Positions 1 to 53,742 of a stretch of 53,742 nucleotides of DNA are shown here, one piece after another; positions within the stretch are counted from its first letter, which is position 1; every line of letters begins with the position of its first letter. Below the pieces are notes generated by a model, which was given only the letters and a program-made list of their open reading frames with translations, made no database searches and was not told where the DNA came from. The position numbers were made by a program, and so were the translations under genes. This DNA is from Bacteriovorax sp. (GTDB lineage: Bacteria > Bdellovibrionota > Bacteriovoracia > Bacteriovoracales > Bacteriovoracaceae), in contig JACMPM010000004.1 in assembly GCA_014377485.1 (NCBI GenBank), forward strand, positions 1-53,742, read 5' to 3'.

Positions 1-2
1 CT

Positions 3-212
3 GACGCCGGTAAATGGAAGGCAAAACAAGCTGAAGGTGATTTAGTTGTTAGCACAACCGTTGTTGATGCTAATACTAAGCCTGATATAAATGTTCAGAA
101 AAAAGGCAATGGTTCTGACGGAGGAGGTACGACAGAATCTATTCTAATGATCGTAGGCCTTTGTGCAGTTGGATTTATAATTCTGAAAATGAGAAAGAAA
201 AAGAAGAAATAG
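3..212 (+). CDS. C-terminal end of exported protein with Gly-rich anchor
   Basis: Partial gene, open from the window's left edge in frame 3 and ending with TAG at 210-212. The visible 69 residues end in a Gly-rich linker (SDGGGTT), a hydrophobic segment of about 16 residues (ILMIVGLCAVGFIIL) and a tail of Arg and Lys (MRKKKKK). This Gly-rich/transmembrane/basic layout is that of C-terminal membrane anchors and of GlyGly-CTERM-type sorting signals handled by rhombosortases. Which of the two applies cannot be decided without the rest of the protein. A strong terminator follows 14 bases after the stop. No function can be named. Confidence 0.75.
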   Translation, partial: DAGKWKAKQAEGDLVVSTTVVDANTKPDINVQKKGNGSDGGGTTESILMIVGLCAVGFIILKMRKKKKK

Positions 213-226
213 AAGTTACTAGTTAA

Positions 227-250
227 GGGCCCATTAGGGCCCTTTTTTTT
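227..250 (+). terminator. Rho-independent terminator
   Basis: Perfect GGGCCC / GGGCCC inverted repeat (227-232 and 237-242) with a 4-base loop, followed by eight T residues. It closes the gene ending at 212 and sits against the end of the convergent gene at 253. Confidence 0.93.
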
Positions 251-252
251 GA

Positions 253-600
253 TCAAATAATATCGAGCTTGCGTCGATTGCTTTCTAAAAATGCTTCTTG
301 AGTATCTTTTTCTACTTGATCTGCAGTTTTTACATCTTGCCAGCTTGTTTCCTGTGCTGAATTATAAACTACATCTTTTTTAAAAAACATTTGATCTGGC
401 AGATAAGGTGATTTGGTGGCGTTGGTTACCGTGCTATCATCGCGCACTTTTTCATCGTTAGTAATTTTGACTTCATTTTTTATTTTTTGTAATTCGCGCA
501 CAACTTCAGAGCCACTTCCAGTCTCTTTTGATTGGTAGAGTTGTCTTAAGAAATTGATACGTGTAATGCCATCTGAATTCATATGAGGACTCATCGGCAA
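253..600 (-). CDS. Small hypothetical protein, last gene of the lexA-dinB cluster
   Basis: 115 residues if begun at the TTG at 600. ATG codons at 594 and 582 are equally possible, because no strong ribosome binding site singles out one. The sequence is hydrophilic and predicted mostly helical or disordered, without signal peptide, membrane segment or a motif I recognise. It begins about 10 bases after the stop of the MenE-MenH gene and is probably co-transcribed with it. Function unknown. Confidence 0.55.
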   Translation of the reverse strand: MPMSPHMNSDGITRINFLRQLYQSKETGSGSEVVRELQKIKNEVKITNDEKVRDDSTVTNATKSPYLPDQMFFKKDVVYNSAQETSWQDVKTADQVEKDTQEAFLESNRRKLDII

Positions 601-610
601 AATAAGAATA

Positions 611-2677
611 TTACTTGAGCGCTATGGTCAGTAGGTGTGTAGTTTCGAGAGGATGAGTCTTATGAGGGTTGTGCCCAGAGCCTATTATCGCCCCAATTGA
701 GACTTTGATCTTTGTTTCTAATATCAGAAGACGTTGAGCAAAATTTTTATATTTAAAGTCATTCTCACCATAAATATAGAGAAGAGGGAAAGTCGCAAAA
801 TTGAGTTTTTCAAGATTCTCTTCAATTAACGGAAAGCACCCTGCCGAGAGAAAATTTTGTGAATCTCTCCATTCTTTAAAATCATGCAAAGATTTGTAAT
901 TTATTTCTGACTCATAACTTGGGTGTTCATTAAAATTTTTAAAGATAGGGTTTTGATACCAACGATTTAAAAATTCATGAAGCTCTCCTTGTTTGAGGTC
1001 CGAAAACTGGTTGAAATCATCTTCTCGTCTTCGGATTTGCTCCGTTTTATTTTCAAGACCAAGACCAGCAGACTCTAGAATTAAAAATTTTGGAGTTATG
1101 AAAGTAAGCGCAAGATGAAGGGCGATTCTTCCCCCCATAGAATATCCATAAAAAATTGGATTATTAGAAAAGAGATTTATAAACTGAGAGAGTTTTAAAA
1201 AAAGATCTAAGCTCGAATTGAAGTTTACAATTTTAGTCTTACCATGTCCCGGCAGATCAATATAAAGTCTTGAGTATTGAGATCCAAACGAACTAGAGAT
1301 ATTTTTTAAATCTTCTTTATCACCCAAGAATCCATGGAAAAAAACAATAACCGGAGCATCTTTTACTTCAAAATAATCATAGGAGAAAATATTTTTCAGA
1401 TAAAGTTCTCTTGCTTGAATTTTTAATTCACTTCTCTTTGCTTTTAAATGACCTTCAAGGTTAAGCTGAGTTTTAAAACTAAATTTAGGAACAACATGGG
1501 GATGAAGTTTTGTTTTCAAAAAATTATTTAATTCCGAAAATGGCAGGTCATCGATCAAATGAGTTTCATAAAGCAAAACTCCCATTTCTCCCCATTTTTC
1601 GTCGGAAATTGGAACGAGATAAGCATCTTTTATGAGAGAATTTTCTTTAACAATTTCTTCAATTAAAAACGGATTAATATTTTCACCACCGCTGATAAAA
1701 ATTAAGTCCGCACGTTGTTTAAAATGAAAATTTCCTAAATCGTCTTTATAACCCTGGTCTTGCGTTTTATACCAATCAGAGGGAATAGGTTTAAATTGAT
1801 TATTTTGAAAATAACCCAAGGCCAGAGTTTTTCCCTTAACCTTAAAAAATCCAAGGTCATCAAGTTCAACTTCTCTAAAGGGGAGAACTTCACCATTTAT
1901 CATCAAGAGAGAAGTCGTTTCACTCATCCCATAAGTTTCATATAGAATAAGAGCATTTTTTCTAGCTTCATCTTTTAAGGACTGATTAAGCGGAGCACCT
2001 CCAACTAAGATGACGCGAATTTTTTTTAAGAGTTGAAGTTTATCGTAATCTTCAATCATACGTTTAAATTGAAGTGGAACCAGAGAAATAAAATCGATAG
2101 GAGAGTTGAGATCCGTTGTTATTTTCCCACCGGTGAAAAAAGCACGCCACAAAATCATCAGTCCGCCCACATGGTGATGAGGGAGATTAATTAGTGAGCT
2201 TTCATTTTCTGATTGATGAAAATATTCAGAAAAACCTTTGGCCGAATAATAAATATTATTAAAACTTAAAGCGACGCCTTTTGGAGTTGCAGTGGTACCA
2301 GAGCTAAAGAGGACTACTGCAGGATAATCAATATTTATTTTAGGAAATACATTTTGAGAATTATTAGTACCTAAAAGCATTTCAATATGATGATCTTCAA
2401 TAATTGTTTCAAAATGAATTTGCGAACGTAATCTCTCAATCATTGATGGTGATTCACGATGAGAGAGTAGTACAGCCAATTTTTTTTCTTTGAGACATGA
2501 GAGGATTGCCACAAAGGCCAGGTAAGGTGATTGGATTTTGATAGCAATAGTATTCAAATGAGAAAAAGTTGATGATAAAGAAGTTACGTCAGACAAAAGT
2601 TCAGCATAGGACTTTTCGTTGAAAAATTTATTGCTACTATAAGTCTTAAAATGTCGATTGAAGTCAAAATGGTTCAT
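611..2677 (-). CDS. MenE-MenH fusion: o-succinylbenzoate-CoA ligase plus SHCHC synthase-like hydrolase
   Basis: 688 residues in two parts. Residues 1 to about 430 are an AMP-forming acyl-CoA ligase: a Ser/Thr-rich ATP loop (SSGTTATPKGVAL), the YGMSETT motif and the C-terminal swivel domain (ISGGENINP). Residues about 435-688 are an alpha/beta hydrolase with FFHGFLG, DLPGHG and the nucleophile elbow GYSMGGRIAL, and a late GSGHNPH with the catalytic His. The HGFLG/DLPGHG/GYSxGGRIA combination is the MenH signature, and MenE is the ligase expected beside it in menaquinone synthesis. The two normally act a few steps apart as separate proteins. The gene starts 3 bases after the dinB stop. Domain assignment is firm; the menaquinone role is inferred from family resemblance, as no other men gene is in the window. 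Confidence 0.85.
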   Translation of the reverse strand: MNHFDFNRHFKTYSSNKFFNEKSYAELLSDVTSLSSTFSHLNTIAIKIQSPYLAFVAILSCLKEKKLAVLLSHRESPSMIERLRSQIHFETIIEDHHIEMLLGTNNSQNVFPKINIDYPAVVLFSSGTTATPKGVALSFNNIYYSAKGFSEYFHQSENESSLINLPHHHVGGLMILWRAFFTGGKITTDLNSPIDFISLVPLQFKRMIEDYDKLQLLKKIRVILVGGAPLNQSLKDEARKNALILYETYGMSETTSLLMINGEVLPFREVELDDLGFFKVKGKTLALGYFQNNQFKPIPSDWYKTQDQGYKDDLGNFHFKQRADLIFISGGENINPFLIEEIVKENSLIKDAYLVPISDEKWGEMGVLLYETHLIDDLPFSELNNFLKTKLHPHVVPKFSFKTQLNLEGHLKAKRSELKIQARELYLKNIFSYDYFEVKDAPVIVFFHGFLGDKEDLKNISSSFGSQYSRLYIDLPGHGKTKIVNFNSSLDLFLKLSQFINLFSNNPIFYGYSMGGRIALHLALTFITPKFLILESAGLGLENKTEQIRRREDDFNQFSDLKQGELHEFLNRWYQNPIFKNFNEHPSYESEINYKSLHDFKEWRDSQNFLSAGCFPLIEENLEKLNFATFPLLYIYGENDFKYKNFAQRLLILETKIKVSIGAIIGSGHNPHKTHPLETTHLLTIALK

Positions 2678-2680
2678 GCC

Positions 2681-3769
2681 TTATCCACAAAAAGGAAGAA
2701 GGCTTAGCTGAACAGGGTTAAACTCTTCTTGGGTAATAAATCTTACTCCAAGCCCTATTAAGCGTACAGCATTACCTTTTTTTTGCAGGCAGTGGGAGAG
2801 AAGAGTATAAAAACGATCTAATTGTAAGAGGCTTCTCCAGTCCTCAAGTTCGTGGGTACGCAGTGTTTCTTCACATGAGGTTCTTGAAAAATCATTAAAC
2901 TTAACTTTGATATAAAATTTTTTTAACTTTTTTTCTCCCTCTTCGTCAAAATGAGCTTCCAGCCTAGAGAGCATTTCATCATAGAGATCTTTGAGTTCAA
3001 GTTGTAATATATTTTCTTCACTAATATCTTTAGAAAAAGTAGTTTCAACACTTAAGGACTTTCTTTCCCAATCAGAGATGACTTCACGGTCGTCGATTCC
3101 TTTGGCATATTGATAAAGGGAATAACTAAATTTTCCAAAATATTGGCTTAGTATTTCATGAGGTATTTTTTTTAAATCATCACAAGTTTTAACACCAATT
3201 GAATCAAAGATTTCCTGTCCTTTTTTTCCAATTCCTGGAATGAGTTTAACCGGCAGAGCTTTAACAAAAGATTCAACATTGACCGGCGGGATTACAAAAA
3301 GACCATCTGGCTTTTTCCAATCACTGGCTATTTTTGCCAAAAATTTATTGGGCGCAACTCCGACTGAAGCTGTTAGCCCTGTTCGCGCAAAAATTGCCTT
3401 TTTTATTTCCATGGCAATGCACGTAGCACTCTCAGCGTCCGATACATCAAGATAGGCTTCATCCAATGAAACTGGTTCAACAAGGGTAGAATAGCGGTGA
3501 AAAATTGATTGGATTATTTCTGAAGCTTCAGAATATTTTCTGAAATTTGGAACAATGACAACGAGATTGGGACAAAGTTTAATAGCGTAATCGGTAGGCA
3601 TTGCTGATTTTACGCCAAATTTACGGGCTATATAATTACTTGTACAAAGCACACTGCGAGTTCCAGGAAGTCCTCCGATGCCGAGAGGAACATTTCTAAG
3701 TGAGGGGTTGTCTCTCATTTCGACTTGAGCATAAAAACAATCCATATCGACATGGATAATCTTTTTCAT
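2681..3769 (-). CDS. dinB: DNA polymerase IV (Y-family translesion polymerase)
   Basis: 362 residues, the usual length for the family. The N-terminus carries the palm motif with Asp8 (HVDMDCFYAQVE), followed by the SLDEAYLD catalytic acidic pair near residue 103, the SVGVAPNKFLAKIAS fingers motif and a helix-hairpin-helix stretch (LIPGIGKKGQEIF). It copies past damaged template bases with low fidelity. It begins 5 bases after the lexA stop, so repressor and polymerase are almost certainly one transcript and induced together in the SOS response. The C-terminal beta-clamp-type peptide (VQLSLLPF) is present near the end. Confidence 0.96.
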   Translation of the reverse strand: MKKIIHVDMDCFYAQVEMRDNPSLRNVPLGIGGLPGTRSVLCTSNYIARKFGVKSAMPTDYAIKLCPNLVVIVPNFRKYSEASEIIQSIFHRYSTLVEPVSLDEAYLDVSDAESATCIAMEIKKAIFARTGLTASVGVAPNKFLAKIASDWKKPDGLFVIPPVNVESFVKALPVKLIPGIGKKGQEIFDSIGVKTCDDLKKIPHEILSQYFGKFSYSLYQYAKGIDDREVISDWERKSLSVETTFSKDISEENILQLELKDLYDEMLSRLEAHFDEEGEKKLKKFYIKVKFNDFSRTSCEETLRTHELEDWRSLLQLDRFYTLLSHCLQKKGNAVRLIGLGVRFITQEEFNPVQLSLLPFCG

Positions 3770-3774
3770 TTTTT

Positions 3775-4401
3775 TTATGCGTAAGAACGTAGCAATCCAA
3801 CTAACGTTCCAACTATTTTAAAGTCCGTTACATTTTCATCTACAACTATAGGCGAGAAATTTTTATTTGAAGGGAGAAGTTCCAATCGTTTTTTATTTTG
3901 AAGAGAAAGAGTTTTAACGGTTGCTTCACCATCAATTACAGCTACTACAATCTGGCCGTTACGGGCCTCTTTTGTAGAGCGACAGACAATGACATCACCT
4001 TCAAGAATGCCCGCCTCAATCATCGATTCACCTTTAACTGTAAGTGCGAAATAGCGGAATCCACCTTTTAAAAAGTGACGAGGAACAGCTATGGTATTGG
4101 TTGGGTTTTCAATCGCCTCAATAGGGTTCCCAGCGGCAACTAAACCTAAGAGAGGAATATGTTCGGAATCACTTTCAGCAATATTGGTTTGTGGTGCCTT
4201 AACTTCAACACCTCTGCGCTGATTCCAATGACTTTCCAGCAAACCTTCTTTATTCAAATACTGAAGGTATTTTTGAACTGAACCCAAAGACTTCAATCCA
4301 AAATGATCTTTAATTTCATTTTGAGTTGGAGCATGCCCATGATGTTCATGATAGGCCTGGATATAATCGAAAACTTCTTTTTGTTTTTTTGTTAATGCCA
4401 T
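3775..4401 (-). CDS. lexA: LexA repressor, SOS regulator
   Basis: 208 residues. The N-terminal winged helix (about 1-65) is followed by an S24 peptidase-like domain. The Ala90-Gly91 cleavage site lies in LVAAGNP, with catalytic Ser126 (KGESMIEAG) and Lys163 (EATVKTL). RecA-stimulated self-cleavage relieves repression of DNA damage genes. The recognition helix (SVQKYLQYLNKEG) differs from E. coli LexA, so the operator should differ too; a candidate lies 9-31 bases upstream of the start. Flanked by dinB downstream and an AlkB-like repair gene upstream. Confidence 0.96.
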   Translation of the reverse strand: MALTKKQKEVFDYIQAYHEHHGHAPTQNEIKDHFGLKSLGSVQKYLQYLNKEGLLESHWNQRRGVEVKAPQTNIAESDSEHIPLLGLVAAGNPIEAIENPTNTIAVPRHFLKGGFRYFALTVKGESMIEAGILEGDVIVCRSTKEARNGQIVVAVIDGEATVKTLSLQNKKRLELLPSNKNFSPIVVDENVTDFKIVGTLVGLLRSYA

Positions 4402-4409
4402 ACTAAAAG

Positions 4410-4432
4410 CTTAAGCGTAGTTTATGCGTAAG
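4410..4432 (-). promoter_or_regulatory. Candidate LexA operator / lexA promoter region
   Basis: On the minus strand a 23-bp imperfect palindrome, half-sites CTTACGCATA and TACGCTTAAG separated by AAC (8 of 10 positions symmetrical), lies just before lexA. It overlaps a possible promoter with TTGACT (4436-4431) and a weak -10 17 bases later. The position suits LexA autoregulation. It does not match the TTACN3GTAA box I recall for Bdellovibrio, so the assignment rests on symmetry and position only. Confidence 0.4.
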
Positions 4433-4440
4433 TCAAGGAG

Positions 4441-5295
4441 CTATTTTTTCGCCAGCGCAAGACGATAATGATCAGAGTTTTGGGCGAGTTCTTCCATATA
4501 AGGAGTGATGTCTGCCTGAAGAGTTTCAGGAAGTTTATTAAACTCGATAATATGTTCTTTTGGAACGTATCGAAAGGTAAAATTGATTCTTCTAGTTTCA
4601 AAATTCTCAACATTCAAATCGAAAGAAGTTTTAAGTTTATTCTCTACCCGTTGAACACGATGAAAGGCGCGGTCTTTATAGAGCTCTCCTGCAAATATTT
4701 GGAGAGAGCTATCATCGAGCCATTGTTCCAGTAAAATATTATTCTTTAGATCTTTTTTACCCAAAACAAATTGAAAAAAAGCCCGTTCACCAAACGAAAT
4801 AGAAGCAACTGGTCCCAGTTCAAAATCTTTATGATCTCCAACTCTGGCCGTATCGTTTTTTTTTCCGGTAACTGGATCTATAGAAGATCCATAAAAATTG
4901 ATTAAACAAGTGTTGAGATTCCAGTCTTTAGGCACTTCATTTTTTTTAAAATGTGTTTTAGTGATACCTTCAACTGTTTTAAGTATTTTTTTTAAAACCG
5001 GCGGGTAGTCTTCACCTTTTACACATCTATTGTGAATACCCTTAGGCGGATGGTAATAATTAAGACAGGCAAATTGCCAGTTGCCAAGCCAGTAGACTGG
5101 TCTTTTTAGCTGTCTTTGTTCATCGCCTTCAGGAGGTGGATTATGCTCCGAAAAGCGCATTTCCCAGATAGGGTGCAAAGTCTTAAGCCATTCAATAATT
5201 TCTGCCCGTTCAGACTTTTTGACAAAGGTTGGGTGATAGAACAATCCGTCCTTTCTCAAAATCTCTTTTTTAGCTTTATTGTGTCGAATACTCAT
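4441..5295 (-). CDS. AlkB-like 2-oxoglutarate/Fe(II) dioxygenase
   Basis: 284 residues. The double-stranded beta-helix shows the iron ligands His155 and Asp157 (GDHKDFELGP), His212 (AFHRVQRV) and the 2-oxoglutarate-binding Arg pair at 235-236 (ETRRINFTFRYV). NFYG before the HxD motif is typical of AlkB, which removes alkyl groups from DNA or RNA bases. It is longer than E. coli AlkB (about 216) through an N-terminal extension of 60-80 residues. The gene precedes lexA in the same direction, 39 bases away, supporting a DNA repair role; a protein or RNA substrate is not excluded. Confidence 0.8.
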   Translation of the reverse strand: MSIRHNKAKKEILRKDGLFYHPTFVKKSERAEIIEWLKTLHPIWEMRFSEHNPPPEGDEQRQLKRPVYWLGNWQFACLNYYHPPKGIHNRCVKGEDYPPVLKKILKTVEGITKTHFKKNEVPKDWNLNTCLINFYGSSIDPVTGKKNDTARVGDHKDFELGPVASISFGERAFFQFVLGKKDLKNNILLEQWLDDSSLQIFAGELYKDRAFHRVQRVENKLKTSFDLNVENFETRRINFTFRYVPKEHIIEFNKLPETLQADITPYMEELAQNSDHYRLALAKK

Positions 5296-5420
5296 CTTTT
5301 ATTAAGTTAAGGCCAGTGAGATATATTGAAAATCACTCTGTAATTATTATAAGGAGCGATTGCAGAATAAAATTTAGATGTTAAAAGCACAAGAACAAAA
5401 GATCCTAGGGGGATTATAAA

Positions 5421-6314
5421 ATGAAGATGCAAAATTTAACCAAATTGACTCTCGCTGTTTTGGTAGCTGCTCAGTTTTTGAATACTGAAGTCGCTCACGC
5501 AGGCCTTCCGAAAACATTCATACACACTTATAAAACTTCTGATAAAGAAGCATTTAAAGATCCATACTTTCAAATTAAATCTTTTAAAGTTAGAGAGCTT
5601 TCTGCAGAAGAAGCACTAGAATTTAATGAACCAGAAACTAAAATTTCTGATAGAAAAATTAATGAAATCGCCAATAAAGCATTTGTAGGTCCGAATATTC
5701 CAAATATCCCGAATATTCCACCTGTTCCGCCTTCGGCACCAGTAACAGGTGGCTTAATAGCAAGTACTGGTGGTCCAAGCCTAGAACCTACAGGTACATT
5801 AGACTCAATCATCATGGTTATTGATAAATTAATCGCAATTGGACAAAAAATTATTCCTACAATTAAAGAAGGAAAATCTGTAGTGACAAATAATCCAATG
5901 GCCTCTGTTTCTGTTCTCCCAAGATCTGAATCAAAAGACCCAGTTGTTCACGACATGGGTGGATGGTCGATTCCAGTTTCGAAACATTACAAAATTTCTT
6001 ATTCAAATGGTTTTGGTTCAGAAGTAGTTTCTTTTGTTTACTCAATCACTTTCCAATACAACGGAAGTGCTGATGGAAAAGGGAAATATCTTGCAGGAAT
6101 AAGAGCTTCTGCTAGAAATATCACAATTTCATGGGGATTTGACTTAGATGCAACTTCTCAATTGCTTCAAATTTCTAACGTAGGAACTCAACAAAATGTA
6201 ATTGCGGGAGCTACAATTGAGATGACTTATACAGTGAAGAACTGGACTAAGAACATTACGACATCTGAATCATTTCATGTTACTGGTGACGGAAGACTTT
6301 ATAAGCTTGATTAA
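5421..6314 (+). CDS. Secreted protein of unknown function
   Basis: 297 residues with a clear signal peptide (LTLAVLVAAQFL, cleavage near AHA/GLP). The middle has a Pro-rich linker (NIPNIPNIPPVPPSAP), after which a beta-rich C-terminal half of about 120 residues follows. GGGGG at 5409-5413 serves as ribosome binding site. It stands alone between divergent alkB and convergent genes and ends at a terminator. I do not recognise the family. Confidence 0.8.
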   Translation: MKMQNLTKLTLAVLVAAQFLNTEVAHAGLPKTFIHTYKTSDKEAFKDPYFQIKSFKVRELSAEEALEFNEPETKISDRKINEIANKAFVGPNIPNIPNIPPVPPSAPVTGGLIASTGGPSLEPTGTLDSIIMVIDKLIAIGQKIIPTIKEGKSVVTNNPMASVSVLPRSESKDPVVHDMGGWSIPVSKHYKISYSNGFGSEVVSFVYSITFQYNGSADGKGKYLAGIRASARNITISWGFDLDATSQLLQISNVGTQQNVIAGATIEMTYTVKNWTKNITTSESFHVTGDGRLYKLD

Positions 6315-6352
6315 GTCTTTACTTTCTTAAGCTATATTATATTGTAAAAATA

Positions 6353-6374
6353 CCCTGCGAAAGCGGGGTTTTTT
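6353..6374 (+). terminator. Rho-independent terminator
   Basis: CCCTGC / GCGGGG stem (one T-G pair) with a GAAA tetraloop at 6353-6368, followed by six T. It closes the secreted-protein gene ending at 6314. Confidence 0.85.
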
Positions 6375-6735
6375 ATTTTTTATTTAAATTAAAAAAATCC
6401 CAAGAGTCAACATAGTACTTATTCTTTAGAACGCAGTAATCGTATTCATTATTTTTTTTATCCCGCAAGATTTCAGAATTTCCGTTATTGAATTCACAAA
6501 AATCAGAAGCAGGGTTTCCCAATACGTCCTGGGTCTGTTTTGTTTTTTGGCCTAAAGGCTTTAAGATTAGCTGCAGGCATTCTTGTTTATTATTGATACA
6601 TTCATGGTTTACATGAAACCCATTTAGTTTTTCAATTTTTATTTTTCTGGCAGAACCGTTGTTGAATTTATGGAAGAATAATTCAGATCTAGCATCAAAA
6701 GAGAGTAAACTAAAAAATAAAATAGTATATTTCAT
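6373..6735 (-). CDS. Small secreted hypothetical protein
   Basis: 120 residues with an N-terminal signal peptide (YTILFFSLLSF, likely cut after ARS). The mature part has six Cys, suggesting disulfides in the periplasm or outside. It starts 9 bases after the stop of the papain-fold peptidase gene and is likely its operon partner, so a pro-region, inhibitor or accessory role is possible but not shown by sequence. No family recognised. Confidence 0.65.
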   Translation of the reverse strand: MKYTILFFSLLSFDARSELFFHKFNNGSARKIKIEKLNGFHVNHECINNKQECLQLILKPLGQKTKQTQDVLGNPASDFCEFNNGNSEILRDKKNNEYDYCVLKNKYYVDSWDFFNLNKK

Positions 6736-6744
6736 ATTGGCAAC

Positions 6745-7950
6745 TTATTTTAAAGGAATGCAACCAGGTTCATACTGATCAACATATTTAGTACCAGGGC
6801 ATTTCCAGATTCCATAATAATTTTTATATTCATCTGGTATTCCACCGCCAGCTCTACTATTAACAGTAGACATTAACGAAGTAACAGATTTTTTGCTTAG
6901 CGATTTTTCAATTAAAATAAATCCAGGTTTTTCAATCCATGAAATATTATTATTTTGCGTTAGGAGAAATGAGCTATCGGCCAATGACTTTAAGTTCACC
7001 CATCCATTATTGTTTTGTAGCTGCCATGTATTCCCATAGCTATTTTTCACTTTAACCATTGTTCTGCAATCATTTTTTCTTGAACTGCAAACTTGTTTGA
7101 TACCAAAGAGTGCAATGGAATGGGCACTTTGCGCTGAACATTTATCTGTGAAGTCTTTTTGAGTACAGATACTTATTTCTACAGGAATACTCGAAAGTAA
7201 AAGTGATTCGACTTTTTTTGCGACCGCATTAGCATCAGCTTTTTCGTTATATCCAGGATAGCTTTTAGACTTAAATTCCGGAATACTGGCCATTTTATTT
7301 TCCTCCATACACTGAGCGGGGAGAAGTGATTTATAAAGAAATTCCTCCATAGAATGAGAACTGGTAAATGCATCTTTTAGTTGGTCTATCGGCGTCTGGA
7401 CATTGGGGAGATTTTTTTTAATTTCATCGGCCAGACAAGCAACACAATCATTGCGTCTCACATCTTTTCCAATCCCTCTATATTCATTCCATTTTTTAAC
7501 GAGAAAAATCCAGCCTCTCTTTTCATCTTTTTGCATAATGTTTTTGTAATCGACCATTTGATGAACCAAGGCGGAAAATTGCACACATTCTTCTTTAGCG
7601 ATTTTTCTTTTTGAATTTTCGATATTAGAAAAAATTCTATAAGTATCTCCACCTTCTTTAAGACTTTTTCGCTCGTAATAAGATGTGACATCTAAAGAAG
7701 AAAGAAATTCTTTGGGATCATCGCAATTTAATTTTAGCTCCCGACATCGATAGCTTTCTAATAAACTAGTGGCCGAAAAACCATAACAAAGGCCAATGCC
7801 GTCTTGTGCTTTGATAGGAGTGGACGGAGAAATTTCAATGGGAATCGTAGTGTCTTTATATGAGCCATCGAGTGTCTCATAGGGAAACTCATACGCTTGT
7901 ACATGGATTGAAAAGAGACTAAAAATACTAATTAAATAAAAGACTTTCAT
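6745..7950 (-). CDS. Secreted papain-like (C1-type) cysteine peptidase
   Basis: 401 residues with a signal peptide (FYLISIFSLFSIHVQA). The papain catalytic set is recognisable: Gln49 and Cys55 in AQDGIGLCYGFSATS, His277 in AHSIALFGIK and Asn303 in KVKNSYGNTWQ. The insertion between Cys and His is longer than in papain and contains many Cys. Export and fold suggest protein degradation outside the cytoplasm; a predator would have use for such an enzyme, but that is inference. A small secreted protein follows directly. Overall similarity to papain is low, yet the three motif contexts agree. Confidence 0.8.
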   Translation of the reverse strand: MKVFYLISIFSLFSIHVQAYEFPYETLDGSYKDTTIPIEISPSTPIKAQDGIGLCYGFSATSLLESYRCRELKLNCDDPKEFLSSLDVTSYYERKSLKEGGDTYRIFSNIENSKRKIAKEECVQFSALVHQMVDYKNIMQKDEKRGWIFLVKKWNEYRGIGKDVRRNDCVACLADEIKKNLPNVQTPIDQLKDAFTSSHSMEEFLYKSLLPAQCMEENKMASIPEFKSKSYPGYNEKADANAVAKKVESLLLSSIPVEISICTQKDFTDKCSAQSAHSIALFGIKQVCSSRKNDCRTMVKVKNSYGNTWQLQNNNGWVNLKSLADSSFLLTQNNNISWIEKPGFILIEKSLSKKSVTSLMSTVNSRAGGGIPDEYKNYYGIWKCPGTKYVDQYEPGCIPLK

Positions 7951-8060
7951 TCGAATAGTATCGGAGTTTTATTTTATGATTTTAGAAAGAGTAATTTGAG
8001 TAAAATAGTCAGAAAGAGTATGTAAGAGCAAGCAGATGCTCACCCTTGTAAATTTAGGTA

Positions 8061-9047
8061 CTAAAGACCAAATCGTTTAAAGAATTTTACCATTAAAGCA
8101 GTAGCATCCGGGCCTAGTGGATCATTGTATTCAAGATCTGAGATACCGCCACTCCAATCGTGACCTAGTTTCTCGATCATATAGCGCTCGATAAAAACTA
8201 CATTTTGCTTGTTAACCGTTTTGTAGAGACTGTATCCGTAAGTATTAGTCTCTTGAACTTTTAAAACTTCATTTGCTTTGAAGTAAGAATTATCTTTAAC
8301 TCCGTTATCAAGATAGTCGTTGAAAATTTTGAATTCATCTTCAACTTGAGAAGCGTGAATTGGGCTCATCAAAGGACTGTTCATTCCTGCGAAAATAATA
8401 ATTGGCATTATAGCAGGTCTTTTAGTCACTCCTGCGGAACAGTTGTAGCCAGTTTTTGCAGCAACCGCAGAAGGCACTGAAGCTCCTTTTAAGACAACAT
8501 CTGAGAAATCAATACCAGTCGAAGAAGCGTAATATTGAGTTCCATCTTGAGACCCAAGGGCCTTAAAGCGCTCAGGGTAACAGTTTCCAAGGATGTTTAC
8601 CATTGAAGCTCCTGCACTCATGCCGGCAGCGTAAACATTTTCTTTATCCAGATTATAATCATTCGTTACCGCATCCATCATTTCAATAATGGCTGCTGGC
8701 TCACCACCGCGAAGATTATTATAAGGCATTACCCAGTTCCAACATTTAAAAGGATTATAGAGAGTATTTTGTTCTGGAAGAAGAGCTACAAATTTTTCTT
8801 TTTCTGCCCACTCTGAAATGCGAGTTCCTTTACCGAAATCTTCTGCAGATTGCTCACAACCATGAAGCATAACTACTAAATGAGCTTTATGAGTTTTTGT
8901 TAGACCAGAGGGAATATAAACTTTGTATTCTCTATAACCATTGATACTAAAGCTGCTTCCACTTTTCCAAGTACCAGCGTAGAGACTGCTCGAAGCAAGG
9001 GCCACGGTGATTAAAAAGGAAATGATTAGACTTTTATTAAAGTTCAT
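8061..9047 (-). CDS. Secreted PHB depolymerase-type esterase
   Basis: 328 residues with signal peptide (SLIISFLITVALASSSLYA). Alpha/beta hydrolase of the extracellular poly(3-hydroxybutyrate) depolymerase / LpqC group: oxyanion region VVMLHGCEQSAEDF, nucleophile Ser144 in AGMSAGAS, and a late His in GHDWSGG. The CWNW motif and the paired Cys residues are common in this group. It could degrade polyester or act as a general or feruloyl-type esterase; no separate substrate-binding domain is present. Single gene with its own upstream gap. Confidence 0.82.
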   Translation of the reverse strand: MNFNKSLIISFLITVALASSSLYAGTWKSGSSFSINGYREYKVYIPSGLTKTHKAHLVVMLHGCEQSAEDFGKGTRISEWAEKEKFVALLPEQNTLYNPFKCWNWVMPYNNLRGGEPAAIIEMMDAVTNDYNLDKENVYAAGMSAGASMVNILGNCYPERFKALGSQDGTQYYASSTGIDFSDVVLKGASVPSAVAAKTGYNCSAGVTKRPAIMPIIIFAGMNSPLMSPIHASQVEDEFKIFNDYLDNGVKDNSYFKANEVLKVQETNTYGYSLYKTVNKQNVVFIERYMIEKLGHDWSGGISDLEYNDPLGPDATALMVKFFKRFGL

Positions 9048-9216
9048 TTGGACGGGCTCCTGCTATTAGTAGTAATCAGAAATTTTGCCCACACTAAAGT
9101 AGTTTATGTGCTTAGTCGAGATTGATAGTATTATCTCCGTACAATGAAAGATAAAGTAAGAATATAATAAAAAATGCTCTATTCCTTACAACTTCCTGAT
9201 AATGGCCACTCTTACC

Positions 9217-9245
9217 TTGACAGACTTCTCACAGTGAACGATTTT
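9217..9245 (+). promoter_or_regulatory. Possible sigma70-type promoter of the KSIII operon
   Basis: TTGACA at 9217-9222 is a perfect -35. A 17-base spacer leads to a weak -10 (GATTTT, 9240-9245), 29 bases before the first start codon of the operon. The weak -10 makes this tentative or suggests an activator. Confidence 0.35.
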
Positions 9246-9273
9246 TTGTCAAAAACAGTTTAAGAAGGTGAAA

Positions 9274-10095
9274 ATGCAAGCATTAACGATCAAGCGAGAT
9301 TTTGGTGAATTGAGCTATTATAAAGATGCAACTGACGCAAACGCACCCGTACTTTTAGGTCTTTCTGGTTTTGGATGTACTCATTATAATTATCTCGATC
9401 TGCTTCCAGAACTGACAAAAAATTTTCAAGTTGTTCTAATTGATAATCGCGGTATGGGATCTTCGTCGAAAACAATTTCCGATTATACGCTTCGTGATGT
9501 TGCCGCCGATGCTCTGGCAGTAATGGATGAATTAAAAATTGATACATTTGGTTTGATGGGAATAAGCATGGGCGGATTTATCGCTCAGGAACTTATTAAA
9601 CTTGCTCCAGCTCGCGTGAGTGCAGTGGCATTAATGTGCACACTTTCAAGCGGTCCTGATTTTGTTAAACCAGTAGCAATAACTGAAGAAGGATTACGCC
9701 AATTTAATACTCTCGATGCCCGCATTCAAGCGGAGTATTCGACAATCGCAACAGTTCATCCAACGCTCAAAGAAAAAAATCCTACTCAGTATCAAAAGAT
9801 AGTCGATTTTAGAGTTAATTTTAAAGCTGATCTAGAAGAGAGCGTGAGACAAAATAAAGCAGCTGTGGCCTTTTTAAACGCGCCTTATGACCTATCAATC
9901 ATAAAGTGTCCGGCCCTTGCCATGGCAGGTGCTGTTGATCGTTTTGTAAGTCCAAAAAATGTTGAGGCCTTTGCCAAAAATATTAAACAATGCCAAACAG
10001 CTTTTATTCCGGAGTCTGATCATTTCTTCTTTCTGGAAAAACCAGCAGAAGTGTCTATGCAACTTAATCGATTTTTTAAGGAAGTGTTAGTATGA
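9274..10095 (+). CDS. Alpha/beta hydrolase, first gene of KSIII operon
   Basis: 273 residues from the ATG at 9274. AAGAAGG at 9262-9268 is the ribosome binding site and overlaps the alternative GTG at 9268, which decides the start. Catalytic set: Ser in MGISMGGFIAQE, Asp in AGAVDRFV, His in ESDHFFFLEKP; the oxyanion region is GLSGFGCTH rather than the usual HG. Cytoplasmic. Its stop overlaps the next start (ATGA), so translation is coupled to the KSIII-like enzyme. A thioesterase or lactone/ester hydrolase acting on the product of the pathway is a fair guess. Confidence 0.85.
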   Translation: MQALTIKRDFGELSYYKDATDANAPVLLGLSGFGCTHYNYLDLLPELTKNFQVVLIDNRGMGSSSKTISDYTLRDVAADALAVMDELKIDTFGLMGISMGGFIAQELIKLAPARVSAVALMCTLSSGPDFVKPVAITEEGLRQFNTLDARIQAEYSTIATVHPTLKEKNPTQYQKIVDFRVNFKADLEESVRQNKAAVAFLNAPYDLSIIKCPALAMAGAVDRFVSPKNVEAFAKNIKQCQTAFIPESDHFFFLEKPAEVSMQLNRFFKEVLV

Positions 10096-11120
10096 GTTCT
10101 ATAGTTTTAAAAAAAGCAGCAGTGTGGTTGCCTGAAGGTTTTGAAGACGCAGCTTTTATCGCGAGAGAATCCGGTGTTCCTGAACATGTCATAAAAACAA
10201 AAATGGGAATCATTAGAAAATGCCGTGCAGGCAGTGATGATCACCCTGGTGATATGGCCGTTCGTGCGGCCAGAAAAGTATTAAAAGACATAGATCCATT
10301 ATCAATCGATATGGTGATTTGGACTGGTTCGGAATACAAAGATTATATTGTGTGGACCGCGGGAATTTATGTTCAAAGAGAACTTGGTTTAAAAAATGCC
10401 AAGAGTTTTGATATCTCTGCTCGTTGTTCGAATAAAATCTTAGGACTTCATATTGCAAAATCATTAATGCAAACTGATCCTAAATTAAAACGCGTGCTTC
10501 TTTGTGGTGGACATAAAACGGGGGACCTTGTGAATTACAAAGATCCCAATACTCGTTTTTTATACAATCTAGCTGACGGTGGCTCGGCCATTTTATTAGA
10601 GCGTGGTGAAAATAATCCACTTCTAGATTCTTCAATCATCACAGATGGTGATTTTACAACTGATGTAATTGTACCTGCAGGTGGAACGAGACATCCGACT
10701 CGTGAGCATCCAGATGTCAGCATGACATATCTTCAAGTTCCTGATGTAGATGGAATGCGTGAACGTTTAGAAAAAAGATCAATTGTTAATTTTTTAAAAG
10801 TTATTGAAGAAGCTTCAAACAACTCGCTTAAAAAACCAATTGATTATCTGGCACTTCTACATATGAAAAAATCTGCTCATGATGCTATTTTAGCTCCACT
10901 TGAATTAAAGCAGTCGCAATCAATTTATATGGACCACTACGGTCACTTCGGAGCCCCTGATCAAGTTCTGTCTTTAGGATTGGCTGAAAAACGCGGACTC
11001 TTAAAAAAGGGTGACCACGTTATGCTGGCCTCTGCAGGAATTGGTTATATGTGGTCGGCAATGTCTCTTCGTTGGGATGAAAATACTTTTGATACAAACG
11101 ATCTAGTAGATTTAGGATAA
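10092..11120 (+). CDS. Ketoacyl synthase III-like (thiolase-fold) enzyme with altered triad
   Basis: 342 residues, normal for FabH-type enzymes. The nucleophile Cys112 is in DISARCSNKILGL and His257 in ALLHMKKSAHD. At the third catalytic position, where FabH has Asn in a GN(T/Y)S context, the sequence reads DHYGHFGAPD, giving His285. The C-terminal glycine-rich strand (LASAGIGYMWSAMSLRW) is conserved. Family members condense acyl-CoA with malonyl thioesters or transfer acyl groups; replacement of Asn is known from KSIII-type acyltransferases, so simple decarboxylative condensation should not be assumed. Located between a hydrolase and a FabG-like reductase in a five-gene operon with an acyl-CoA ligase. 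Not the housekeeping fabH, judging by context. Confidence 0.85.
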   Translation: MSSIVLKKAAVWLPEGFEDAAFIARESGVPEHVIKTKMGIIRKCRAGSDDHPGDMAVRAARKVLKDIDPLSIDMVIWTGSEYKDYIVWTAGIYVQRELGLKNAKSFDISARCSNKILGLHIAKSLMQTDPKLKRVLLCGGHKTGDLVNYKDPNTRFLYNLADGGSAILLERGENNPLLDSSIITDGDFTTDVIVPAGGTRHPTREHPDVSMTYLQVPDVDGMRERLEKRSIVNFLKVIEEASNNSLKKPIDYLALLHMKKSAHDAILAPLELKQSQSIYMDHYGHFGAPDQVLSLGLAEKRGLLKKGDHVMLASAGIGYMWSAMSLRWDENTFDTNDLVDLG

Positions 11121-11144
11121 TTTTTAAAAAATAAAGGAGATACT

Positions 11145-11876
11145 ATGAAAGGCTTAACAAACAAAAGAGTTTTTATTACTGGTGCAGCTTCTGGAATTGG
11201 AAGATCAACTGCTGAGAGATTTTACGCTGAAGGAGCTGAGCTCATTCTTATCGATATGCCGACATTAGAACAAGCTGAACTTACTGCTCTTTTTCCAAAC
11301 AAAATGACTTACATCCAAGGTGACGTTACTAAAGCTGAAACACTTTTGGCCATTCAAGCTGAAGTGAACAAAGGGATTGATGTTATCGTGAACAACGCTG
11401 GTATCACTCGCGACGCTACACTTTTAAAAATGACTGACGACCAATGGGATTCAGTAATTGCAGTAAACTTAACTTCTATTTTTAAACTCTCTCGCATGGC
11501 CGCCGAAAAAATGAAAGCAGCTGGAAAGGGCGGAGTTATATTGAACGCAGCTTCAGTTGTTGCTCATTATGGAAATTTTGGTCAAGCTAACTACTCTGCG
11601 ACAAAAGCAGGAGTGATTGCAATGACAAAAACTCTTTCTAAGGAATTAGGAAAAGATCAAATCAGAGTCAATGCCGTTGCACCAGGATTTATCGCAACTC
11701 CAATGGTTGCTAAAATGCCGGAAAAAGTTCTTCAAATGATGGAAGAGAAATCTCCACTTAGAAGATTAGGGAAACCAGAAGAAATCGCTGCTGCTTATGC
11801 ATTCTTGGCAAGTGATGACGCTAAATACATCACTGGAACTACGCTGAATGTTGATGGTGGTACAATATTAGGTTAG
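11145..11876 (+). CDS. FabG-like short-chain dehydrogenase/reductase
   Basis: 243 residues, classical SDR. NAD(P)-binding TGAASGIGRS near residue 11, NNAG at about 86, catalytic Ser (NAASVVAHYG) and YSATK, and the C-terminal GTTLNVDGG typical of 3-oxoacyl reductases. Expected to reduce a 3-oxo intermediate made by the preceding KSIII-like enzyme. AAAGGAG precedes the start. The following hydrolase appears to overlap its 3' end, so it belongs to the same operon. Confidence 0.92.
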   Translation: MKGLTNKRVFITGAASGIGRSTAERFYAEGAELILIDMPTLEQAELTALFPNKMTYIQGDVTKAETLLAIQAEVNKGIDVIVNNAGITRDATLLKMTDDQWDSVIAVNLTSIFKLSRMAAEKMKAAGKGGVILNAASVVAHYGNFGQANYSATKAGVIAMTKTLSKELGKDQIRVNAVAPGFIATPMVAKMPEKVLQMMEEKSPLRRLGKPEEIAAAYAFLASDDAKYITGTTLNVDGGTILG

Positions 11877-12658
11877 ATCTTAACTATTTTATTGAAGGGA
11901 CAAAAGTTAACGAGACTGACCCCACTATTGTTTTAGTGAATGGTTTGTTTGCTGATTTAACATCGTTTGATGGAGCTGCTTTTTATTTAAAAGATAAATT
12001 TCAGCTTCTTCGCTATGACTGCAGAGGGCAGGGGAAATCTTCTAAGCCGGATGTGGTTTATAGTCTCGAAGATCATGTCCTGGATTTAAAAGAAATATTA
12101 AATGAGCTCAAATTAACCAATATTATTCTGGTGGGTCTTAGTAATGGCGGAAGAATTGTACTTGAATATGCGAGACGATTTAAAAAGGTTCATGCAGTAG
12201 TTGCTTGCGATACTTATGACAAACCTTCTCCTTTATTAAAGGCTAAACTAATCAGCTGGCTTCGTGCCCATGAAGAAAGCGGACCACTTCACCGCTTTGA
12301 TATCGCTACTCCCTGGATTTGGGGTGAAGAAGTTTTCTCTCTTAAGAGTGAATTAATATTAAGTTATAGAGACAAAGCGGGATTAACTTTAGATCATGTA
12401 GTGAAAAATTTAATTCTCGGGGCCCTTGAAACGGATATTGAAATCAGTGAAATTGATTGTCCGGTTTTATTGGTTGCGGGAGATGAAGATTTGCTAACTC
12501 CAGTTTTTTATCATGAAGCAATGCTTCTAAAATTAAAATTAGGAGAACTGGCTATTGTTAAATCTGGACACGCTTCTCTTATAGAAAAGCCGACTATCAT
12601 GGATAAAACTATTTTGCCTTGGCTTTTTAAACAGACAAATAAACAGGTACGTGAATGA
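11867..12658 (+). CDS. Alpha/beta hydrolase with non-canonical start (probably ATT)
   Basis: The first conventional start is a GTG at 11936, but beginning there removes the first strand of the fold. The reading frame is open upstream to 11855 and encodes LDLNYFIEG, then TIVLVNGLFADL, the normal N-terminus of an alpha/beta hydrolase. No ATG, GTG or TTG occurs in that extension; the best fit is ATT at 11867, overlapping the SDR stop by 10 bases and giving about 263 residues. Catalytic set: Ser in VGLSNGGR, Asp in AGDEDLLTP, His in KSGHASLIEKP. The stop overlaps the start of the ligase gene (ATGA). A frameshift from the SDR or a sequencing error near 11870 would be alternatives. Confidence 0.72.
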   Translation: MRLDLNYFIEGTKVNETDPTIVLVNGLFADLTSFDGAAFYLKDKFQLLRYDCRGQGKSSKPDVVYSLEDHVLDLKEILNELKLTNIILVGLSNGGRIVLEYARRFKKVHAVVACDTYDKPSPLLKAKLISWLRAHEESGPLHRFDIATPWIWGEEVFSLKSELILSYRDKAGLTLDHVVKNLILGALETDIEISEIDCPVLLVAGDEDLLTPVFYHEAMLLKLKLGELAIVKSGHASLIEKPTIMDKTILPWLFKQTNKQVRE

Positions 12659-14145
12659 CTAAGAGCTGGATTCATTTTTTAGAAAAAAACGCCATCGATT
12701 TTAAAAATAAATTCGCCGTGATTGATCAGGGTTCAAATAGAGAACTTACTTATGAACAATTAAATAATGAAGTGAATGCATGGGCCTCTGTTTTAAAAGA
12801 ACACGGAGTAGGTGCCGGCGATGCTATTGCCTTTTATGCTCCGACCAATTGCCTGACTCATCTAACGTTGATGCTAGCCAGTGCTAAAATTAAGGCCATG
12901 TTTGTTCCACTCAACTTTCGCCTATCATATATTGAAATAGAAGATGTTATCAACAGACTTAATCCCATTCTCTATTTTGGTGTGGGCGAGAAAATATTTA
13001 ATGTTTTGACTCCTTATCTGGATACATCTTCTGTTGAATTAAAATTAAATAAATTTAAAGATTCTGATTTTACCCAAACGGCTTCCGGCCTCGATGATAC
13101 TATTTTAATGCTCTTTACTTCTGGATCAACTGGAGTGCCCAAAGGAGTTATGTTTCACGGACAGATGCTCTTGAGCAATCAGGTTGAAACTATAAATGGT
13201 TGGGGCCTGACTTCAGATGATGTCACTTTAGTTGAAACGCCATTTTTTCATACAGGTGGATATAACGTTTTATTACTTCCACTTTTGTACTTGGGTGGAA
13301 CAGTTATTCTAGCTTCATTCTTCGATGCCGAAAATGTTTTTAGTTGTATTGAAAAATATAAGGTCTCTGTTTATTTTGGTGTTCCCACCATGTTCCAGAT
13401 GCTTTTAGAAAAGCCTCGTTTTAATGAATGTGATTTTTCTTCAATCCGTTTTTTCATTTCAGGTGGAGCCGCATGCTCGAAAACCATGATTGAAGCTTAT
13501 CAAAAAAAGAATTTAGTTTTTAAACAAGGTTTTGGTCTGACTGAAGTTGGTCCAAATTGTTTTTTATTAGATGAAAAATATGCAGTTACCAAGTCCGGAT
13601 CAATTGGACGGGCCATGCCACACTCTAAAGTTAGAGTAGTGACTAAAGAAGGACGCGATGCTGCTGTTGATGAACCGGGTGAACTTTTGATTGCAGGTCC
13701 ACACGTCTGCCTTGGCTATTATAAAAATGCAAAGGCCTTCGAAGATACATTTAAAGATGGCTATTTTTATACTGGCGATTTAGTGAAACAAGATGCAGAT
13801 GGCTTTTTTTATGTCGTTGGTCGAATCAAAGATATGTATATTTCAGGGGGGGAGAATGTTTATCCAGGCGAAGTGGAAAAACAAATTACAACTCACTCTG
13901 ATATTGCAGAGGCTGTAGTTGTGGCAGTACCGTCTGAAAAATGGGGTGAAGTTGGCTTTGCTTTTTTAAAGACTGAAAGCGAAATTAAAGTTGAAGAGTT
14001 AAGAGAATTTTTGAATCCCTTGCTCTCTAGATATAAACATCCGCATTTTATAAAATGTTTTAAAGATTTTCCACTGCTGCCAAACGGAAAGGTTGATCGT
14101 AAGACCCTCAAGGCTCAAGCGCTAAAACTTATTGAAGTAGTATAG
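12655..14145 (+). CDS. AMP-forming acyl-CoA ligase (ANL superfamily)
   Basis: 496 residues. ATP-binding loop LFTSGSTGVPKGVMF near residue 158, FGLTEVGP, YTGDLVKQD, and the C-terminal GRIKDMYISGGENVYP with the catalytic Lys in LPNGKVDRKTLK. Closest in style to medium/long-chain fatty acyl-CoA ligases of the FadD/MenE type. It likely supplies the acyl-CoA starter for the KSIII-like enzyme in the same operon. Start overlaps the previous stop by 4 bases. Confidence 0.9.
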   Translation: MTKSWIHFLEKNAIDFKNKFAVIDQGSNRELTYEQLNNEVNAWASVLKEHGVGAGDAIAFYAPTNCLTHLTLMLASAKIKAMFVPLNFRLSYIEIEDVINRLNPILYFGVGEKIFNVLTPYLDTSSVELKLNKFKDSDFTQTASGLDDTILMLFTSGSTGVPKGVMFHGQMLLSNQVETINGWGLTSDDVTLVETPFFHTGGYNVLLLPLLYLGGTVILASFFDAENVFSCIEKYKVSVYFGVPTMFQMLLEKPRFNECDFSSIRFFISGGAACSKTMIEAYQKKNLVFKQGFGLTEVGPNCFLLDEKYAVTKSGSIGRAMPHSKVRVVTKEGRDAAVDEPGELLIAGPHVCLGYYKNAKAFEDTFKDGYFYTGDLVKQDADGFFYVVGRIKDMYISGGENVYPGEVEKQITTHSDIAEAVVVAVPSEKWGEVGFAFLKTESEIKVEELREFLNPLLSRYKHPHFIKCFKDFPLLPNGKVDRKTLKAQALKLIEVV

Positions 14146-14153
14146 AACTACTT
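14135..14153. terminator. Short hairpin across two convergent stop codons
   Basis: Perfect 7-bp inverted repeat AAGTAGT / ACTACTT with a 5-base loop. It spans the ligase stop (14143-14145) and the stop of the convergent small gene (14148-14150). The stem is AT-rich and only three T follow, so termination would be weak. Confidence 0.3.
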
Positions 14154-14270
14154 TCTATTAGCTTTTACTTTTATGCGAACTCTTGATTTTTCAATATCTG
14201 TTTTTGCGACGAAAACCGCAAGTATAACAACTGATCCAAGTGCAAGTACTGCCAAATCTAATAAATTCAT
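14148..14270 (-). CDS. 40-residue single-pass membrane protein
   Basis: A short open frame that starts at the ATG at 14270-14268 and ends with TAG at 14150-14148. It encodes a hydrophobic helix (LDLAVLALGSVVILAVFVA) followed by a strongly basic tail (KSRVRIKVKANRK), the typical form of a small inner-membrane protein with the C-terminus in the cytoplasm. AGGA stands 7 bases before the ATG. It is convergent with the acyl-CoA ligase and occupies the otherwise empty gap. Function unknown; chance occurrence cannot be fully excluded. Confidence 0.55.
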   Translation of the reverse strand: MNLLDLAVLALGSVVILAVFVAKTDIEKSRVRIKVKANRK

Positions 14271-14456
14271 AATTAATCCTGTATTTAAGCTTCAAATTAG
14301 GAGCTCCTTTAATAGTCTAATCGGAAATACCAAAAAAAACTTAAGTTGAGTATTTTGGTTTGACGATTTAGGGCCAACAGGCAGAAATTCTAAGGTTTTC
14401 TTATGGTAAATCTCTCTATAATATAGGACTAATACATTTTACTTGATGGAGTTCTA

Positions 14457-15863
14457 ATGGGACTAGGACAAAGACAAAAAGCTTTGGAAATAAATCTCAA
14501 CCCTAATATCTACGGCACATTTGCTGAGATAGGTGCTGGTCAAGAAGTGGCCAGGCATTTTTTTAGAGCTGGTGGTGCTGCTGGAACCATTGCAAAAAGT
14601 ATTTCTGCTTACGACATGACCATGAGCGATGCCGTTTATGGAAAAGAAGTATCCGGCCGATATGTTTGTGAAGATCGTCTTAAAAAAATGCTTGATACAG
14701 AATACGATATTTTAATTAATCGCCTCACAGATGCCAGACATAAAGACACAACATTTTTTGCTTACGCTGATACTGTTTCTGCAAAATCCTATAAGGGCAC
14801 TGGCGAGAATCACGGATGGATTGGAATTAAATTTCAACACAAGCCGAATGCCTTACCTTCTCAAGTCATTATTCACATGAGTATGCTTGATGCTGAAAAT
14901 ATTCAGCAACAAGAGGCAATAGGTCTCCTGGGAGTGAATTTAGTCTATGCTGTCTATCACGATGTTTCGGACCGTGAAAATTTTGTTTCAGGATTGATGG
15001 ATGGACTGACTACATCGCGTATGCAAATCGATATGATTCGTGTTTCAGGCGTTGCCTTCAAAGACGTGGATTCGAGATTATTGTGTTTAGAATTAGTTAA
15101 AATGAAATTATGTGAAGCCGTTATTTTTGATGTAGATGGAGAAGTTCTTCAAGCCTCTGATGTGCTTTATAAAAAAAATGTTTTAGTGGCCCGCGGAGGA
15201 TACAGACCACCTACTAATTTAAGTCTTGATATGCTGGAATGTGGTCTACGAAAATTTAAAGATTCGCTGGTAGCAGCTGAAAAAGATAATATTATTGTAA
15301 TTCCTGAAATAAGTATGTCACTACTTCTCGATCGTGGACAAGTTGATAGTGAGGATTTTTTAGCTCGTGTCGATTTGTTATCAGCACAAGGTCTTAAAGT
15401 TCTTATTTCAAATTCTGAAACTCACAGTGATTTGAATATGTTTTTTACCAAGTATGCTAAAAAGAATATTGCTTTTGTCATGGCCACCTATAATCTTGAA
15501 GAAATCCTGACTCTTTCAAAATATGGTTCTTCGAAATTTGGACTCGTTGGTTCTCTCGGGACTCTTTTAGAACCGCATACAAAATTATATATATATCCGG
15601 CCTGCGATGACGATACTCATGAAATTAAAACTATCGAGTCGATGAATATTGCACCTGACTTAACTTATTTATTAAGGTATTTAGTTGAAAACCATTATAT
15701 AGAAAATATCACAGACTATAATCCTGATGTCGTCGGGATTTGGTCGAGAAAAATTTTAAAAATGATTCAAGATGGAACAGAGGGATGGGAAAAATTTGTT
15801 CCGCCTTCTGTAGCAAAAACTGTAAAAACGAAATGTTTATTTGGAGCTAAGTGCGATTTATGA
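14457..15863 (+). CDS. Conserved protein family of unknown function
   Basis: 468 residues, cytoplasmic, no signal peptide. The N-terminus (ALEINLNPNIYGTFAEIGAGQEVARHFFRAGGAAGT) is of a type I recall as highly conserved across Bacteroidetes, proteobacteria and others, where entries carry conflicting names (for example TonB-dependent receptor or nicotinate-nucleotide adenylyltransferase). Neither fits: there is no barrel and I see no adenylyltransferase HxGH motif. A HAD-like FDVDGEV stretch near residue 225 is notable but lacks the other HAD motifs. GGAG precedes the ATG. The next gene, a secreted nuclease, overlaps its stop (ATGA), so the two are co-translated. Confidence 0.8.
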   Translation: MGLGQRQKALEINLNPNIYGTFAEIGAGQEVARHFFRAGGAAGTIAKSISAYDMTMSDAVYGKEVSGRYVCEDRLKKMLDTEYDILINRLTDARHKDTTFFAYADTVSAKSYKGTGENHGWIGIKFQHKPNALPSQVIIHMSMLDAENIQQQEAIGLLGVNLVYAVYHDVSDRENFVSGLMDGLTTSRMQIDMIRVSGVAFKDVDSRLLCLELVKMKLCEAVIFDVDGEVLQASDVLYKKNVLVARGGYRPPTNLSLDMLECGLRKFKDSLVAAEKDNIIVIPEISMSLLLDRGQVDSEDFLARVDLLSAQGLKVLISNSETHSDLNMFFTKYAKKNIAFVMATYNLEEILTLSKYGSSKFGLVGSLGTLLEPHTKLYIYPACDDDTHEIKTIESMNIAPDLTYLLRYLVENHYIENITDYNPDVVGIWSRKILKMIQDGTEGWEKFVPPSVAKTVKTKCLFGAKCDL

Positions 15864-16693
15864 AAAAATTATTTTTGGTTATGACATTAGTTATTGGTTT
15901 TTCTCAAAATGCTTTTTCCTGGGGAAAAACTGGTCACCGTATTGTTGGTGAAATTGCTCAAAGAAATTTAGATTCAAACACTTTAAAAGCGATCAAAGAA
16001 CTCGCTGGTGACGATGATCTTTCAAGACTTTCAACTTGGCCTGATGAAATTAGATCTGACCCAAAAATGGGTTACACAGCTCCTTGGCATTATGTAAGCA
16101 TTCCTAATGGAAAAACTTATTTTGATCAAAAAAGAAATAAAGAAGGAGATGTTATTGAGGCACTCTACCGCTTTGAAGACGCTCTGAGAGACCCCAAAGA
16201 AACAAAAGAGCATAAGCTTGATGCTTTAAGATTTCTTGTTCATATGACTGGGGACTTGCATCAACCGCTACACGTAGGCCTGGCAGAAGATCGCGGTGGA
16301 AATTCGATTCGAGTAAAATGGTTTAAAACAGAAACTAATTTACACACTGTTTGGGATGAAGAGCTAATTGATTTTGAAAAATTATCTTTCACTGAATATG
16401 CAAATTACCTAAATCATTTTTCAAAGGACGATAAAAAAGATTTAGAAAAAGGAACTTTTATTGACTGGGCGAAAGAATCTCAAGATTTACGTACAAAAGT
16501 TTATGACTTTGGCGGGCCTTCAGAGAGTTCTAGTCTTAGTTATGAATACAACTATAAAGTAAAACCGACTGTTGAATTGCGACTTAAACAGGCAGGCTTA
16601 AGACTAGCTTATGTTCTTAATAAAATCTTTTCTCAAGAAAAACTTAGCAAAGACGAAATTGATCTTAGAAAGAAAATTAAAGAAAACATCTAA
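15860..16693 (+). CDS. Secreted S1/P1-type nuclease
   Basis: 277 residues from the ATG at 15860, which forms an ATGA overlap with the previous stop; a GTG at 15851 is less likely because the signal peptide begins at MKKLFLVM. Cleavage after FS leaves Trp21 as the new N-terminus, the zinc-binding Trp that defines S1/P1 enzymes (WGKTGHRIVGEIA). Further zinc ligands are in HYVSIP, LVHMTGDLHQPLHVG and VWDEELID. These zinc enzymes cut single-stranded DNA and RNA and remove 3' phosphates. Extracytoplasmic. Confidence 0.93.
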   Translation: MKKLFLVMTLVIGFSQNAFSWGKTGHRIVGEIAQRNLDSNTLKAIKELAGDDDLSRLSTWPDEIRSDPKMGYTAPWHYVSIPNGKTYFDQKRNKEGDVIEALYRFEDALRDPKETKEHKLDALRFLVHMTGDLHQPLHVGLAEDRGGNSIRVKWFKTETNLHTVWDEELIDFEKLSFTEYANYLNHFSKDDKKDLEKGTFIDWAKESQDLRTKVYDFGGPSESSSLSYEYNYKVKPTVELRLKQAGLRLAYVLNKIFSQEKLSKDEIDLRKKIKENI

Positions 16694-16707
16694 GGTTAAG
16701 TCTGATT

Positions 16708-17127
16708 ATGGTTATGGATAAAAGAATTCAAAGAGACGTATTAATAGTTGATGACGATAAAAATATTTGCGAAATTTTACGCGAGTATTGTCATAATATG
16801 GGATGTTTTAAAAACATAGTTTTTGCCCATGATGGCATAATGGCCACACAAAAACTTCGCAATCAAAAGTTTGCGATTATTCTTCTCGATTTGAATATGC
16901 CTAAAAAATCAGGATTTGATATTTTAAGTGAATTTGGTCAGGACTCACTTAATCAGAAAGAAAATATATTAGTTGTCTCTGGGACGTTGGAAAAAGACTT
17001 GATTGCCAAGATTATAAGTCGTGGAGTTAAGACTTTTTTAGTAAAACCTTTTGATGAAACTGCCTTTCAGGATAGAGTTCTCAAAATTTTAAACATAGCG
17101 ACCAGTAACACTTCGTCCAAACCTTGA
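16708..17127 (+). CDS. Single-domain response regulator
   Basis: 139 residues, a lone CheY-like receiver domain. Acidic pair in LIVDDDKN, phosphoacceptor Asp61 in LLDLNMPK, the Ser switch residue in VVSGT and Lys in FLVKPFD. No output domain, so it signals by protein contact or works in a phosphorelay. No histidine kinase gene is in the window. ATG at 16714 is an alternative start. Follows the nuclease gene by 14 bases. Confidence 0.92.
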   Translation: MVMDKRIQRDVLIVDDDKNICEILREYCHNMGCFKNIVFAHDGIMATQKLRNQKFAIILLDLNMPKKSGFDILSEFGQDSLNQKENILVVSGTLEKDLIAKIISRGVKTFLVKPFDETAFQDRVLKILNIATSNTSSKP

Positions 17128-17150
17128 CAGTAATCATTTAGACGCCATCT
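17123..17150 (+). promoter_or_regulatory. Sigma32-like heat-shock promoter of clpB
   Basis: CTTGACA (17123-17129), 13 bases, then CGCCATCT (17143-17150). This is close to the sigma32 consensus CTTGAAA-N(12-17)-CCCCATNT, with one mismatch in each element. It overlaps the stop of the response-regulator gene and lies 55 bases before a clpB-type gene, a classical heat-shock target. Inference from pattern and context. Confidence 0.5.
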
Positions 17151-17204
17151 TCTAATTAGTTGTAAAAATCTTTAAAAACAACGAAGTAGATAGGAGACGA
17201 ATAG

Positions 17205-19577
17205 ATGAATAAATTTGATTCAATAACTGAAGGATCAATAGCGATTGCTCAAAGTGAAGCCTTAAAAAGAAAACATACTGAAATCAATCCAGAGCATTTA
17301 ATATACGGGTTAATAAATAATCCTCAAACTTTTAGTAGCCGTGCTTTAAAAAAATATTCAAAAGACTTAGGTAAATTAATGGATCTACTTCCAACGGTTA
17401 AAACCAAAATGGAAATGGATCAATTAAGGGCGTCTTCAAAATTATCTGAATGGTTAACTTATGCTTCATCAAATGCCATTCAAAATGGAAAGAATGAAAT
17501 AGCTGAGCCAGATCTACTAAAATATCTCGCTCAAATTGTTCCTCAATTTAAAATAGATTATAACGACCTCAACACTGAAAACGCCGATGGTATTTTAGAG
17601 AAGCCTGATTTCTTAATTAACTTAAATGAGCTTGCTGAAAGTGGAAAACTTGATCCAGTTATTGGAAGAACAAAAGAAATCCGAGCGGTAATGGAAATTT
17701 TAGGAAGAAGAGGAAAAAATAATCCTGTGTTAGTTGGTCCTGCTGGTGTTGGTAAGACTGCGATTGTTGAGGGGCTGGCCGATGCTATCGTCAAAGGCAA
17801 AGTCCCTGAAGTCCTTGAAGGCAAAATTGTTTATTCACTTGATCTTGGTTCACTAATGGCCGGAACGAAATATCGTGGTGAATTTGAAGAACGTTTACAA
17901 GCTCTTTTAAAATTTATCAAAGCTCAAAATGGACAGTCCATTTTGTTTATCGATGAACTACATCAATTAGTTGGTGCAGGACGAACAGATGGGGCAATGG
18001 ATGCGGCCAATTTATTAAAGCCGGCACTGGCACGAGGGGATCTTCACTGTATAGGCTCCACAACACCGGAAGAGTACCAAAAATATATTTTGAGTGATGC
18101 TGCCCTTGATAGAAGATTTAGAAATGTTCCGGTTGATGAACCGAGCAAAGAAGATGCGATAGAAATATTAATGGGAATACGTGAAAAAATGGAGATCCAT
18201 CATGGAATCAAAATATCTGACGATGCTATTTACAACGCTGTCTTCTTATCTACTCAGTACATTACTGATAAAAATTTACCGGACAAAGCGATTGACCTTA
18301 TTGATGAAGCCTCTTCAGCGCTAAAATTATCAGCTGAAGCAATGCCGGCAAATCTGGTTGAGCTTGAAGCTGAAATTCGAACAAAAAAAATCTTTGCCAA
18401 ATCTCAGGCTAAAAATGCTGAGATTGAACGCGAGATCACTGAGCTCGAAGGAGAATTTAGTGAAGAAAAAGAAAAATGGGATAAAAATGTTTTAGCACTT
18501 AAGCAAGTAACAGAAATTAAGCATCAACTTGAACGCACAAAATTTGAATTAGAACAGGCCCAAAGAAATCAAGACTACGAGACGGCTTCCAAGCTAAAGT
18601 ACTCCGTCATTCCAGAGCTAGAGCATAGACTTGAAGCCTCACCGCAAGGATGGGTATTATCGACAATCGATATCGCCAATATTATTTCTCGCCAAAAGGG
18701 AATTCCAGTTGAAAAGATTTTAAAATCTAAGCAAGAAAAGATTTTAGGATTAGAGGATTTTTTAAAAAATCGAGTTTTCGGTCAAGTCGAACCACTACAC
18801 GAAATAGCAGAAGTTTTAGTCACTGCTCACGCAGGATTGTCGGATCCAACACGGCCTCTTGGTTCCTTTTTATTAAAAGGTCCATCTGGAGTTGGGAAAA
18901 CAGAAACAGCTAAAGCACTTTCAGAATTTTTATTTGATTCAGAAGATAATCTCATTCGTTTTGATCTTTCAGAATTCTCAGAAAAGCATTCAGTTGCAAA
19001 ATTAATTGGTGCGCCTGCCGGTTATGTTGGTTATGAAGAAGGGGGAGTATTAACTGAGGCGATTAGAAGAAAGCCCTACGCTGTCATACTGTTTGATGAG
19101 GTAGAGAAGGCCCACCACGATTTTTCTGATATCTTATTGCAGATTTTAGATGATGGGCGCCTAACCGATAATAAAGGGCGTACGATAGATTTTAGAAACA
19201 CTATCATTCTGATTACTACTAACTCTCAGGATATAGAAGCAGATTTTAAACCTGAAGTTTTGGGTAGGTTAGATGCCATTCTCACTTATAAACCTCTTGA
19301 TCAATCGATTATGAAAAATTTAATTGATAGACAGGTCTTGATGTTAAACCAAAGATTAGAAGGAAAAAATCTTCACGTCGTGCTTGATGACTTAGTCTAT
19401 GAGGAGATTGCAAAGCGTGGATACGATCCAAGATTTGGAGCTAGACCACTTCAGTCGGTTTTTGGACAATTCATCACTAGACCTTTATCAAGAAAACTTT
19501 TGACTGGAGAACTTCAGCCGGGAGAATTGCACGCTCACTGGACTGACGATCAAAATAATCATGTAATGTTCCAATAG
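17205..19577 (+). CDS. clpB: ClpB-type AAA+ disaggregase, short form
   Basis: 790 residues. N-domain (1-120); D1 with Walker A GPAGVGKT near 178 and Walker B ILFIDEL near 247; coiled-coil M-domain about 385-475 with ASKLKYSVIPELEHRL; D2 with Walker A GPSGVGKT near 558; C-terminal GYDPRFGARPLQSVF. The M-domain marks ClpB rather than ClpA. The stretch between ITTN and the second-domain Arg finger (PEVLGRLD) is about 30 residues shorter than in E. coli ClpB and carries no IGF/IGL ClpP-docking loop, so it should not feed a protease. Shorter than E. coli ClpB (857). Preceded by a sigma32-like promoter and the AGGAG ribosome site. Confidence 0.85.
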   Translation: MNKFDSITEGSIAIAQSEALKRKHTEINPEHLIYGLINNPQTFSSRALKKYSKDLGKLMDLLPTVKTKMEMDQLRASSKLSEWLTYASSNAIQNGKNEIAEPDLLKYLAQIVPQFKIDYNDLNTENADGILEKPDFLINLNELAESGKLDPVIGRTKEIRAVMEILGRRGKNNPVLVGPAGVGKTAIVEGLADAIVKGKVPEVLEGKIVYSLDLGSLMAGTKYRGEFEERLQALLKFIKAQNGQSILFIDELHQLVGAGRTDGAMDAANLLKPALARGDLHCIGSTTPEEYQKYILSDAALDRRFRNVPVDEPSKEDAIEILMGIREKMEIHHGIKISDDAIYNAVFLSTQYITDKNLPDKAIDLIDEASSALKLSAEAMPANLVELEAEIRTKKIFAKSQAKNAEIEREITELEGEFSEEKEKWDKNVLALKQVTEIKHQLERTKFELEQAQRNQDYETASKLKYSVIPELEHRLEASPQGWVLSTIDIANIISRQKGIPVEKILKSKQEKILGLEDFLKNRVFGQVEPLHEIAEVLVTAHAGLSDPTRPLGSFLLKGPSGVGKTETAKALSEFLFDSEDNLIRFDLSEFSEKHSVAKLIGAPAGYVGYEEGGVLTEAIRRKPYAVILFDEVEKAHHDFSDILLQILDDGRLTDNKGRTIDFRNTIILITTNSQDIEADFKPEVLGRLDAILTYKPLDQSIMKNLIDRQVLMLNQRLEGKNLHVVLDDLVYEEIAKRGYDPRFGARPLQSVFGQFITRPLSRKLLTGELQPGELHAHWTDDQNNHVMFQ

Positions 19578-19591
19578 ATTTAGTTCAACTT

Positions 19592-19624
19592 AAGTAGGAG
19601 TGGCTTGTAGTCATTCCTACTTAT
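19592..19624 (+). other. 9-bp inverted repeat between clpB and the next gene
   Basis: TAAGTAGGA / TCCTACTTA with a 15-base loop. There is no T run, so it is a poor intrinsic terminator; it may be a weak stop for clpB or a regulator site for the gene at 19665. A possible promoter (TTGTAG, 16 bases, TAAAAT) overlaps its right arm. Confidence 0.35.
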
Positions 19625-19664
19625 GCTAAAATAAAAACACTTTGATTTTAAAAAGGGTGGTTTT

Positions 19665-20012
19665 ATGTCGGAAACAATTAGATTAATGCCAAATGAATAC
19701 TTAATGCGAGAAGGTGAAGAAAGCACTGAAATGTATTATTTACAGTCTGGAACTCTAGCTGTTTTTAAAAGAAAAGGTGATCAAGAACACCAGATCGGAA
19801 TAATTATTGCCGGTGAGCTAGTAGGAGAAATGTCTTTTTTAGATAAAAATCCTCGTTCGGCTTCAGTTAAAGCAATGAGTGATTGTCTGTTAGTGGTTAT
19901 TCCAATCGAAAAATTAGAACATGTCCTTGAAACAATGCCTAAATGGTTTAGCGCTCTTTTACATACGCTTACTGACCGTTTAAGAAAAGCAAACGCTAGA
20001 ATTAGAATCTAG
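19665..20012 (+). CDS. Single cyclic nucleotide-binding domain protein
   Basis: 115 residues making up one cNMP-binding beta-roll: YLMREGEESTEMYYLQSGTLAVF, then the phosphate-binding cassette region GELVGEMSFLDKNPRSASVKA, which keeps the Gly-Glu and Arg-Ser expected for nucleotide binding. A C-terminal helix (LLHTLTDRLRKANARI) ends the protein; no DNA-binding HTH is present, so it is not a CRP-type regulator and probably acts by protein contact. GGGTGG precedes the ATG. Confidence 0.88.
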   Translation: MSETIRLMPNEYLMREGEESTEMYYLQSGTLAVFKRKGDQEHQIGIIIAGELVGEMSFLDKNPRSASVKAMSDCLLVVIPIEKLEHVLETMPKWFSALLHTLTDRLRKANARIRI

Positions 20013-20017
20013 ATCGT

Positions 20018-20614
20018 TTAGTATTCTGGCGTCGTATTTGTTAAATTAATTTTTAATTCGCGCTCAATTCTACTTTTTTCGGCAGACGAAAATGGATTAT
20101 TTTCTAATGAGAGATGTGTTAGGTAATTCATATCTTTTAAGAAAAGCGGAATGGTATGCAGTTTATTAGCGTCGAAATTAAGTCTTTGCAGATTTTCTAA
20201 AAGATGAAAATTGGAAGGAATTGAATCCAGTAAATTATGGCTTAAATCAAGCGTCCTTACTTCAGCGAAAAATGGCAGTGCCTTTTCTATGGATGTTAAA
20301 TAATTTCTTCCTAAAATCAAAGTTGTTAATTTTGTTTTTTGAGTGAGGTGAGGCAGCTCGCTCAGACGATTATTTTTTAAGCTAAGATAAGTGAGATTTG
20401 GTAGTTCAAATATTTCTTTGGGTATTGAAGAAATTTTTGTAGAGATTAATGAAAGATGTTTTAGGTTTCTTAGAATGGTTATATCTTCTGGAAAATAAGT
20501 AAAATTTCCGCCGATGATTTCAAGATCTGTAATATCCCACATGTTTAATATTTCAATGGGAAATTGTGTCGTATTAGCACTTAGCCTTAAAGCTACTTTT
20601 TTTTCAAACCGCAT
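20018..20614 (-). CDS. Leucine-rich repeat protein
   Basis: 198 residues, no signal peptide. About six LRR units of 22-24 residues are visible (for example LKHLSLISTKISSIPKEIFELP, then LTYLSLKNNRLSELPHL), with conserved LxxLxLxxNxLxxLP. A protein-binding scaffold in the cytoplasm. It starts 3 bases after panD on the same strand, so it is read as part of the pgsA-serB-panD operon; a functional link with these enzymes is not evident. Convergent with the cNMP gene, 5 bases between stops. Confidence 0.85.
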   Translation of the reverse strand: MRFEKKVALRLSANTTQFPIEILNMWDITDLEIIGGNFTYFPEDITILRNLKHLSLISTKISSIPKEIFELPNLTYLSLKNNRLSELPHLTQKTKLTTLILGRNYLTSIEKALPFFAEVRTLDLSHNLLDSIPSNFHLLENLQRLNFDANKLHTIPLFLKDMNYLTHLSLENNPFSSAEKSRIERELKINLTNTTPEY

Positions 20615-20617
20615 TAA

Positions 20618-20962
20618 TTATAAATCCTGGATATACTTATTATGTGCGTCCACTAAAATACACTTTGGTTGAATTTGCCTGTCGCTAAAAGCGTAACTGA
20701 AAATAATAACTTCATCACCTTTTTTAATTAGATGAGCTGCAGCACCATTCATGCAGATCATTCCGCTATTTCTAGCTCCGGAAATTACATAAGTTTCTAA
20801 ACGGTGTCCGGTAGTATTGCTAACTACAATTACTTTTTGTCCAGGCCAGAGGTCAATTCTCTCCAAGAGGTCCTGGTCAATAGTAATACTGCCGATATAT
20901 GCGATATCTGCCTCTGTAACAGTGGCCTTATGTATTTTACTTTGTAGTACTTCTCTTAACAT
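20618..20962 (-). CDS. panD: Aspartate 1-decarboxylase proenzyme
   Basis: 114 residues. Self-cleavage site Gly24-Ser25 in AYIGSITID, giving the pyruvoyl cofactor; the downstream NGAAAHLIKKGD motif and Tyr-containing core are typical. Makes beta-alanine from aspartate for pantothenate and CoA. Begins 8 bases after the serB stop, in one operon. Confidence 0.96.
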   Translation of the reverse strand: MLREVLQSKIHKATVTEADIAYIGSITIDQDLLERIDLWPGQKVIVVSNTTGHRLETYVISGARNSGMICMNGAAAHLIKKGDEVIIFSYAFSDRQIQPKCILVDAHNKYIQDL

Positions 20963-20970
20963 TGTTATCC

Positions 20971-22173
20971 TTAGTGTTTAGCAGGACCTGGTATTCCCAA
21001 GAAATAAAGAATTGAAGTCATTGGCCCATGGCTTAAGTGCTGTTGAGCTTCTTTTCTAACAACATCTTTGGCGTGGAATGCAATTCCTAAACCTGCGGCA
21101 GCAAGCATGGGAAGATCATTGGCCCCGTCACCAATAGCGACGACTTGTTCTAATGAAATATTTTCTTGTTGAGCAATGAGTTTAACTAAAATTGCTTTTT
21201 GGTTGGCATTGACGATTGTCCCTGTCACGAGACCCGTAAGTTTTCCATCCTGAATTTCTAATTCGTTGGCGAAAGAATAATCAAGTCCAAGTTTAATTTT
21301 TAAGGCATCTGCAAAAAAAGTGAATCCCCCTGAAATTAAGGCCACTTTATAGCCTAGGGATTTAATAGTTTTAATGAATTCTTCAACTCCCTGGGTGAGC
21401 GGAAGTTTTTCTAAAACATCCTGCATGCGGGAAGTATCGAGACCTTTTAATTTTGAAACTCGGAGACGCAAAGATTCATCAAAATCAATTTCTCCATTCA
21501 TTGCCCGGTGAGTAATTAATCGAACTTCTTCTCCTGCTCCGCAAAGATCTGCCAGTTCATCAATAACTTCAGTTTGAATCAATGTTGAATCCATATCAAA
21601 AACGATTAAACGTTTATTGCGTCTGAAGACATTATCTTTCAAAAAAGCAACGTCAATTCTGTGTTTGGTCGAGACCTGCATTAAGTGTTCTTTTAATTTT
21701 TTTGTCTCTAAGTTTTTTGGGATCGAAGTATAGACTTCCATTGATGAGAACTCGCGCGGCGAAACTTTATCAATGCGCTCAATGTTTATTTTAAAAGTTG
21801 CAAGAATTTGTGCAAGGTCTGCAACAAAACTTGCTGTCACTTTAGTTGGTGAGACACAGGTTACAATAAATTTTTCACCATCCATTTCCGGCGTATTGAT
21901 ATTTTTTTCAACGACTTTATAACTGAGTGTTAAACCCATTAAGTTAGCTTCAAATAAAAGATCTTTTAGTACATTTCCGTTTGAACTTTTTTCATCCGGG
22001 TTTAAGCCTAATACGAAACTCAGCGAGAGGAGTCCGTGGGTCACGGCCTGTCCCATATCCAGAACATCGACGTTATACTCGCTGATGATTTTCATCAAGC
22101 GGGCGGTAATTCCGGGACAGTCAGGGCCAGAGACTGTTACTAAAATTATTTTTCCATTTAATAAACTATTCAC
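20971..22173 (-). CDS. serB: Phosphoserine phosphatase with N-terminal ACT domains
   Basis: About 400 residues. N-terminal ACT regions (VTVSGPDCPGITARLM; FIVTCVSPTKVTASFVADL) precede a HAD phosphatase domain with motif I FDMDSTLIQTEVIDE, motif II ISGGFTFFAD and motif III AIGDGANDLPML. Last step of serine synthesis, probably serine-sensed through ACT. An upstream GTG at 22197 would overlap pgsA by 20 bases; AAGGA lies 8 bases before the GTG at 22173, so that start is chosen, 4 bases after the pgsA stop. Confidence 0.94.
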   Translation of the reverse strand: MNSLLNGKIILVTVSGPDCPGITARLMKIISEYNVDVLDMGQAVTHGLLSLSFVLGLNPDEKSSNGNVLKDLLFEANLMGLTLSYKVVEKNINTPEMDGEKFIVTCVSPTKVTASFVADLAQILATFKINIERIDKVSPREFSSMEVYTSIPKNLETKKLKEHLMQVSTKHRIDVAFLKDNVFRRNKRLIVFDMDSTLIQTEVIDELADLCGAGEEVRLITHRAMNGEIDFDESLRLRVSKLKGLDTSRMQDVLEKLPLTQGVEEFIKTIKSLGYKVALISGGFTFFADALKIKLGLDYSFANELEIQDGKLTGLVTGTIVNANQKAILVKLIAQQENISLEQVVAIGDGANDLPMLAAAGLGIAFHAKDVVRKEAQQHLSHGPMTSILYFLGIPGPAKH

Positions 22174-22177
22174 TTTT

Positions 22178-22843
22178 TTATTCCTTTCTAGCTTCACGTT
22201 TTTTTTTCTTATTTTCTTTTCTTAGTTTTTGAATCTTTCTAACTAATCCTAGCGAATATTCCAGCGCCGAATAGATAGAAAAAATAGAAGCTAAATAAAT
22301 TGCGATTGTTCCATAGAGTGGCAGGTCTAATCCCCAAGGTCTATCATTGGTCATTAGCAGTGGAACACCAACCATTTGAGTAGCAGTTTTCCATTTACCT
22401 AAAGTTCCGACCGGCACGCTTAAACCTTTTTCCATGGCAAGCAAACGTAGGGCAGTAATATACATTTCACGAAGAACTAAAATAAGTACGATCAGAACAT
22501 GAACGCGGCCCAAAGCTAAGAGCATGATTAGGGAAGAGATCACTAAAAATTTATCTGCAATTGGATCAAGAAAAGATCCGAAAACTGTAACTAAATTTTT
22601 TTTTCTGGCGATATAACCATCAAAGAAATCTGTTATTGATGCCGCGACAAAAGTCCAGGCAGCGACATAGTTGAGTAATTTAATATGGGAGATAACCCAT
22701 GGGTGAGTTGAAAGATTAAGAAATAGAGAAAGCAAAATGATCGGTATTAAAATAATCCGAAATGCTGTCAATCTATTGGGAAGATTATCGATATCCCATT
22801 CATTGGGATGATGGCTGCGAGGAGGACTTTGCCCTTGATCCAT
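22178..22843 (-). CDS. pgsA: CDP-diacylglycerol-glycerol-3-phosphate 3-phosphatidyltransferase
   Basis: 221 residues with about five membrane segments. The CDP-alcohol phosphotransferase signature DG-x2-AR-x8-G-x3-D-x3-D is complete (FFDGYIARKK and GSFLDPIADK). Makes phosphatidylglycerol phosphate in the inner membrane. The N-terminus has a short polar extension (DQGQSPPRSHHPNEWDIDN) and the C-terminus a Lys/Arg-rich tail. First gene of the pgsA-serB-panD-LRR operon. Confidence 0.92.
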   Translation of the reverse strand: MDQGQSPPRSHHPNEWDIDNLPNRLTAFRIILIPIILLSLFLNLSTHPWVISHIKLLNYVAAWTFVAASITDFFDGYIARKKNLVTVFGSFLDPIADKFLVISSLIMLLALGRVHVLIVLILVLREMYITALRLLAMEKGLSVPVGTLGKWKTATQMVGVPLLMTNDRPWGLDLPLYGTIAIYLASIFSIYSALEYSLGLVRKIQKLRKENKKKKREARKE

Positions 22844-22924
22844 TTTTTTCCTTCTTATATTTAATTCAACTCTATTTTATCCTAAGAGTGCAGAGCTTAC
22901 AAAATAATTGTATGAGGAGACTAA

Positions 22925-23659
22925 ATGGAAAGGCACCTAAGTTTGATTAAAACTGATTATCAGGAAATGGAAAAAAGAGTATTTCCACGATTTCCTTTCG
23001 GTTTTATGATTTTTCGCGAAGAAAGTCCCAGCGAATCAAATGCCAAAATGGTTTTTGAAGTCAAAGATATCTCCTTATCTGGAATGCAGTTGTCATTTAG
23101 AGATGGAACGCACAATTACACTCAAGGTGTAAATATCGCAGGTAATTTGCAATGGAGAGGATCAACTGTTTGGGTCATTGGAAAGGTTCAGTGGATAAGA
23201 GAAGGCTGTATTGGTCTGTCTTTTGATTCTAGCATCAGTTTTGAAGAAAAAATGCGCACCTTTTTATCATTTGACAATATTGTTTCGCATATTAAACCAC
23301 TTCATAAAAGTGAATTGAGCCTTGATTTACCAAATAATCTCAAATATTGGCTCAAGGCCGATGGAGTTTTGGAAATTTTTGTTTGGGAACACACTTCGAG
23401 TGGAATCTCGCGATTCCAAATTCTCATGATGGAACATTTTATAGAATGGGAAGAAGGAGTTGGACTTCGCACAGGCAGAATCATGACTCAAAGAGACCTT
23501 GATACACCTTTATCTCTTGAAGATGAGTTTGTATTCCATATTGATGACGGTGTTGTTCAAGAAAAAATTGAGATGGCCTTAGGCGTTGTTAGAAAAATTC
23601 AAACAGACCATCTGCCACTTGAGGCGCGAGACTTTTTAGTTTACAAGCTGGGCGGATAA
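22925..23659 (+). CDS. PilZ-domain protein with unknown C-terminal half
   Basis: 244 residues. PilZ domain at about 17-110: the c-di-GMP-binding arginines in KRVFPRFPF and the DISLSGMQLSF motif ((D/N)xSxxG). The C-terminal 120 residues are soluble and unrecognised. Binds c-di-GMP by family; output unknown. Divergent from pgsA and followed by a terminator, so a single-gene unit. Confidence 0.85.
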   Translation: MERHLSLIKTDYQEMEKRVFPRFPFGFMIFREESPSESNAKMVFEVKDISLSGMQLSFRDGTHNYTQGVNIAGNLQWRGSTVWVIGKVQWIREGCIGLSFDSSISFEEKMRTFLSFDNIVSHIKPLHKSELSLDLPNNLKYWLKADGVLEIFVWEHTSSGISRFQILMMEHFIEWEEGVGLRTGRIMTQRDLDTPLSLEDEFVFHIDDGVVQEKIEMALGVVRKIQTDHLPLEARDFLVYKLGG

Positions 23660-23693
23660 AACTTTTCACTAGCATGATTACATTTTATAATCT

Positions 23694-23730
23694 GAGGCGA
23701 TTACTTACTTAAGTTCGCCTCTTTTTTTTT
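23694..23730 (+). terminator. Rho-independent terminator
   Basis: GAGGCGA / TCGCCTC stem (7 bp, 14-base loop) at 23694-23721, followed by nine T. It closes the PilZ gene and lies only 6 bases before the glpX start. Confidence 0.88.
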
Positions 23731-23736
23731 GGAGTT

Positions 23737-24693
23737 ATGATGAATCGCAACCTAGCACTTGAATTTGTCCGCGTAACAGAAATGGCCGCAATTGCTTCAG
23801 CACGTTTAATGGGACGTGGAGATGAAAAAGCAGCGGATCAGGCAGCAGTTGATGCAATGAGAGCAATGCTCGATTCAGTCGAGTGTGATGCTACCGTTGT
23901 AATCGGTGAAGGGGAAAGAGATGAAGCACCTATGCTCTATATCGGTGAAAAAGTTGGAACAGGTAGAGGACCGGAGTTAGAGATAGCTCTCGATCCACTT
24001 GAAGGAACAACCGTCTGTGCTATTGGTGGATACAACTCTATTTCAGTAATGGCGATTGCCGAAAAAGGAAATTTTTTACACGCTCCAGATACATACATGT
24101 TGAAAATTGCCTGTGGATCTGAAGGACGCGGCCTTATTGATATCAATGAATCTCCAAGAGAAAATTTAAGAAGATTGGCCGATGCAAAAAAATGCAGAAT
24201 TGCCGACCTTACTGCAGTCATTCTCGATCGGCCTCGCCATAAAAATCTGATTCAAGAAGTTCGCGAAGCGGGTGCTCGTATTCAATTAATTGGCGACGGT
24301 GATGTGGCCGGTTCAATTGCTTGTTGTACTCCAAACTCTGGAGTGGATATTCTTTTTGGAATTGGTGGAGCTCCGGAAGGTGTTATTTCAGCAGCTGCAC
24401 TTAGATGTATGGGAGGAGATTTTCAAGGAATATTACAACCCAGAAATAACGAAGAAATCGAGCGCGCTAAAAAAATGGGCGTTAGTGATATTAAAAAAGT
24501 TTTCAAGATCGATGACCTGGCCCGCGGGAATGTTATGTTTTGTGCGACTGGAGTGACGGCAGGAAATTTTTTAAGAGGTGTGCAATTTAAATCTTGGGGA
24601 GCGATAACACATTCAATCGTTATGAGATCATCTTCAGGAACTGTAAGACATATCGAAGCGGAACATCATTTCGATACAAAACCTCGCTATTAA
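23737..24693 (+). CDS. glpX: Class II fructose-1,6-bisphosphatase
   Basis: 318 residues. The metal-binding signature lies in VVIGEGERDEAPML and ALDPLEGTT; the substrate-binding region GIGGAPEGVISAAALRCMGG is typical for GlpX. Gluconeogenic step F1,6BP to F6P. Starts with two ATG codons in tandem (23737 and 23740) after GGAG. Because it begins right after the upstream terminator's T run, its promoter must lie within or before that hairpin, or some readthrough feeds it. Confidence 0.95.
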   Translation: MMNRNLALEFVRVTEMAAIASARLMGRGDEKAADQAAVDAMRAMLDSVECDATVVIGEGERDEAPMLYIGEKVGTGRGPELEIALDPLEGTTVCAIGGYNSISVMAIAEKGNFLHAPDTYMLKIACGSEGRGLIDINESPRENLRRLADAKKCRIADLTAVILDRPRHKNLIQEVREAGARIQLIGDGDVAGSIACCTPNSGVDILFGIGGAPEGVISAAALRCMGGDFQGILQPRNNEEIERAKKMGVSDIKKVFKIDDLARGNVMFCATGVTAGNFLRGVQFKSWGAITHSIVMRSSSGTVRHIEAEHHFDTKPRY

Positions 24694-24754
24694 GTTTGTG
24701 CGATTATTTTTTAGAGTTATAATATTTTTAGTTTTATTTAATGGAGAATTTTGT

Positions 24755-25180
24755 ATGGCAAGTGCTTCACGGACAGAAGTAGTAGATGTAGAAATTGGCA
24801 AATTGTATGACGTATTAATTGATTACGCCAAATACCCTGATTTTGTCGATGGCGTAAGCGGGATTAAAGTTCTTTCACAAAGTGATACTGCGGCGAAAGT
24901 TGAGTATTCAATCAATATGATAAAAAGTTTTAAATATATTATTAATATTAAACAAGAAAAGCCAAATCGTTTATCTTGGACACTTGATTCAGGTGATTTG
25001 TTTAAAAAGAATGAAGGCGAATGGAAACTAAAAGATATGGGCAACGGAAAAACAGAAGTTACCTATTCATTGGATTTAGATTTTAAAATGTTTGCACCAA
25101 GCTCAATCCTAAGTGCTCTTACCAGCAAAAATCTCCCTGTAATGATGGAGTCTTTTTTTAAGCGTGCAAAATCAAGATAA
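24755..25180 (+). CDS. SRPBCC/START-like (COQ10/RatA-type) lipid-binding protein
   Basis: 141 residues from the ATG at 24755, preceded by GGAGA. An upstream GTG at 24698 would add a hydrophobic leader, and the ribosome site argues against it, but export cannot be ruled out. The fold pattern (VDVEIGKLYDVLIDYAKYPDFVDGVSGIKVL) is that of the polyketide cyclase/COQ10 group, which hold hydrophobic ligands such as quinones or lipids; RatA, a 50S-binding protein, is a relative. Role here unknown. Followed 17 bases later by a small helical protein. Confidence 0.8.
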   Translation: MASASRTEVVDVEIGKLYDVLIDYAKYPDFVDGVSGIKVLSQSDTAAKVEYSINMIKSFKYIINIKQEKPNRLSWTLDSGDLFKKNEGEWKLKDMGNGKTEVTYSLDLDFKMFAPSSILSALTSKNLPVMMESFFKRAKSR

Positions 25181-25197
25181 TTAAAAAAGGAAGTTTT

Positions 25198-25518
25198 ATG
25201 TCTGAAAAAAAAGATTCACATATTAGCGATATTATAAAAAAGGTTGTTTCTGTGGGAGTAGGAGCTGCTTTCATGACTGAAGAGTCGGTGAAAAAAATTC
25301 TCGAAGATCTCCCTTTGCCTAAAGATATTATTTCTGGTTTGGTTCAAAACGCCAAAGGTGCCAAAGAAGATTTTTCCAAAGGAATTCGCGAAGAACTTCG
25401 AAATCATCTTTCAAAAATTGATGTGGCTAAAATTACTTCTGATCTCCTTGATAAATACGATGTAGAAGTTGAAGCGAAGTTTAAATTCAAAAAGAAATCT
25501 GAAGCTAAGTCTGAATAA
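25198..25518 (+). CDS. Small helical, phasin-like protein
   Basis: 106 residues, mostly amphipathic helix, with a Lys/Glu-rich C-terminus (KFKFKKKSEAKSE). The pattern recalls phasins and related coiled-coil proteins, but no polyester synthase is in the window, so the name is only a shape comparison. GGAAG precedes the ATG. Part of a run with the SRPBCC protein and YggS. Confidence 0.7.
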   Translation: MSEKKDSHISDIIKKVVSVGVGAAFMTEESVKKILEDLPLPKDIISGLVQNAKGAKEDFSKGIREELRNHLSKIDVAKITSDLLDKYDVEVEAKFKFKKKSEAKSE

Positions 25519-25532
25519 TTGATAAATTCGAA

Positions 25533-26231
25533 ATGATTAAAAATGAGATAGCAAAAAACTTAACGGCAATTAAAAAAGAGCTTAAGACTGCCCAGCTAAT
25601 TGCCGTTTCTAAGTACTCACCAGTAGAAGACGTTATTACTGCCTATAAGTCCCTCCATTATGATTTCGGTGAGAATCGCGTTTTGGACTTAAAAGAAAAA
25701 GCTGAGGCCTTTGTAGAAGAAGGTTTAAATAAAGTTCACTGGCATTTCATTGGTCATCTTCAAAGCAATAAAGTTCGCGAACTCTTTAAAATACCTAATC
25801 TCTATGCAATACATTCTGTTGATTCACTAAGCCTGTTGGAAGAACTTATAAAACGCGAAAATGATTTTGTTGGATCTGAACTGAAGATTTTTTTTCAAGT
25901 GAATACTTCCCATGAAACAGAAAAAAGTGGTTTTGAAACAGCCGAAGAATTAAATCGTGCTATTGATTTACTCATGAGCAGGACCCATTCCAAATTAAAA
26001 TTTTATGGTCTTATGACAATGGGTTCTATTAGAACCACAGAGTTTGAAATCGAGGCCACACGCTGCTTTAGGGATTTAAATTTAATTGCCCGCAATCTTG
26101 AAAAGGTCCACGGGCTTAAAGAGAATTTAAAACTCTCGATGGGCATGAGCCAGGACTATAAACTGGCGATCGATGCAGGATCAGATTTTGTTCGCATAGG
26201 GTCTGCTATTTTTAAATCACATATTACCTGA
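25533..26231 (+). CDS. YggS/PLPBP family pyridoxal phosphate homeostasis protein
   Basis: 232 residues. Lys27 in LIAVSKYSP is the PLP-binding lysine; GENRVLDLKEKA, HWHFIGHLQSNKVREL and the C-terminal LSMGMSQDYKLAIDAGSDFVRIGSAIF are family signatures. It buffers PLP and affects amino-acid pools and has no known enzymatic activity. Starts 14 bases after the previous gene. Confidence 0.95.
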   Translation: MIKNEIAKNLTAIKKELKTAQLIAVSKYSPVEDVITAYKSLHYDFGENRVLDLKEKAEAFVEEGLNKVHWHFIGHLQSNKVRELFKIPNLYAIHSVDSLSLLEELIKRENDFVGSELKIFFQVNTSHETEKSGFETAEELNRAIDLLMSRTHSKLKFYGLMTMGSIRTTEFEIEATRCFRDLNLIARNLEKVHGLKENLKLSMGMSQDYKLAIDAGSDFVRIGSAIFKSHIT

Positions 26232-26271
26232 TTTTAATTTTAAATCTGATTCTTTATCAAAATAGTTAAAT

Positions 26272-26892
26272 TTAAATAAATTCTAAGGCCTTATAAAATA
26301 TTTTCATACTATCCAAAAGCTTTATAAGATCTAGATCGTATTCAATTTTCCCACTATAAAACAGAAAAAATTTCTTCTCTGCCCGTATTGAATTATAGGG
26401 ATTCACGATATCTCGTGCGGTTTTGTGTTTTAATCCGTTGGTGAAAAGATAGTTGAGGACATTCTTCAACTCCCTGGCCGATGATATCAGCCTAAAATGA
26501 TAGCGGTGCTTATATACACCTCCATTGGTCTTCCTCATTCTATTGATTGCTTTGGAGAGAGTGACTCCAAAGGCCTGCATGCCTTTGCCTAATATATGAT
26601 TGTTCTCTGCCTCAATTAATAAATGGACATGGTCATATTCCAACGAAAAGTGGATGACCTTGAGTCCTTGTTTTCTCGCGTTTAGGATTGCCCGCTTTAG
26701 AATACTTAAGACCGATTTATTTTTCATCTCCGCCTTAATCTTTTTAATCTTTACCGTTATGTGAAGTGAGCTTGGCCTTTTTAAAAAAGGTCTTGAAGTA
26801 TGCCTAATTCCCGCATCATGAACAGCAGGTCTTCCTGCTCCTTTAAAATTGATCAGAGATATTTGGGTATTTTTTCTTAATTTCTTTTTCAT
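26272..26892 (-). CDS. REP-associated tyrosine transposase-like protein (Y1/RAYT)
   Basis: 206 residues. HUH motif His88-Val-His90 in LEYDHVHLLIEA and a candidate catalytic Tyr148 in NVLNYLFTNG put it in the Y1 (IS200/TnpA_REP) family. These single-strand nucleases handle short palindromic REP sequences and are usually single-copy and domesticated. The extended N-terminus (RPAVHDAGIRHTSRPFLKRP) occurs in RAYTs. AGGAGG is 8 bases before the ATG. I saw no complete insertion sequence ends or clear REP elements next to it. Confidence 0.85.
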   Translation of the reverse strand: MKKKLRKNTQISLINFKGAGRPAVHDAGIRHTSRPFLKRPSSLHITVKIKKIKAEMKNKSVLSILKRAILNARKQGLKVIHFSLEYDHVHLLIEAENNHILGKGMQAFGVTLSKAINRMRKTNGGVYKHRYHFRLISSARELKNVLNYLFTNGLKHKTARDIVNPYNSIRAEKKFFLFYSGKIEYDLDLIKLLDSMKIFYKALEFI

Positions 26893-27231
26893 GCAAAATG
26901 CCTCCTAAAGCTTAAAGGCAAATTAGGCAGACAATAGCATTTACAATGATGAGGAATTTTAAAGGGGGTTTTTATCGAACAAGTAAAAATATGACTGGGG
27001 ATAGTTAAGAATTATATAATGAAGCTTCGTAATTGGTATGTGTAATGGACTTTTAAGAAGTTACACAAATATGATAGAGAGAACTAAATCCGTAAAATGA
27101 TTAGACACTTTCGAACATGTTTTTAACATAATCGATGAAAGTGATCTCCAAGTTATCAATTATTGTAAACCATTGCATTGGCATTCATTCTGCATTCATT
27201 ACATCAAATAATGGCCTTAAAGGAGAATTTG
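26893..27231. other. Intergenic region without recognised gene
   Basis: 339 bases between the RAYT gene and a divergent barrel gene. It holds the RAYT ribosome site within a GCCT...AGGC imperfect palindrome (about 26902-26921) and AGGAG at 27221-27225 for the next gene. No convincing ORF, tRNA or terminator was found. Confidence 0.6.
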
Positions 27232-27930
27232 ATGAAATCAACTATCATGCTTGGGCTTTTATGTGTTCTTTCAACATCAGTTCACGCTCAATCAGATTCA
27301 AACACTCCGGCATGGAATGAGCAAATTATTAAAGATTTTTCAAAAAATAGCAGATCAGTTGAATTTTCTGTCGGCTATTTATCCAATCAATTAACAAGTA
27401 ATGATAACGATAAAATAAAGAGTAGTGGAACAGGATTAAGAATCGGAAAAACTTTTAATTTATCGTCAGATATAAATACCACTACAAGTTTGGCCGGCAG
27501 TTATTTAACAATAAAACATGATAATAATAATTTATCGGAAGACTTTATTGTAAATGGGACAATAAGTGAGATTGGATTATCGCAAAGACTCTCTGTGGAT
27601 CTTGGTTCTTCAGGAACAATCGTTAGACCTTTTGTAGAAGTTGGAGTTTCCAGAGGACTTATCGCAACTAAATATTCAGGCCTGGATAATTTCTCCGCAG
27701 ATATAAATTATAATAAATACGTAGCGGCCGCTGGTCTGCAGATTGTGTTTGATAATAATATTGTTCCCTTTGTTATGTTTGACTATTCCAAAATAAAAAC
27801 GGACAAAAATTTTCATTCACAAGGAAGTATTGATGGAGAGTCATTTTCAAAAGATGTAGCATTTGAAACTGATTCTGAACGCAAGCTTAGTTCACAAACT
27901 TTAACAATTGGTATTGGATTCCTATTCTAA
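27232..27930 (+). CDS. Small outer-membrane beta-barrel protein
   Basis: 232 residues from the ATG at 27232, with AGGAG just upstream; starting farther upstream would bury the signal peptide (IMLGLLCVLSTSVHA). The mature part alternates hydrophobic and polar residues in strands (SVEFSVGYLSNQL, PFVEVGVSRGLIA, TLTIGIGFLF) and ends with Phe, as for proteins inserted by the Bam machine. Probably an 8-strand barrel. Function unknown. Confidence 0.78.
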   Translation: MKSTIMLGLLCVLSTSVHAQSDSNTPAWNEQIIKDFSKNSRSVEFSVGYLSNQLTSNDNDKIKSSGTGLRIGKTFNLSSDINTTTSLAGSYLTIKHDNNNLSEDFIVNGTISEIGLSQRLSVDLGSSGTIVRPFVEVGVSRGLIATKYSGLDNFSADINYNKYVAAAGLQIVFDNNIVPFVMFDYSKIKTDKNFHSQGSIDGESFSKDVAFETDSERKLSSQTLTIGIGFLF

Positions 27931-28079
27931 AATGGCCAAAACATTAGGGTGGAAGGACACCATTAGATGAATTACTTCCACTTATCTTTTTATTAGATAG
28001 TTATCTTCTTTTGATTCTATAGGCTATAATAATACTGTTTTGTTATAATCTAAGCATTATAAGCGTAAGGGAGGGCCTA

Positions 28080-29024
28080 ATGACTACTCAAAGAAAAGTT
28101 CCAGAACTAAGTTTATTAAGTTATGTAAATGGAAGTAACGCCGACAAAATTAAATTCGTCGATAATATTTTTGCAGGTCTTAAAGACTATGGCTTTATTA
28201 TCTTAAAAGATCATCCAATCGAACAAAAAAAAATAGACCGTGCTTATGAATTAGTTCAGGTATTTTTTGAACTTCCAATTGAAACAAAAAATAAATACAA
28301 ACAGGGCAACGGCGGTCAGCGCGGATACACTCCTTTTAAAACAGAACATGCTAAAAATAATGAGAATCCTGATCTAAAAGAATTCTGGCACGTCGGTCGC
28401 GAACTTCTAGGCTCTAGCCCTTATAAAGGGGTTTATCCGGAGAATGTCTGGCCTTCTGAAGTAGGCGAACTTAAAAAATCATTCTTGGATTTATACGAGG
28501 CGATGGACAGTACTTCTCAAATTCTTCTCGAAACTATAGGGAAGGGGTTGGATCTTCCTTCATCTTACTTCAACGATATGATCAATGATGGAAACTCAAT
28601 CATTCGCATGATTCATTATCCGCCTACTAAAGGCGAGGATACAAAAAATTCAATTAGAGCTGCTGCCCATGAAGATATAAATCTTATCACTATGCTGGTT
28701 GGTGCGACTGAATCAGGTCTGCAATTATTAGAGCGCGATGGCACTTGGCTTGACGTTAATTCACGCCCAGGAGAAATCGTAGTGGATACAGGGGATATGA
28801 TGTCGAGAATAACTAATAATATTCTTCCATCAACAACTCATAGAGTAATTAACCCATCGTCAGATGCGAGTGCTCGTTACTCAATGCCTTTTTTCGTTCA
28901 TCCACATTCACAGGCCATTTTAAAAACTATTCCATCGTGTGCTGGTGTGGGAACTTCACAGCCTACAATTACGGCCGGGGATTTTTTGAATCAGAGATTA
29001 AAAGAAATTGGACTTTATAAGTAA
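28080..29024 (+). CDS. Isopenicillin N synthase-like 2-oxoglutarate/Fe(II) oxygenase
   Basis: 314 residues. Iron ligands HxD in AAHEDINLITMLVG and a later His in THRVINP; the 2OG-binding Arg-x-Ser in RYSMPFFVHPH. The N-terminal DIOX_N-type region (GLKDYGFIILKDHPI) marks the IPNS/gibberellin-oxidase group, distinct from the AlkB-like protein at 4441-5295. Substrate unknown. GGGAGG precedes the ATG; single gene with terminator behind it. Confidence 0.88.
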   Translation: MTTQRKVPELSLLSYVNGSNADKIKFVDNIFAGLKDYGFIILKDHPIEQKKIDRAYELVQVFFELPIETKNKYKQGNGGQRGYTPFKTEHAKNNENPDLKEFWHVGRELLGSSPYKGVYPENVWPSEVGELKKSFLDLYEAMDSTSQILLETIGKGLDLPSSYFNDMINDGNSIIRMIHYPPTKGEDTKNSIRAAAHEDINLITMLVGATESGLQLLERDGTWLDVNSRPGEIVVDTGDMMSRITNNILPSTTHRVINPSSDASARYSMPFFVHPHSQAILKTIPSCAGVGTSQPTITAGDFLNQRLKEIGLYK

Positions 29025-29035
29025 AAAAATAAAAA

Positions 29036-29060
29036 AGCAGCCTTAGAGCTGCTTTTTTTT
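29036..29060. terminator. Bidirectional rho-independent terminator
   Basis: AGCAGC / GCTGCT stem with a 6-base loop (29036-29053). A run lies on the left and eight T on the right, so it can end both the oxygenase gene and the convergent gene that ends at 29067. Confidence 0.9.
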
Positions 29061-29066
29061 ATATAT

Positions 29067-30011
29067 TTAAAACCTTAACCCGATCGTAATTTTAGCATTC
29101 AAAATATTTGTCACTTGAGTAGTGCCATTTTGAAAACTTTCATGAGCACTAAGAGATTCAACAGATCCCTCAAAAATCATCGCCACAGAGTTTGAAAATG
29201 GCATCAGATAGCCAAATCTTGCCTCTGGCAATAGGGTGACAACCCCTGTGCTTTTTTCATCACTAATGGTCGTAGTCGATTTCCCGATACCGGCAGCAAG
29301 TGTCAGGTAAAAATTATTTTTATCTTTTGAGAAAGCAACAAAGTGATAAGTTGCCGCGACCGTCGCCATGACTCTGGAAGTGGGAATATCTAAATTTGGA
29401 TTTGAGAGGCGATAAACTTCGTTGTCGATTCTTCCACCGGTGTTTATTTCAAATTCCGGTAAAAATCGAAAATTATATTCTAAAGCAAAAGTATATCCAG
29501 AACGTTTTGAATTTTTATCAGCACTCACATCAGACGAAGATTGAGAAAGGCCCTGATCAAAGCTTGCTTTAAGGGAAAAGTTATCGCTTGTTCTGAATTT
29601 TTTAAATAAAATATCGTAGTTAACTTCTGGAGTGAGGTTATAAATATCACCCACAATATCAAGAGCAACATTTCCATAGGCATGAGAGTTGTAACTTATA
29701 AATTCTTCTTTATTAAAAGGAACATTTACATTTTTATCAACAGGTGTCCAAAGAGAGTAATTGCGATTGACTTCAACGGCCTTGCATAAAATGCTGACAT
29801 TTTCGTTGGCATAAATTATTTCCTGGCCACGCATGACCCCGTCCTTAACTCCTTTTGCCATGACAAATGAGCGTCTGTCACTCGAAACAGTTTGCACCAC
29901 CATTAATTCTTCGCGAGGTTTTTCAGCGGCAGCCGAGACTTTAATTAGAGAATTACTCAAGAATAAAACACTCAAAAAAACTAAGCCATATAATGCTCTG
30001 AAATTAACCAT
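29067..30011 (-). CDS. Outer-membrane beta-barrel protein with N-terminal domain
   Basis: 314 residues with a signal peptide (LYGLVFLSVLFLSNSLIKVSAA). About 80 residues of soluble N-terminal domain (VQTVSSDRRSFVMAKGVKDGVMRGQEI, a small SH3-like beta pattern) precede a strand-rich part ending in GLRF with terminal Phe. Outer membrane, function unknown. Closed by the shared terminator. Confidence 0.75.
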   Translation of the reverse strand: MVNFRALYGLVFLSVLFLSNSLIKVSAAAEKPREELMVVQTVSSDRRSFVMAKGVKDGVMRGQEIIYANENVSILCKAVEVNRNYSLWTPVDKNVNVPFNKEEFISYNSHAYGNVALDIVGDIYNLTPEVNYDILFKKFRTSDNFSLKASFDQGLSQSSSDVSADKNSKRSGYTFALEYNFRFLPEFEINTGGRIDNEVYRLSNPNLDIPTSRVMATVAATYHFVAFSKDKNNFYLTLAAGIGKSTTTISDEKSTGVVTLLPEARFGYLMPFSNSVAMIFEGSVESLSAHESFQNGTTQVTNILNAKITIGLRF

Positions 30012-30210
30012 GTATAAAGTTTAACATAGCTAATGCCAATAAAAAGACTCACTTTTTCTACCTAGTCAAAATTGTATCCTATCGTAATACTCGGATAGAG
30101 GACAATTATGCCGGAGCATTGAAGTCAGGGATAAAATAGTACGGAGTCTTAAAGAAAGACGGCAAGACTTCGATAAGTGCTTGAGGAGTACCGAGTTTTA
30201 AGAAAAATGA

Positions 30211-33200
30211 ATGATGAAAATAAATAAGCTTATTCACATTTTTTTCATGAGTGCCATCATATTTTTGATGAGTGCCTGTGTGCCTAAGGCCACTGAGAAT
30301 AAAGCTGTTTGTGGAACCAATCAAGCTTTTAATAGCGTTACTCGAACTTGCGTGAGTACTTCAGAGTTGCGAACTCGTCCAGTTGCAACTAAAAGCTCTG
30401 ATACACTTTCTCAAGAAGTCGCTAAGACAATTACTCTTACATATAGTGACGGAAATAATAATTCGGCCATCGCTTGTAATGTGTCTAGTGTTTCTTCAAA
30501 TATCGAAGCGATATCACCACAAGTTATTAATCGTGGTGTTTTCAATGCAGCAGATTTAGTTTTTTCTTCAGCTGATAGCTTGGCATTGGCAGTTCCGGTC
30601 AATGGAACGACTCCTGCTTATCGAACGGCCATGCTTTCGGCGTTGGTGAGCGCTAAGAAAACTTATAATTACTCTAATGTTATTTTACAACTAGATCTTT
30701 TTAAGACTGCTGTTGATAATATTTTAACTTATTCTGCTCCGCTTGCGGCAGGTAGTGCCACTTTGAAGAATTATTATGATCTTACTCAAGCGCGTCTCTT
30801 AGTTTATTTGCCAATTAAAACCTTCGTTGATAGTCGCTGCGATTGTACTGGTGGAATTTGTACTACAGCAATTGCTCCACGAATTTTTCAAAATGGTACT
30901 GCTGGATTCACTTATACAATTAGCGATATCGATGGTTTAGGAGATCCTAAGGTTGTAAGCCTTTCAATTGCGGCCTTACCGGGGTCTACAGATTTTTTGC
31001 TTCCAGCAGCTGAGTCAACTTATTTGACCTATCCTCAAAGTGCAACAAATATGCCTTCCACTTATACGGTTACTCTTCCAATTGCTCGCGATTATTTATC
31101 TTCTACTGCCTTTAATTACACTATAACGACAGCTCCAGCGAAAGGGACTATTTCTAATTGCCGGACTTTTGGTATTACTCGTTTATGTGATTACACTCCA
31201 TTTAGTGGGGATTTATATGATACGTTAGTACCTGCTAAAGCCAATGCGACAATTGATGATTTGGTTTTCACGGCTAAAAAAGAAGGCTCCTTTGCCAATA
31301 ACTACACTGTCCAGTATTTTGATCTTCAAGGAAATAATTTGGGTATCGATTCTTATGTAACTAAAACTGAAAGTTTTGGTCTCATTTCATACCCTCTAAA
31401 TAGTTCATATAATGAAAGTTTTGTAAGAGTTGTTGGTAATAATATAAAAGTTTTTATCAATCCAGGAATTACCACTAGTGCTGATATCTTGAGTCTTTTG
31501 AGTAATGATCAAAAAGCAAAAAGTTTAGTCTTGGTCACTGGAGGAAGTCTTGCCACTTTTCCAACTCCCTCTATTTCTACGCCAGCTGCTATTTCGCTTA
31601 CCGGTGGTAGTGATGCATTTGATAAATTCTCCTATACAGCAAGTAATGGATTAGGTACTTCTACAAATACTGCGACAGTAATGTTGAAAATTTCACATAC
31701 TGATCATGCTCCTTTGTCTCCAACTCAATATAATGTTGCTTACATGCCTTTTACTTTGACGGGGGCAACAACTGTTGCTGAAGCTGAAGGATCAGTCGCG
31801 GGTCAAATTATTACGCTTCCATATTTCGATGCAGATAATTCTCCCATCATTAAGGCAGTTACTTGTGCCGTCGATTTTTCCACTCCACCAAACGTAGGGC
31901 TTGCCTTTGCACCACTTACTAGCTGTGCTTGTACTGCTCTGGGCGTTTGTACAGTGAGTGTAGTACCGACAGCTTTTTTTAATGGGATCGGAAAATTTTC
32001 TTATACAATTACAACTATCGATCAACTTTCCGCTGCCACACAAACTAGTCTTCCTCAAGCTGTAAACATGACTATTTGGGAAGTAAATAATCCACCTGTT
32101 CTCACTTTGACTTCAGCGACAGCAACGGCCGCAGGTGTACCTACAAGTTACGCTGCTCCTTTGCCAAATCCTTTGCAGACTCAAGAAAATTCTTCAGCTG
32201 CTCCAAGCTCGGCCTATATTTGTTTTACTGCCAATCAGGGAGGCGGACTTGATGAAGCTACTCAAACGTTAACTGTAACGCCAGTTCAGGTGGCCCCAAC
32301 TTCTAACGTTAATATGATAATAAATTTTGGAGTGGTCTTAATCCCAGGAGCAACCGCTAATGCTTGTTCTATTGGGCAATACATGTTGCCGTTTTCAACG
32401 ACACAAAATCAATCGGGGACTACGAACATAAAAATTACTTTATCAGATAACGGAACAACTCATGGAGTGGCCAATCCCCAATCAGTGAATCAAATTATTC
32501 CTTTACTTGTTAATTCTGTAGATGATCCTCCTTATTTTATCCAAACAATGAGTGGTGTTCAAACCAATGAAGGTGGTGCTGTTGTGGCAGGACCTTTTAT
32601 TGTAGATGAAGATCAGGGAAGTTCGCCTGATGAAGATACGCAGCCAATGACCATCACAGCAATTACTTCTGATAATCCCGCGGTGTTGCCTAATAGTGCA
32701 ATTACAATTTTTTATGATTTAAACAATAATGGAGTGGAAGATTCTGGAGAGACACGAACAGTAGGGCAAATGTTGGAAGTTCTTGCCACAGATGATGTCA
32801 AGCTTCATCCTTTTTATCTAAAGTTAAATCCAATTGCAGGAGTTGCGGGAAATGCTAACATAAAAATAACAATCAATGATGGAAATGTGGCCCCATCACA
32901 TTATGTCTCTTCAACCTTTTCTTTAATCGTTAATCCCGTGGCAGCTCTTCATGGTGGCTGGGCCAATATTTCTGCGGTCGGAATAAAAACTGATAAGAAT
33001 GGAACTCCTGCTTCATCTAACGATGTTGTTTGTAATTATAATAAAGCGGCCGATTTAAATAAATGTGATACCACTTCGACGGATTGTACTGGAGCGACAC
33101 CACCTAACAGTGTAGTGACTCCTACTGCAGTGAATGTGCTTTATTGGGATAGCGGTAGTAAGCGTTGTTATCGCAGCCAAGGAACAGATAAATTTTCATG

Positions 33201-35178
33201 GATTGAAATGAGAACACCGTGTCCGGTTACTCGCGTGACTGGAAATGTAAGTTCCGTATGTGCGGGACAGAATTGTTTATATGATCCGACATTACTTCCA
33301 GCTCAGTCCGTTCCAACTGCAACTGCGGTTGGACAATATTATTTTAATACATCAAGCAATTCTTGTAAGTATAGTACGCAGCCTGCCCCAGGGATCTTTG
33401 CATGGAGTGCATCTTCTTTTGTTCCATCAAAAGTCACTCTTTCATGGAATCCATATACCATTACAGGTTCTGGCCCCGATTCATCAGTGCAGATTGAAGG
33501 ATGGAATGTTTATCGTCGTGAAGCAGGTTATGATTATGATTTTAAAAACGGATTTTTAAAAATTAATAGCGCAGACACTAAGACTCTTAACGATTCTACT
33601 ATTAGAACTTTTACGGATATAACGGCCATCGCTGGAAAAGTTTATTATTATTTAGTACGTCCTATTGATAATAATCATCATTTTGCAACCTACACACCAG
33701 AAATTTTTTCTGAGGTACGAGTGCTTGCTCCAGTTGAAAACTATGCCTTTGTTCATCGTTGGATGGTTAATCAAGAAGTGTGCAATAGCATGCATATGAC
33801 AACAACTACCGCAAATAAAGTTGATCCAACTCGTAATTATCGTTGCCCGTTTAAAGGTCCAGGTGAGTCAACGGTGAGTCCAGGATATTATGATATCGAA
33901 AAAGATATGTTGGTTGATATTGCAGAAAGTGGATGCCCATACGCAGTAGCTCCAAAATGTACTAGCAATGGTTGTATAGGTATTGGCGACCCAACTTCAC
34001 TTGGTGCCACAGGGATGGTCGCTAATGATATCTATTATGACCGGAACGCTGGTTCTTGTTATATTTACAATGGAGCGGCATGGAATAGCTATAACTTAGC
34101 AAGTGCAGCTTTAATAACTAGTGCTTCATCAAAAACAAACTCTTCTTTAAACGCACCACTTGTTAATATTTCTCAAGCACAAGCTGGATTGGTTTGTAGT
34201 AATCGCTCTGTTGCTTCTGCTACAGCAAACCTCATAGGGGGAATTTCATCGCCATCTCTTCCAAGCAAAAAAGAATATATGGCCTATTCTGCTTCTCCAA
34301 TGGGGATGAGCGATTCTACGCAAACTGATATGGAGCAAGGATTTTCCTTAAATGTTCAATCACGTTGTAATTCTAGTAGCGCCAATGGATTAGAGACGGC
34401 GTTCACTGATTCAAGTATTCCATCGACCAGTTATATTTATTCTATCGCTGGTACTTCATCATCTGGCATCAGATCGTTATACACAGGTTCAGTTCCATGG
34501 GGTAACAGTTTTTCGACTGAGACTTGCAGCTCACGTTATGGAGTTCAAGATATATATGGAAATGTTGCTCAATGGGTAAAAGATAAAATGACCTGTAATG
34601 GATCGCCATCAACATATGTATGTATGGCCTTGGTAGGAACAGACTTAGGTAACTATGATTTTTTAAATGGTGTCTATAATGGTGCTGCAACTTATCGTTA
34701 TGGATTTAATTTTTTAACTGGTCCATACAATGATGCAAATGCAGATTCTGTAGCCGGTGCCGGTGATGCATTTTTAACAAATTGGGTTTTTAGAGATCAA
34801 CTCTTTAGTGCTGGAAAATTCAGCTTTCCAATTGGAATGCCAATCAATATAGATATTGCAAGCGCTAGCGCAGGTGTTTTGGCAACTTCACCAACACTTC
34901 CATTTTTTCTAAGTATTGGGCCGACAGCAGGGATTACTTCAAGTCAGCTTCATGAAGATGGAATTATAGTTAACGGAGCAGCAGTTTCTCTCGATCCATC
35001 TCAACAAGGTAGTTTAGCAGTGGGGGGAAGTTATCTTTCTGGCAATCTTGCCGGACGGTTTAGTTCAGAGTTAATTCCCTCAGCTACAGTTAGACCCGAT
35101 GTTGGTTTTAGATGTTATATCCCGATTTTGAAAACTAATTTCCCAACCGATCCAGGTCGCCACACCTATTCTTATTAA
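30211..35178 (+). CDS. Giant lipoprotein with repeat region, Fn3-like domain and FGE-sulfatase-like C-terminus
   Basis: 1655 residues. Signal peptide with lipobox LMSAC near residue 22, so lipid-anchored. Two related cysteine-containing repeats occur near residues 208 (CDCTGGICTTAI...NGTAGFTYTISDID) and 570 (CACTALGVCTVSV...NGIGKFSYTITTID), in a long Ser/Thr-rich, cadherin/Ig-like region. A fibronectin type III-like stretch follows at about 1075-1170. Residues 1325-1650 resemble the formylglycine-generating-enzyme/sulfatase-modifying family: LPSKKEYMAYSA, YGVQDIYGNVAQWVKD and VGFRCYIP. In such large surface proteins the FGE fold is often a binding module. Likely adhesin or surface protein. 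Tandem ATGs at the start. Confidence 0.8.
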   Translation: MMKINKLIHIFFMSAIIFLMSACVPKATENKAVCGTNQAFNSVTRTCVSTSELRTRPVATKSSDTLSQEVAKTITLTYSDGNNNSAIACNVSSVSSNIEAISPQVINRGVFNAADLVFSSADSLALAVPVNGTTPAYRTAMLSALVSAKKTYNYSNVILQLDLFKTAVDNILTYSAPLAAGSATLKNYYDLTQARLLVYLPIKTFVDSRCDCTGGICTTAIAPRIFQNGTAGFTYTISDIDGLGDPKVVSLSIAALPGSTDFLLPAAESTYLTYPQSATNMPSTYTVTLPIARDYLSSTAFNYTITTAPAKGTISNCRTFGITRLCDYTPFSGDLYDTLVPAKANATIDDLVFTAKKEGSFANNYTVQYFDLQGNNLGIDSYVTKTESFGLISYPLNSSYNESFVRVVGNNIKVFINPGITTSADILSLLSNDQKAKSLVLVTGGSLATFPTPSISTPAAISLTGGSDAFDKFSYTASNGLGTSTNTATVMLKISHTDHAPLSPTQYNVAYMPFTLTGATTVAEAEGSVAGQIITLPYFDADNSPIIKAVTCAVDFSTPPNVGLAFAPLTSCACTALGVCTVSVVPTAFFNGIGKFSYTITTIDQLSAATQTSLPQAVNMTIWEVNNPPVLTLTSATATAAGVPTSYAAPLPNPLQTQENSSAAPSSAYICFTANQGGGLDEATQTLTVTPVQVAPTSNVNMIINFGVVLIPGATANACSIGQYMLPFSTTQNQSGTTNIKITLSDNGTTHGVANPQSVNQIIPLLVNSVDDPPYFIQTMSGVQTNEGGAVVAGPFIVDEDQGSSPDEDTQPMTITAITSDNPAVLPNSAITIFYDLNNNGVEDSGETRTVGQMLEVLATDDVKLHPFYLKLNPIAGVAGNANIKITINDGNVAPSHYVSSTFSLIVNPVAALHGGWANISAVGIKTDKNGTPASSNDVVCNYNKAADLNKCDTTSTDCTGATPPNSVVTPTAVNVLYWDSGSKRCYRSQGTDKFSWIEMRTPCPVTRVTGNVSSVCAGQNCLYDPTLLPAQSVPTATAVGQYYFNTSSNSCKYSTQPAPGIFAWSASSFVPSKVTLSWNPYTITGSGPDSSVQIEGWNVYRREAGYDYDFKNGFLKINSADTKTLNDSTIRTFTDITAIAGKVYYYLVRPIDNNHHFATYTPEIFSEVRVLAPVENYAFVHRWMVNQEVCNSMHMTTTTANKVDPTRNYRCPFKGPGESTVSPGYYDIEKDMLVDIAESGCPYAVAPKCTSNGCIGIGDPTSLGATGMVANDIYYDRNAGSCYIYNGAAWNSYNLASAALITSASSKTNSSLNAPLVNISQAQAGLVCSNRSVASATANLIGGISSPSLPSKKEYMAYSASPMGMSDSTQTDMEQGFSLNVQSRCNSSSANGLETAFTDSSIPSTSYIYSIAGTSSSGIRSLYTGSVPWGNSFSTETCSSRYGVQDIYGNVAQWVKDKMTCNGSPSTYVCMALVGTDLGNYDFLNGVYNGAATYRYGFNFLTGPYNDANADSVAGAGDAFLTNWVFRDQLFSAGKFSFPIGMPINIDIASASAGVLATSPTLPFFLSIGPTAGITSSQLHEDGIIVNGAAVSLDPSQQGSLAVGGSYLSGNLAGRFSSELIPSATVRPDVGFRCYIPILKTNFPTDPGRHTYSY

Positions 35179-35232
35179 AATCTTAAAAACTAAAGATTTG
35201 AATTCCTAAATTTCTCGCGTTACCCTAATGCT

Positions 35233-35577
35233 ATGATTCAAACTATCGGTCTCCTGATAATTTCAAATCTCTTTAAGACTATGGCCTGGTATGGTCATTT
35301 AAAATCTCATCAGCACTCTAAAATCTGGTTAGTTATTCTTGTAGTGTGCTCAATTGCTTTATTTGAATACTGTTTTCAAGTTCCTTCCAATCGCATAGGA
35401 ATAATTTATTTCTCACTTGGACAACTAAAAATTCTGCAAGAAATTATTACAATGGCCGTGTTGGCAGCTTTTACAGTGTTCTACATGAAGGTTCCGTTAA
35501 CCAAAAATTTTTTAAATGCCAGCATTTGTTTGTTCTTCGCTACTTTTTTTATTTTTAAAGATCATGTTCAATCATAG
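35233..35577 (+). CDS. DMT-superfamily small membrane protein (DUF486 type)
   Basis: 114 residues with four predicted membrane segments. The sequence MAWYGHLKSH, FEYCFQVPSNRIG and FSLGQLKILQEIIT matches what I know of DUF486, small relatives of drug/metabolite transporters. Substrate unknown. The parA gene starts 10 bases after its stop. Confidence 0.85.
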   Translation: MIQTIGLLIISNLFKTMAWYGHLKSHQHSKIWLVILVVCSIALFEYCFQVPSNRIGIIYFSLGQLKILQEIITMAVLAAFTVFYMKVPLTKNFLNASICLFFATFFIFKDHVQS

Positions 35578-35587
35578 GAGTTCTGGT

Positions 35588-36403
35588 ATGGGTAAAGTCA
35601 TTAGCTTCATCAATCAAAAAGGTGGCGTCGGTAAAACGACCATGGCCTTCAACGCTGCTCATGCGCTTGCGAAAAACGGTCACAAAGTTTTGGCGATAGA
35701 TTTAGATCCTCAATCAAATCTTACTTTATTATTTAAAGCTCAAAATGAATTAAATATTTATCATCTCCTCGTCAATTCAGTGAAAGAATTAAAAATGCTT
35801 CACGCGCCTGCATTGCTTGGAAATGTTATGAGTCGGGGACAAGTAGATTTACTTCCCGCGGGCCAGGAGCTTTCAGGTTTTGATTTAACCGTAGCCTCTA
35901 TCAATGCTCCCAGACAATTAGTGCTTAGAAAATTTCTTGAATCAAATGGCATGATTGATAAATACGATTTTATTATTATCGATTGCCCGCCGACTTTGGG
36001 ATTACTTGTTATTAACGCGCTTTGTGCCAGTGATGGGGTTATCGTTCCGTTTAGGCCTGATGATTTTTCATTAAAAGGTCTGGAGCATTTTTATCAGGTG
36101 ATTGAAGACATCGGAGATATGGGAATAGTTAAGGCGCCTGAAGTCTTCTTGCATGTACCTAATTTAGTCGATTTACGTCGCAAGCAAGAAAGTGAAGATT
36201 TGAATAAAATTATTTTGGCAATTGACACTGAGTTAGGCGTTGGTAAAGTCTTCTCACCTTTCCTAAATAAGGCGGGTCTCGTAAAATCATTAGCAACGAG
36301 GAAATCAGTTTTCGATTTTAAAACGCAAGAGTTCAGCGACCTCCAGGAAAAGTTTAGTGGAGTCGCCCAAAGAATAGAGGAATGGTCATATGAGCACATC
36401 TAA
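35588..36403 (+). CDS. ParA-family ATPase
   Basis: 271 residues from the ATG at 35588, after GGAG at 35577-35580. Deviant Walker A KGGVGKTT at about 10-17, Walker A' LAIDLDPQSN and Walker B IIIDCPPTLG. ParA proteins position chromosomes, plasmids or protein clusters by ATP-driven DNA binding. No parB or parS is visible; the only partner candidate is the small gene that overlaps its 3' end. An orphan ParA could place large complexes rather than DNA. Confidence 0.9.
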   Translation: MGKVISFINQKGGVGKTTMAFNAAHALAKNGHKVLAIDLDPQSNLTLLFKAQNELNIYHLLVNSVKELKMLHAPALLGNVMSRGQVDLLPAGQELSGFDLTVASINAPRQLVLRKFLESNGMIDKYDFIIIDCPPTLGLLVINALCASDGVIVPFRPDDFSLKGLEHFYQVIEDIGDMGIVKAPEVFLHVPNLVDLRRKQESEDLNKIILAIDTELGVGKVFSPFLNKAGLVKSLATRKSVFDFKTQEFSDLQEKFSGVAQRIEEWSYEHI

Positions 36404-36671
36404 AAATAAAAAAAGCACAAACCCATTATACGTCGTGAGAAAAAATGGAGTCGATGTGGAAGAAGCGTCTGGAATTTTAGAATTAATTTTGAAAAAAACT
36501 GGTTTAGATAAAATGATTCCAATACTTGAATCATTCGTCCAAATACTGCTTGCTCAGGTAGAGAGCTACGCAATGTTTATCGAAACGAAAAAAATAATTG
36601 ATCAGGTTTTTAATAAAGTGATTGAAATTATTTTTCAAATTCAGCAGATGACTCAGAAGAAAAAAGTTTAA
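36390..36671 (+). CDS. Small protein translationally coupled to ParA
   Basis: 93 residues, overlapping parA by 14 bases. Predicted long amphipathic helices (ILELILKKTGLDKMIPILESF, then a second helix of about 30 residues), Lys-rich end. No ParB HTH or CTPase motif. The tight overlap suggests it works with ParA, perhaps as a positioning adaptor, which is inference. Confidence 0.65.
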   Translation: MSTSKNKKSTNPLYVVRKNGVDVEEASGILELILKKTGLDKMIPILESFVQILLAQVESYAMFIETKKIIDQVFNKVIEIIFQIQQMTQKKKV

Positions 36672-36679
36672 TCAATATT

Positions 36680-37930
36680 CTAAAAAGCATTAAAAAATGG
36701 AATTCCAATTGAGAGACCCCACATTTCAATATGACTTCTGCCATGGGCCCAATTTATATAATTGAGCTCTAGAAAACTATTTTTTCCATAGCGAAGCCAT
36801 GCATTGGTATAACTTTCTGAATTAGTCGAGAAAAACATCCCGTAAGTTAAATGATAGTTCTCAATAAATGCATGTTTATAAATAACTTCAAAACCCTGAG
36901 GATAAATCAATCTGAATTCTGTAGGGGAGTCCCCTGAGTATTTGTAATGCAGGCCTTGAAAACCTAAAAGGGCATTGAGCAAAACTCTACCGTCAAAGGC
37001 ATCGGCCAGGTCATAAGAAAAATAAAGCCCTGAATTATTAAATCGCGATTTTGAATAAAGAAGAGCATCGAAAGCTTTAAATGATGAAGTTTCACTAATA
37101 TCTAATTTTCCATAGATCATAAAAGCTGGAGCAAAGTTGGCAATTTGCTTATCAGATTGAAATTCACTTTGATAAATATATGGGCCAAAACCCACTGCTG
37201 TTTTAAGTCGATTGAGACGTTTTGGAATGCTTGCTTCAAGATGAAAAGTTTTAATTTTTTGATCAACACCTTTCATTTTTAGTTCAACCGGAGAGTTGTC
37301 TTCGAGAAAAATAGTATAAGGAGGTTTGGCATCATTTATCGTTCTTAAGTTGGTCGAACTCAAGGTAATTTCCAGACGGGGAAATTCATTGCCGAATTTT
37401 CCAAATCGATTCATCTTGCAGCCAATTGAGAGGTATTCACTATCAATCCCTTCGATCTTTAAATTGTAGGGTGCACATGAATAATCGATTAATTGTTTTG
37501 ACCTGGCATTGAGAGTCGCCTGGGCCTCTATTACAATTTTGTCTAAAAGATCAGTTCCAGAATAAACTGAGGCCATGTCAGGATTAAAAAGATCTACATA
37601 AATTTGAGTAGAGAAGAAATCTTTTTTCATCACAGGAATGATGACCGAGTTGTGATAATCGATATGCACTAGAGCAATATTTTTCTTAATAATTATATTT
37701 AAAAGAGCGCGTGGAACTAATAGATTATTTTCATTGCGAATCCATTGAACCGAACCTGGAATCCAGGTGGCCACTATATCAGGATTTTGATTATGGATGA
37801 CAAAATCTTTAAGTTCAGCATGAATACGAGATTCACCGATAGAGAACTTTCCAAAACTAAAAATTTGAGCAGAGCTGTTTTCTGAATAAAAAAGGAGAAA
37901 ACATATGAACGTTAAAATTATTTTAAACAT
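36680..37930 (-). CDS. Exported outer-membrane-type protein, unknown
   Basis: 416 residues with a signal peptide (ILTFICFLLFYSENSSAQ). Largely beta-structured, including aromatic-rich strands in the last 180 residues (NSGLYFSYDLADAF, FFSTNSESYTNAWLRYG) that look like a barrel, and ends close to a terminal Phe. Two or more Cys in the middle. Not recognised; followed upstream by a small exported protein in the same direction. Confidence 0.65.
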   Translation of the reverse strand: MFKIILTFICFLLFYSENSSAQIFSFGKFSIGESRIHAELKDFVIHNQNPDIVATWIPGSVQWIRNENNLLVPRALLNIIIKKNIALVHIDYHNSVIIPVMKKDFFSTQIYVDLFNPDMASVYSGTDLLDKIVIEAQATLNARSKQLIDYSCAPYNLKIEGIDSEYLSIGCKMNRFGKFGNEFPRLEITLSSTNLRTINDAKPPYTIFLEDNSPVELKMKGVDQKIKTFHLEASIPKRLNRLKTAVGFGPYIYQSEFQSDKQIANFAPAFMIYGKLDISETSSFKAFDALLYSKSRFNNSGLYFSYDLADAFDGRVLLNALLGFQGLHYKYSGDSPTEFRLIYPQGFEVIYKHAFIENYHLTYGMFFSTNSESYTNAWLRYGKNSFLELNYINWAHGRSHIEMWGLSIGIPFFNAF

Positions 37931-37945
37931 ATTAATATTATTGTA

Positions 37946-38266
37946 TTAACGTGAAGGAATGCGTCGTGTTTTTTTGGCAGTGATAGGCCCTAGTGCGTTT
38001 AATGGCTCAAGCTCTGGATCGGGAGTGTTTTTTAGAATTGCAGATTTTTTAGTACTGACGCTGTCTTCAACTAAGTCGTTTTCTCTAGTTAAATTATTTT
38101 GAGCCGACATTTTTTCAACCAATACTTCTGCTTTTTCTTCTTGAACCAAATCGTGGCTTTCTAATAAACGAAGTTCAGCTTCGAAATCAGTAGTTGTTGC
38201 TTCTGTACGGCCAGAAGTAGGATAAATAAAAGTGGCCAAAAGAAGTATAAATAAATATTTTGTCAT
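37946..38266 (-). CDS. Small exported hypothetical protein
   Basis: 106 residues with signal peptide (YLFILLLATFIYPTSG). The mature part is acidic and low in hydrophobics, then Lys/Arg-rich at the end (TAKKTRRIPSR). Lies 15 bases before the barrel-like gene at 36680-37930, probably one operon. Function unknown. Confidence 0.6.
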   Translation of the reverse strand: MTKYLFILLLATFIYPTSGRTEATTTDFEAELRLLESHDLVQEEKAEVLVEKMSAQNNLTRENDLVEDSVSTKKSAILKNTPDPELEPLNALGPITAKKTRRIPSR

Positions 38267-38330
38267 GAATTAAGTTTTTCACATAAATTCTTTTTTTAAA
38301 AGGGCCAATACTTGGGTCATATGATAAATA

Positions 38331-39392
38331 ATGGCAATGAACTTAATAAATCCTGATGACTTGCTGCTTTCTTCTTATCATTTTGATTTGCCAGATGAAT
38401 TGATCGCTCAAAGACCGGCCTTGGAGTCTCGTCTTTTGGTTTATAATGCCCGGACTGGTGAAGTCGTTCACGACTATTTTAAAAATATTGGATCGTATCT
38501 TCCTCCAGAGGCACTTTTAGTTTTTAACCGCACTAAGGTTTTTCCCTCTCGCCTGCTTGGAACTAAACAAAGTGGGGGAAAAGCCGAGCTTTTTCTTTTG
38601 TCGACACAGGCTGAAAAAGTGAATGACGAAGATATTTATCCCGCCTTGATTAAAACAACTTCTCATAAAAAAATTGGGGATCAGTACTCATTTTTGCCAA
38701 ACTTAAAAGCGACTTTGAAAAGAATTAATAACGACGGAACTTTCGGCGTTAGTTTTAATACGGCCGATATAATCTCTTTTTTAGAGGCCTACGCCAAAAT
38801 ACCTATCCCGCCCTATATTAGAAACGGGGAAAGTGATGAGCAAGACCGCAAAAATTATCAGACTATTTATGCGAAGGAAGTTGGTTCGGTTGCCGCACCG
38901 ACTGCAGGCCTGCATTTTACCAATGAACTTTTAGAAAAATTAGAGAGTAACAAAATTAGGAAGGCCTTTGTGACTTTGCATGTTGGGCTTGGAACTTTTA
39001 AACCAGTTAAGGCCATTGAATTAAAAGACCACCAGATGCATTCAGAGAATTTCTTTTTTGATGAAAAAAATAATGAATTGATTAATAAGGTTCGCATTGA
39101 AAAGAAAAAAATCTTTGCCGTCGGAACAACATCATTAAGGGTTTTAGAATCAAGCTTTGAAAAAAATCTTGAACCAAATATTACCTACAGCACGAATATA
39201 TTTTTACATCCCGGTGTGGATATAAAAAGTGTCGATGGGCTCATCACTAATTTTCATCTCCCCCAATCGAGCCTACTTATGTTAGTGTCTTGCATGATTG
39301 GAAGGGCCAAGACTCTTGAGCTTTACGATCTCGCCATAAAAGAGCGATACCGCTTTTTTTCTTACGGTGATGGAATGCTGATCATCAGATAA
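38331..39392 (+). CDS. queA: tRNA preQ1(34) S-adenosylmethionine ribosyltransferase-isomerase
   Basis: 353 residues. Conserved FDLPDELIAQRPALESRLL at the N-terminus, AAPTAGLHFT near residue 190 and VGLGTFKPVKA. Adds epoxyqueuosine ring to preQ1 in tRNA. Either ATG of the start (38331 or 38337) is possible, as no strong ribosome site is seen. First of the queA-tgt-yajC-tatA-secD-secF run. Confidence 0.95.
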   Translation: MAMNLINPDDLLLSSYHFDLPDELIAQRPALESRLLVYNARTGEVVHDYFKNIGSYLPPEALLVFNRTKVFPSRLLGTKQSGGKAELFLLSTQAEKVNDEDIYPALIKTTSHKKIGDQYSFLPNLKATLKRINNDGTFGVSFNTADIISFLEAYAKIPIPPYIRNGESDEQDRKNYQTIYAKEVGSVAAPTAGLHFTNELLEKLESNKIRKAFVTLHVGLGTFKPVKAIELKDHQMHSENFFFDEKNNELINKVRIEKKKIFAVGTTSLRVLESSFEKNLEPNITYSTNIFLHPGVDIKSVDGLITNFHLPQSSLLMLVSCMIGRAKTLELYDLAIKERYRFFSYGDGMLIIR

Positions 39393-39407
39393 TTTAAGGT
39401 AAATATT

Positions 39408-40532
39408 ATGACTGCAAAATCTATTTTTAAAAAGTTAGGGCAATCGAAAAAGGCGCGCGCTGGTATTATCACGACGGCCCACGGCCAAATTGAAACTCCT
39501 ATTTTTATGCCAGTGGGAACTCGCGCCAGTGTAAAAACCATGTGGCAGGAAGACCTCGAAGAAATGAATGCCCAAATTATTTTGGGAAATACTTATCATC
39601 TTTATCTAAGACCAGGACACGAACTCATTGAAAGAGTAGGTGGCGGACTTCATGGTTTTATGAAATGGAACCGGGCCATATTAACAGACAGTGGAGGCTA
39701 CCAGGTCTTCTCACTATCGAGCATGAATAAAGTCACCGAAGAAGGAGTGACTTTTCAATCGCATCTCGATGGCTCTCGCCATCTTATTTCCCCTGAAAAA
39801 TCAATGGAGATCCAAAAGGCGTTAGGTAGTGATATCGTCATGAACTTTGACGAATGCCCGGCCCTACCGGCCACTAAAGAGCGTCTAAGAGAGAGTATGG
39901 AACTCACTCTTCGATGGGCCCAGCGTTGCCGCGACTACAAATTATTAGATCATCAAAATCTTTTTGGAATTATTCAAGGTGGACTTCATTTTGATTTGCG
40001 CACTGAATGTATGGAGCGGTTAAAAGAAATGGATTTTGAAGGCTATGCTCTCGGCGGCCTTAGCGTCGGGGAAAAAAACGAAGAGATGGTAAATTTCTTA
40101 GATAATTTTGTTCACACCATGCCAGAAGACAAACCACGTTATTTAATGGGAGTGGGAAAGCCACTTGATGTTTTAAATGGAATTCGAGCCGGCATTGATA
40201 TGTTTGATTGTGTTCTCCCAACTAGAAATGCACGAAATGGGCAATTTTTGACAGCTTACGGTCCGCTCAATATAAAAAAAGAACGCTTTAAAGAAGACCT
40301 TCTTCCTCCAGATCCACTGTGTGATTGTAAAGTTTGTAAAAAACATTCCCGTTCGTATATTCGTCATTTATATACAGTCGGAGAATATCTTGCGGGCAAT
40401 ATGATTACCTATCACAATCTTTATTTTTATTTGCAGATGACACGTAACGCGAGAACTGCAATTTTAAATGATCAGTTTGACGAGTTTTACACTAAGTTCT
40501 ATAACTCTTATCAATCAAATGTTTGGAACTAA
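39408..40532 (+). CDS. tgt: tRNA-guanine(34) transglycosylase
   Basis: 374 residues. Catalytic region (DSGGYQVFSL) and substrate motifs GGLSVGEKNEEM and FDCVLPTRNARNG; zinc site of three Cys and one His in CDCKVCKKHSRSYIRHL near residue 303. Inserts preQ1 in the anticodon of Asp, Asn, His and Tyr tRNAs, the step before QueA. Starts 15 bases after queA. Confidence 0.97.
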   Translation: MTAKSIFKKLGQSKKARAGIITTAHGQIETPIFMPVGTRASVKTMWQEDLEEMNAQIILGNTYHLYLRPGHELIERVGGGLHGFMKWNRAILTDSGGYQVFSLSSMNKVTEEGVTFQSHLDGSRHLISPEKSMEIQKALGSDIVMNFDECPALPATKERLRESMELTLRWAQRCRDYKLLDHQNLFGIIQGGLHFDLRTECMERLKEMDFEGYALGGLSVGEKNEEMVNFLDNFVHTMPEDKPRYLMGVGKPLDVLNGIRAGIDMFDCVLPTRNARNGQFLTAYGPLNIKKERFKEDLLPPDPLCDCKVCKKHSRSYIRHLYTVGEYLAGNMITYHNLYFYLQMTRNARTAILNDQFDEFYTKFYNSYQSNVWN

Positions 40533-40556
40533 TATTTTAAAATTAAAGGAATAACC

Positions 40557-40907
40557 ATGTTAAAATCTCTAATCACACTTCTTCAGTCAACTACTGCTCA
40601 CGCTCAAACAGCAGCAGCTCCAGCGCAAAACCCAATGCTTCAATTTCTTCCTCTAGTAGTTGTGTTCGTGATTTTTTACTTTTTAATGATCAGACCACAA
40701 AAGAAAAAATTTGAAGATGAGCAAACTTTGATCAATAAACTTGCTAAAGGTGATGAGATCTATACAAAAGCTGGTTTTATTGGAACAATTTACGGAATCA
40801 ATGATAAAATCGTAGATCTAGAAATTGCTGACGGTGTAAGAGTAAAAGTGTTAAAAAGCCAAGTTGGTGGATTAGCTAAATCTGTACTTGAAACTGATAA
40901 AAAGTAA
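40557..40907 (+). CDS. yajC: YajC, Sec translocase accessory subunit
   Basis: 116 residues; one membrane segment (LPLVVVFVIFYFLMI) followed by the conserved RPQKKKFEDEQTLINKLAKGDEIYTKAGFIGTI. The Ala/Gln-rich N-terminus is longer than in E. coli. Works with SecD and SecF, encoded downstream. Confidence 0.93.
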   Translation: MLKSLITLLQSTTAHAQTAAAPAQNPMLQFLPLVVVFVIFYFLMIRPQKKKFEDEQTLINKLAKGDEIYTKAGFIGTIYGINDKIVDLEIADGVRVKVLKSQVGGLAKSVLETDKK

Positions 40908-40929
40908 TAAATTAATTAAGTGAGGCTAT

Positions 40930-41211
40930 ATGTTTGGACTTGGTGCAGGTGAACTTTTTCTTATTTTTATTATCGCTCTTCTCTTTTTGGGTCCAAAAAA
41001 ATTGCCTGAATTGGCAAAAGGTCTAGGACAAGCAGTTCGCGAATTTCAAAAAGCACGCGATGAAATGATGAACGAAGTAAATAAGCCACACACGCCAGCT
41101 GCACAAACAGATGCTAAAAAAGATGTTGAAGTGACAGCGACTAAAGTTGAAACAAGTGAACCACATGTAGCTTCAACTGAAACCAATCCTGAATCTCCTA
41201 AGCACTCTTAA
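40930..41211 (+). CDS. tatA: TatA/TatE-type twin-arginine translocase protein
   Basis: 93 residues: a short membrane helix at the N-terminus (AGELFLIFIIALLFLGP), the conserved FLGPKKLPELAKGLGQAVREFQKA hinge and amphipathic helix (the start of this is at about residue 19), then a disordered acidic tail. Forms the pore-like component of the Tat pathway for folded proteins. No tatB or tatC nearby; placed between yajC and secD with AGTGAGG before its ATG. Confidence 0.92.
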   Translation: MFGLGAGELFLIFIIALLFLGPKKLPELAKGLGQAVREFQKARDEMMNEVNKPHTPAAQTDAKKDVEVTATKVETSEPHVASTETNPESPKHS

Positions 41212-41303
41212 TTCAGCCTTGCAAATCTATAAATTTATCAACTATACTTTTTGAGTTAATCATTAAGTATAGTTGTTACGCCGTCTTATAAAGGAGTCTT
41301 TTG

Positions 41304-43013
41304 ATGAAAACCAGCTGGTGGGTACGCTTTAGTGCGCTACTTCTCTTTGTCGTACTTGCCGTTTTAGTTCTCCTGCCTACCGTTATGAAATTTGATGAAA
41401 ATGGACATTATCCAATTAAATCGAAAATCAATTTGGGTCTCGACCTTCAGGGTGGACTCTATATGGTCCTAGGAATTGATTTTAAGAAAGTTTATAAAGA
41501 CGAAGTAAAAACTTACGCTCGTAAAATTGAAACTATTCTAAAAGATCAAGAAATTATTGTTTCACCAGGATCAATGGATGAAACAGATCAAATGGATCCA
41601 AAACAAATTCTTGTTTTTACTAAAGCTTCAGATATCGACGCTGCTAAGAAAAAAATTAAAGAATATTATACTGGTAACGTTCGGATTACTAAAGAAGAAG
41701 GCGATAAATTAGAAATCGCTCTTGCCACAGTTATCAAAAAACAAATCGAAGAGCAGTCAGTTGGTAAATCAATTGAAGTTATTAGAAATCGTATTGATGA
41801 ATTCGGTGTAATGGAACCAGAAATTCTGGCCCAGGGAAATGACCGTATAGTTGTTCAACTTCCAGGTGTTCGCGATATTGAAAGAGCAAAAGAGCTTATT
41901 GGTAAAACGGCCAAGCTTGAATTTAAAATGGTTAACGACACAATTGCTCCACAAATTATGATGGGATGGTTGGATAAAGCGACTAAAGCTGGAATCACTT
42001 ATAAAAAAGGTGATCGTTTTTCTGAATACCTATTAAAAATGAACGAATTTTTAAAATCAGATATTCCTGCATCTCATGAACTAGCTTTCGAGAAAAAAAC
42101 AAATAAAGCGACAGGTGAAGAAAATAATATTCCTTTCGTGGTTGAATCGACGGCAAAAATAACAGGGGATGATTTATCAGACGCCCGCGTACAAATAGAT
42201 CCTCAGAAAAATGATCCATACGTATCAATGGATTTTAAACAGGCCGGAGCTAAACGCTTTGAAGAAGCAACTGGTTCAAACATCGGTAGACGCATGGCCG
42301 TTATTCTCGATGGAAATGTTTATTCAGCTCCAGTTATTCAAGCAAAAATTGGTGGCGGTCACGCTCAAATTACACTTGGTGGAGGTGGCGCAAACTTTAA
42401 TAAAACAATGTCTGAAGCCAAAGACTTGGCCTTAGTTCTAAGAGCTGGTGCTCTTCCTGTTCAGTTAGACTTCTTAGAGCAAAGAACAGTTGGTCCAAAC
42501 TTAGGGGCCGATTCAATTCAAAAAGCTAAAATTGCATCAATCATTGGTTGTATGTTGGTCTTTGTTTTTGCAATCATTTACTACCGTTTCTCTGGAGTGA
42601 TTGCAGTTGTCACACTTCTTTTAAACGTTCTTTTTACAGTCGCTATTTTAGTAGCACTCGATGCAACGTTGACTCTTCCTGGTCTTGCCGGAATTGCTCT
42701 GACAGTCGGTATGGCGGTGGACGCAAACATTATTGTTTTCGAGAAAATTAGAGATGAGTTAAGAAAAGGAATAAGTAATTATAAATCTTTTGAACTCGGC
42801 TTTGCTTCAGCATTATGGACAATTCTTGATGCTCACGTAACTGCTGCTTCTGCTGGTTTTTGTCTACTTAACTTCGGTACAGGTCCAATTCGTGGATTTG
42901 CTGTAACTTTACTTATTGGTATCGGAGTAACTGTTTACACTGCTTATTACGTCTCAAAACTATTGTTTGAATTGTATATGGACAAAGTTGAAGGACAAGA
43001 ACTTAGCATCTAA
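41304..43013 (+). CDS. secD: SecD protein-export membrane protein
   Basis: 569 residues from the ATG at 41304, with AAGGAG 7 bases upstream; a TTG at 41301 is the alternative. First membrane helix, the LGLDLQGGLYMVLGID motif, a long periplasmic P1 domain with VEVIRNRIDEFGV, then five C-terminal membrane helices with GLAGIALTVGMAVDANIIVFEKIRDEL. Uses the proton gradient to pull proteins through the Sec channel. Confidence 0.97.
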   Translation: MKTSWWVRFSALLLFVVLAVLVLLPTVMKFDENGHYPIKSKINLGLDLQGGLYMVLGIDFKKVYKDEVKTYARKIETILKDQEIIVSPGSMDETDQMDPKQILVFTKASDIDAAKKKIKEYYTGNVRITKEEGDKLEIALATVIKKQIEEQSVGKSIEVIRNRIDEFGVMEPEILAQGNDRIVVQLPGVRDIERAKELIGKTAKLEFKMVNDTIAPQIMMGWLDKATKAGITYKKGDRFSEYLLKMNEFLKSDIPASHELAFEKKTNKATGEENNIPFVVESTAKITGDDLSDARVQIDPQKNDPYVSMDFKQAGAKRFEEATGSNIGRRMAVILDGNVYSAPVIQAKIGGGHAQITLGGGGANFNKTMSEAKDLALVLRAGALPVQLDFLEQRTVGPNLGADSIQKAKIASIIGCMLVFVFAIIYYRFSGVIAVVTLLLNVLFTVAILVALDATLTLPGLAGIALTVGMAVDANIIVFEKIRDELRKGISNYKSFELGFASALWTILDAHVTAASAGFCLLNFGTGPIRGFAVTLLIGIGVTVYTAYYVSKLLFELYMDKVEGQELSI

Positions 43014-43044
43014 TTAGATAATTTAAGATTCAGGAGTTTTTAAT

Positions 43045-43989
43045 ATGATCGAATTAATTAAACACGGAACAAAAATAGATTTCGTGGGAAAAGCAAAATA
43101 CATTGTGAGCGGGTCGGTGATTTTAACCGCCATAGCTCTTTATGGAATTTTTACTCATATGAATTACGGTGTCGACTTTAGAGGTGGAGCTGAAATCCAA
43201 ACTAAATTTGAAAAAACAATTCACCTGGATCAATTGCGTGAAGCTCTTGATAAAGGCGGATTAAAAGGTGTTGCTGTTCAAACCATCGGTGACGATAAAG
43301 ACAATGAAGTTCTGATTAAAGTTCAGGCCCAGGAAGGCGAGCTCAATACAATCACTCAAAAAATTACAGATGATCTTCATAAAGAATTTGCCGACAATAA
43401 AGGTGAAATTCAAAAAGTCGATATCGTTGGTCCAAAGGCCGGTAAAGAATTGCGCCTCTCTGGTGTAAAGGCGATGTTTTGGGCGATTTTATCGATCATG
43501 ATCTATATCGCGATCCGTTTCGACTTTCGTTATGCTCCAGGAGCTATGATTTCTTTATTCCACGATATTATTGTTGTTGCAGGAATCATCGCATGGACTG
43601 GTCATGAATTTTCTCTGCAAACAGTTGCTGCTCTTTTGGCCATCATCGGTTACTCGATCAACGATACTGTTATCGTTTACGATAGAATCCGCGAGCACGA
43701 AGAAAGAGATAAGACTATTACGCTAAGACAACATATCAATGATGCTGTAAATGATACTCTTTCAAGAACAATCATTACTTCACTCGCAACTCTTCTTGTA
43801 ACAGTTTCGATGTATTTCTTTGGTGGTATTGCGATTAAAGATTTCTTCTTCGCTATGTCTCTAGGGATCATCTTTGGAACATACTCTTCGGTTTATATCG
43901 CTGCAATTACCACTTTATTTACTGACACTCAGTTAAAGAAGATGAATGCAAACAAAACCGCAAACAAGAGTCCGATTGCAACTGCTTAA
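43045..43989 (+). CDS. secF: SecF protein-export membrane protein
   Basis: 314 residues, six membrane helices. GVDFRGGAEIQ near residue 38 and YSINDTVIVYDRIREHE are the SecF signatures. Partner of SecD, 31 bases downstream of it with AGGAG before the start. Confidence 0.97.
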   Translation: MIELIKHGTKIDFVGKAKYIVSGSVILTAIALYGIFTHMNYGVDFRGGAEIQTKFEKTIHLDQLREALDKGGLKGVAVQTIGDDKDNEVLIKVQAQEGELNTITQKITDDLHKEFADNKGEIQKVDIVGPKAGKELRLSGVKAMFWAILSIMIYIAIRFDFRYAPGAMISLFHDIIVVAGIIAWTGHEFSLQTVAALLAIIGYSINDTVIVYDRIREHEERDKTITLRQHINDAVNDTLSRTIITSLATLLVTVSMYFFGGIAIKDFFFAMSLGIIFGTYSSVYIAAITTLFTDTQLKKMNANKTANKSPIATA

Positions 43990-44803
43990 AGCTCTACCTA
44001 ATTTACGCTTACTTTTAATTCTGGGCCTATTATTTATAGGCCCAAATATAGAGGCCCAAACTGATGGTGCTGGCAGTGATGCTCCAGCAAATTCAATCCC
44101 AAATAATATTCAAGCTAAGAAAAATCAAATTGAAGAAGAACACGATACCAAAAATCTCGATAAACTTTTGATCGATTATAATAAAGACTCAGAAAAAGTT
44201 TTGAAGGATGCAGCTAAAATAATCCAAAAGGATGAAGGCAGTGATGTCTCAAATAAAGAACTTGGCATTAATCATGGTGGTGATCCCGATGAACAACCAG
44301 CTTTGAAAAAAGCTGATTTGAGCATGTTTGATTTTAACAAAAAAAAACAAATTGATCCAAAGGCACTTAAAAAATTAAAGTATTCACAAGTATTGAGAGT
44401 AACTTTGGAGCCCTTGCAGAAAATGGATGAGAAAGAGCTGATTTTGCTCCTGAAAGACAACACAAAAGACTCGCCATCTGGAGTCTATATTGATCGCTTC
44501 CCTAAGCTCGCCATGTTCGCTGTACGCCTTATAAAAGACAAAGAGGCACTACCGAGTCTGGCCAAGATTATTGATGACCAGGACAAGCTTATCCATTTTT
44601 CTGGAATTATGCTCGCCACTATTTTGATTGCTTTCTTTTTAAAACGTTTAATGAAGAAGGAAGGTCGAAGTATTGTAAAGGCCCTTGGTCTTTGGTTTTT
44701 ACGATTTTTAATTATTAGCTCTTTAAGGATCGGAATCTTGCTTTATTTCTTCAGCGCAGAAGTTGAACCAACCTTTAATATAGCGAGTAAGACTTTTTTT
44801 TAA
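43946..44803 (+). CDS. Exported/membrane protein, unknown, overlapping secF
   Basis: 285 residues as drawn from the ATG at 43946, which lies inside secF; a TTG at 43976 is an alternative. A hydrophobic leader (LLLILGLLFIGPNIEA) is followed by a charged region with EDHD/KKAD-rich stretches and a C-terminal region with two membrane helices (GIMLATILIAFF; FLIISSLRIGILLYFF). A 9-bp hairpin (44022-44044) lies in the leader coding part. Not recognised. It ends 4 bases into the convergent lipoprotein gene. Confidence 0.65.
   Translation: MQTKPQTRVRLQLLKALPNLRLLLILGLLFIGPNIEAQTDGAGSDAPANSIPNNIQAKKNQIEEEHDTKNLDKLLIDYNKDSEKVLKDAAKIIQKDEGSDVSNKELGINHGGDPDEQPALKKADLSMFDFNKKKQIDPKALKKLKYSQVLRVTLEPLQKMDEKELILLLKDNTKDSPSGVYIDRFPKLAMFAVRLIKDKEALPSLAKIIDDQDKLIHFSGIMLATILIAFFLKRLMKKEGRSIVKALGLWFLRFLIISSLRIGILLYFFSAEVEPTFNIASKTFF
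44022..44044 (+). other. Perfect 9-bp hairpin after secF
   Basis: TGGGCCTAT / ATAGGCCCA with a 5-base loop, 33 bases after the secF stop and within the following ORF. No T run follows. It may slow transcription or be an mRNA processing or stability site between secF and the next gene. Confidence 0.45.
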
Positions 44804-46485
44804 ATCGATGATTTAGGAACACAACCAATACGTTTATCTGTCGTTACTGCTGTGGTTGATTGCCCGGTTGGAATGTTCCCGTTTAAGGTATTTGGCGATC
44901 TCACTGTGAAGAGTTTTCTATTTCCAGCAACCATAGGATCCATCGTTGTGCTGGTTGGCCAGTAGTAGTAAATGGTCTTAGTGTTCATTGATGATTGATC
45001 GGCCTTAATTTTTAAACCGTTCTGTATGTAAAAGCCATAAGTTTTAACTGTAGATTCTGTGACAAACATTGTTCCGTAAATTGTTTTAAAATTTGATACG
45101 TCCTGAATTGTCTCAGCTTCTTTTTCGGCCAAAAATAATCCTTCAGTGTCATCCATATATTCTTTCAGAAGACTAAATAGCGGATCGGTACTATTGAAAT
45201 CAGTTTGGGTCGGACAAAAAGTTTTTCCAGTTTTAGGATCGGTGAAAGGAACCATCATATAGCCCAATGGAATATTGGCCGTCGAAGTAGAAGTGGTTGT
45301 AGGTCTGTTTGGATAGTTGATCAGTTTAAAAATATCAATCAGGTTCACTGTAACATGATACTCATTATAGAGTCTGGTCGTTAAAGTCTTATTGATGATG
45401 AGTCCAGTATTTTCTAAATTTACAAACCGCGGATCTGCTTTATCCCACATGGCTAGTGCTTGTGGAATCATTTCCAAACGAGGATATTCCGCACTGTCAT
45501 TTCCAGGATGAAGTTGTTCATCGTGACAGACAACTTGTGACTGATTAGATCCACCAGCAGGTGGAATTGGCGGAGGAGTTTCGTTGGAAGCGAAATAATA
45601 AAAAACGCGTGCGTAAGAAGTTCTTAGTATTTGTCCTGCAGTATTAACAGTCCCACCATAAGTCATACATGTGTATTGGTTGATCGGAGTAACTTTCAGC
45701 GCTCCCAATTGAGTTGTATCTTCTACAACTTGAGTTTTACGACGAAGCTGAAATTCTTTTGACACAGCATTAGATCCAGTTCCGCTTTCAATAATTTTTA
45801 CAATATAAGTTTTATCTAGAGCGAGAGACAGAATATTGGCCGTGAGTGAGTTGCTGCCAACGCCGATTGTGACTGGGATATTGCTAATAGTTGTCGCACC
45901 ATCGGTTGCACTTAAAAAACATTGCGGTTGTCCGGTTTCACCATTGAGCGGAACATGACACCAGTTGTAAAGATTTCCAAGATTAGTATTGAGGGCAATA
46001 TCAGTTCCAATAATAGTATTTAAGTAAAGAGTAGGTGAAGTAGATGTTGGTTGAGAAGCACAAGTCGCGGCACAGTCACTGATCAGGTCCGATTTTCCAT
46101 TGATACAAGAACAAAAATCACTTTTAATATCAATTTGATTTGTTGGACGAGCAGTTTTAACGACGTCTTCAACACATAGGCCTGCCGATCCGTTTATTTT
46201 AGCAAGAAGAGCTGCATCTGCTGCAGTTTTTGCTGTTGTAAGTTCAGTGGCACTGGCCAAGTGAACGCCGCTTGGAGCGGTAGTCGTTGTACTTGCACAA
46301 CTTGTAGTACAAACACCAGGCTGAGATAAAATTAAAAAACTAGTTCCACAACCAATGGTTGTTTTAGTGATGGAAAAATCATTAACGAGTCCGCGTTTTT
46401 TCAAGACACCAGGATCGGTGACACAACCTGCAGATAGCAAAGCCACGGTTAGAAAAATAAATGCTGGCATCTTTAAGAATTTCAT
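44800..46485 (-). CDS. Large lipoprotein, unknown
   Basis: 561 residues. Signal peptide with lipobox SAGC at about residue 21. Cys-rich, Ser/Thr-rich N-terminal third (CGTSFLILSQPGVCTTSCAS), similar in style to the giant lipoprotein at 30211. No catalytic motif recognised. Convergent with the gene ending at 44803, overlapping by 4 bases. Confidence 0.75.
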   Translation of the reverse strand: MKFLKMPAFIFLTVALLSAGCVTDPGVLKKRGLVNDFSITKTTIGCGTSFLILSQPGVCTTSCASTTTTAPSGVHLASATELTTAKTAADAALLAKINGSAGLCVEDVVKTARPTNQIDIKSDFCSCINGKSDLISDCAATCASQPTSTSPTLYLNTIIGTDIALNTNLGNLYNWCHVPLNGETGQPQCFLSATDGATTISNIPVTIGVGSNSLTANILSLALDKTYIVKIIESGTGSNAVSKEFQLRRKTQVVEDTTQLGALKVTPINQYTCMTYGGTVNTAGQILRTSYARVFYYFASNETPPPIPPAGGSNQSQVVCHDEQLHPGNDSAEYPRLEMIPQALAMWDKADPRFVNLENTGLIINKTLTTRLYNEYHVTVNLIDIFKLINYPNRPTTTSTSTANIPLGYMMVPFTDPKTGKTFCPTQTDFNSTDPLFSLLKEYMDDTEGLFLAEKEAETIQDVSNFKTIYGTMFVTESTVKTYGFYIQNGLKIKADQSSMNTKTIYYYWPTSTTMDPMVAGNRKLFTVRSPNTLNGNIPTGQSTTAVTTDKRIGCVPKSSI

Positions 46486-46721
46486 GTGATTTAACTATTT
46501 CTCCTACTAATCGGATCGACTTAAAGCAGCTAAACTTTAGTCTTTTCTTTTCTTTCTAGGGTCTATTTTAAGTCCACTTTTAAGGAGGGAGTTTTCTATT
46601 TGGAGAGTAGTTGAAAAGGTCTTGATTATTAGCGGTTTAAAGCGATTTGTGAGGGGAGATAAAGAAATAAGGGTGAATATGAACCGCCCTAAATAATGGG
46701 CGAAGAGCGAGGAACATCTGC

Positions 46722-47345
46722 CTATTGAAATTGAACTCCGATGGCGTAGAGTTCATCGTTGTTTAAATTCTTTTTGATAAAGAGTCTGGCGTTTCTAATC
46801 ACTGCCGTTTGAAAATCAGTAGTGAATTTCATAAGAACATCTGCACTAAAATCTATATTACTTATAGTTTCTTTTGAAACAACGATGCAGGCACCACCTT
46901 CTGAAATATTAACCAGCGGACAAGAAAGAGTGATTTCATTTTCCGTATTTTTTGCAGAAAAAACAACTTCAACAAATTTTTTCTCTTCCAAATTAAAATA
47001 TTTTCTTTCGTGAATGCGGAACTCTTGAAGCCTTACCTCCCTTGGAATTTGCAAGGTCATAAATTCTTTTTGATCAACGGCCAATTTTGTTTTAAAAATA
47101 AAATCGTGTTCTTCCAATAAAAAATAAACATCTTTTTTTGGATCGATACGCAACGAATTTTCCTTGGTTACTTTGAGAGTAAAGACACCTTCATCGGCAA
47201 AGAGAGCATGAAAGGTCATTTTTTCCATCAGGCTTCTAGTGCCGTCATCTTGCTTTTGCCAAACCGTTAATGAGCATTCGCCCGTAAGTTTATCGGCCAA
47301 GGTTTTAACAATTTCAGGTCTATTTTTTGAAAATCGGTATTCCAT
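46722..47345 (-). CDS. PilZ-domain protein with N-terminal flagellar-brake-like domain
   Basis: 207 residues. PilZ part at about 105-207: RIHERKYFNLEEKKFVEVVF holds the Arg-rich start and PLVNISEGGACIVVS the NxSxxG motif. The first 100 residues form a beta-rich domain like YcgR N-domains. Probably a c-di-GMP receptor. A weak hairpin CGCCC/GGGCG at 46685-46702 follows without a T run. Confidence 0.8.
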   Translation of the reverse strand: MEYRFSKNRPEIVKTLADKLTGECSLTVWQKQDDGTRSLMEKMTFHALFADEGVFTLKVTKENSLRIDPKKDVYFLLEEHDFIFKTKLAVDQKEFMTLQIPREVRLQEFRIHERKYFNLEEKKFVEVVFSAKNTENEITLSCPLVNISEGGACIVVSKETISNIDFSADVLMKFTTDFQTAVIRNARLFIKKNLNNDELYAIGVQFQ

Positions 47346-47529
47346 ATTCTTGATATGATCGGTCTTAAACTAAAAGTATCAAATATTCTTTTGCATATAT
47401 AAATATTTTCAAGTACTTAACTATGGAGTCTACCAAATTCTAATGCCTTAAAAAGAAGGCGCCTAAAGTTTTCAAGGCTTACGTCCGATATTGTTTATGC
47501 CAAATATAATTGTTTTAAGGAGATAGGCC

Positions 47530-47835
47530 ATGACTAAGGCAGATTTGATCGCAGCACTTGAGAAGCAAGCTAACCTGACTCACAAGCAAGCTGAGACGAT
47601 AATTAATATTACTTTCGATAGTATGATTAAGGCCCTTTATGAAGACGAGAGAATCGAAATCAGAGGCTTTGGATCGTTTGCTAATAGAAACTACAAGGCC
47701 TATGAAGGCCGCAATCCTAAGACCGGCAAGATCGTAAAAGTTCCGCCAAAGAAAGTACCTTTCTTTAAAGTTGGTAAAGAACTTAAAGAAATGGTGGATG
47801 AAGGAAAAGATAAATACGTGATACGCGAAGCTTAA
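47530..47835 (+). CDS. HU/IHF-family DNA-bending protein
   Basis: 101 residues. MTKADLIAALEKQANLTHKQAE, then IRGFGSFANR and the beta-arm RNPKTGKIVKVPPKKVPFFKVGKEL with the intercalating Pro. Longer tail (KYVIREA) than HU. IHF-like rather than HU by the spacing, but the subunit type is not certain. AAGGAG is 9 bases before the start. Confidence 0.92.
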   Translation: MTKADLIAALEKQANLTHKQAETIINITFDSMIKALYEDERIEIRGFGSFANRNYKAYEGRNPKTGKIVKVPPKKVPFFKVGKELKEMVDEGKDKYVIREA

Positions 47836-47900
47836 TACCTAATTTTACATTGACAGTTAAAGGGGGTTCTAGCAGAATCCCCAATAAGTATTTTTCAATT

Positions 47901-47978
47901 GGAGACTTGCCAGAGCAGTCCAATGGAACGGTTTGCAAAACCGTAAAGCCGGCGGTGCGAATCCGCCAGTCTCCTCCA
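47901..47978 (+). tRNA. tRNA-Cys(GCA) with encoded CCA
   Basis: Acceptor stem GGAGACT / AGTCTCC, T discriminator (usual for Cys) and encoded CCA. D-arm CCA/TGG; anticodon stem ACGGT / ACCGT around loop TTGCAAA, anticodon GCA; T-stem GGCGG / CCGCC around loop TGCGAAT. tRNA 3' ends are frequent integration targets and the region behind this one looks accessory. Confidence 0.95.
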
Positions 47979-48285
47979 TCGAAATATGCACAAAATCAAT
48001 TTTTAGATCTGATTTACCCAAAACATTTATCTTATTAATCATTTAGGTTTCGATGACTTAAGCGGTTCCTTTAGTTTCTAGTCTGTCTCTAACTGTCTCG
48101 GACTTTCTACGATTGGCTTATTTGTGCTTACTTTTGTGCTTACTAAAATTTGCGTTACGTTTGGTAAGCACATTGTGTGGTTTTGCCTGTTTTTTACCAC
48201 TCACACGCGTGTAGCCTTAGGATTTTCTAGGACTACACGCTGTGTGGATTTTAACAACGTCTAAGCACTAAAGCATGAGAGTCTA
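47979..48285. other. Repeat-bearing non-coding gap after tRNA-Cys
   Basis: 307 bases without a credible gene. TTGTGCTTAC occurs twice in a row near 48121-48142 and in inverted form (GTAAGCACA) near 48165-48175. A long imperfect hairpin follows at 48202-48246. The reverse strand has a short open frame that ends at TAG and could be the remnant of a gene, but nothing in it is recognisable. No duplicate of the tRNA 3' end was found. Confidence 0.6.
48202..48246. other. Long imperfect hairpin before the XRE gene
   Basis: Left arm CACACGCGTGTAGCCTTAG (48202-48220), loop GATTTT, right arm CTAGGACTACACGCTGTGTG (48227-48246). The pairing is nearly complete apart from one bulge and one mismatch. Located 39 bases before the XRE start; it could be a regulator operator, an RNA structure in the leader, or the end of a mobile element. 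Confidence 0.6.
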
Positions 48286-48630
48286 ATGAGTTCAAATGAT
48301 GAAAAGAGAAACAGAAAAATAGAATTGAGTAGAGAAGCGGAGGTACTGAAGAAAATGCGGGAATTGCGATCTTTGTCGGTTAGAAATGTGGGGGACATGA
48401 TTAATGTTTCCTTTACGACTGTCAGTCATATGGAAAATGGCCGGGCCACAATTCATGATGAGTATCTTCATAAATTTCTTGAGGCGATGGAATTCTCAAG
48501 AGCTGACTTTAAAGAATTTATGAAAGGAAGATTAAAAGATGAAACCTTGAGACTAAATTTTTTTCAGCTTGTGGAAAAAATGGAGCCGTCGAAGCTTGAA
48601 AAAAATTTTGCGGTGATGAGTGTTTTATAA
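48286..48630 (+). CDS. XRE-family helix-turn-helix regulator
   Basis: 114 residues. HTH at about 20-75: LKKMRELRSLSVRNVGDMINVSFTTVSHMENGRATIHDEYLHKFLEAM. Charged N-terminal extension before it and a short tail with Leu/Phe residues. No toxin partner follows directly. GAGAG precedes the ATG. Lies after a large hairpin that could be its operator. Confidence 0.85.
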   Translation: MSSNDEKRNRKIELSREAEVLKKMRELRSLSVRNVGDMINVSFTTVSHMENGRATIHDEYLHKFLEAMEFSRADFKEFMKGRLKDETLRLNFFQLVEKMEPSKLEKNFAVMSVL

Positions 48631-48844
48631 AGCTTTGGTACTGAAAGGTGCTTGGAATTTTTATACTGAGGCTTTCATTAGAAAGCCTTCAACTTTTAAA
48701 TAGCACCAAAGAATTTATCTGTGTCAATATTACTGTTTCGTTTACAATATGCTTGGAGTAAATATGCTCGATTAGCAATGGCATAGCCGCTCTAAGTGAC
48801 TTATCATCAAAATTATAGCAGGGATGATAATCAAGAGGGAATAA

Positions 48845-49459
48845 ATGGATTCAAAGTTTTGGGACAATGTTTATGAATCAAAATCAGAAAATGGAGTCAG
48901 TTGGTATCAAGAAATGCCAAAACATTCACTTGATACTATCTTGTCATTGAATCTTCCCAGTACAGCCAAAATAATTGATGTAGGAGGAGGGCGATCAAAA
49001 CTTTCAGAGTGTCTTTATGAAAAATCATTTAATGACATAACAGTACTAGATATTTCAGAAGCAGCGTTGTTAAAATTAAAAGAGACATTTAACGAAAAAC
49101 TTCCTGACAATCAAATTTCTATCATTACGTCTAATATCGTCGAAGCAAAATTTTCTGAACAGTTTGATCTATGGCACGATCGTGCTGTTTTTCATTTTTT
49201 AACAAATCCAGAGGATCAAAAGAAGTATGTTGAATTACTTTTAAATTCACTTAAGCCTAATGGTTATTTTTTAATTTCAACATTCTCCAAAAAAGGCCCC
49301 AACAAATGCAGTGGCCTTGAAATATGCCAATACGACAAAGACGATCTAGTTTCTAAGTTTTCAAAGTTGGAATTAATAGAGTTTGGTACAGAAGATCATC
49401 ATACGCCATTTGGCACAGTTCAAAACTTTACAAATTGCTTGTTTAAAAAAAGCAACTAG
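48845..49459 (+). CDS. SAM-dependent class I methyltransferase
   Basis: 204 residues. Motif I IIDVGGGRSKL near residue 45, motif II-like VLDISEAAL, FDLWHDRAVFHFL and a later LLLNSLKPNGYFLISTFSKKGP. The opening FWDNVYESKSENGVSWYQ is typical of a small-molecule methyltransferase group. Substrate unknown. GAGGG precedes the ATG. Single gene in the accessory part. Confidence 0.88.
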   Translation: MDSKFWDNVYESKSENGVSWYQEMPKHSLDTILSLNLPSTAKIIDVGGGRSKLSECLYEKSFNDITVLDISEAALLKLKETFNEKLPDNQISIITSNIVEAKFSEQFDLWHDRAVFHFLTNPEDQKKYVELLLNSLKPNGYFLISTFSKKGPNKCSGLEICQYDKDDLVSKFSKLELIEFGTEDHHTPFGTVQNFTNCLFKKSN

Positions 49460-49612
49460 CATAATTTTTTTGTCACTAGTGGCTTTGCTCATAAATGAGA
49501 ATACTTTTAATATGCATCTCACAATAATAGGCAGAGTTTTTCAAAATTAAAAACACGTTCAAATTACACTACTATAAGGTTCAACTATCTCTCAACATTA
49601 ACAGAGCTAATT

Positions 49613-50101
49613 ATGAAAAATATTTTAAAGATTCAAATTCTTACTTTGCTTTTTCTTTCTTATGCTTTTGCCGGTCAATCAGGATCATTCCCAACAAGTC
49701 CAAATCCTTCAGAAACTCCAGGAAAACTTTGTGATAGTCCAACTACTCATCGCTAACCCGAAAATATTAAATACTGCGAAAGAAATGTTGATTCATATAC
49801 AAAAAACGCAGTAATTCAAAAATACGATACACTTTTTGGTTACCATATTGGATCAATGGATCGTAAAGATTTCAAAATTGATCACTTAATCCCTTTATGT
49901 GCTGGAGGAGCAAATAGTACCGAAAATCTTTGGCCACAACACAAAACTGTTTACGAAATTACAGATCCACTTAAACCGGTGCTTTGTCAAAAAATGCAAG
50001 CGGGAAAACTTCTTCAAGTCGACGCTGTCAAACTGATAATTCAAGCAAAAATGAATCTTGATCAAGTTTCAACAATTATGAAAAAACTTAATAGTTTATA
50101 A
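49613..50101 (+). pseudogene. Secreted HNH endonuclease gene with an in-frame stop
   Basis: From the ATG at 49613 the frame runs 163 codons, but codon 48 is TAA (49754-49756). Before it lie a signal peptide (ILTLLFLSYAFA) and LCDSPTTHR; after it PENIKYCERNV and the HNH core IDHLIPLCAGGANSTENLWPQ. In family members I recall, this place has Tyr (RYPE...YCERNV), so one base change from TAC/TAT to TAA explains it. No frameshift is needed. The downstream part alone has an internal ATG at 49856 and could be made without a signal peptide, leaving a truncated product. A recent nonsense mutation or a sequencing error are both possible. Confidence 0.85.
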
Positions 50102-50106
50102 TTCTC

Positions 50107-50122
50107 CTCTCGAAATCGAGGG
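50107..50122 (+). promoter_or_regulatory. Hairpin covering the ribosome binding site of the next gene
   Basis: CTCTCG / CGAGGG, loop AAAT, 6 bp with one T-G pair. The right arm includes GAGGG (50118-50122), the ribosome site for the ATG at 50128. Might limit translation; may also be chance. Confidence 0.35.
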
Positions 50123-50127
50123 CTCAT

Positions 50128-50457
50128 ATGAAAATCCTTTTGTTTTTAATTGTTGTATTCCCACTTAATGCAAATGCTCATTGCCCATTTTCTTTTAAGC
50201 CTGAAAAAGTATGTTTTATGTTAGATCAAAATATATTGTATATCTGGGATCAAAAATTTGAGCATAATGGGCCTTATAAAGACTTGGTTGCAAGTGAGAT
50301 TAGTTCGATAAAAAATAAGGATAAAGTTTTATTCTATTCCAAAATAGCTAGAGGAGTTTATAAGATCGTTAATGAAACCCCTCTAGCATTAGTTGAAATT
50401 GAAATTAAAGGAAAAAATACAAAAAATGTTTTAAAAGTAAAATCGGAAAATAAATAA
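50128..50457 (+). CDS. Small secreted hypothetical protein
   Basis: 109 residues with signal peptide (ILLFLIVVFPLNANA), the mature protein starting HCPFSFKPEKVC. One Cys pair (HCPF...VCF) near the N-terminus; beta-rich thereafter with Lys-rich end. Close after the HNH gene. Unknown. Convergent with the dsbA-like gene. Confidence 0.65.
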   Translation: MKILLFLIVVFPLNANAHCPFSFKPEKVCFMLDQNILYIWDQKFEHNGPYKDLVASEISSIKNKDKVLFYSKIARGVYKIVNETPLALVEIEIKGKNTKNVLKVKSENK

Positions 50458-50483
50458 ATCCGTTTATTATTTTTATTATGTTG

Positions 50484-51167
50484 TTAATTTGTTTTTGAAA
50501 TTTCTTCTTCAATTTTTTCTTTAAAAGAGTTCGGATGAAGATTTTCTAATTTCTTTCCGTTGATAAAAATAGTTGGTGTTCCATTCACTCCTAATTTTTT
50601 ACCATCTTCTAGGTCAATTGAAATTGTTTCCATTCTTTTAAGATCATTTATATCTGTCTGGAATTTTAAAACATCTAAATCTAAATCCTTGGCATATTTT
50701 ATGAAATTTTCTATGGCCGGAACTTGTGAATGCGACCATTCGCTCTGGTTTAAAAATAATAGTTCTTGGAAATCCCAAAATTTTCCCTGAAGAGCTGCTG
50801 CATCTGATGCTTTTGCGGCGAGAGTGGAGTTCCCATGATATAAGGCATACCTCACTGTTAATTGGATATCGTTTTGATAACGTGAAATAATCTCTTTTAC
50901 ATAAGGAGAAAAAGCAGCACACGCTTCACATTCCGGGTCATAAAATTCAACAATTTTGACCTTTGCATTTTCTGGTCCCTTTTTATGGTTAAAATCTCTT
51001 GTTAAATTATCTTGCTTGGTTGGGTTTATGTTTTCATTGAGCTTGTTGTTTTGATTTGTAAAATAAAAAACAATTGCAATTACAACAATTGCAAAAAATG
51101 AACCAAGTATGATTTTTAACTCTCTATTGAGTTGATTTTTTAAAGCTATTTTTTTATTTTTCTTCAT
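50484..51167 (-). CDS. DsbA-type thiol oxidoreductase, membrane-anchored
   Basis: 227 residues. Short basic N-terminus, one membrane helix (LGSFFAIVVIAIVFYF), then a thioredoxin fold with active site CEAC in FYDPECEACAAF and the cis-Pro in GVNGTPTIFINGK. Introduces or reshuffles disulfides outside the cytoplasm (BdbD-like). Overlaps the dsbB-like gene by 14 bases, so made as a pair. Confidence 0.9.
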   Translation of the reverse strand: MKKNKKIALKNQLNRELKIILGSFFAIVVIAIVFYFTNQNNKLNENINPTKQDNLTRDFNHKKGPENAKVKIVEFYDPECEACAAFSPYVKEIISRYQNDIQLTVRYALYHGNSTLAAKASDAAALQGKFWDFQELLFLNQSEWSHSQVPAIENFIKYAKDLDLDVLKFQTDINDLKRMETISIDLEDGKKLGVNGTPTIFINGKKLENLHPNSFKEKIEEEISKTN

Positions 51168-51576
51168 GTGAATTCCTGTAATTTAAGGTTGAGTAAATTG
51201 TTATAATTGTTAACAAGGTGAATGTTAACAAAGCAAGAAGAGGGATTGTAATAAGTCCAAACCATTCTATTTGTTTGGAGGTACAACTTAATCCGGAAGT
51301 ACAAGCTGTGAAACTTTCAATTACTCCATAATATAATAAATTATGATAAATTGAGATAAAAAGCCCTCCAGTTACAAGTGGTGTTGTGTAGTAAATACAA
51401 TTGTTGTCTTTTTTAATGAAGCCAATTGCAAATAGAATAACGAGTGGAAACATACATATTCTTTGCCACCAACAAAGAGAACAAGGTGGAAGTTCAAGTA
51501 CGTTACTAAAATAAAGACTGCCAATGGTTGCTATCGTAGATAACAGCCAAGACAAATAAATGAACTTTGATTTCAT
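51154..51576 (-). CDS. dsbB: DsbB/BdbC-type disulfide-forming membrane protein
   Basis: 140 residues with four membrane helices. First Cys pair in LPPCSLCWWQR, second in CTSGLSC, the quinone-linked relay that reoxidises DsbA. Compact BdbC form. Encoded immediately before the DsbA-like gene in the merR-led cluster. Confidence 0.9.
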   Translation of the reverse strand: MKSKFIYLSWLLSTIATIGSLYFSNVLELPPCSLCWWQRICMFPLVILFAIGFIKKDNNCIYYTTPLVTGGLFISIYHNLLYYGVIESFTACTSGLSCTSKQIEWFGLITIPLLALLTFTLLTIITIYSTLNYRNSHEEK

Positions 51577-51613
51577 CTTATGCTCCTGAATTAATTTTTT
51601 TCTAATATTATTT

Positions 51614-51901
51614 TTAGATGAGTATACTTATCGGGGGGCGGAAAATTGCAGATGCCCAAGTGCATTCAACAAGTTTTTTTTCAGGATAATTATTTGAAAA
51701 TTTTTTTACACTTCTGATTAGATGAAGCTTTGAATAAAAGGGGGAAATCGTAATGTTGCTACAGAAGTTGCAGAACGAACAAAGTTCTATTTTTTGAGTG
51801 GCCGTAGCCGTTTTACATTCACTAAGTGAACAGACTTCTCTCTGCCCGATAGACAAGAAAATAATTGTAAATATTAACATAGTACTGAGAAATTTTATCA
51901 T
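51614..51901 (-). CDS. Small Cys-rich exported protein
   Basis: 95 residues with a signal peptide (FLSTMLIFTIIFLSIG), then Cys residues in VCSLSECK and LCSFCNFC. The CxxC pairs are consistent with metal or disulfide chemistry, and the neighbours are MerR, DsbB and DsbA. Not recognised beyond this. Between merR (52 bases) and dsbB (37 bases) on the same strand. Confidence 0.65.
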   Translation of the reverse strand: MIKFLSTMLIFTIIFLSIGQREVCSLSECKTATATQKIELCSFCNFCSNITISPFYSKLHLIRSVKKFSNNYPEKKLVECTWASAIFRPPISILI

Positions 51902-51953
51902 CCCGTAAATTATAACTGGAAATTAAATGAATTCAAATTATTTAAAAAGTTAC

Positions 51954-52412
51954 TTACTGTATTGATTCATTTTTGTGACCATGGTCTTGTGCTTTATTCT
52001 TAAGTAAAGTTTTCTTAAAGGATAAAGATTCTTTCACTAAACTTTTTACAATCCCACAATTTTCGCTAGTACCCTTTGTGGAGCAACTTTTTGATAAATT
52101 TTCCAATTGTATTTGAAGGAGATTCAAATCAAGAATTTTTTGTTCAATAAGTTTTAAATTTTTCTCAATAATTACATTAGCGCTAGTGCAATCGCTAGCA
52201 GGTTTTAGATTTTTTAATGCTTTAATTTCTTCGAGACCTATTCCAAGCGACCTGCAATGCTGAATAAATTTTATTTCTTCGAGATTTTTATCATTATATG
52301 TTCTGTAGCCATTACTAAGTCGTGCGGGTTTGGTAATTAAATTAAGACTTTCATAATAGCGAATGGTCTCAATGTCTATTTCTAAGAAGGTGGAAACTTG
52401 ACTACGTAGCAT
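51954..52412 (-). CDS. MerR-family metal-responsive regulator (CadR/ZntR/PbrR type)
   Basis: 152 residues. N-terminal MerR HTH (VSTFLEIDIETIRYYESLNLITKP), then the long dimerisation helix, metal-site Cys near residue 78 (SDCTSANVI) and CSTKGTSENCGIV, with a His-containing tail (HGHKN). Cys spacing suits Cd, Zn or Pb. Divergent from the P-type ATPase with its operator between the two. Probably also heads the genes down to 50484. Confidence 0.88.
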   Translation of the reverse strand: MLRSQVSTFLEIDIETIRYYESLNLITKPARLSNGYRTYNDKNLEEIKFIQHCRSLGIGLEEIKALKNLKPASDCTSANVIIEKNLKLIEQKILDLNLLQIQLENLSKSCSTKGTSENCGIVKSLVKESLSFKKTLLKNKAQDHGHKNESIQ

Positions 52413-52438
52413 TAATCTTCTCCCGTAAAATCTAAAAC

Positions 52439-52469
52439 TTGACCCTGTAATCGCTACAGGCTTTAGAAT
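52439..52469 (+). promoter_or_regulatory. MerR-type promoter/operator of the P-type ATPase gene
   Basis: TTGACC (52439-52444), a 19-base spacer instead of 17, and TAGAAT (52464-52469). The spacer holds the dyad CCTGTA-N5-TACAGG, the pattern of ZntR/CadR/PbrR sites (ACCCTGTAG...CTACAGGGT). This overlong spacer is how MerR proteins activate by untwisting DNA. Directed to the ATPase, 32 bases before its ATG. Confidence 0.88.
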
Positions 52470-52500
52470 AGTATAAAGTATTTAAAAAAGGAATCAAAAA

Positions 52501-53742
52501 ATGAAAGGGCATACTCATAATTCTGCAACATCATGTTGTGATCATACCAAGTCTAGCATTGAGCAAGAAATAGTAATTGAGAAAAGCTCCAGCAAGATCG
52601 AAGCTGGCAGTATTATAACTCTATTTAAAGTCTCCAATATGGATTGTGCTGATGAAATCAAGGCAATAAACGATGTTTTAAGAATCGATGGTATATTTGA
52701 GGTAAAGGCCAATTTAATGGCCTCTACAATTCAAATTACACACCGTAATAATCTTGAAAGTAATTTTTTAAAGAAAAAAGTAAATTCTACAGTTGTTAAA
52801 GTAATAGAAGAGAATTCCAGTCAAAATCAAAACGCCCCGCGAATCATAAAAGTAGCTCTTTCAGGAGTTCTTTTATGTTTAGGACTTTTATCTCAAAGAT
52901 TTATAACAGATTCTATTTTTTCTAATCTGTTTTTTGCCATATCAATTTTAGTCGGAGGAAGTTTAATTTTCCCTAAAGCATACAGAGCTTTAAAAGGCTT
53001 AAGTTTAGATATGAATGTCCTTATGACATTTGCCGTTTTTGGAGCGCTAATAATAAAACAATATTCAGAAGCCACCACGGTTGTTTTTCTATTTTCACTG
53101 TCAGAATTATTAGAAAGTTTGAGTGTTCAAAGAGCACGTAATGCAATTTCTGAACTTTTCAAAATAACACCTAAGACAGCATTTCTTGTAGATGAAAATA
53201 ACTTAGTTAAAGAAATTCTTGTAGAAGAAATAAAAATTGATCAAAAAGTGAGAACTAAGGCAGGGGAAAGTTTACCCCTCGATGGAGTAATAATTTCCGG
53301 AAACGCTAATATTGATCAAGCAACTCTCACTGGTGAATCCATACCTGTCTATAAAACAATTGGTGATGAGGTTTATGCAGGAACAATAAATCTGGATGGT
53401 AGTATTGATGTATTGGTTTCAAAAATTTTTAGCGATACCAAAATCTCACAAGTGATTAAGCTGGTTGCAGAAGCTCAAGCACAAAGAGCACCAGCTCAAC
53501 AATTCGTTGATAAATTTGCTCGAATTTACACACCTGTAGTTTTTGTTATGGCCATTTTAACATATTTACTTCCAGTTTTGTTTTTTGGAGGGAATTCCTA
53601 TGAATGGTTTTATAAGTCATTAGTACTTTTAGTTATAGCTTGTCCATGTGCACTCGTTATTTCGACACCCATATCAATAGTTTCGGCCTTAACTGCACTA
53701 GCAAGGAGAGGAGTATTAATTAAGGGTGGCACTTTTTTAGAA
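52501..53742 (+). CDS. Heavy-metal P1B-type ATPase (CadA/ZntA type), incomplete
   Basis: 414 codons to the window edge, no stop. N-terminus with Cys/His residues (HTHNSATSCCDHTK), an HMA domain in which MDCADE keeps one Cys of the usual CxxC, paired membrane helices, the TGES actuator motif in LTGESIPVYK and the CPC transmembrane motif in ACPCALVIST. CPC with a MerR/CadR-type regulator suggests export of Zn, Cd or Pb. The phosphorylation domain lies beyond the window. AAAAGG before the ATG. Confidence 0.93.
   Translation, partial: MKGHTHNSATSCCDHTKSSIEQEIVIEKSSSKIEAGSIITLFKVSNMDCADEIKAINDVLRIDGIFEVKANLMASTIQITHRNNLESNFLKKKVNSTVVKVIEENSSQNQNAPRIIKVALSGVLLCLGLLSQRFITDSIFSNLFFAISILVGGSLIFPKAYRALKGLSLDMNVLMTFAVFGALIIKQYSEATTVVFLFSLSELLESLSVQRARNAISELFKITPKTAFLVDENNLVKEILVEEIKIDQKVRTKAGESLPLDGVIISGNANIDQATLTGESIPVYKTIGDEVYAGTINLDGSIDVLVSKIFSDTKISQVIKLVAEAQAQRAPAQQFVDKFARIYTPVVFVMAILTYLLPVLFFGGNSYEWFYKSLVLLVIACPCALVISTPISIVSALTALARRGVLIKGGTFLE

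Follow-up and report, generated by a model that had tools for sequence, protein, structure and literature searches.

Within the 53,742-nucleotide stretch of Bacteriovorax sp. DNA analysed here (the window), the gene at 10092–11120 on the forward strand encodes a KSIII-like protein of 342 residues in which a histidine, His285, occupies the position of the catalytic Asn of FabH. Our best overall explanation, offered tentatively and with somewhat less than even confidence, is that this protein is a KSIII-fold acyltransferase that does not condense, and that it serves an operon for PHB use by thiolysis of 3-hydroxybutyrate (3HB) esters. The components of this explanation carry different weights. 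An acyltransferase-type triad in the KSIII protein is probable, and PHB/3HB catabolism as the function of the operon, including the class of substrate, is reasonably probable; thiolysis of 3HB esters as the reaction, which draws on gene context and analogy, is possible but doubtful.

The product of 10092–11120 is a member of NCBIfam NF005308 (PRK06840), a family annotated '3-oxoacyl-ACP synthase' (405.9 bits against a cut-off of 315), and it matches both Pfam domains, ACP_syn_III and ACP_syn_III_C. Against the FabH model TIGR00747 it scores 100.7 bits, below the cut-off of 292.1. Two other genes in the same genome exceed that cut-off, both retaining the Asn, and the notion that the KSIII gene is the cell's FabH was rejected on these grounds. 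A genome-wide search with the thiolase family model TIGR01930 matched five other genes and not the KSIII gene, and OleA is a weak match (5e-4); the gene make-up of the locus superficially resembles the OleABCD olefin cluster, in which OleA is partnered by an extended SDR and a beta-lactone synthetase, and the SDR here is of the short classical type. A search of viral contigs found no relative. Our literature search found no paper naming PRK06840 or describing its family, and nothing relevant emerged on a link between KSIII and 3-hydroxybutyrate. The AlphaFold model, built with 29 family sequences, is a confident FabH fold (pLDDT 91.8, pTM 0.91) that Foldseek and VIA-align group with FabH, BioZ and PqsC. 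The model aligns with BioZ at Z 38.6 and 2.1 Å over 318 residues, and with E. coli FabH (1hn9) at Z 37.4 and 2.1 Å over 312 residues. In a maximum-likelihood tree, the NF005308 family is split from FabH-type sequences with full support. Under midpoint rooting, its Bacteriovoracia and Holophagae members group together beside a Bacillota sequence; the tree suggests that the KSIII operon moved between phyla, in a direction that the midpoint root does not give.

In HMMER alignments with solved FabH structures, the FabH segment YGNTSA aligns without gaps to YGHFGA, which places His285 at the catalytic Asn position. The initial annotation had described exactly this replacement, within the motif DHYGHFGAPD of the reading frame at 10092–11120, and its frame, coordinates and motif are all correct. 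Ten other KSIII-type proteins from this and other genomes, including the genome's own two that exceed the FabH cut-off, have Asn in this column. Family sequences were collected from close genomes, a named genome collection, haloarchaeal plasmids, and sampled genomes of Bacillota and Acidobacteriota, yielding 101 sequences, of which 48 were left after an 80% identity filter; these members span Bdellovibrionota, Acidobacteriota, Bacillota and haloarchaea. His285 (codon 10944–10946, +) is present in 101/101 collected and 48/48 non-redundant sequences, so the substitution is not a matter of chance, and a local mutation or assembly error was rejected because the residue is fixed across the family. 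Asp290 (codon 10959–10961, +), Lys259 and Ser261 are likewise found in 48/48. The predicted nucleophile, Cys112 (codon 10425–10427, +), is kept in 47/48. His257 (codon 10860–10862, +), the residue nearest to the FabH His and probably a helper, is kept in 45/48, with F or K in the remaining three. It had been described at first as lying in its usual motif, which does not hold: its context is LLHMKKS, not PHQAN, and in alignments it falls one residue after the FabH His, out of register.

Some family members depart from this pattern. At loci L103, L104, L115 (10263–11327, −) and L117 (9024–10037, +), both His257 and His263 are lost (FMKxSIL), while in L080 Ser replaces Cys112 and a Cys follows two residues later; His285 and Asp290 are kept in all of these. 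L115 moreover has two family genes close together, and it is possible that the odd members, comprising the His257-less and Ser-for-Cys112 proteins and the L115 gene pair, are paired or inactive subunits. A catalytic Glu like that of HMG-CoA synthase, at position 81 (TGSEYKD), was considered and rejected, since Glu81 is unconserved in the wider family; Gly79 and Lys83 are nearly conserved there. A second unusual KSIII type was also seen in or near the clusters (L116, 1705–2703, −; L121, 7260–8240, −; L123, 2897–3877, −; L126, 6943–7947, −; L132, 14716–15738, +). This type keeps the Cys and has TQ for the FabH His motif and (G/A)YTGS for the Asn motif, and thereby lacks the two residues that partner the Cys in FabH.

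The GHxxxxD motif containing His285 is nearly identical to that of ChlB3, a KSIII-like acyltransferase (compare GHLGASDQVVAL with GHFGAPDQVLSL). ChlB3 is among the top PDB matches of a short family profile around His285, with ChlB3 GHLGASDQVVALDELVTTGELGPGDHLLM (from residue 295) lying on the family GHxxxxDQ such that His285 corresponds to His296 and Asp290 to Asp301. CerJ is matched from residue 294, its His295 falling on the His column, and the same GHxxxxD pattern occurs in NatS (7vyu) and 9z38. The triad of ChlB3 is Cys113-His296-Asp301, for which the equivalent CerJ residue is His295, and the H295N variant of CerJ is inactive, with transfer abolished (PMC9573744). A Cys-His-Asp set with the ChlB3 spacing, the Asp five residues past the His, is present in the KSIII protein as Cys112/His285/Asp290. 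Because the alignment puts His285 on His296 and Asp290 on Asp301, Cys112-His285-Asp290 is the likely triad, in which His285 is the predicted catalytic base and Asp290, absent from the initial annotation, the predicted third residue. An earlier reading of the triad as Cys-His257-His285, as in KAS I, was dropped after the ChlB3 comparison. Over its full length, the family profile scores FabH up to 104.6 bits, CerJ 56.7 and ChlB3 41.4, placing FabH closer overall; in view of this order of scores, the His-Asp triad that the family shares with CerJ and ChlB3 may be convergent.

The initial annotation had gone further, proposing that the chemistry may differ from that of FabH, probably as acyl transfer. 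This proposal has good precedent and is supported in part by the match of the triad motif to ChlB3 and CerJ, but the histidine itself is not diagnostic. In DpsC (PDB 5wgc), the doxorubicin starter enzyme, His297 matches His285, assuming a three-residue offset in the tagged chain, and DpsC, which unlike the KSIII protein has a Ser nucleophile (Ser-His-His), catalyses Claisen condensation. A His at this position therefore neither proves acyl transfer nor excludes condensation. The condensation by DpsC and the usual retention of His257 both count against the acyl-transfer reading, as do the loss of His257 in three members and the Ser of L080 in the Cys112 column.

The KSIII gene stands second in an operon on one strand, in the order ABH1, KSIII, SDR, ABH2 and acyl-CoA ligase. 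The two alpha/beta hydrolases, ABH1 (9268–10095, +) and ABH2 (11936–12658, +), both match Pfam Abhydrolase_1, and 4-base overlaps join ABH1 to the start of the KSIII gene and ABH2 to the start of the ligase gene. The SDR dehydrogenase (11145–11876, +) is FabG-like, scoring 264.5 bits against TIGR01830, below the cut-off of 297.75, and the AMP-forming acyl-CoA ligase (12655–14145, +) scores 242.7 bits against Pfam AMP-binding. This order, ABH2 included, recurs in most of 40 named loci from Bacteriovoracia, Acidobacteriota and others, and ABH1 lies directly upstream of the KSIII gene in most of them. An Asp at the end of the second strand of an SDR indicates a preference for NAD, and hence oxidation. 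The operon SDR has an Asp at the end of β-strand 2, as do all 11 aligned homologues, and is accordingly read from this residue as a putative NAD-type, oxidising enzyme. No gene in the genome passes TIGR01963, the model for a dedicated 3HB dehydrogenase, and the operon SDR is the third best match to it at 159 bits. A search of the genome for PhaC_N found no match; storage of PHB by the cell itself was therefore set aside as the source of polymer, which is probably external to the cell.

These features bear on the reading that the family's name implies, in which the KSIII protein condenses with decarboxylation, like FabH, DpsC or KAS I, through Cys-His-His, and the SDR reduces its 3-ketoacyl product within a small biosynthetic operon. 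The annotation as 3-oxoacyl-ACP synthase, the identity of the fold and top sequence matches as FabH, the example of DpsC and the FabG-like character of the SDR all accord with such a role. We nevertheless regard it as very improbable: an ACP or malonyl-loading gene was found neither in the operon nor among the annotated recurrent neighbours, the NAD-type Asp is present in 11/11 SDR homologues, the recurrent neighbours are importers, CoA-transferase and depolymerases, and the genome has its two FabH genes elsewhere. Two further reading frames of the window lie outside the operon. At 611–2677 (−), a 688-residue protein combines an AMP-binding ligase-like domain with an alpha/beta hydrolase, recalling MenE fused to MenH, and at 14457–15863 (+), a 468-residue frame matching no Pfam or NCBIfam model is conserved directly past the operon only in close relatives.

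Beyond Bacteriovoracia, the company of the KSIII gene varies around a common core. In Bacillota loci, it occurs with Liv-type ABC importers, a sigma-54 or TetR regulator, a hydrolase, and either a ligase or a CoA-transferase; in other loci, sodium symporters stand in for the ABC importer. Counting the window and other phyla, 14 loci have a CoA-transferase of the 4-hydroxybutyrate/butyrate type and 12 have a ligase, with none having both. On haloarchaeal plasmids the KSIII gene adjoins a Liv-type importer, and three of the four plasmids inspected also encode MaoC, a hydrolase and a ligase nearby. MaoC takes the place of the SDR at some loci, and is nearby in some Bacillota as well as in haloarchaea; a MaoC-type PhaJ is a known step in the mobilisation of PHA in Haloferax (PMC4823750). 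At L114, genes for 3-hydroxybutyryl-CoA dehydrogenase, acyl-CoA dehydrogenase, ETF and thiolase are found near the KSIII gene. Most locus variants share uptake, CoA activation, an ester hydrolase and the KSIII protein, and differ in how 3HB-CoA is handled afterwards, a pattern suggesting that the KSIII protein acts no later than the formation of 3HB-CoA. With an acyltransferase triad at that point, the protein may exchange the 3HB acyl group between ester and CoA. The gene context as a whole is likely catabolic, with 3-hydroxybutyrate esters and CoA as the indicated reactants.

The same neighbourhoods can be read differently, with the KSIII protein acting like a thiolase and using CoA to cleave acetoacetyl-CoA or a longer 3-ketoacyl-CoA through Cys112, His257 and His285, the last within a GHxxGA resembling that of thiolases and KAS I. 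The KSIII fold is related to that of thiolases, the gene adjoins an NAD-type SDR whose product would be acetoacetyl-CoA, and most members have His257. Against this, the genome has five ordinary thiolases elsewhere and sister species that lack the KSIII gene have equally many, L114 encodes a thiolase near its KSIII gene, the KSIII gene also occurs at loci that have MaoC in place of the SDR, and His257 is lost in three members, Asp290 in none. Thiolase-like cleavage is consequently unlikely in our assessment. The five thiolases and the lack of a PhaC_N match in the genome together mean that the cluster can be explained without a new thiolase or a storage polymer of the cell's own.

The preferred reading, an operon for the use of external PHB, draws further on the divergent gene at 8061–9047 (−). 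Its product has an N-terminal signal-peptide-like stretch and passes NF050058, the model for extracellular type 1 scl-PHA depolymerases, with 201.3 bits against a cut-off of 150, identifying it as a secreted PHB depolymerase. We counted depolymerases over the NF050058 cut-off in 57 genomes, comprising this one and its relatives. Such a gene is present in 13/14 genomes with the KSIII gene and 2/43 without (Fisher p = 6e-10), and, within the genus, in 11/11 with and 0/3 without (Fisher p = 0.003), both p values being optimistic since the genomes are related and the counts non-independent. In 10/14 genomes, the depolymerase gene lies at most about 3 kb from the KSIII gene. Matches to an unrelated depolymerase type, PhaZ7-like (NF050060), were found in 4/22 KSIII-bearing Bacillota and Acidobacteriota genomes, and are weak at 35–93 bits, far under the cut-off of 450. 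All four lie at most about 9 kb from the KSIII gene in genomes of 2.4–11.8 Mb, and three of them have a signal-peptide-like N-terminus and an AHSKG box.

The operon might instead employ the same kind of enzyme in the degradation of another esterified acid, such as hydroxycinnamate esters. PF10503-type esterases in the PDB include feruloyl esterases, the best PDB match of the ligase is a feruloyl-CoA synthetase, and Liv-type importers take varied substrates. The esterase at 8061–9047, however, matches 8daj ('Esterase, PHB depolymerase family'), its best PDB match, at 2e-51 and a feruloyl esterase at 3e-10; it also exceeds the scl-PHA depolymerase cut-off, and the CoA-transferase belongs to the C4 (hydroxybutyrate/butyrate) type. 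A different substrate is thus quite improbable.

Under the proposed PHB-use scheme, the secreted depolymerase would cut outside PHB, presumably that of prey, into 3HB and oligomers, and the oligomers would be broken down further by the hydrolases and the KSIII protein. In the KSIII protein, Asp290 would polarise His285 and His285 would activate Cys112 to accept the acyl group, as in ChlB3 and CerJ. The 3HB acyl group would then pass from the oligomer ester to Cys112 and on to CoA, yielding 3HB-CoA by the reverse of ester formation and saving the ATP of the ligase. Leftover free 3HB would be activated by the ligase, and the NAD-type SDR would convert 3HB-CoA to acetoacetyl-CoA. The predatory setting has a precedent in Bdellovibrio, where predators were ten-fold more numerous on prey that contained PHB, and where one protein, Bd2637, is an scl-PHA depolymerase (PMC4834554; an author correction changed the strain to 109J, PMC8831517). 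One argument against KSIII thiolysis is that the two operon hydrolases could cleave the oligomers already. The direction of transfer could also be the opposite: the same triad might form or edit esters, with CoA as the donor of the acyl group and the hydroxyl of an alcohol, 3HB or another, as its acceptor. The measured direction in CerJ, which esterifies a sugar hydroxyl by malonylation, favours this, but the neighbouring genes import, depolymerise and CoA-activate, with no recurrent export or assembly genes among them, and we hold ester formation to be distinctly unlikely.

Extended to the whole family, the thiolysis proposal would mean that a widespread group of KSIII-fold proteins, misannotated as 3-oxoacyl-ACP synthases, thiolyses imported 3HB-oligomer esters with CoA, a generalisation that is quite doubtful at this stage. 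If true, a '3-oxoacyl-ACP synthase' family of many genomes is misannotated and would serve to mark operons for PHB or 3-hydroxybutyrate use. Bacteria and haloarchaea would by this route turn environmental bioplastic or the storage polymer of prey into 3HB-CoA at little ATP cost, which would be of relevance to bioplastic biodegradation, to predators' use of prey storage polymer and to annotation. Exchange of ester for thioester would likewise extend the known chemistry of the KSIII fold, with the energy of the ester conserved in a manner loosely like that of sugar phosphorylases. To our knowledge, no catabolic, ester-cleaving role has been known for the KSIII fold, and this would be the first.

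Among known systems, FabH shares with the KSIII protein its fold (Z about 37, 2.1 Å) and Cys112, and differs in that its Asn is replaced by His285, its PHQAN by LLHMKKS, and Asp290 is added. The name of NF005308/PRK06840 implies the FabH reaction, which neither the residues nor the gene context of its members support. ChlB3 (PDB 7eqi) and CerJ (PDB 3s3l) are alike to the KSIII protein in having the KSIII fold, a Cys nucleophile and a His at the FabH Asn position, and the ChlB3 motif GHLGASDQ compares with GHFGAPDQ, the Asp in both following the His by five residues. These two enzymes belong to secondary metabolism (antibiotic pathways) and their known activity is confined to ester or ACP loading, whereas the KSIII family is found in catabolic clusters. 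The reaction proposed here, from PHB chain and CoA to 3HB-CoA, is that of PhaZ1 in Ralstonia eutropha, which performs CoA thiolysis of PHB (PMC3430594). In Ralstonia, however, thiolysis is the work of an intracellular PHB depolymerase, while in these operons a KSIII-fold enzyme would perform it on imported oligomers.
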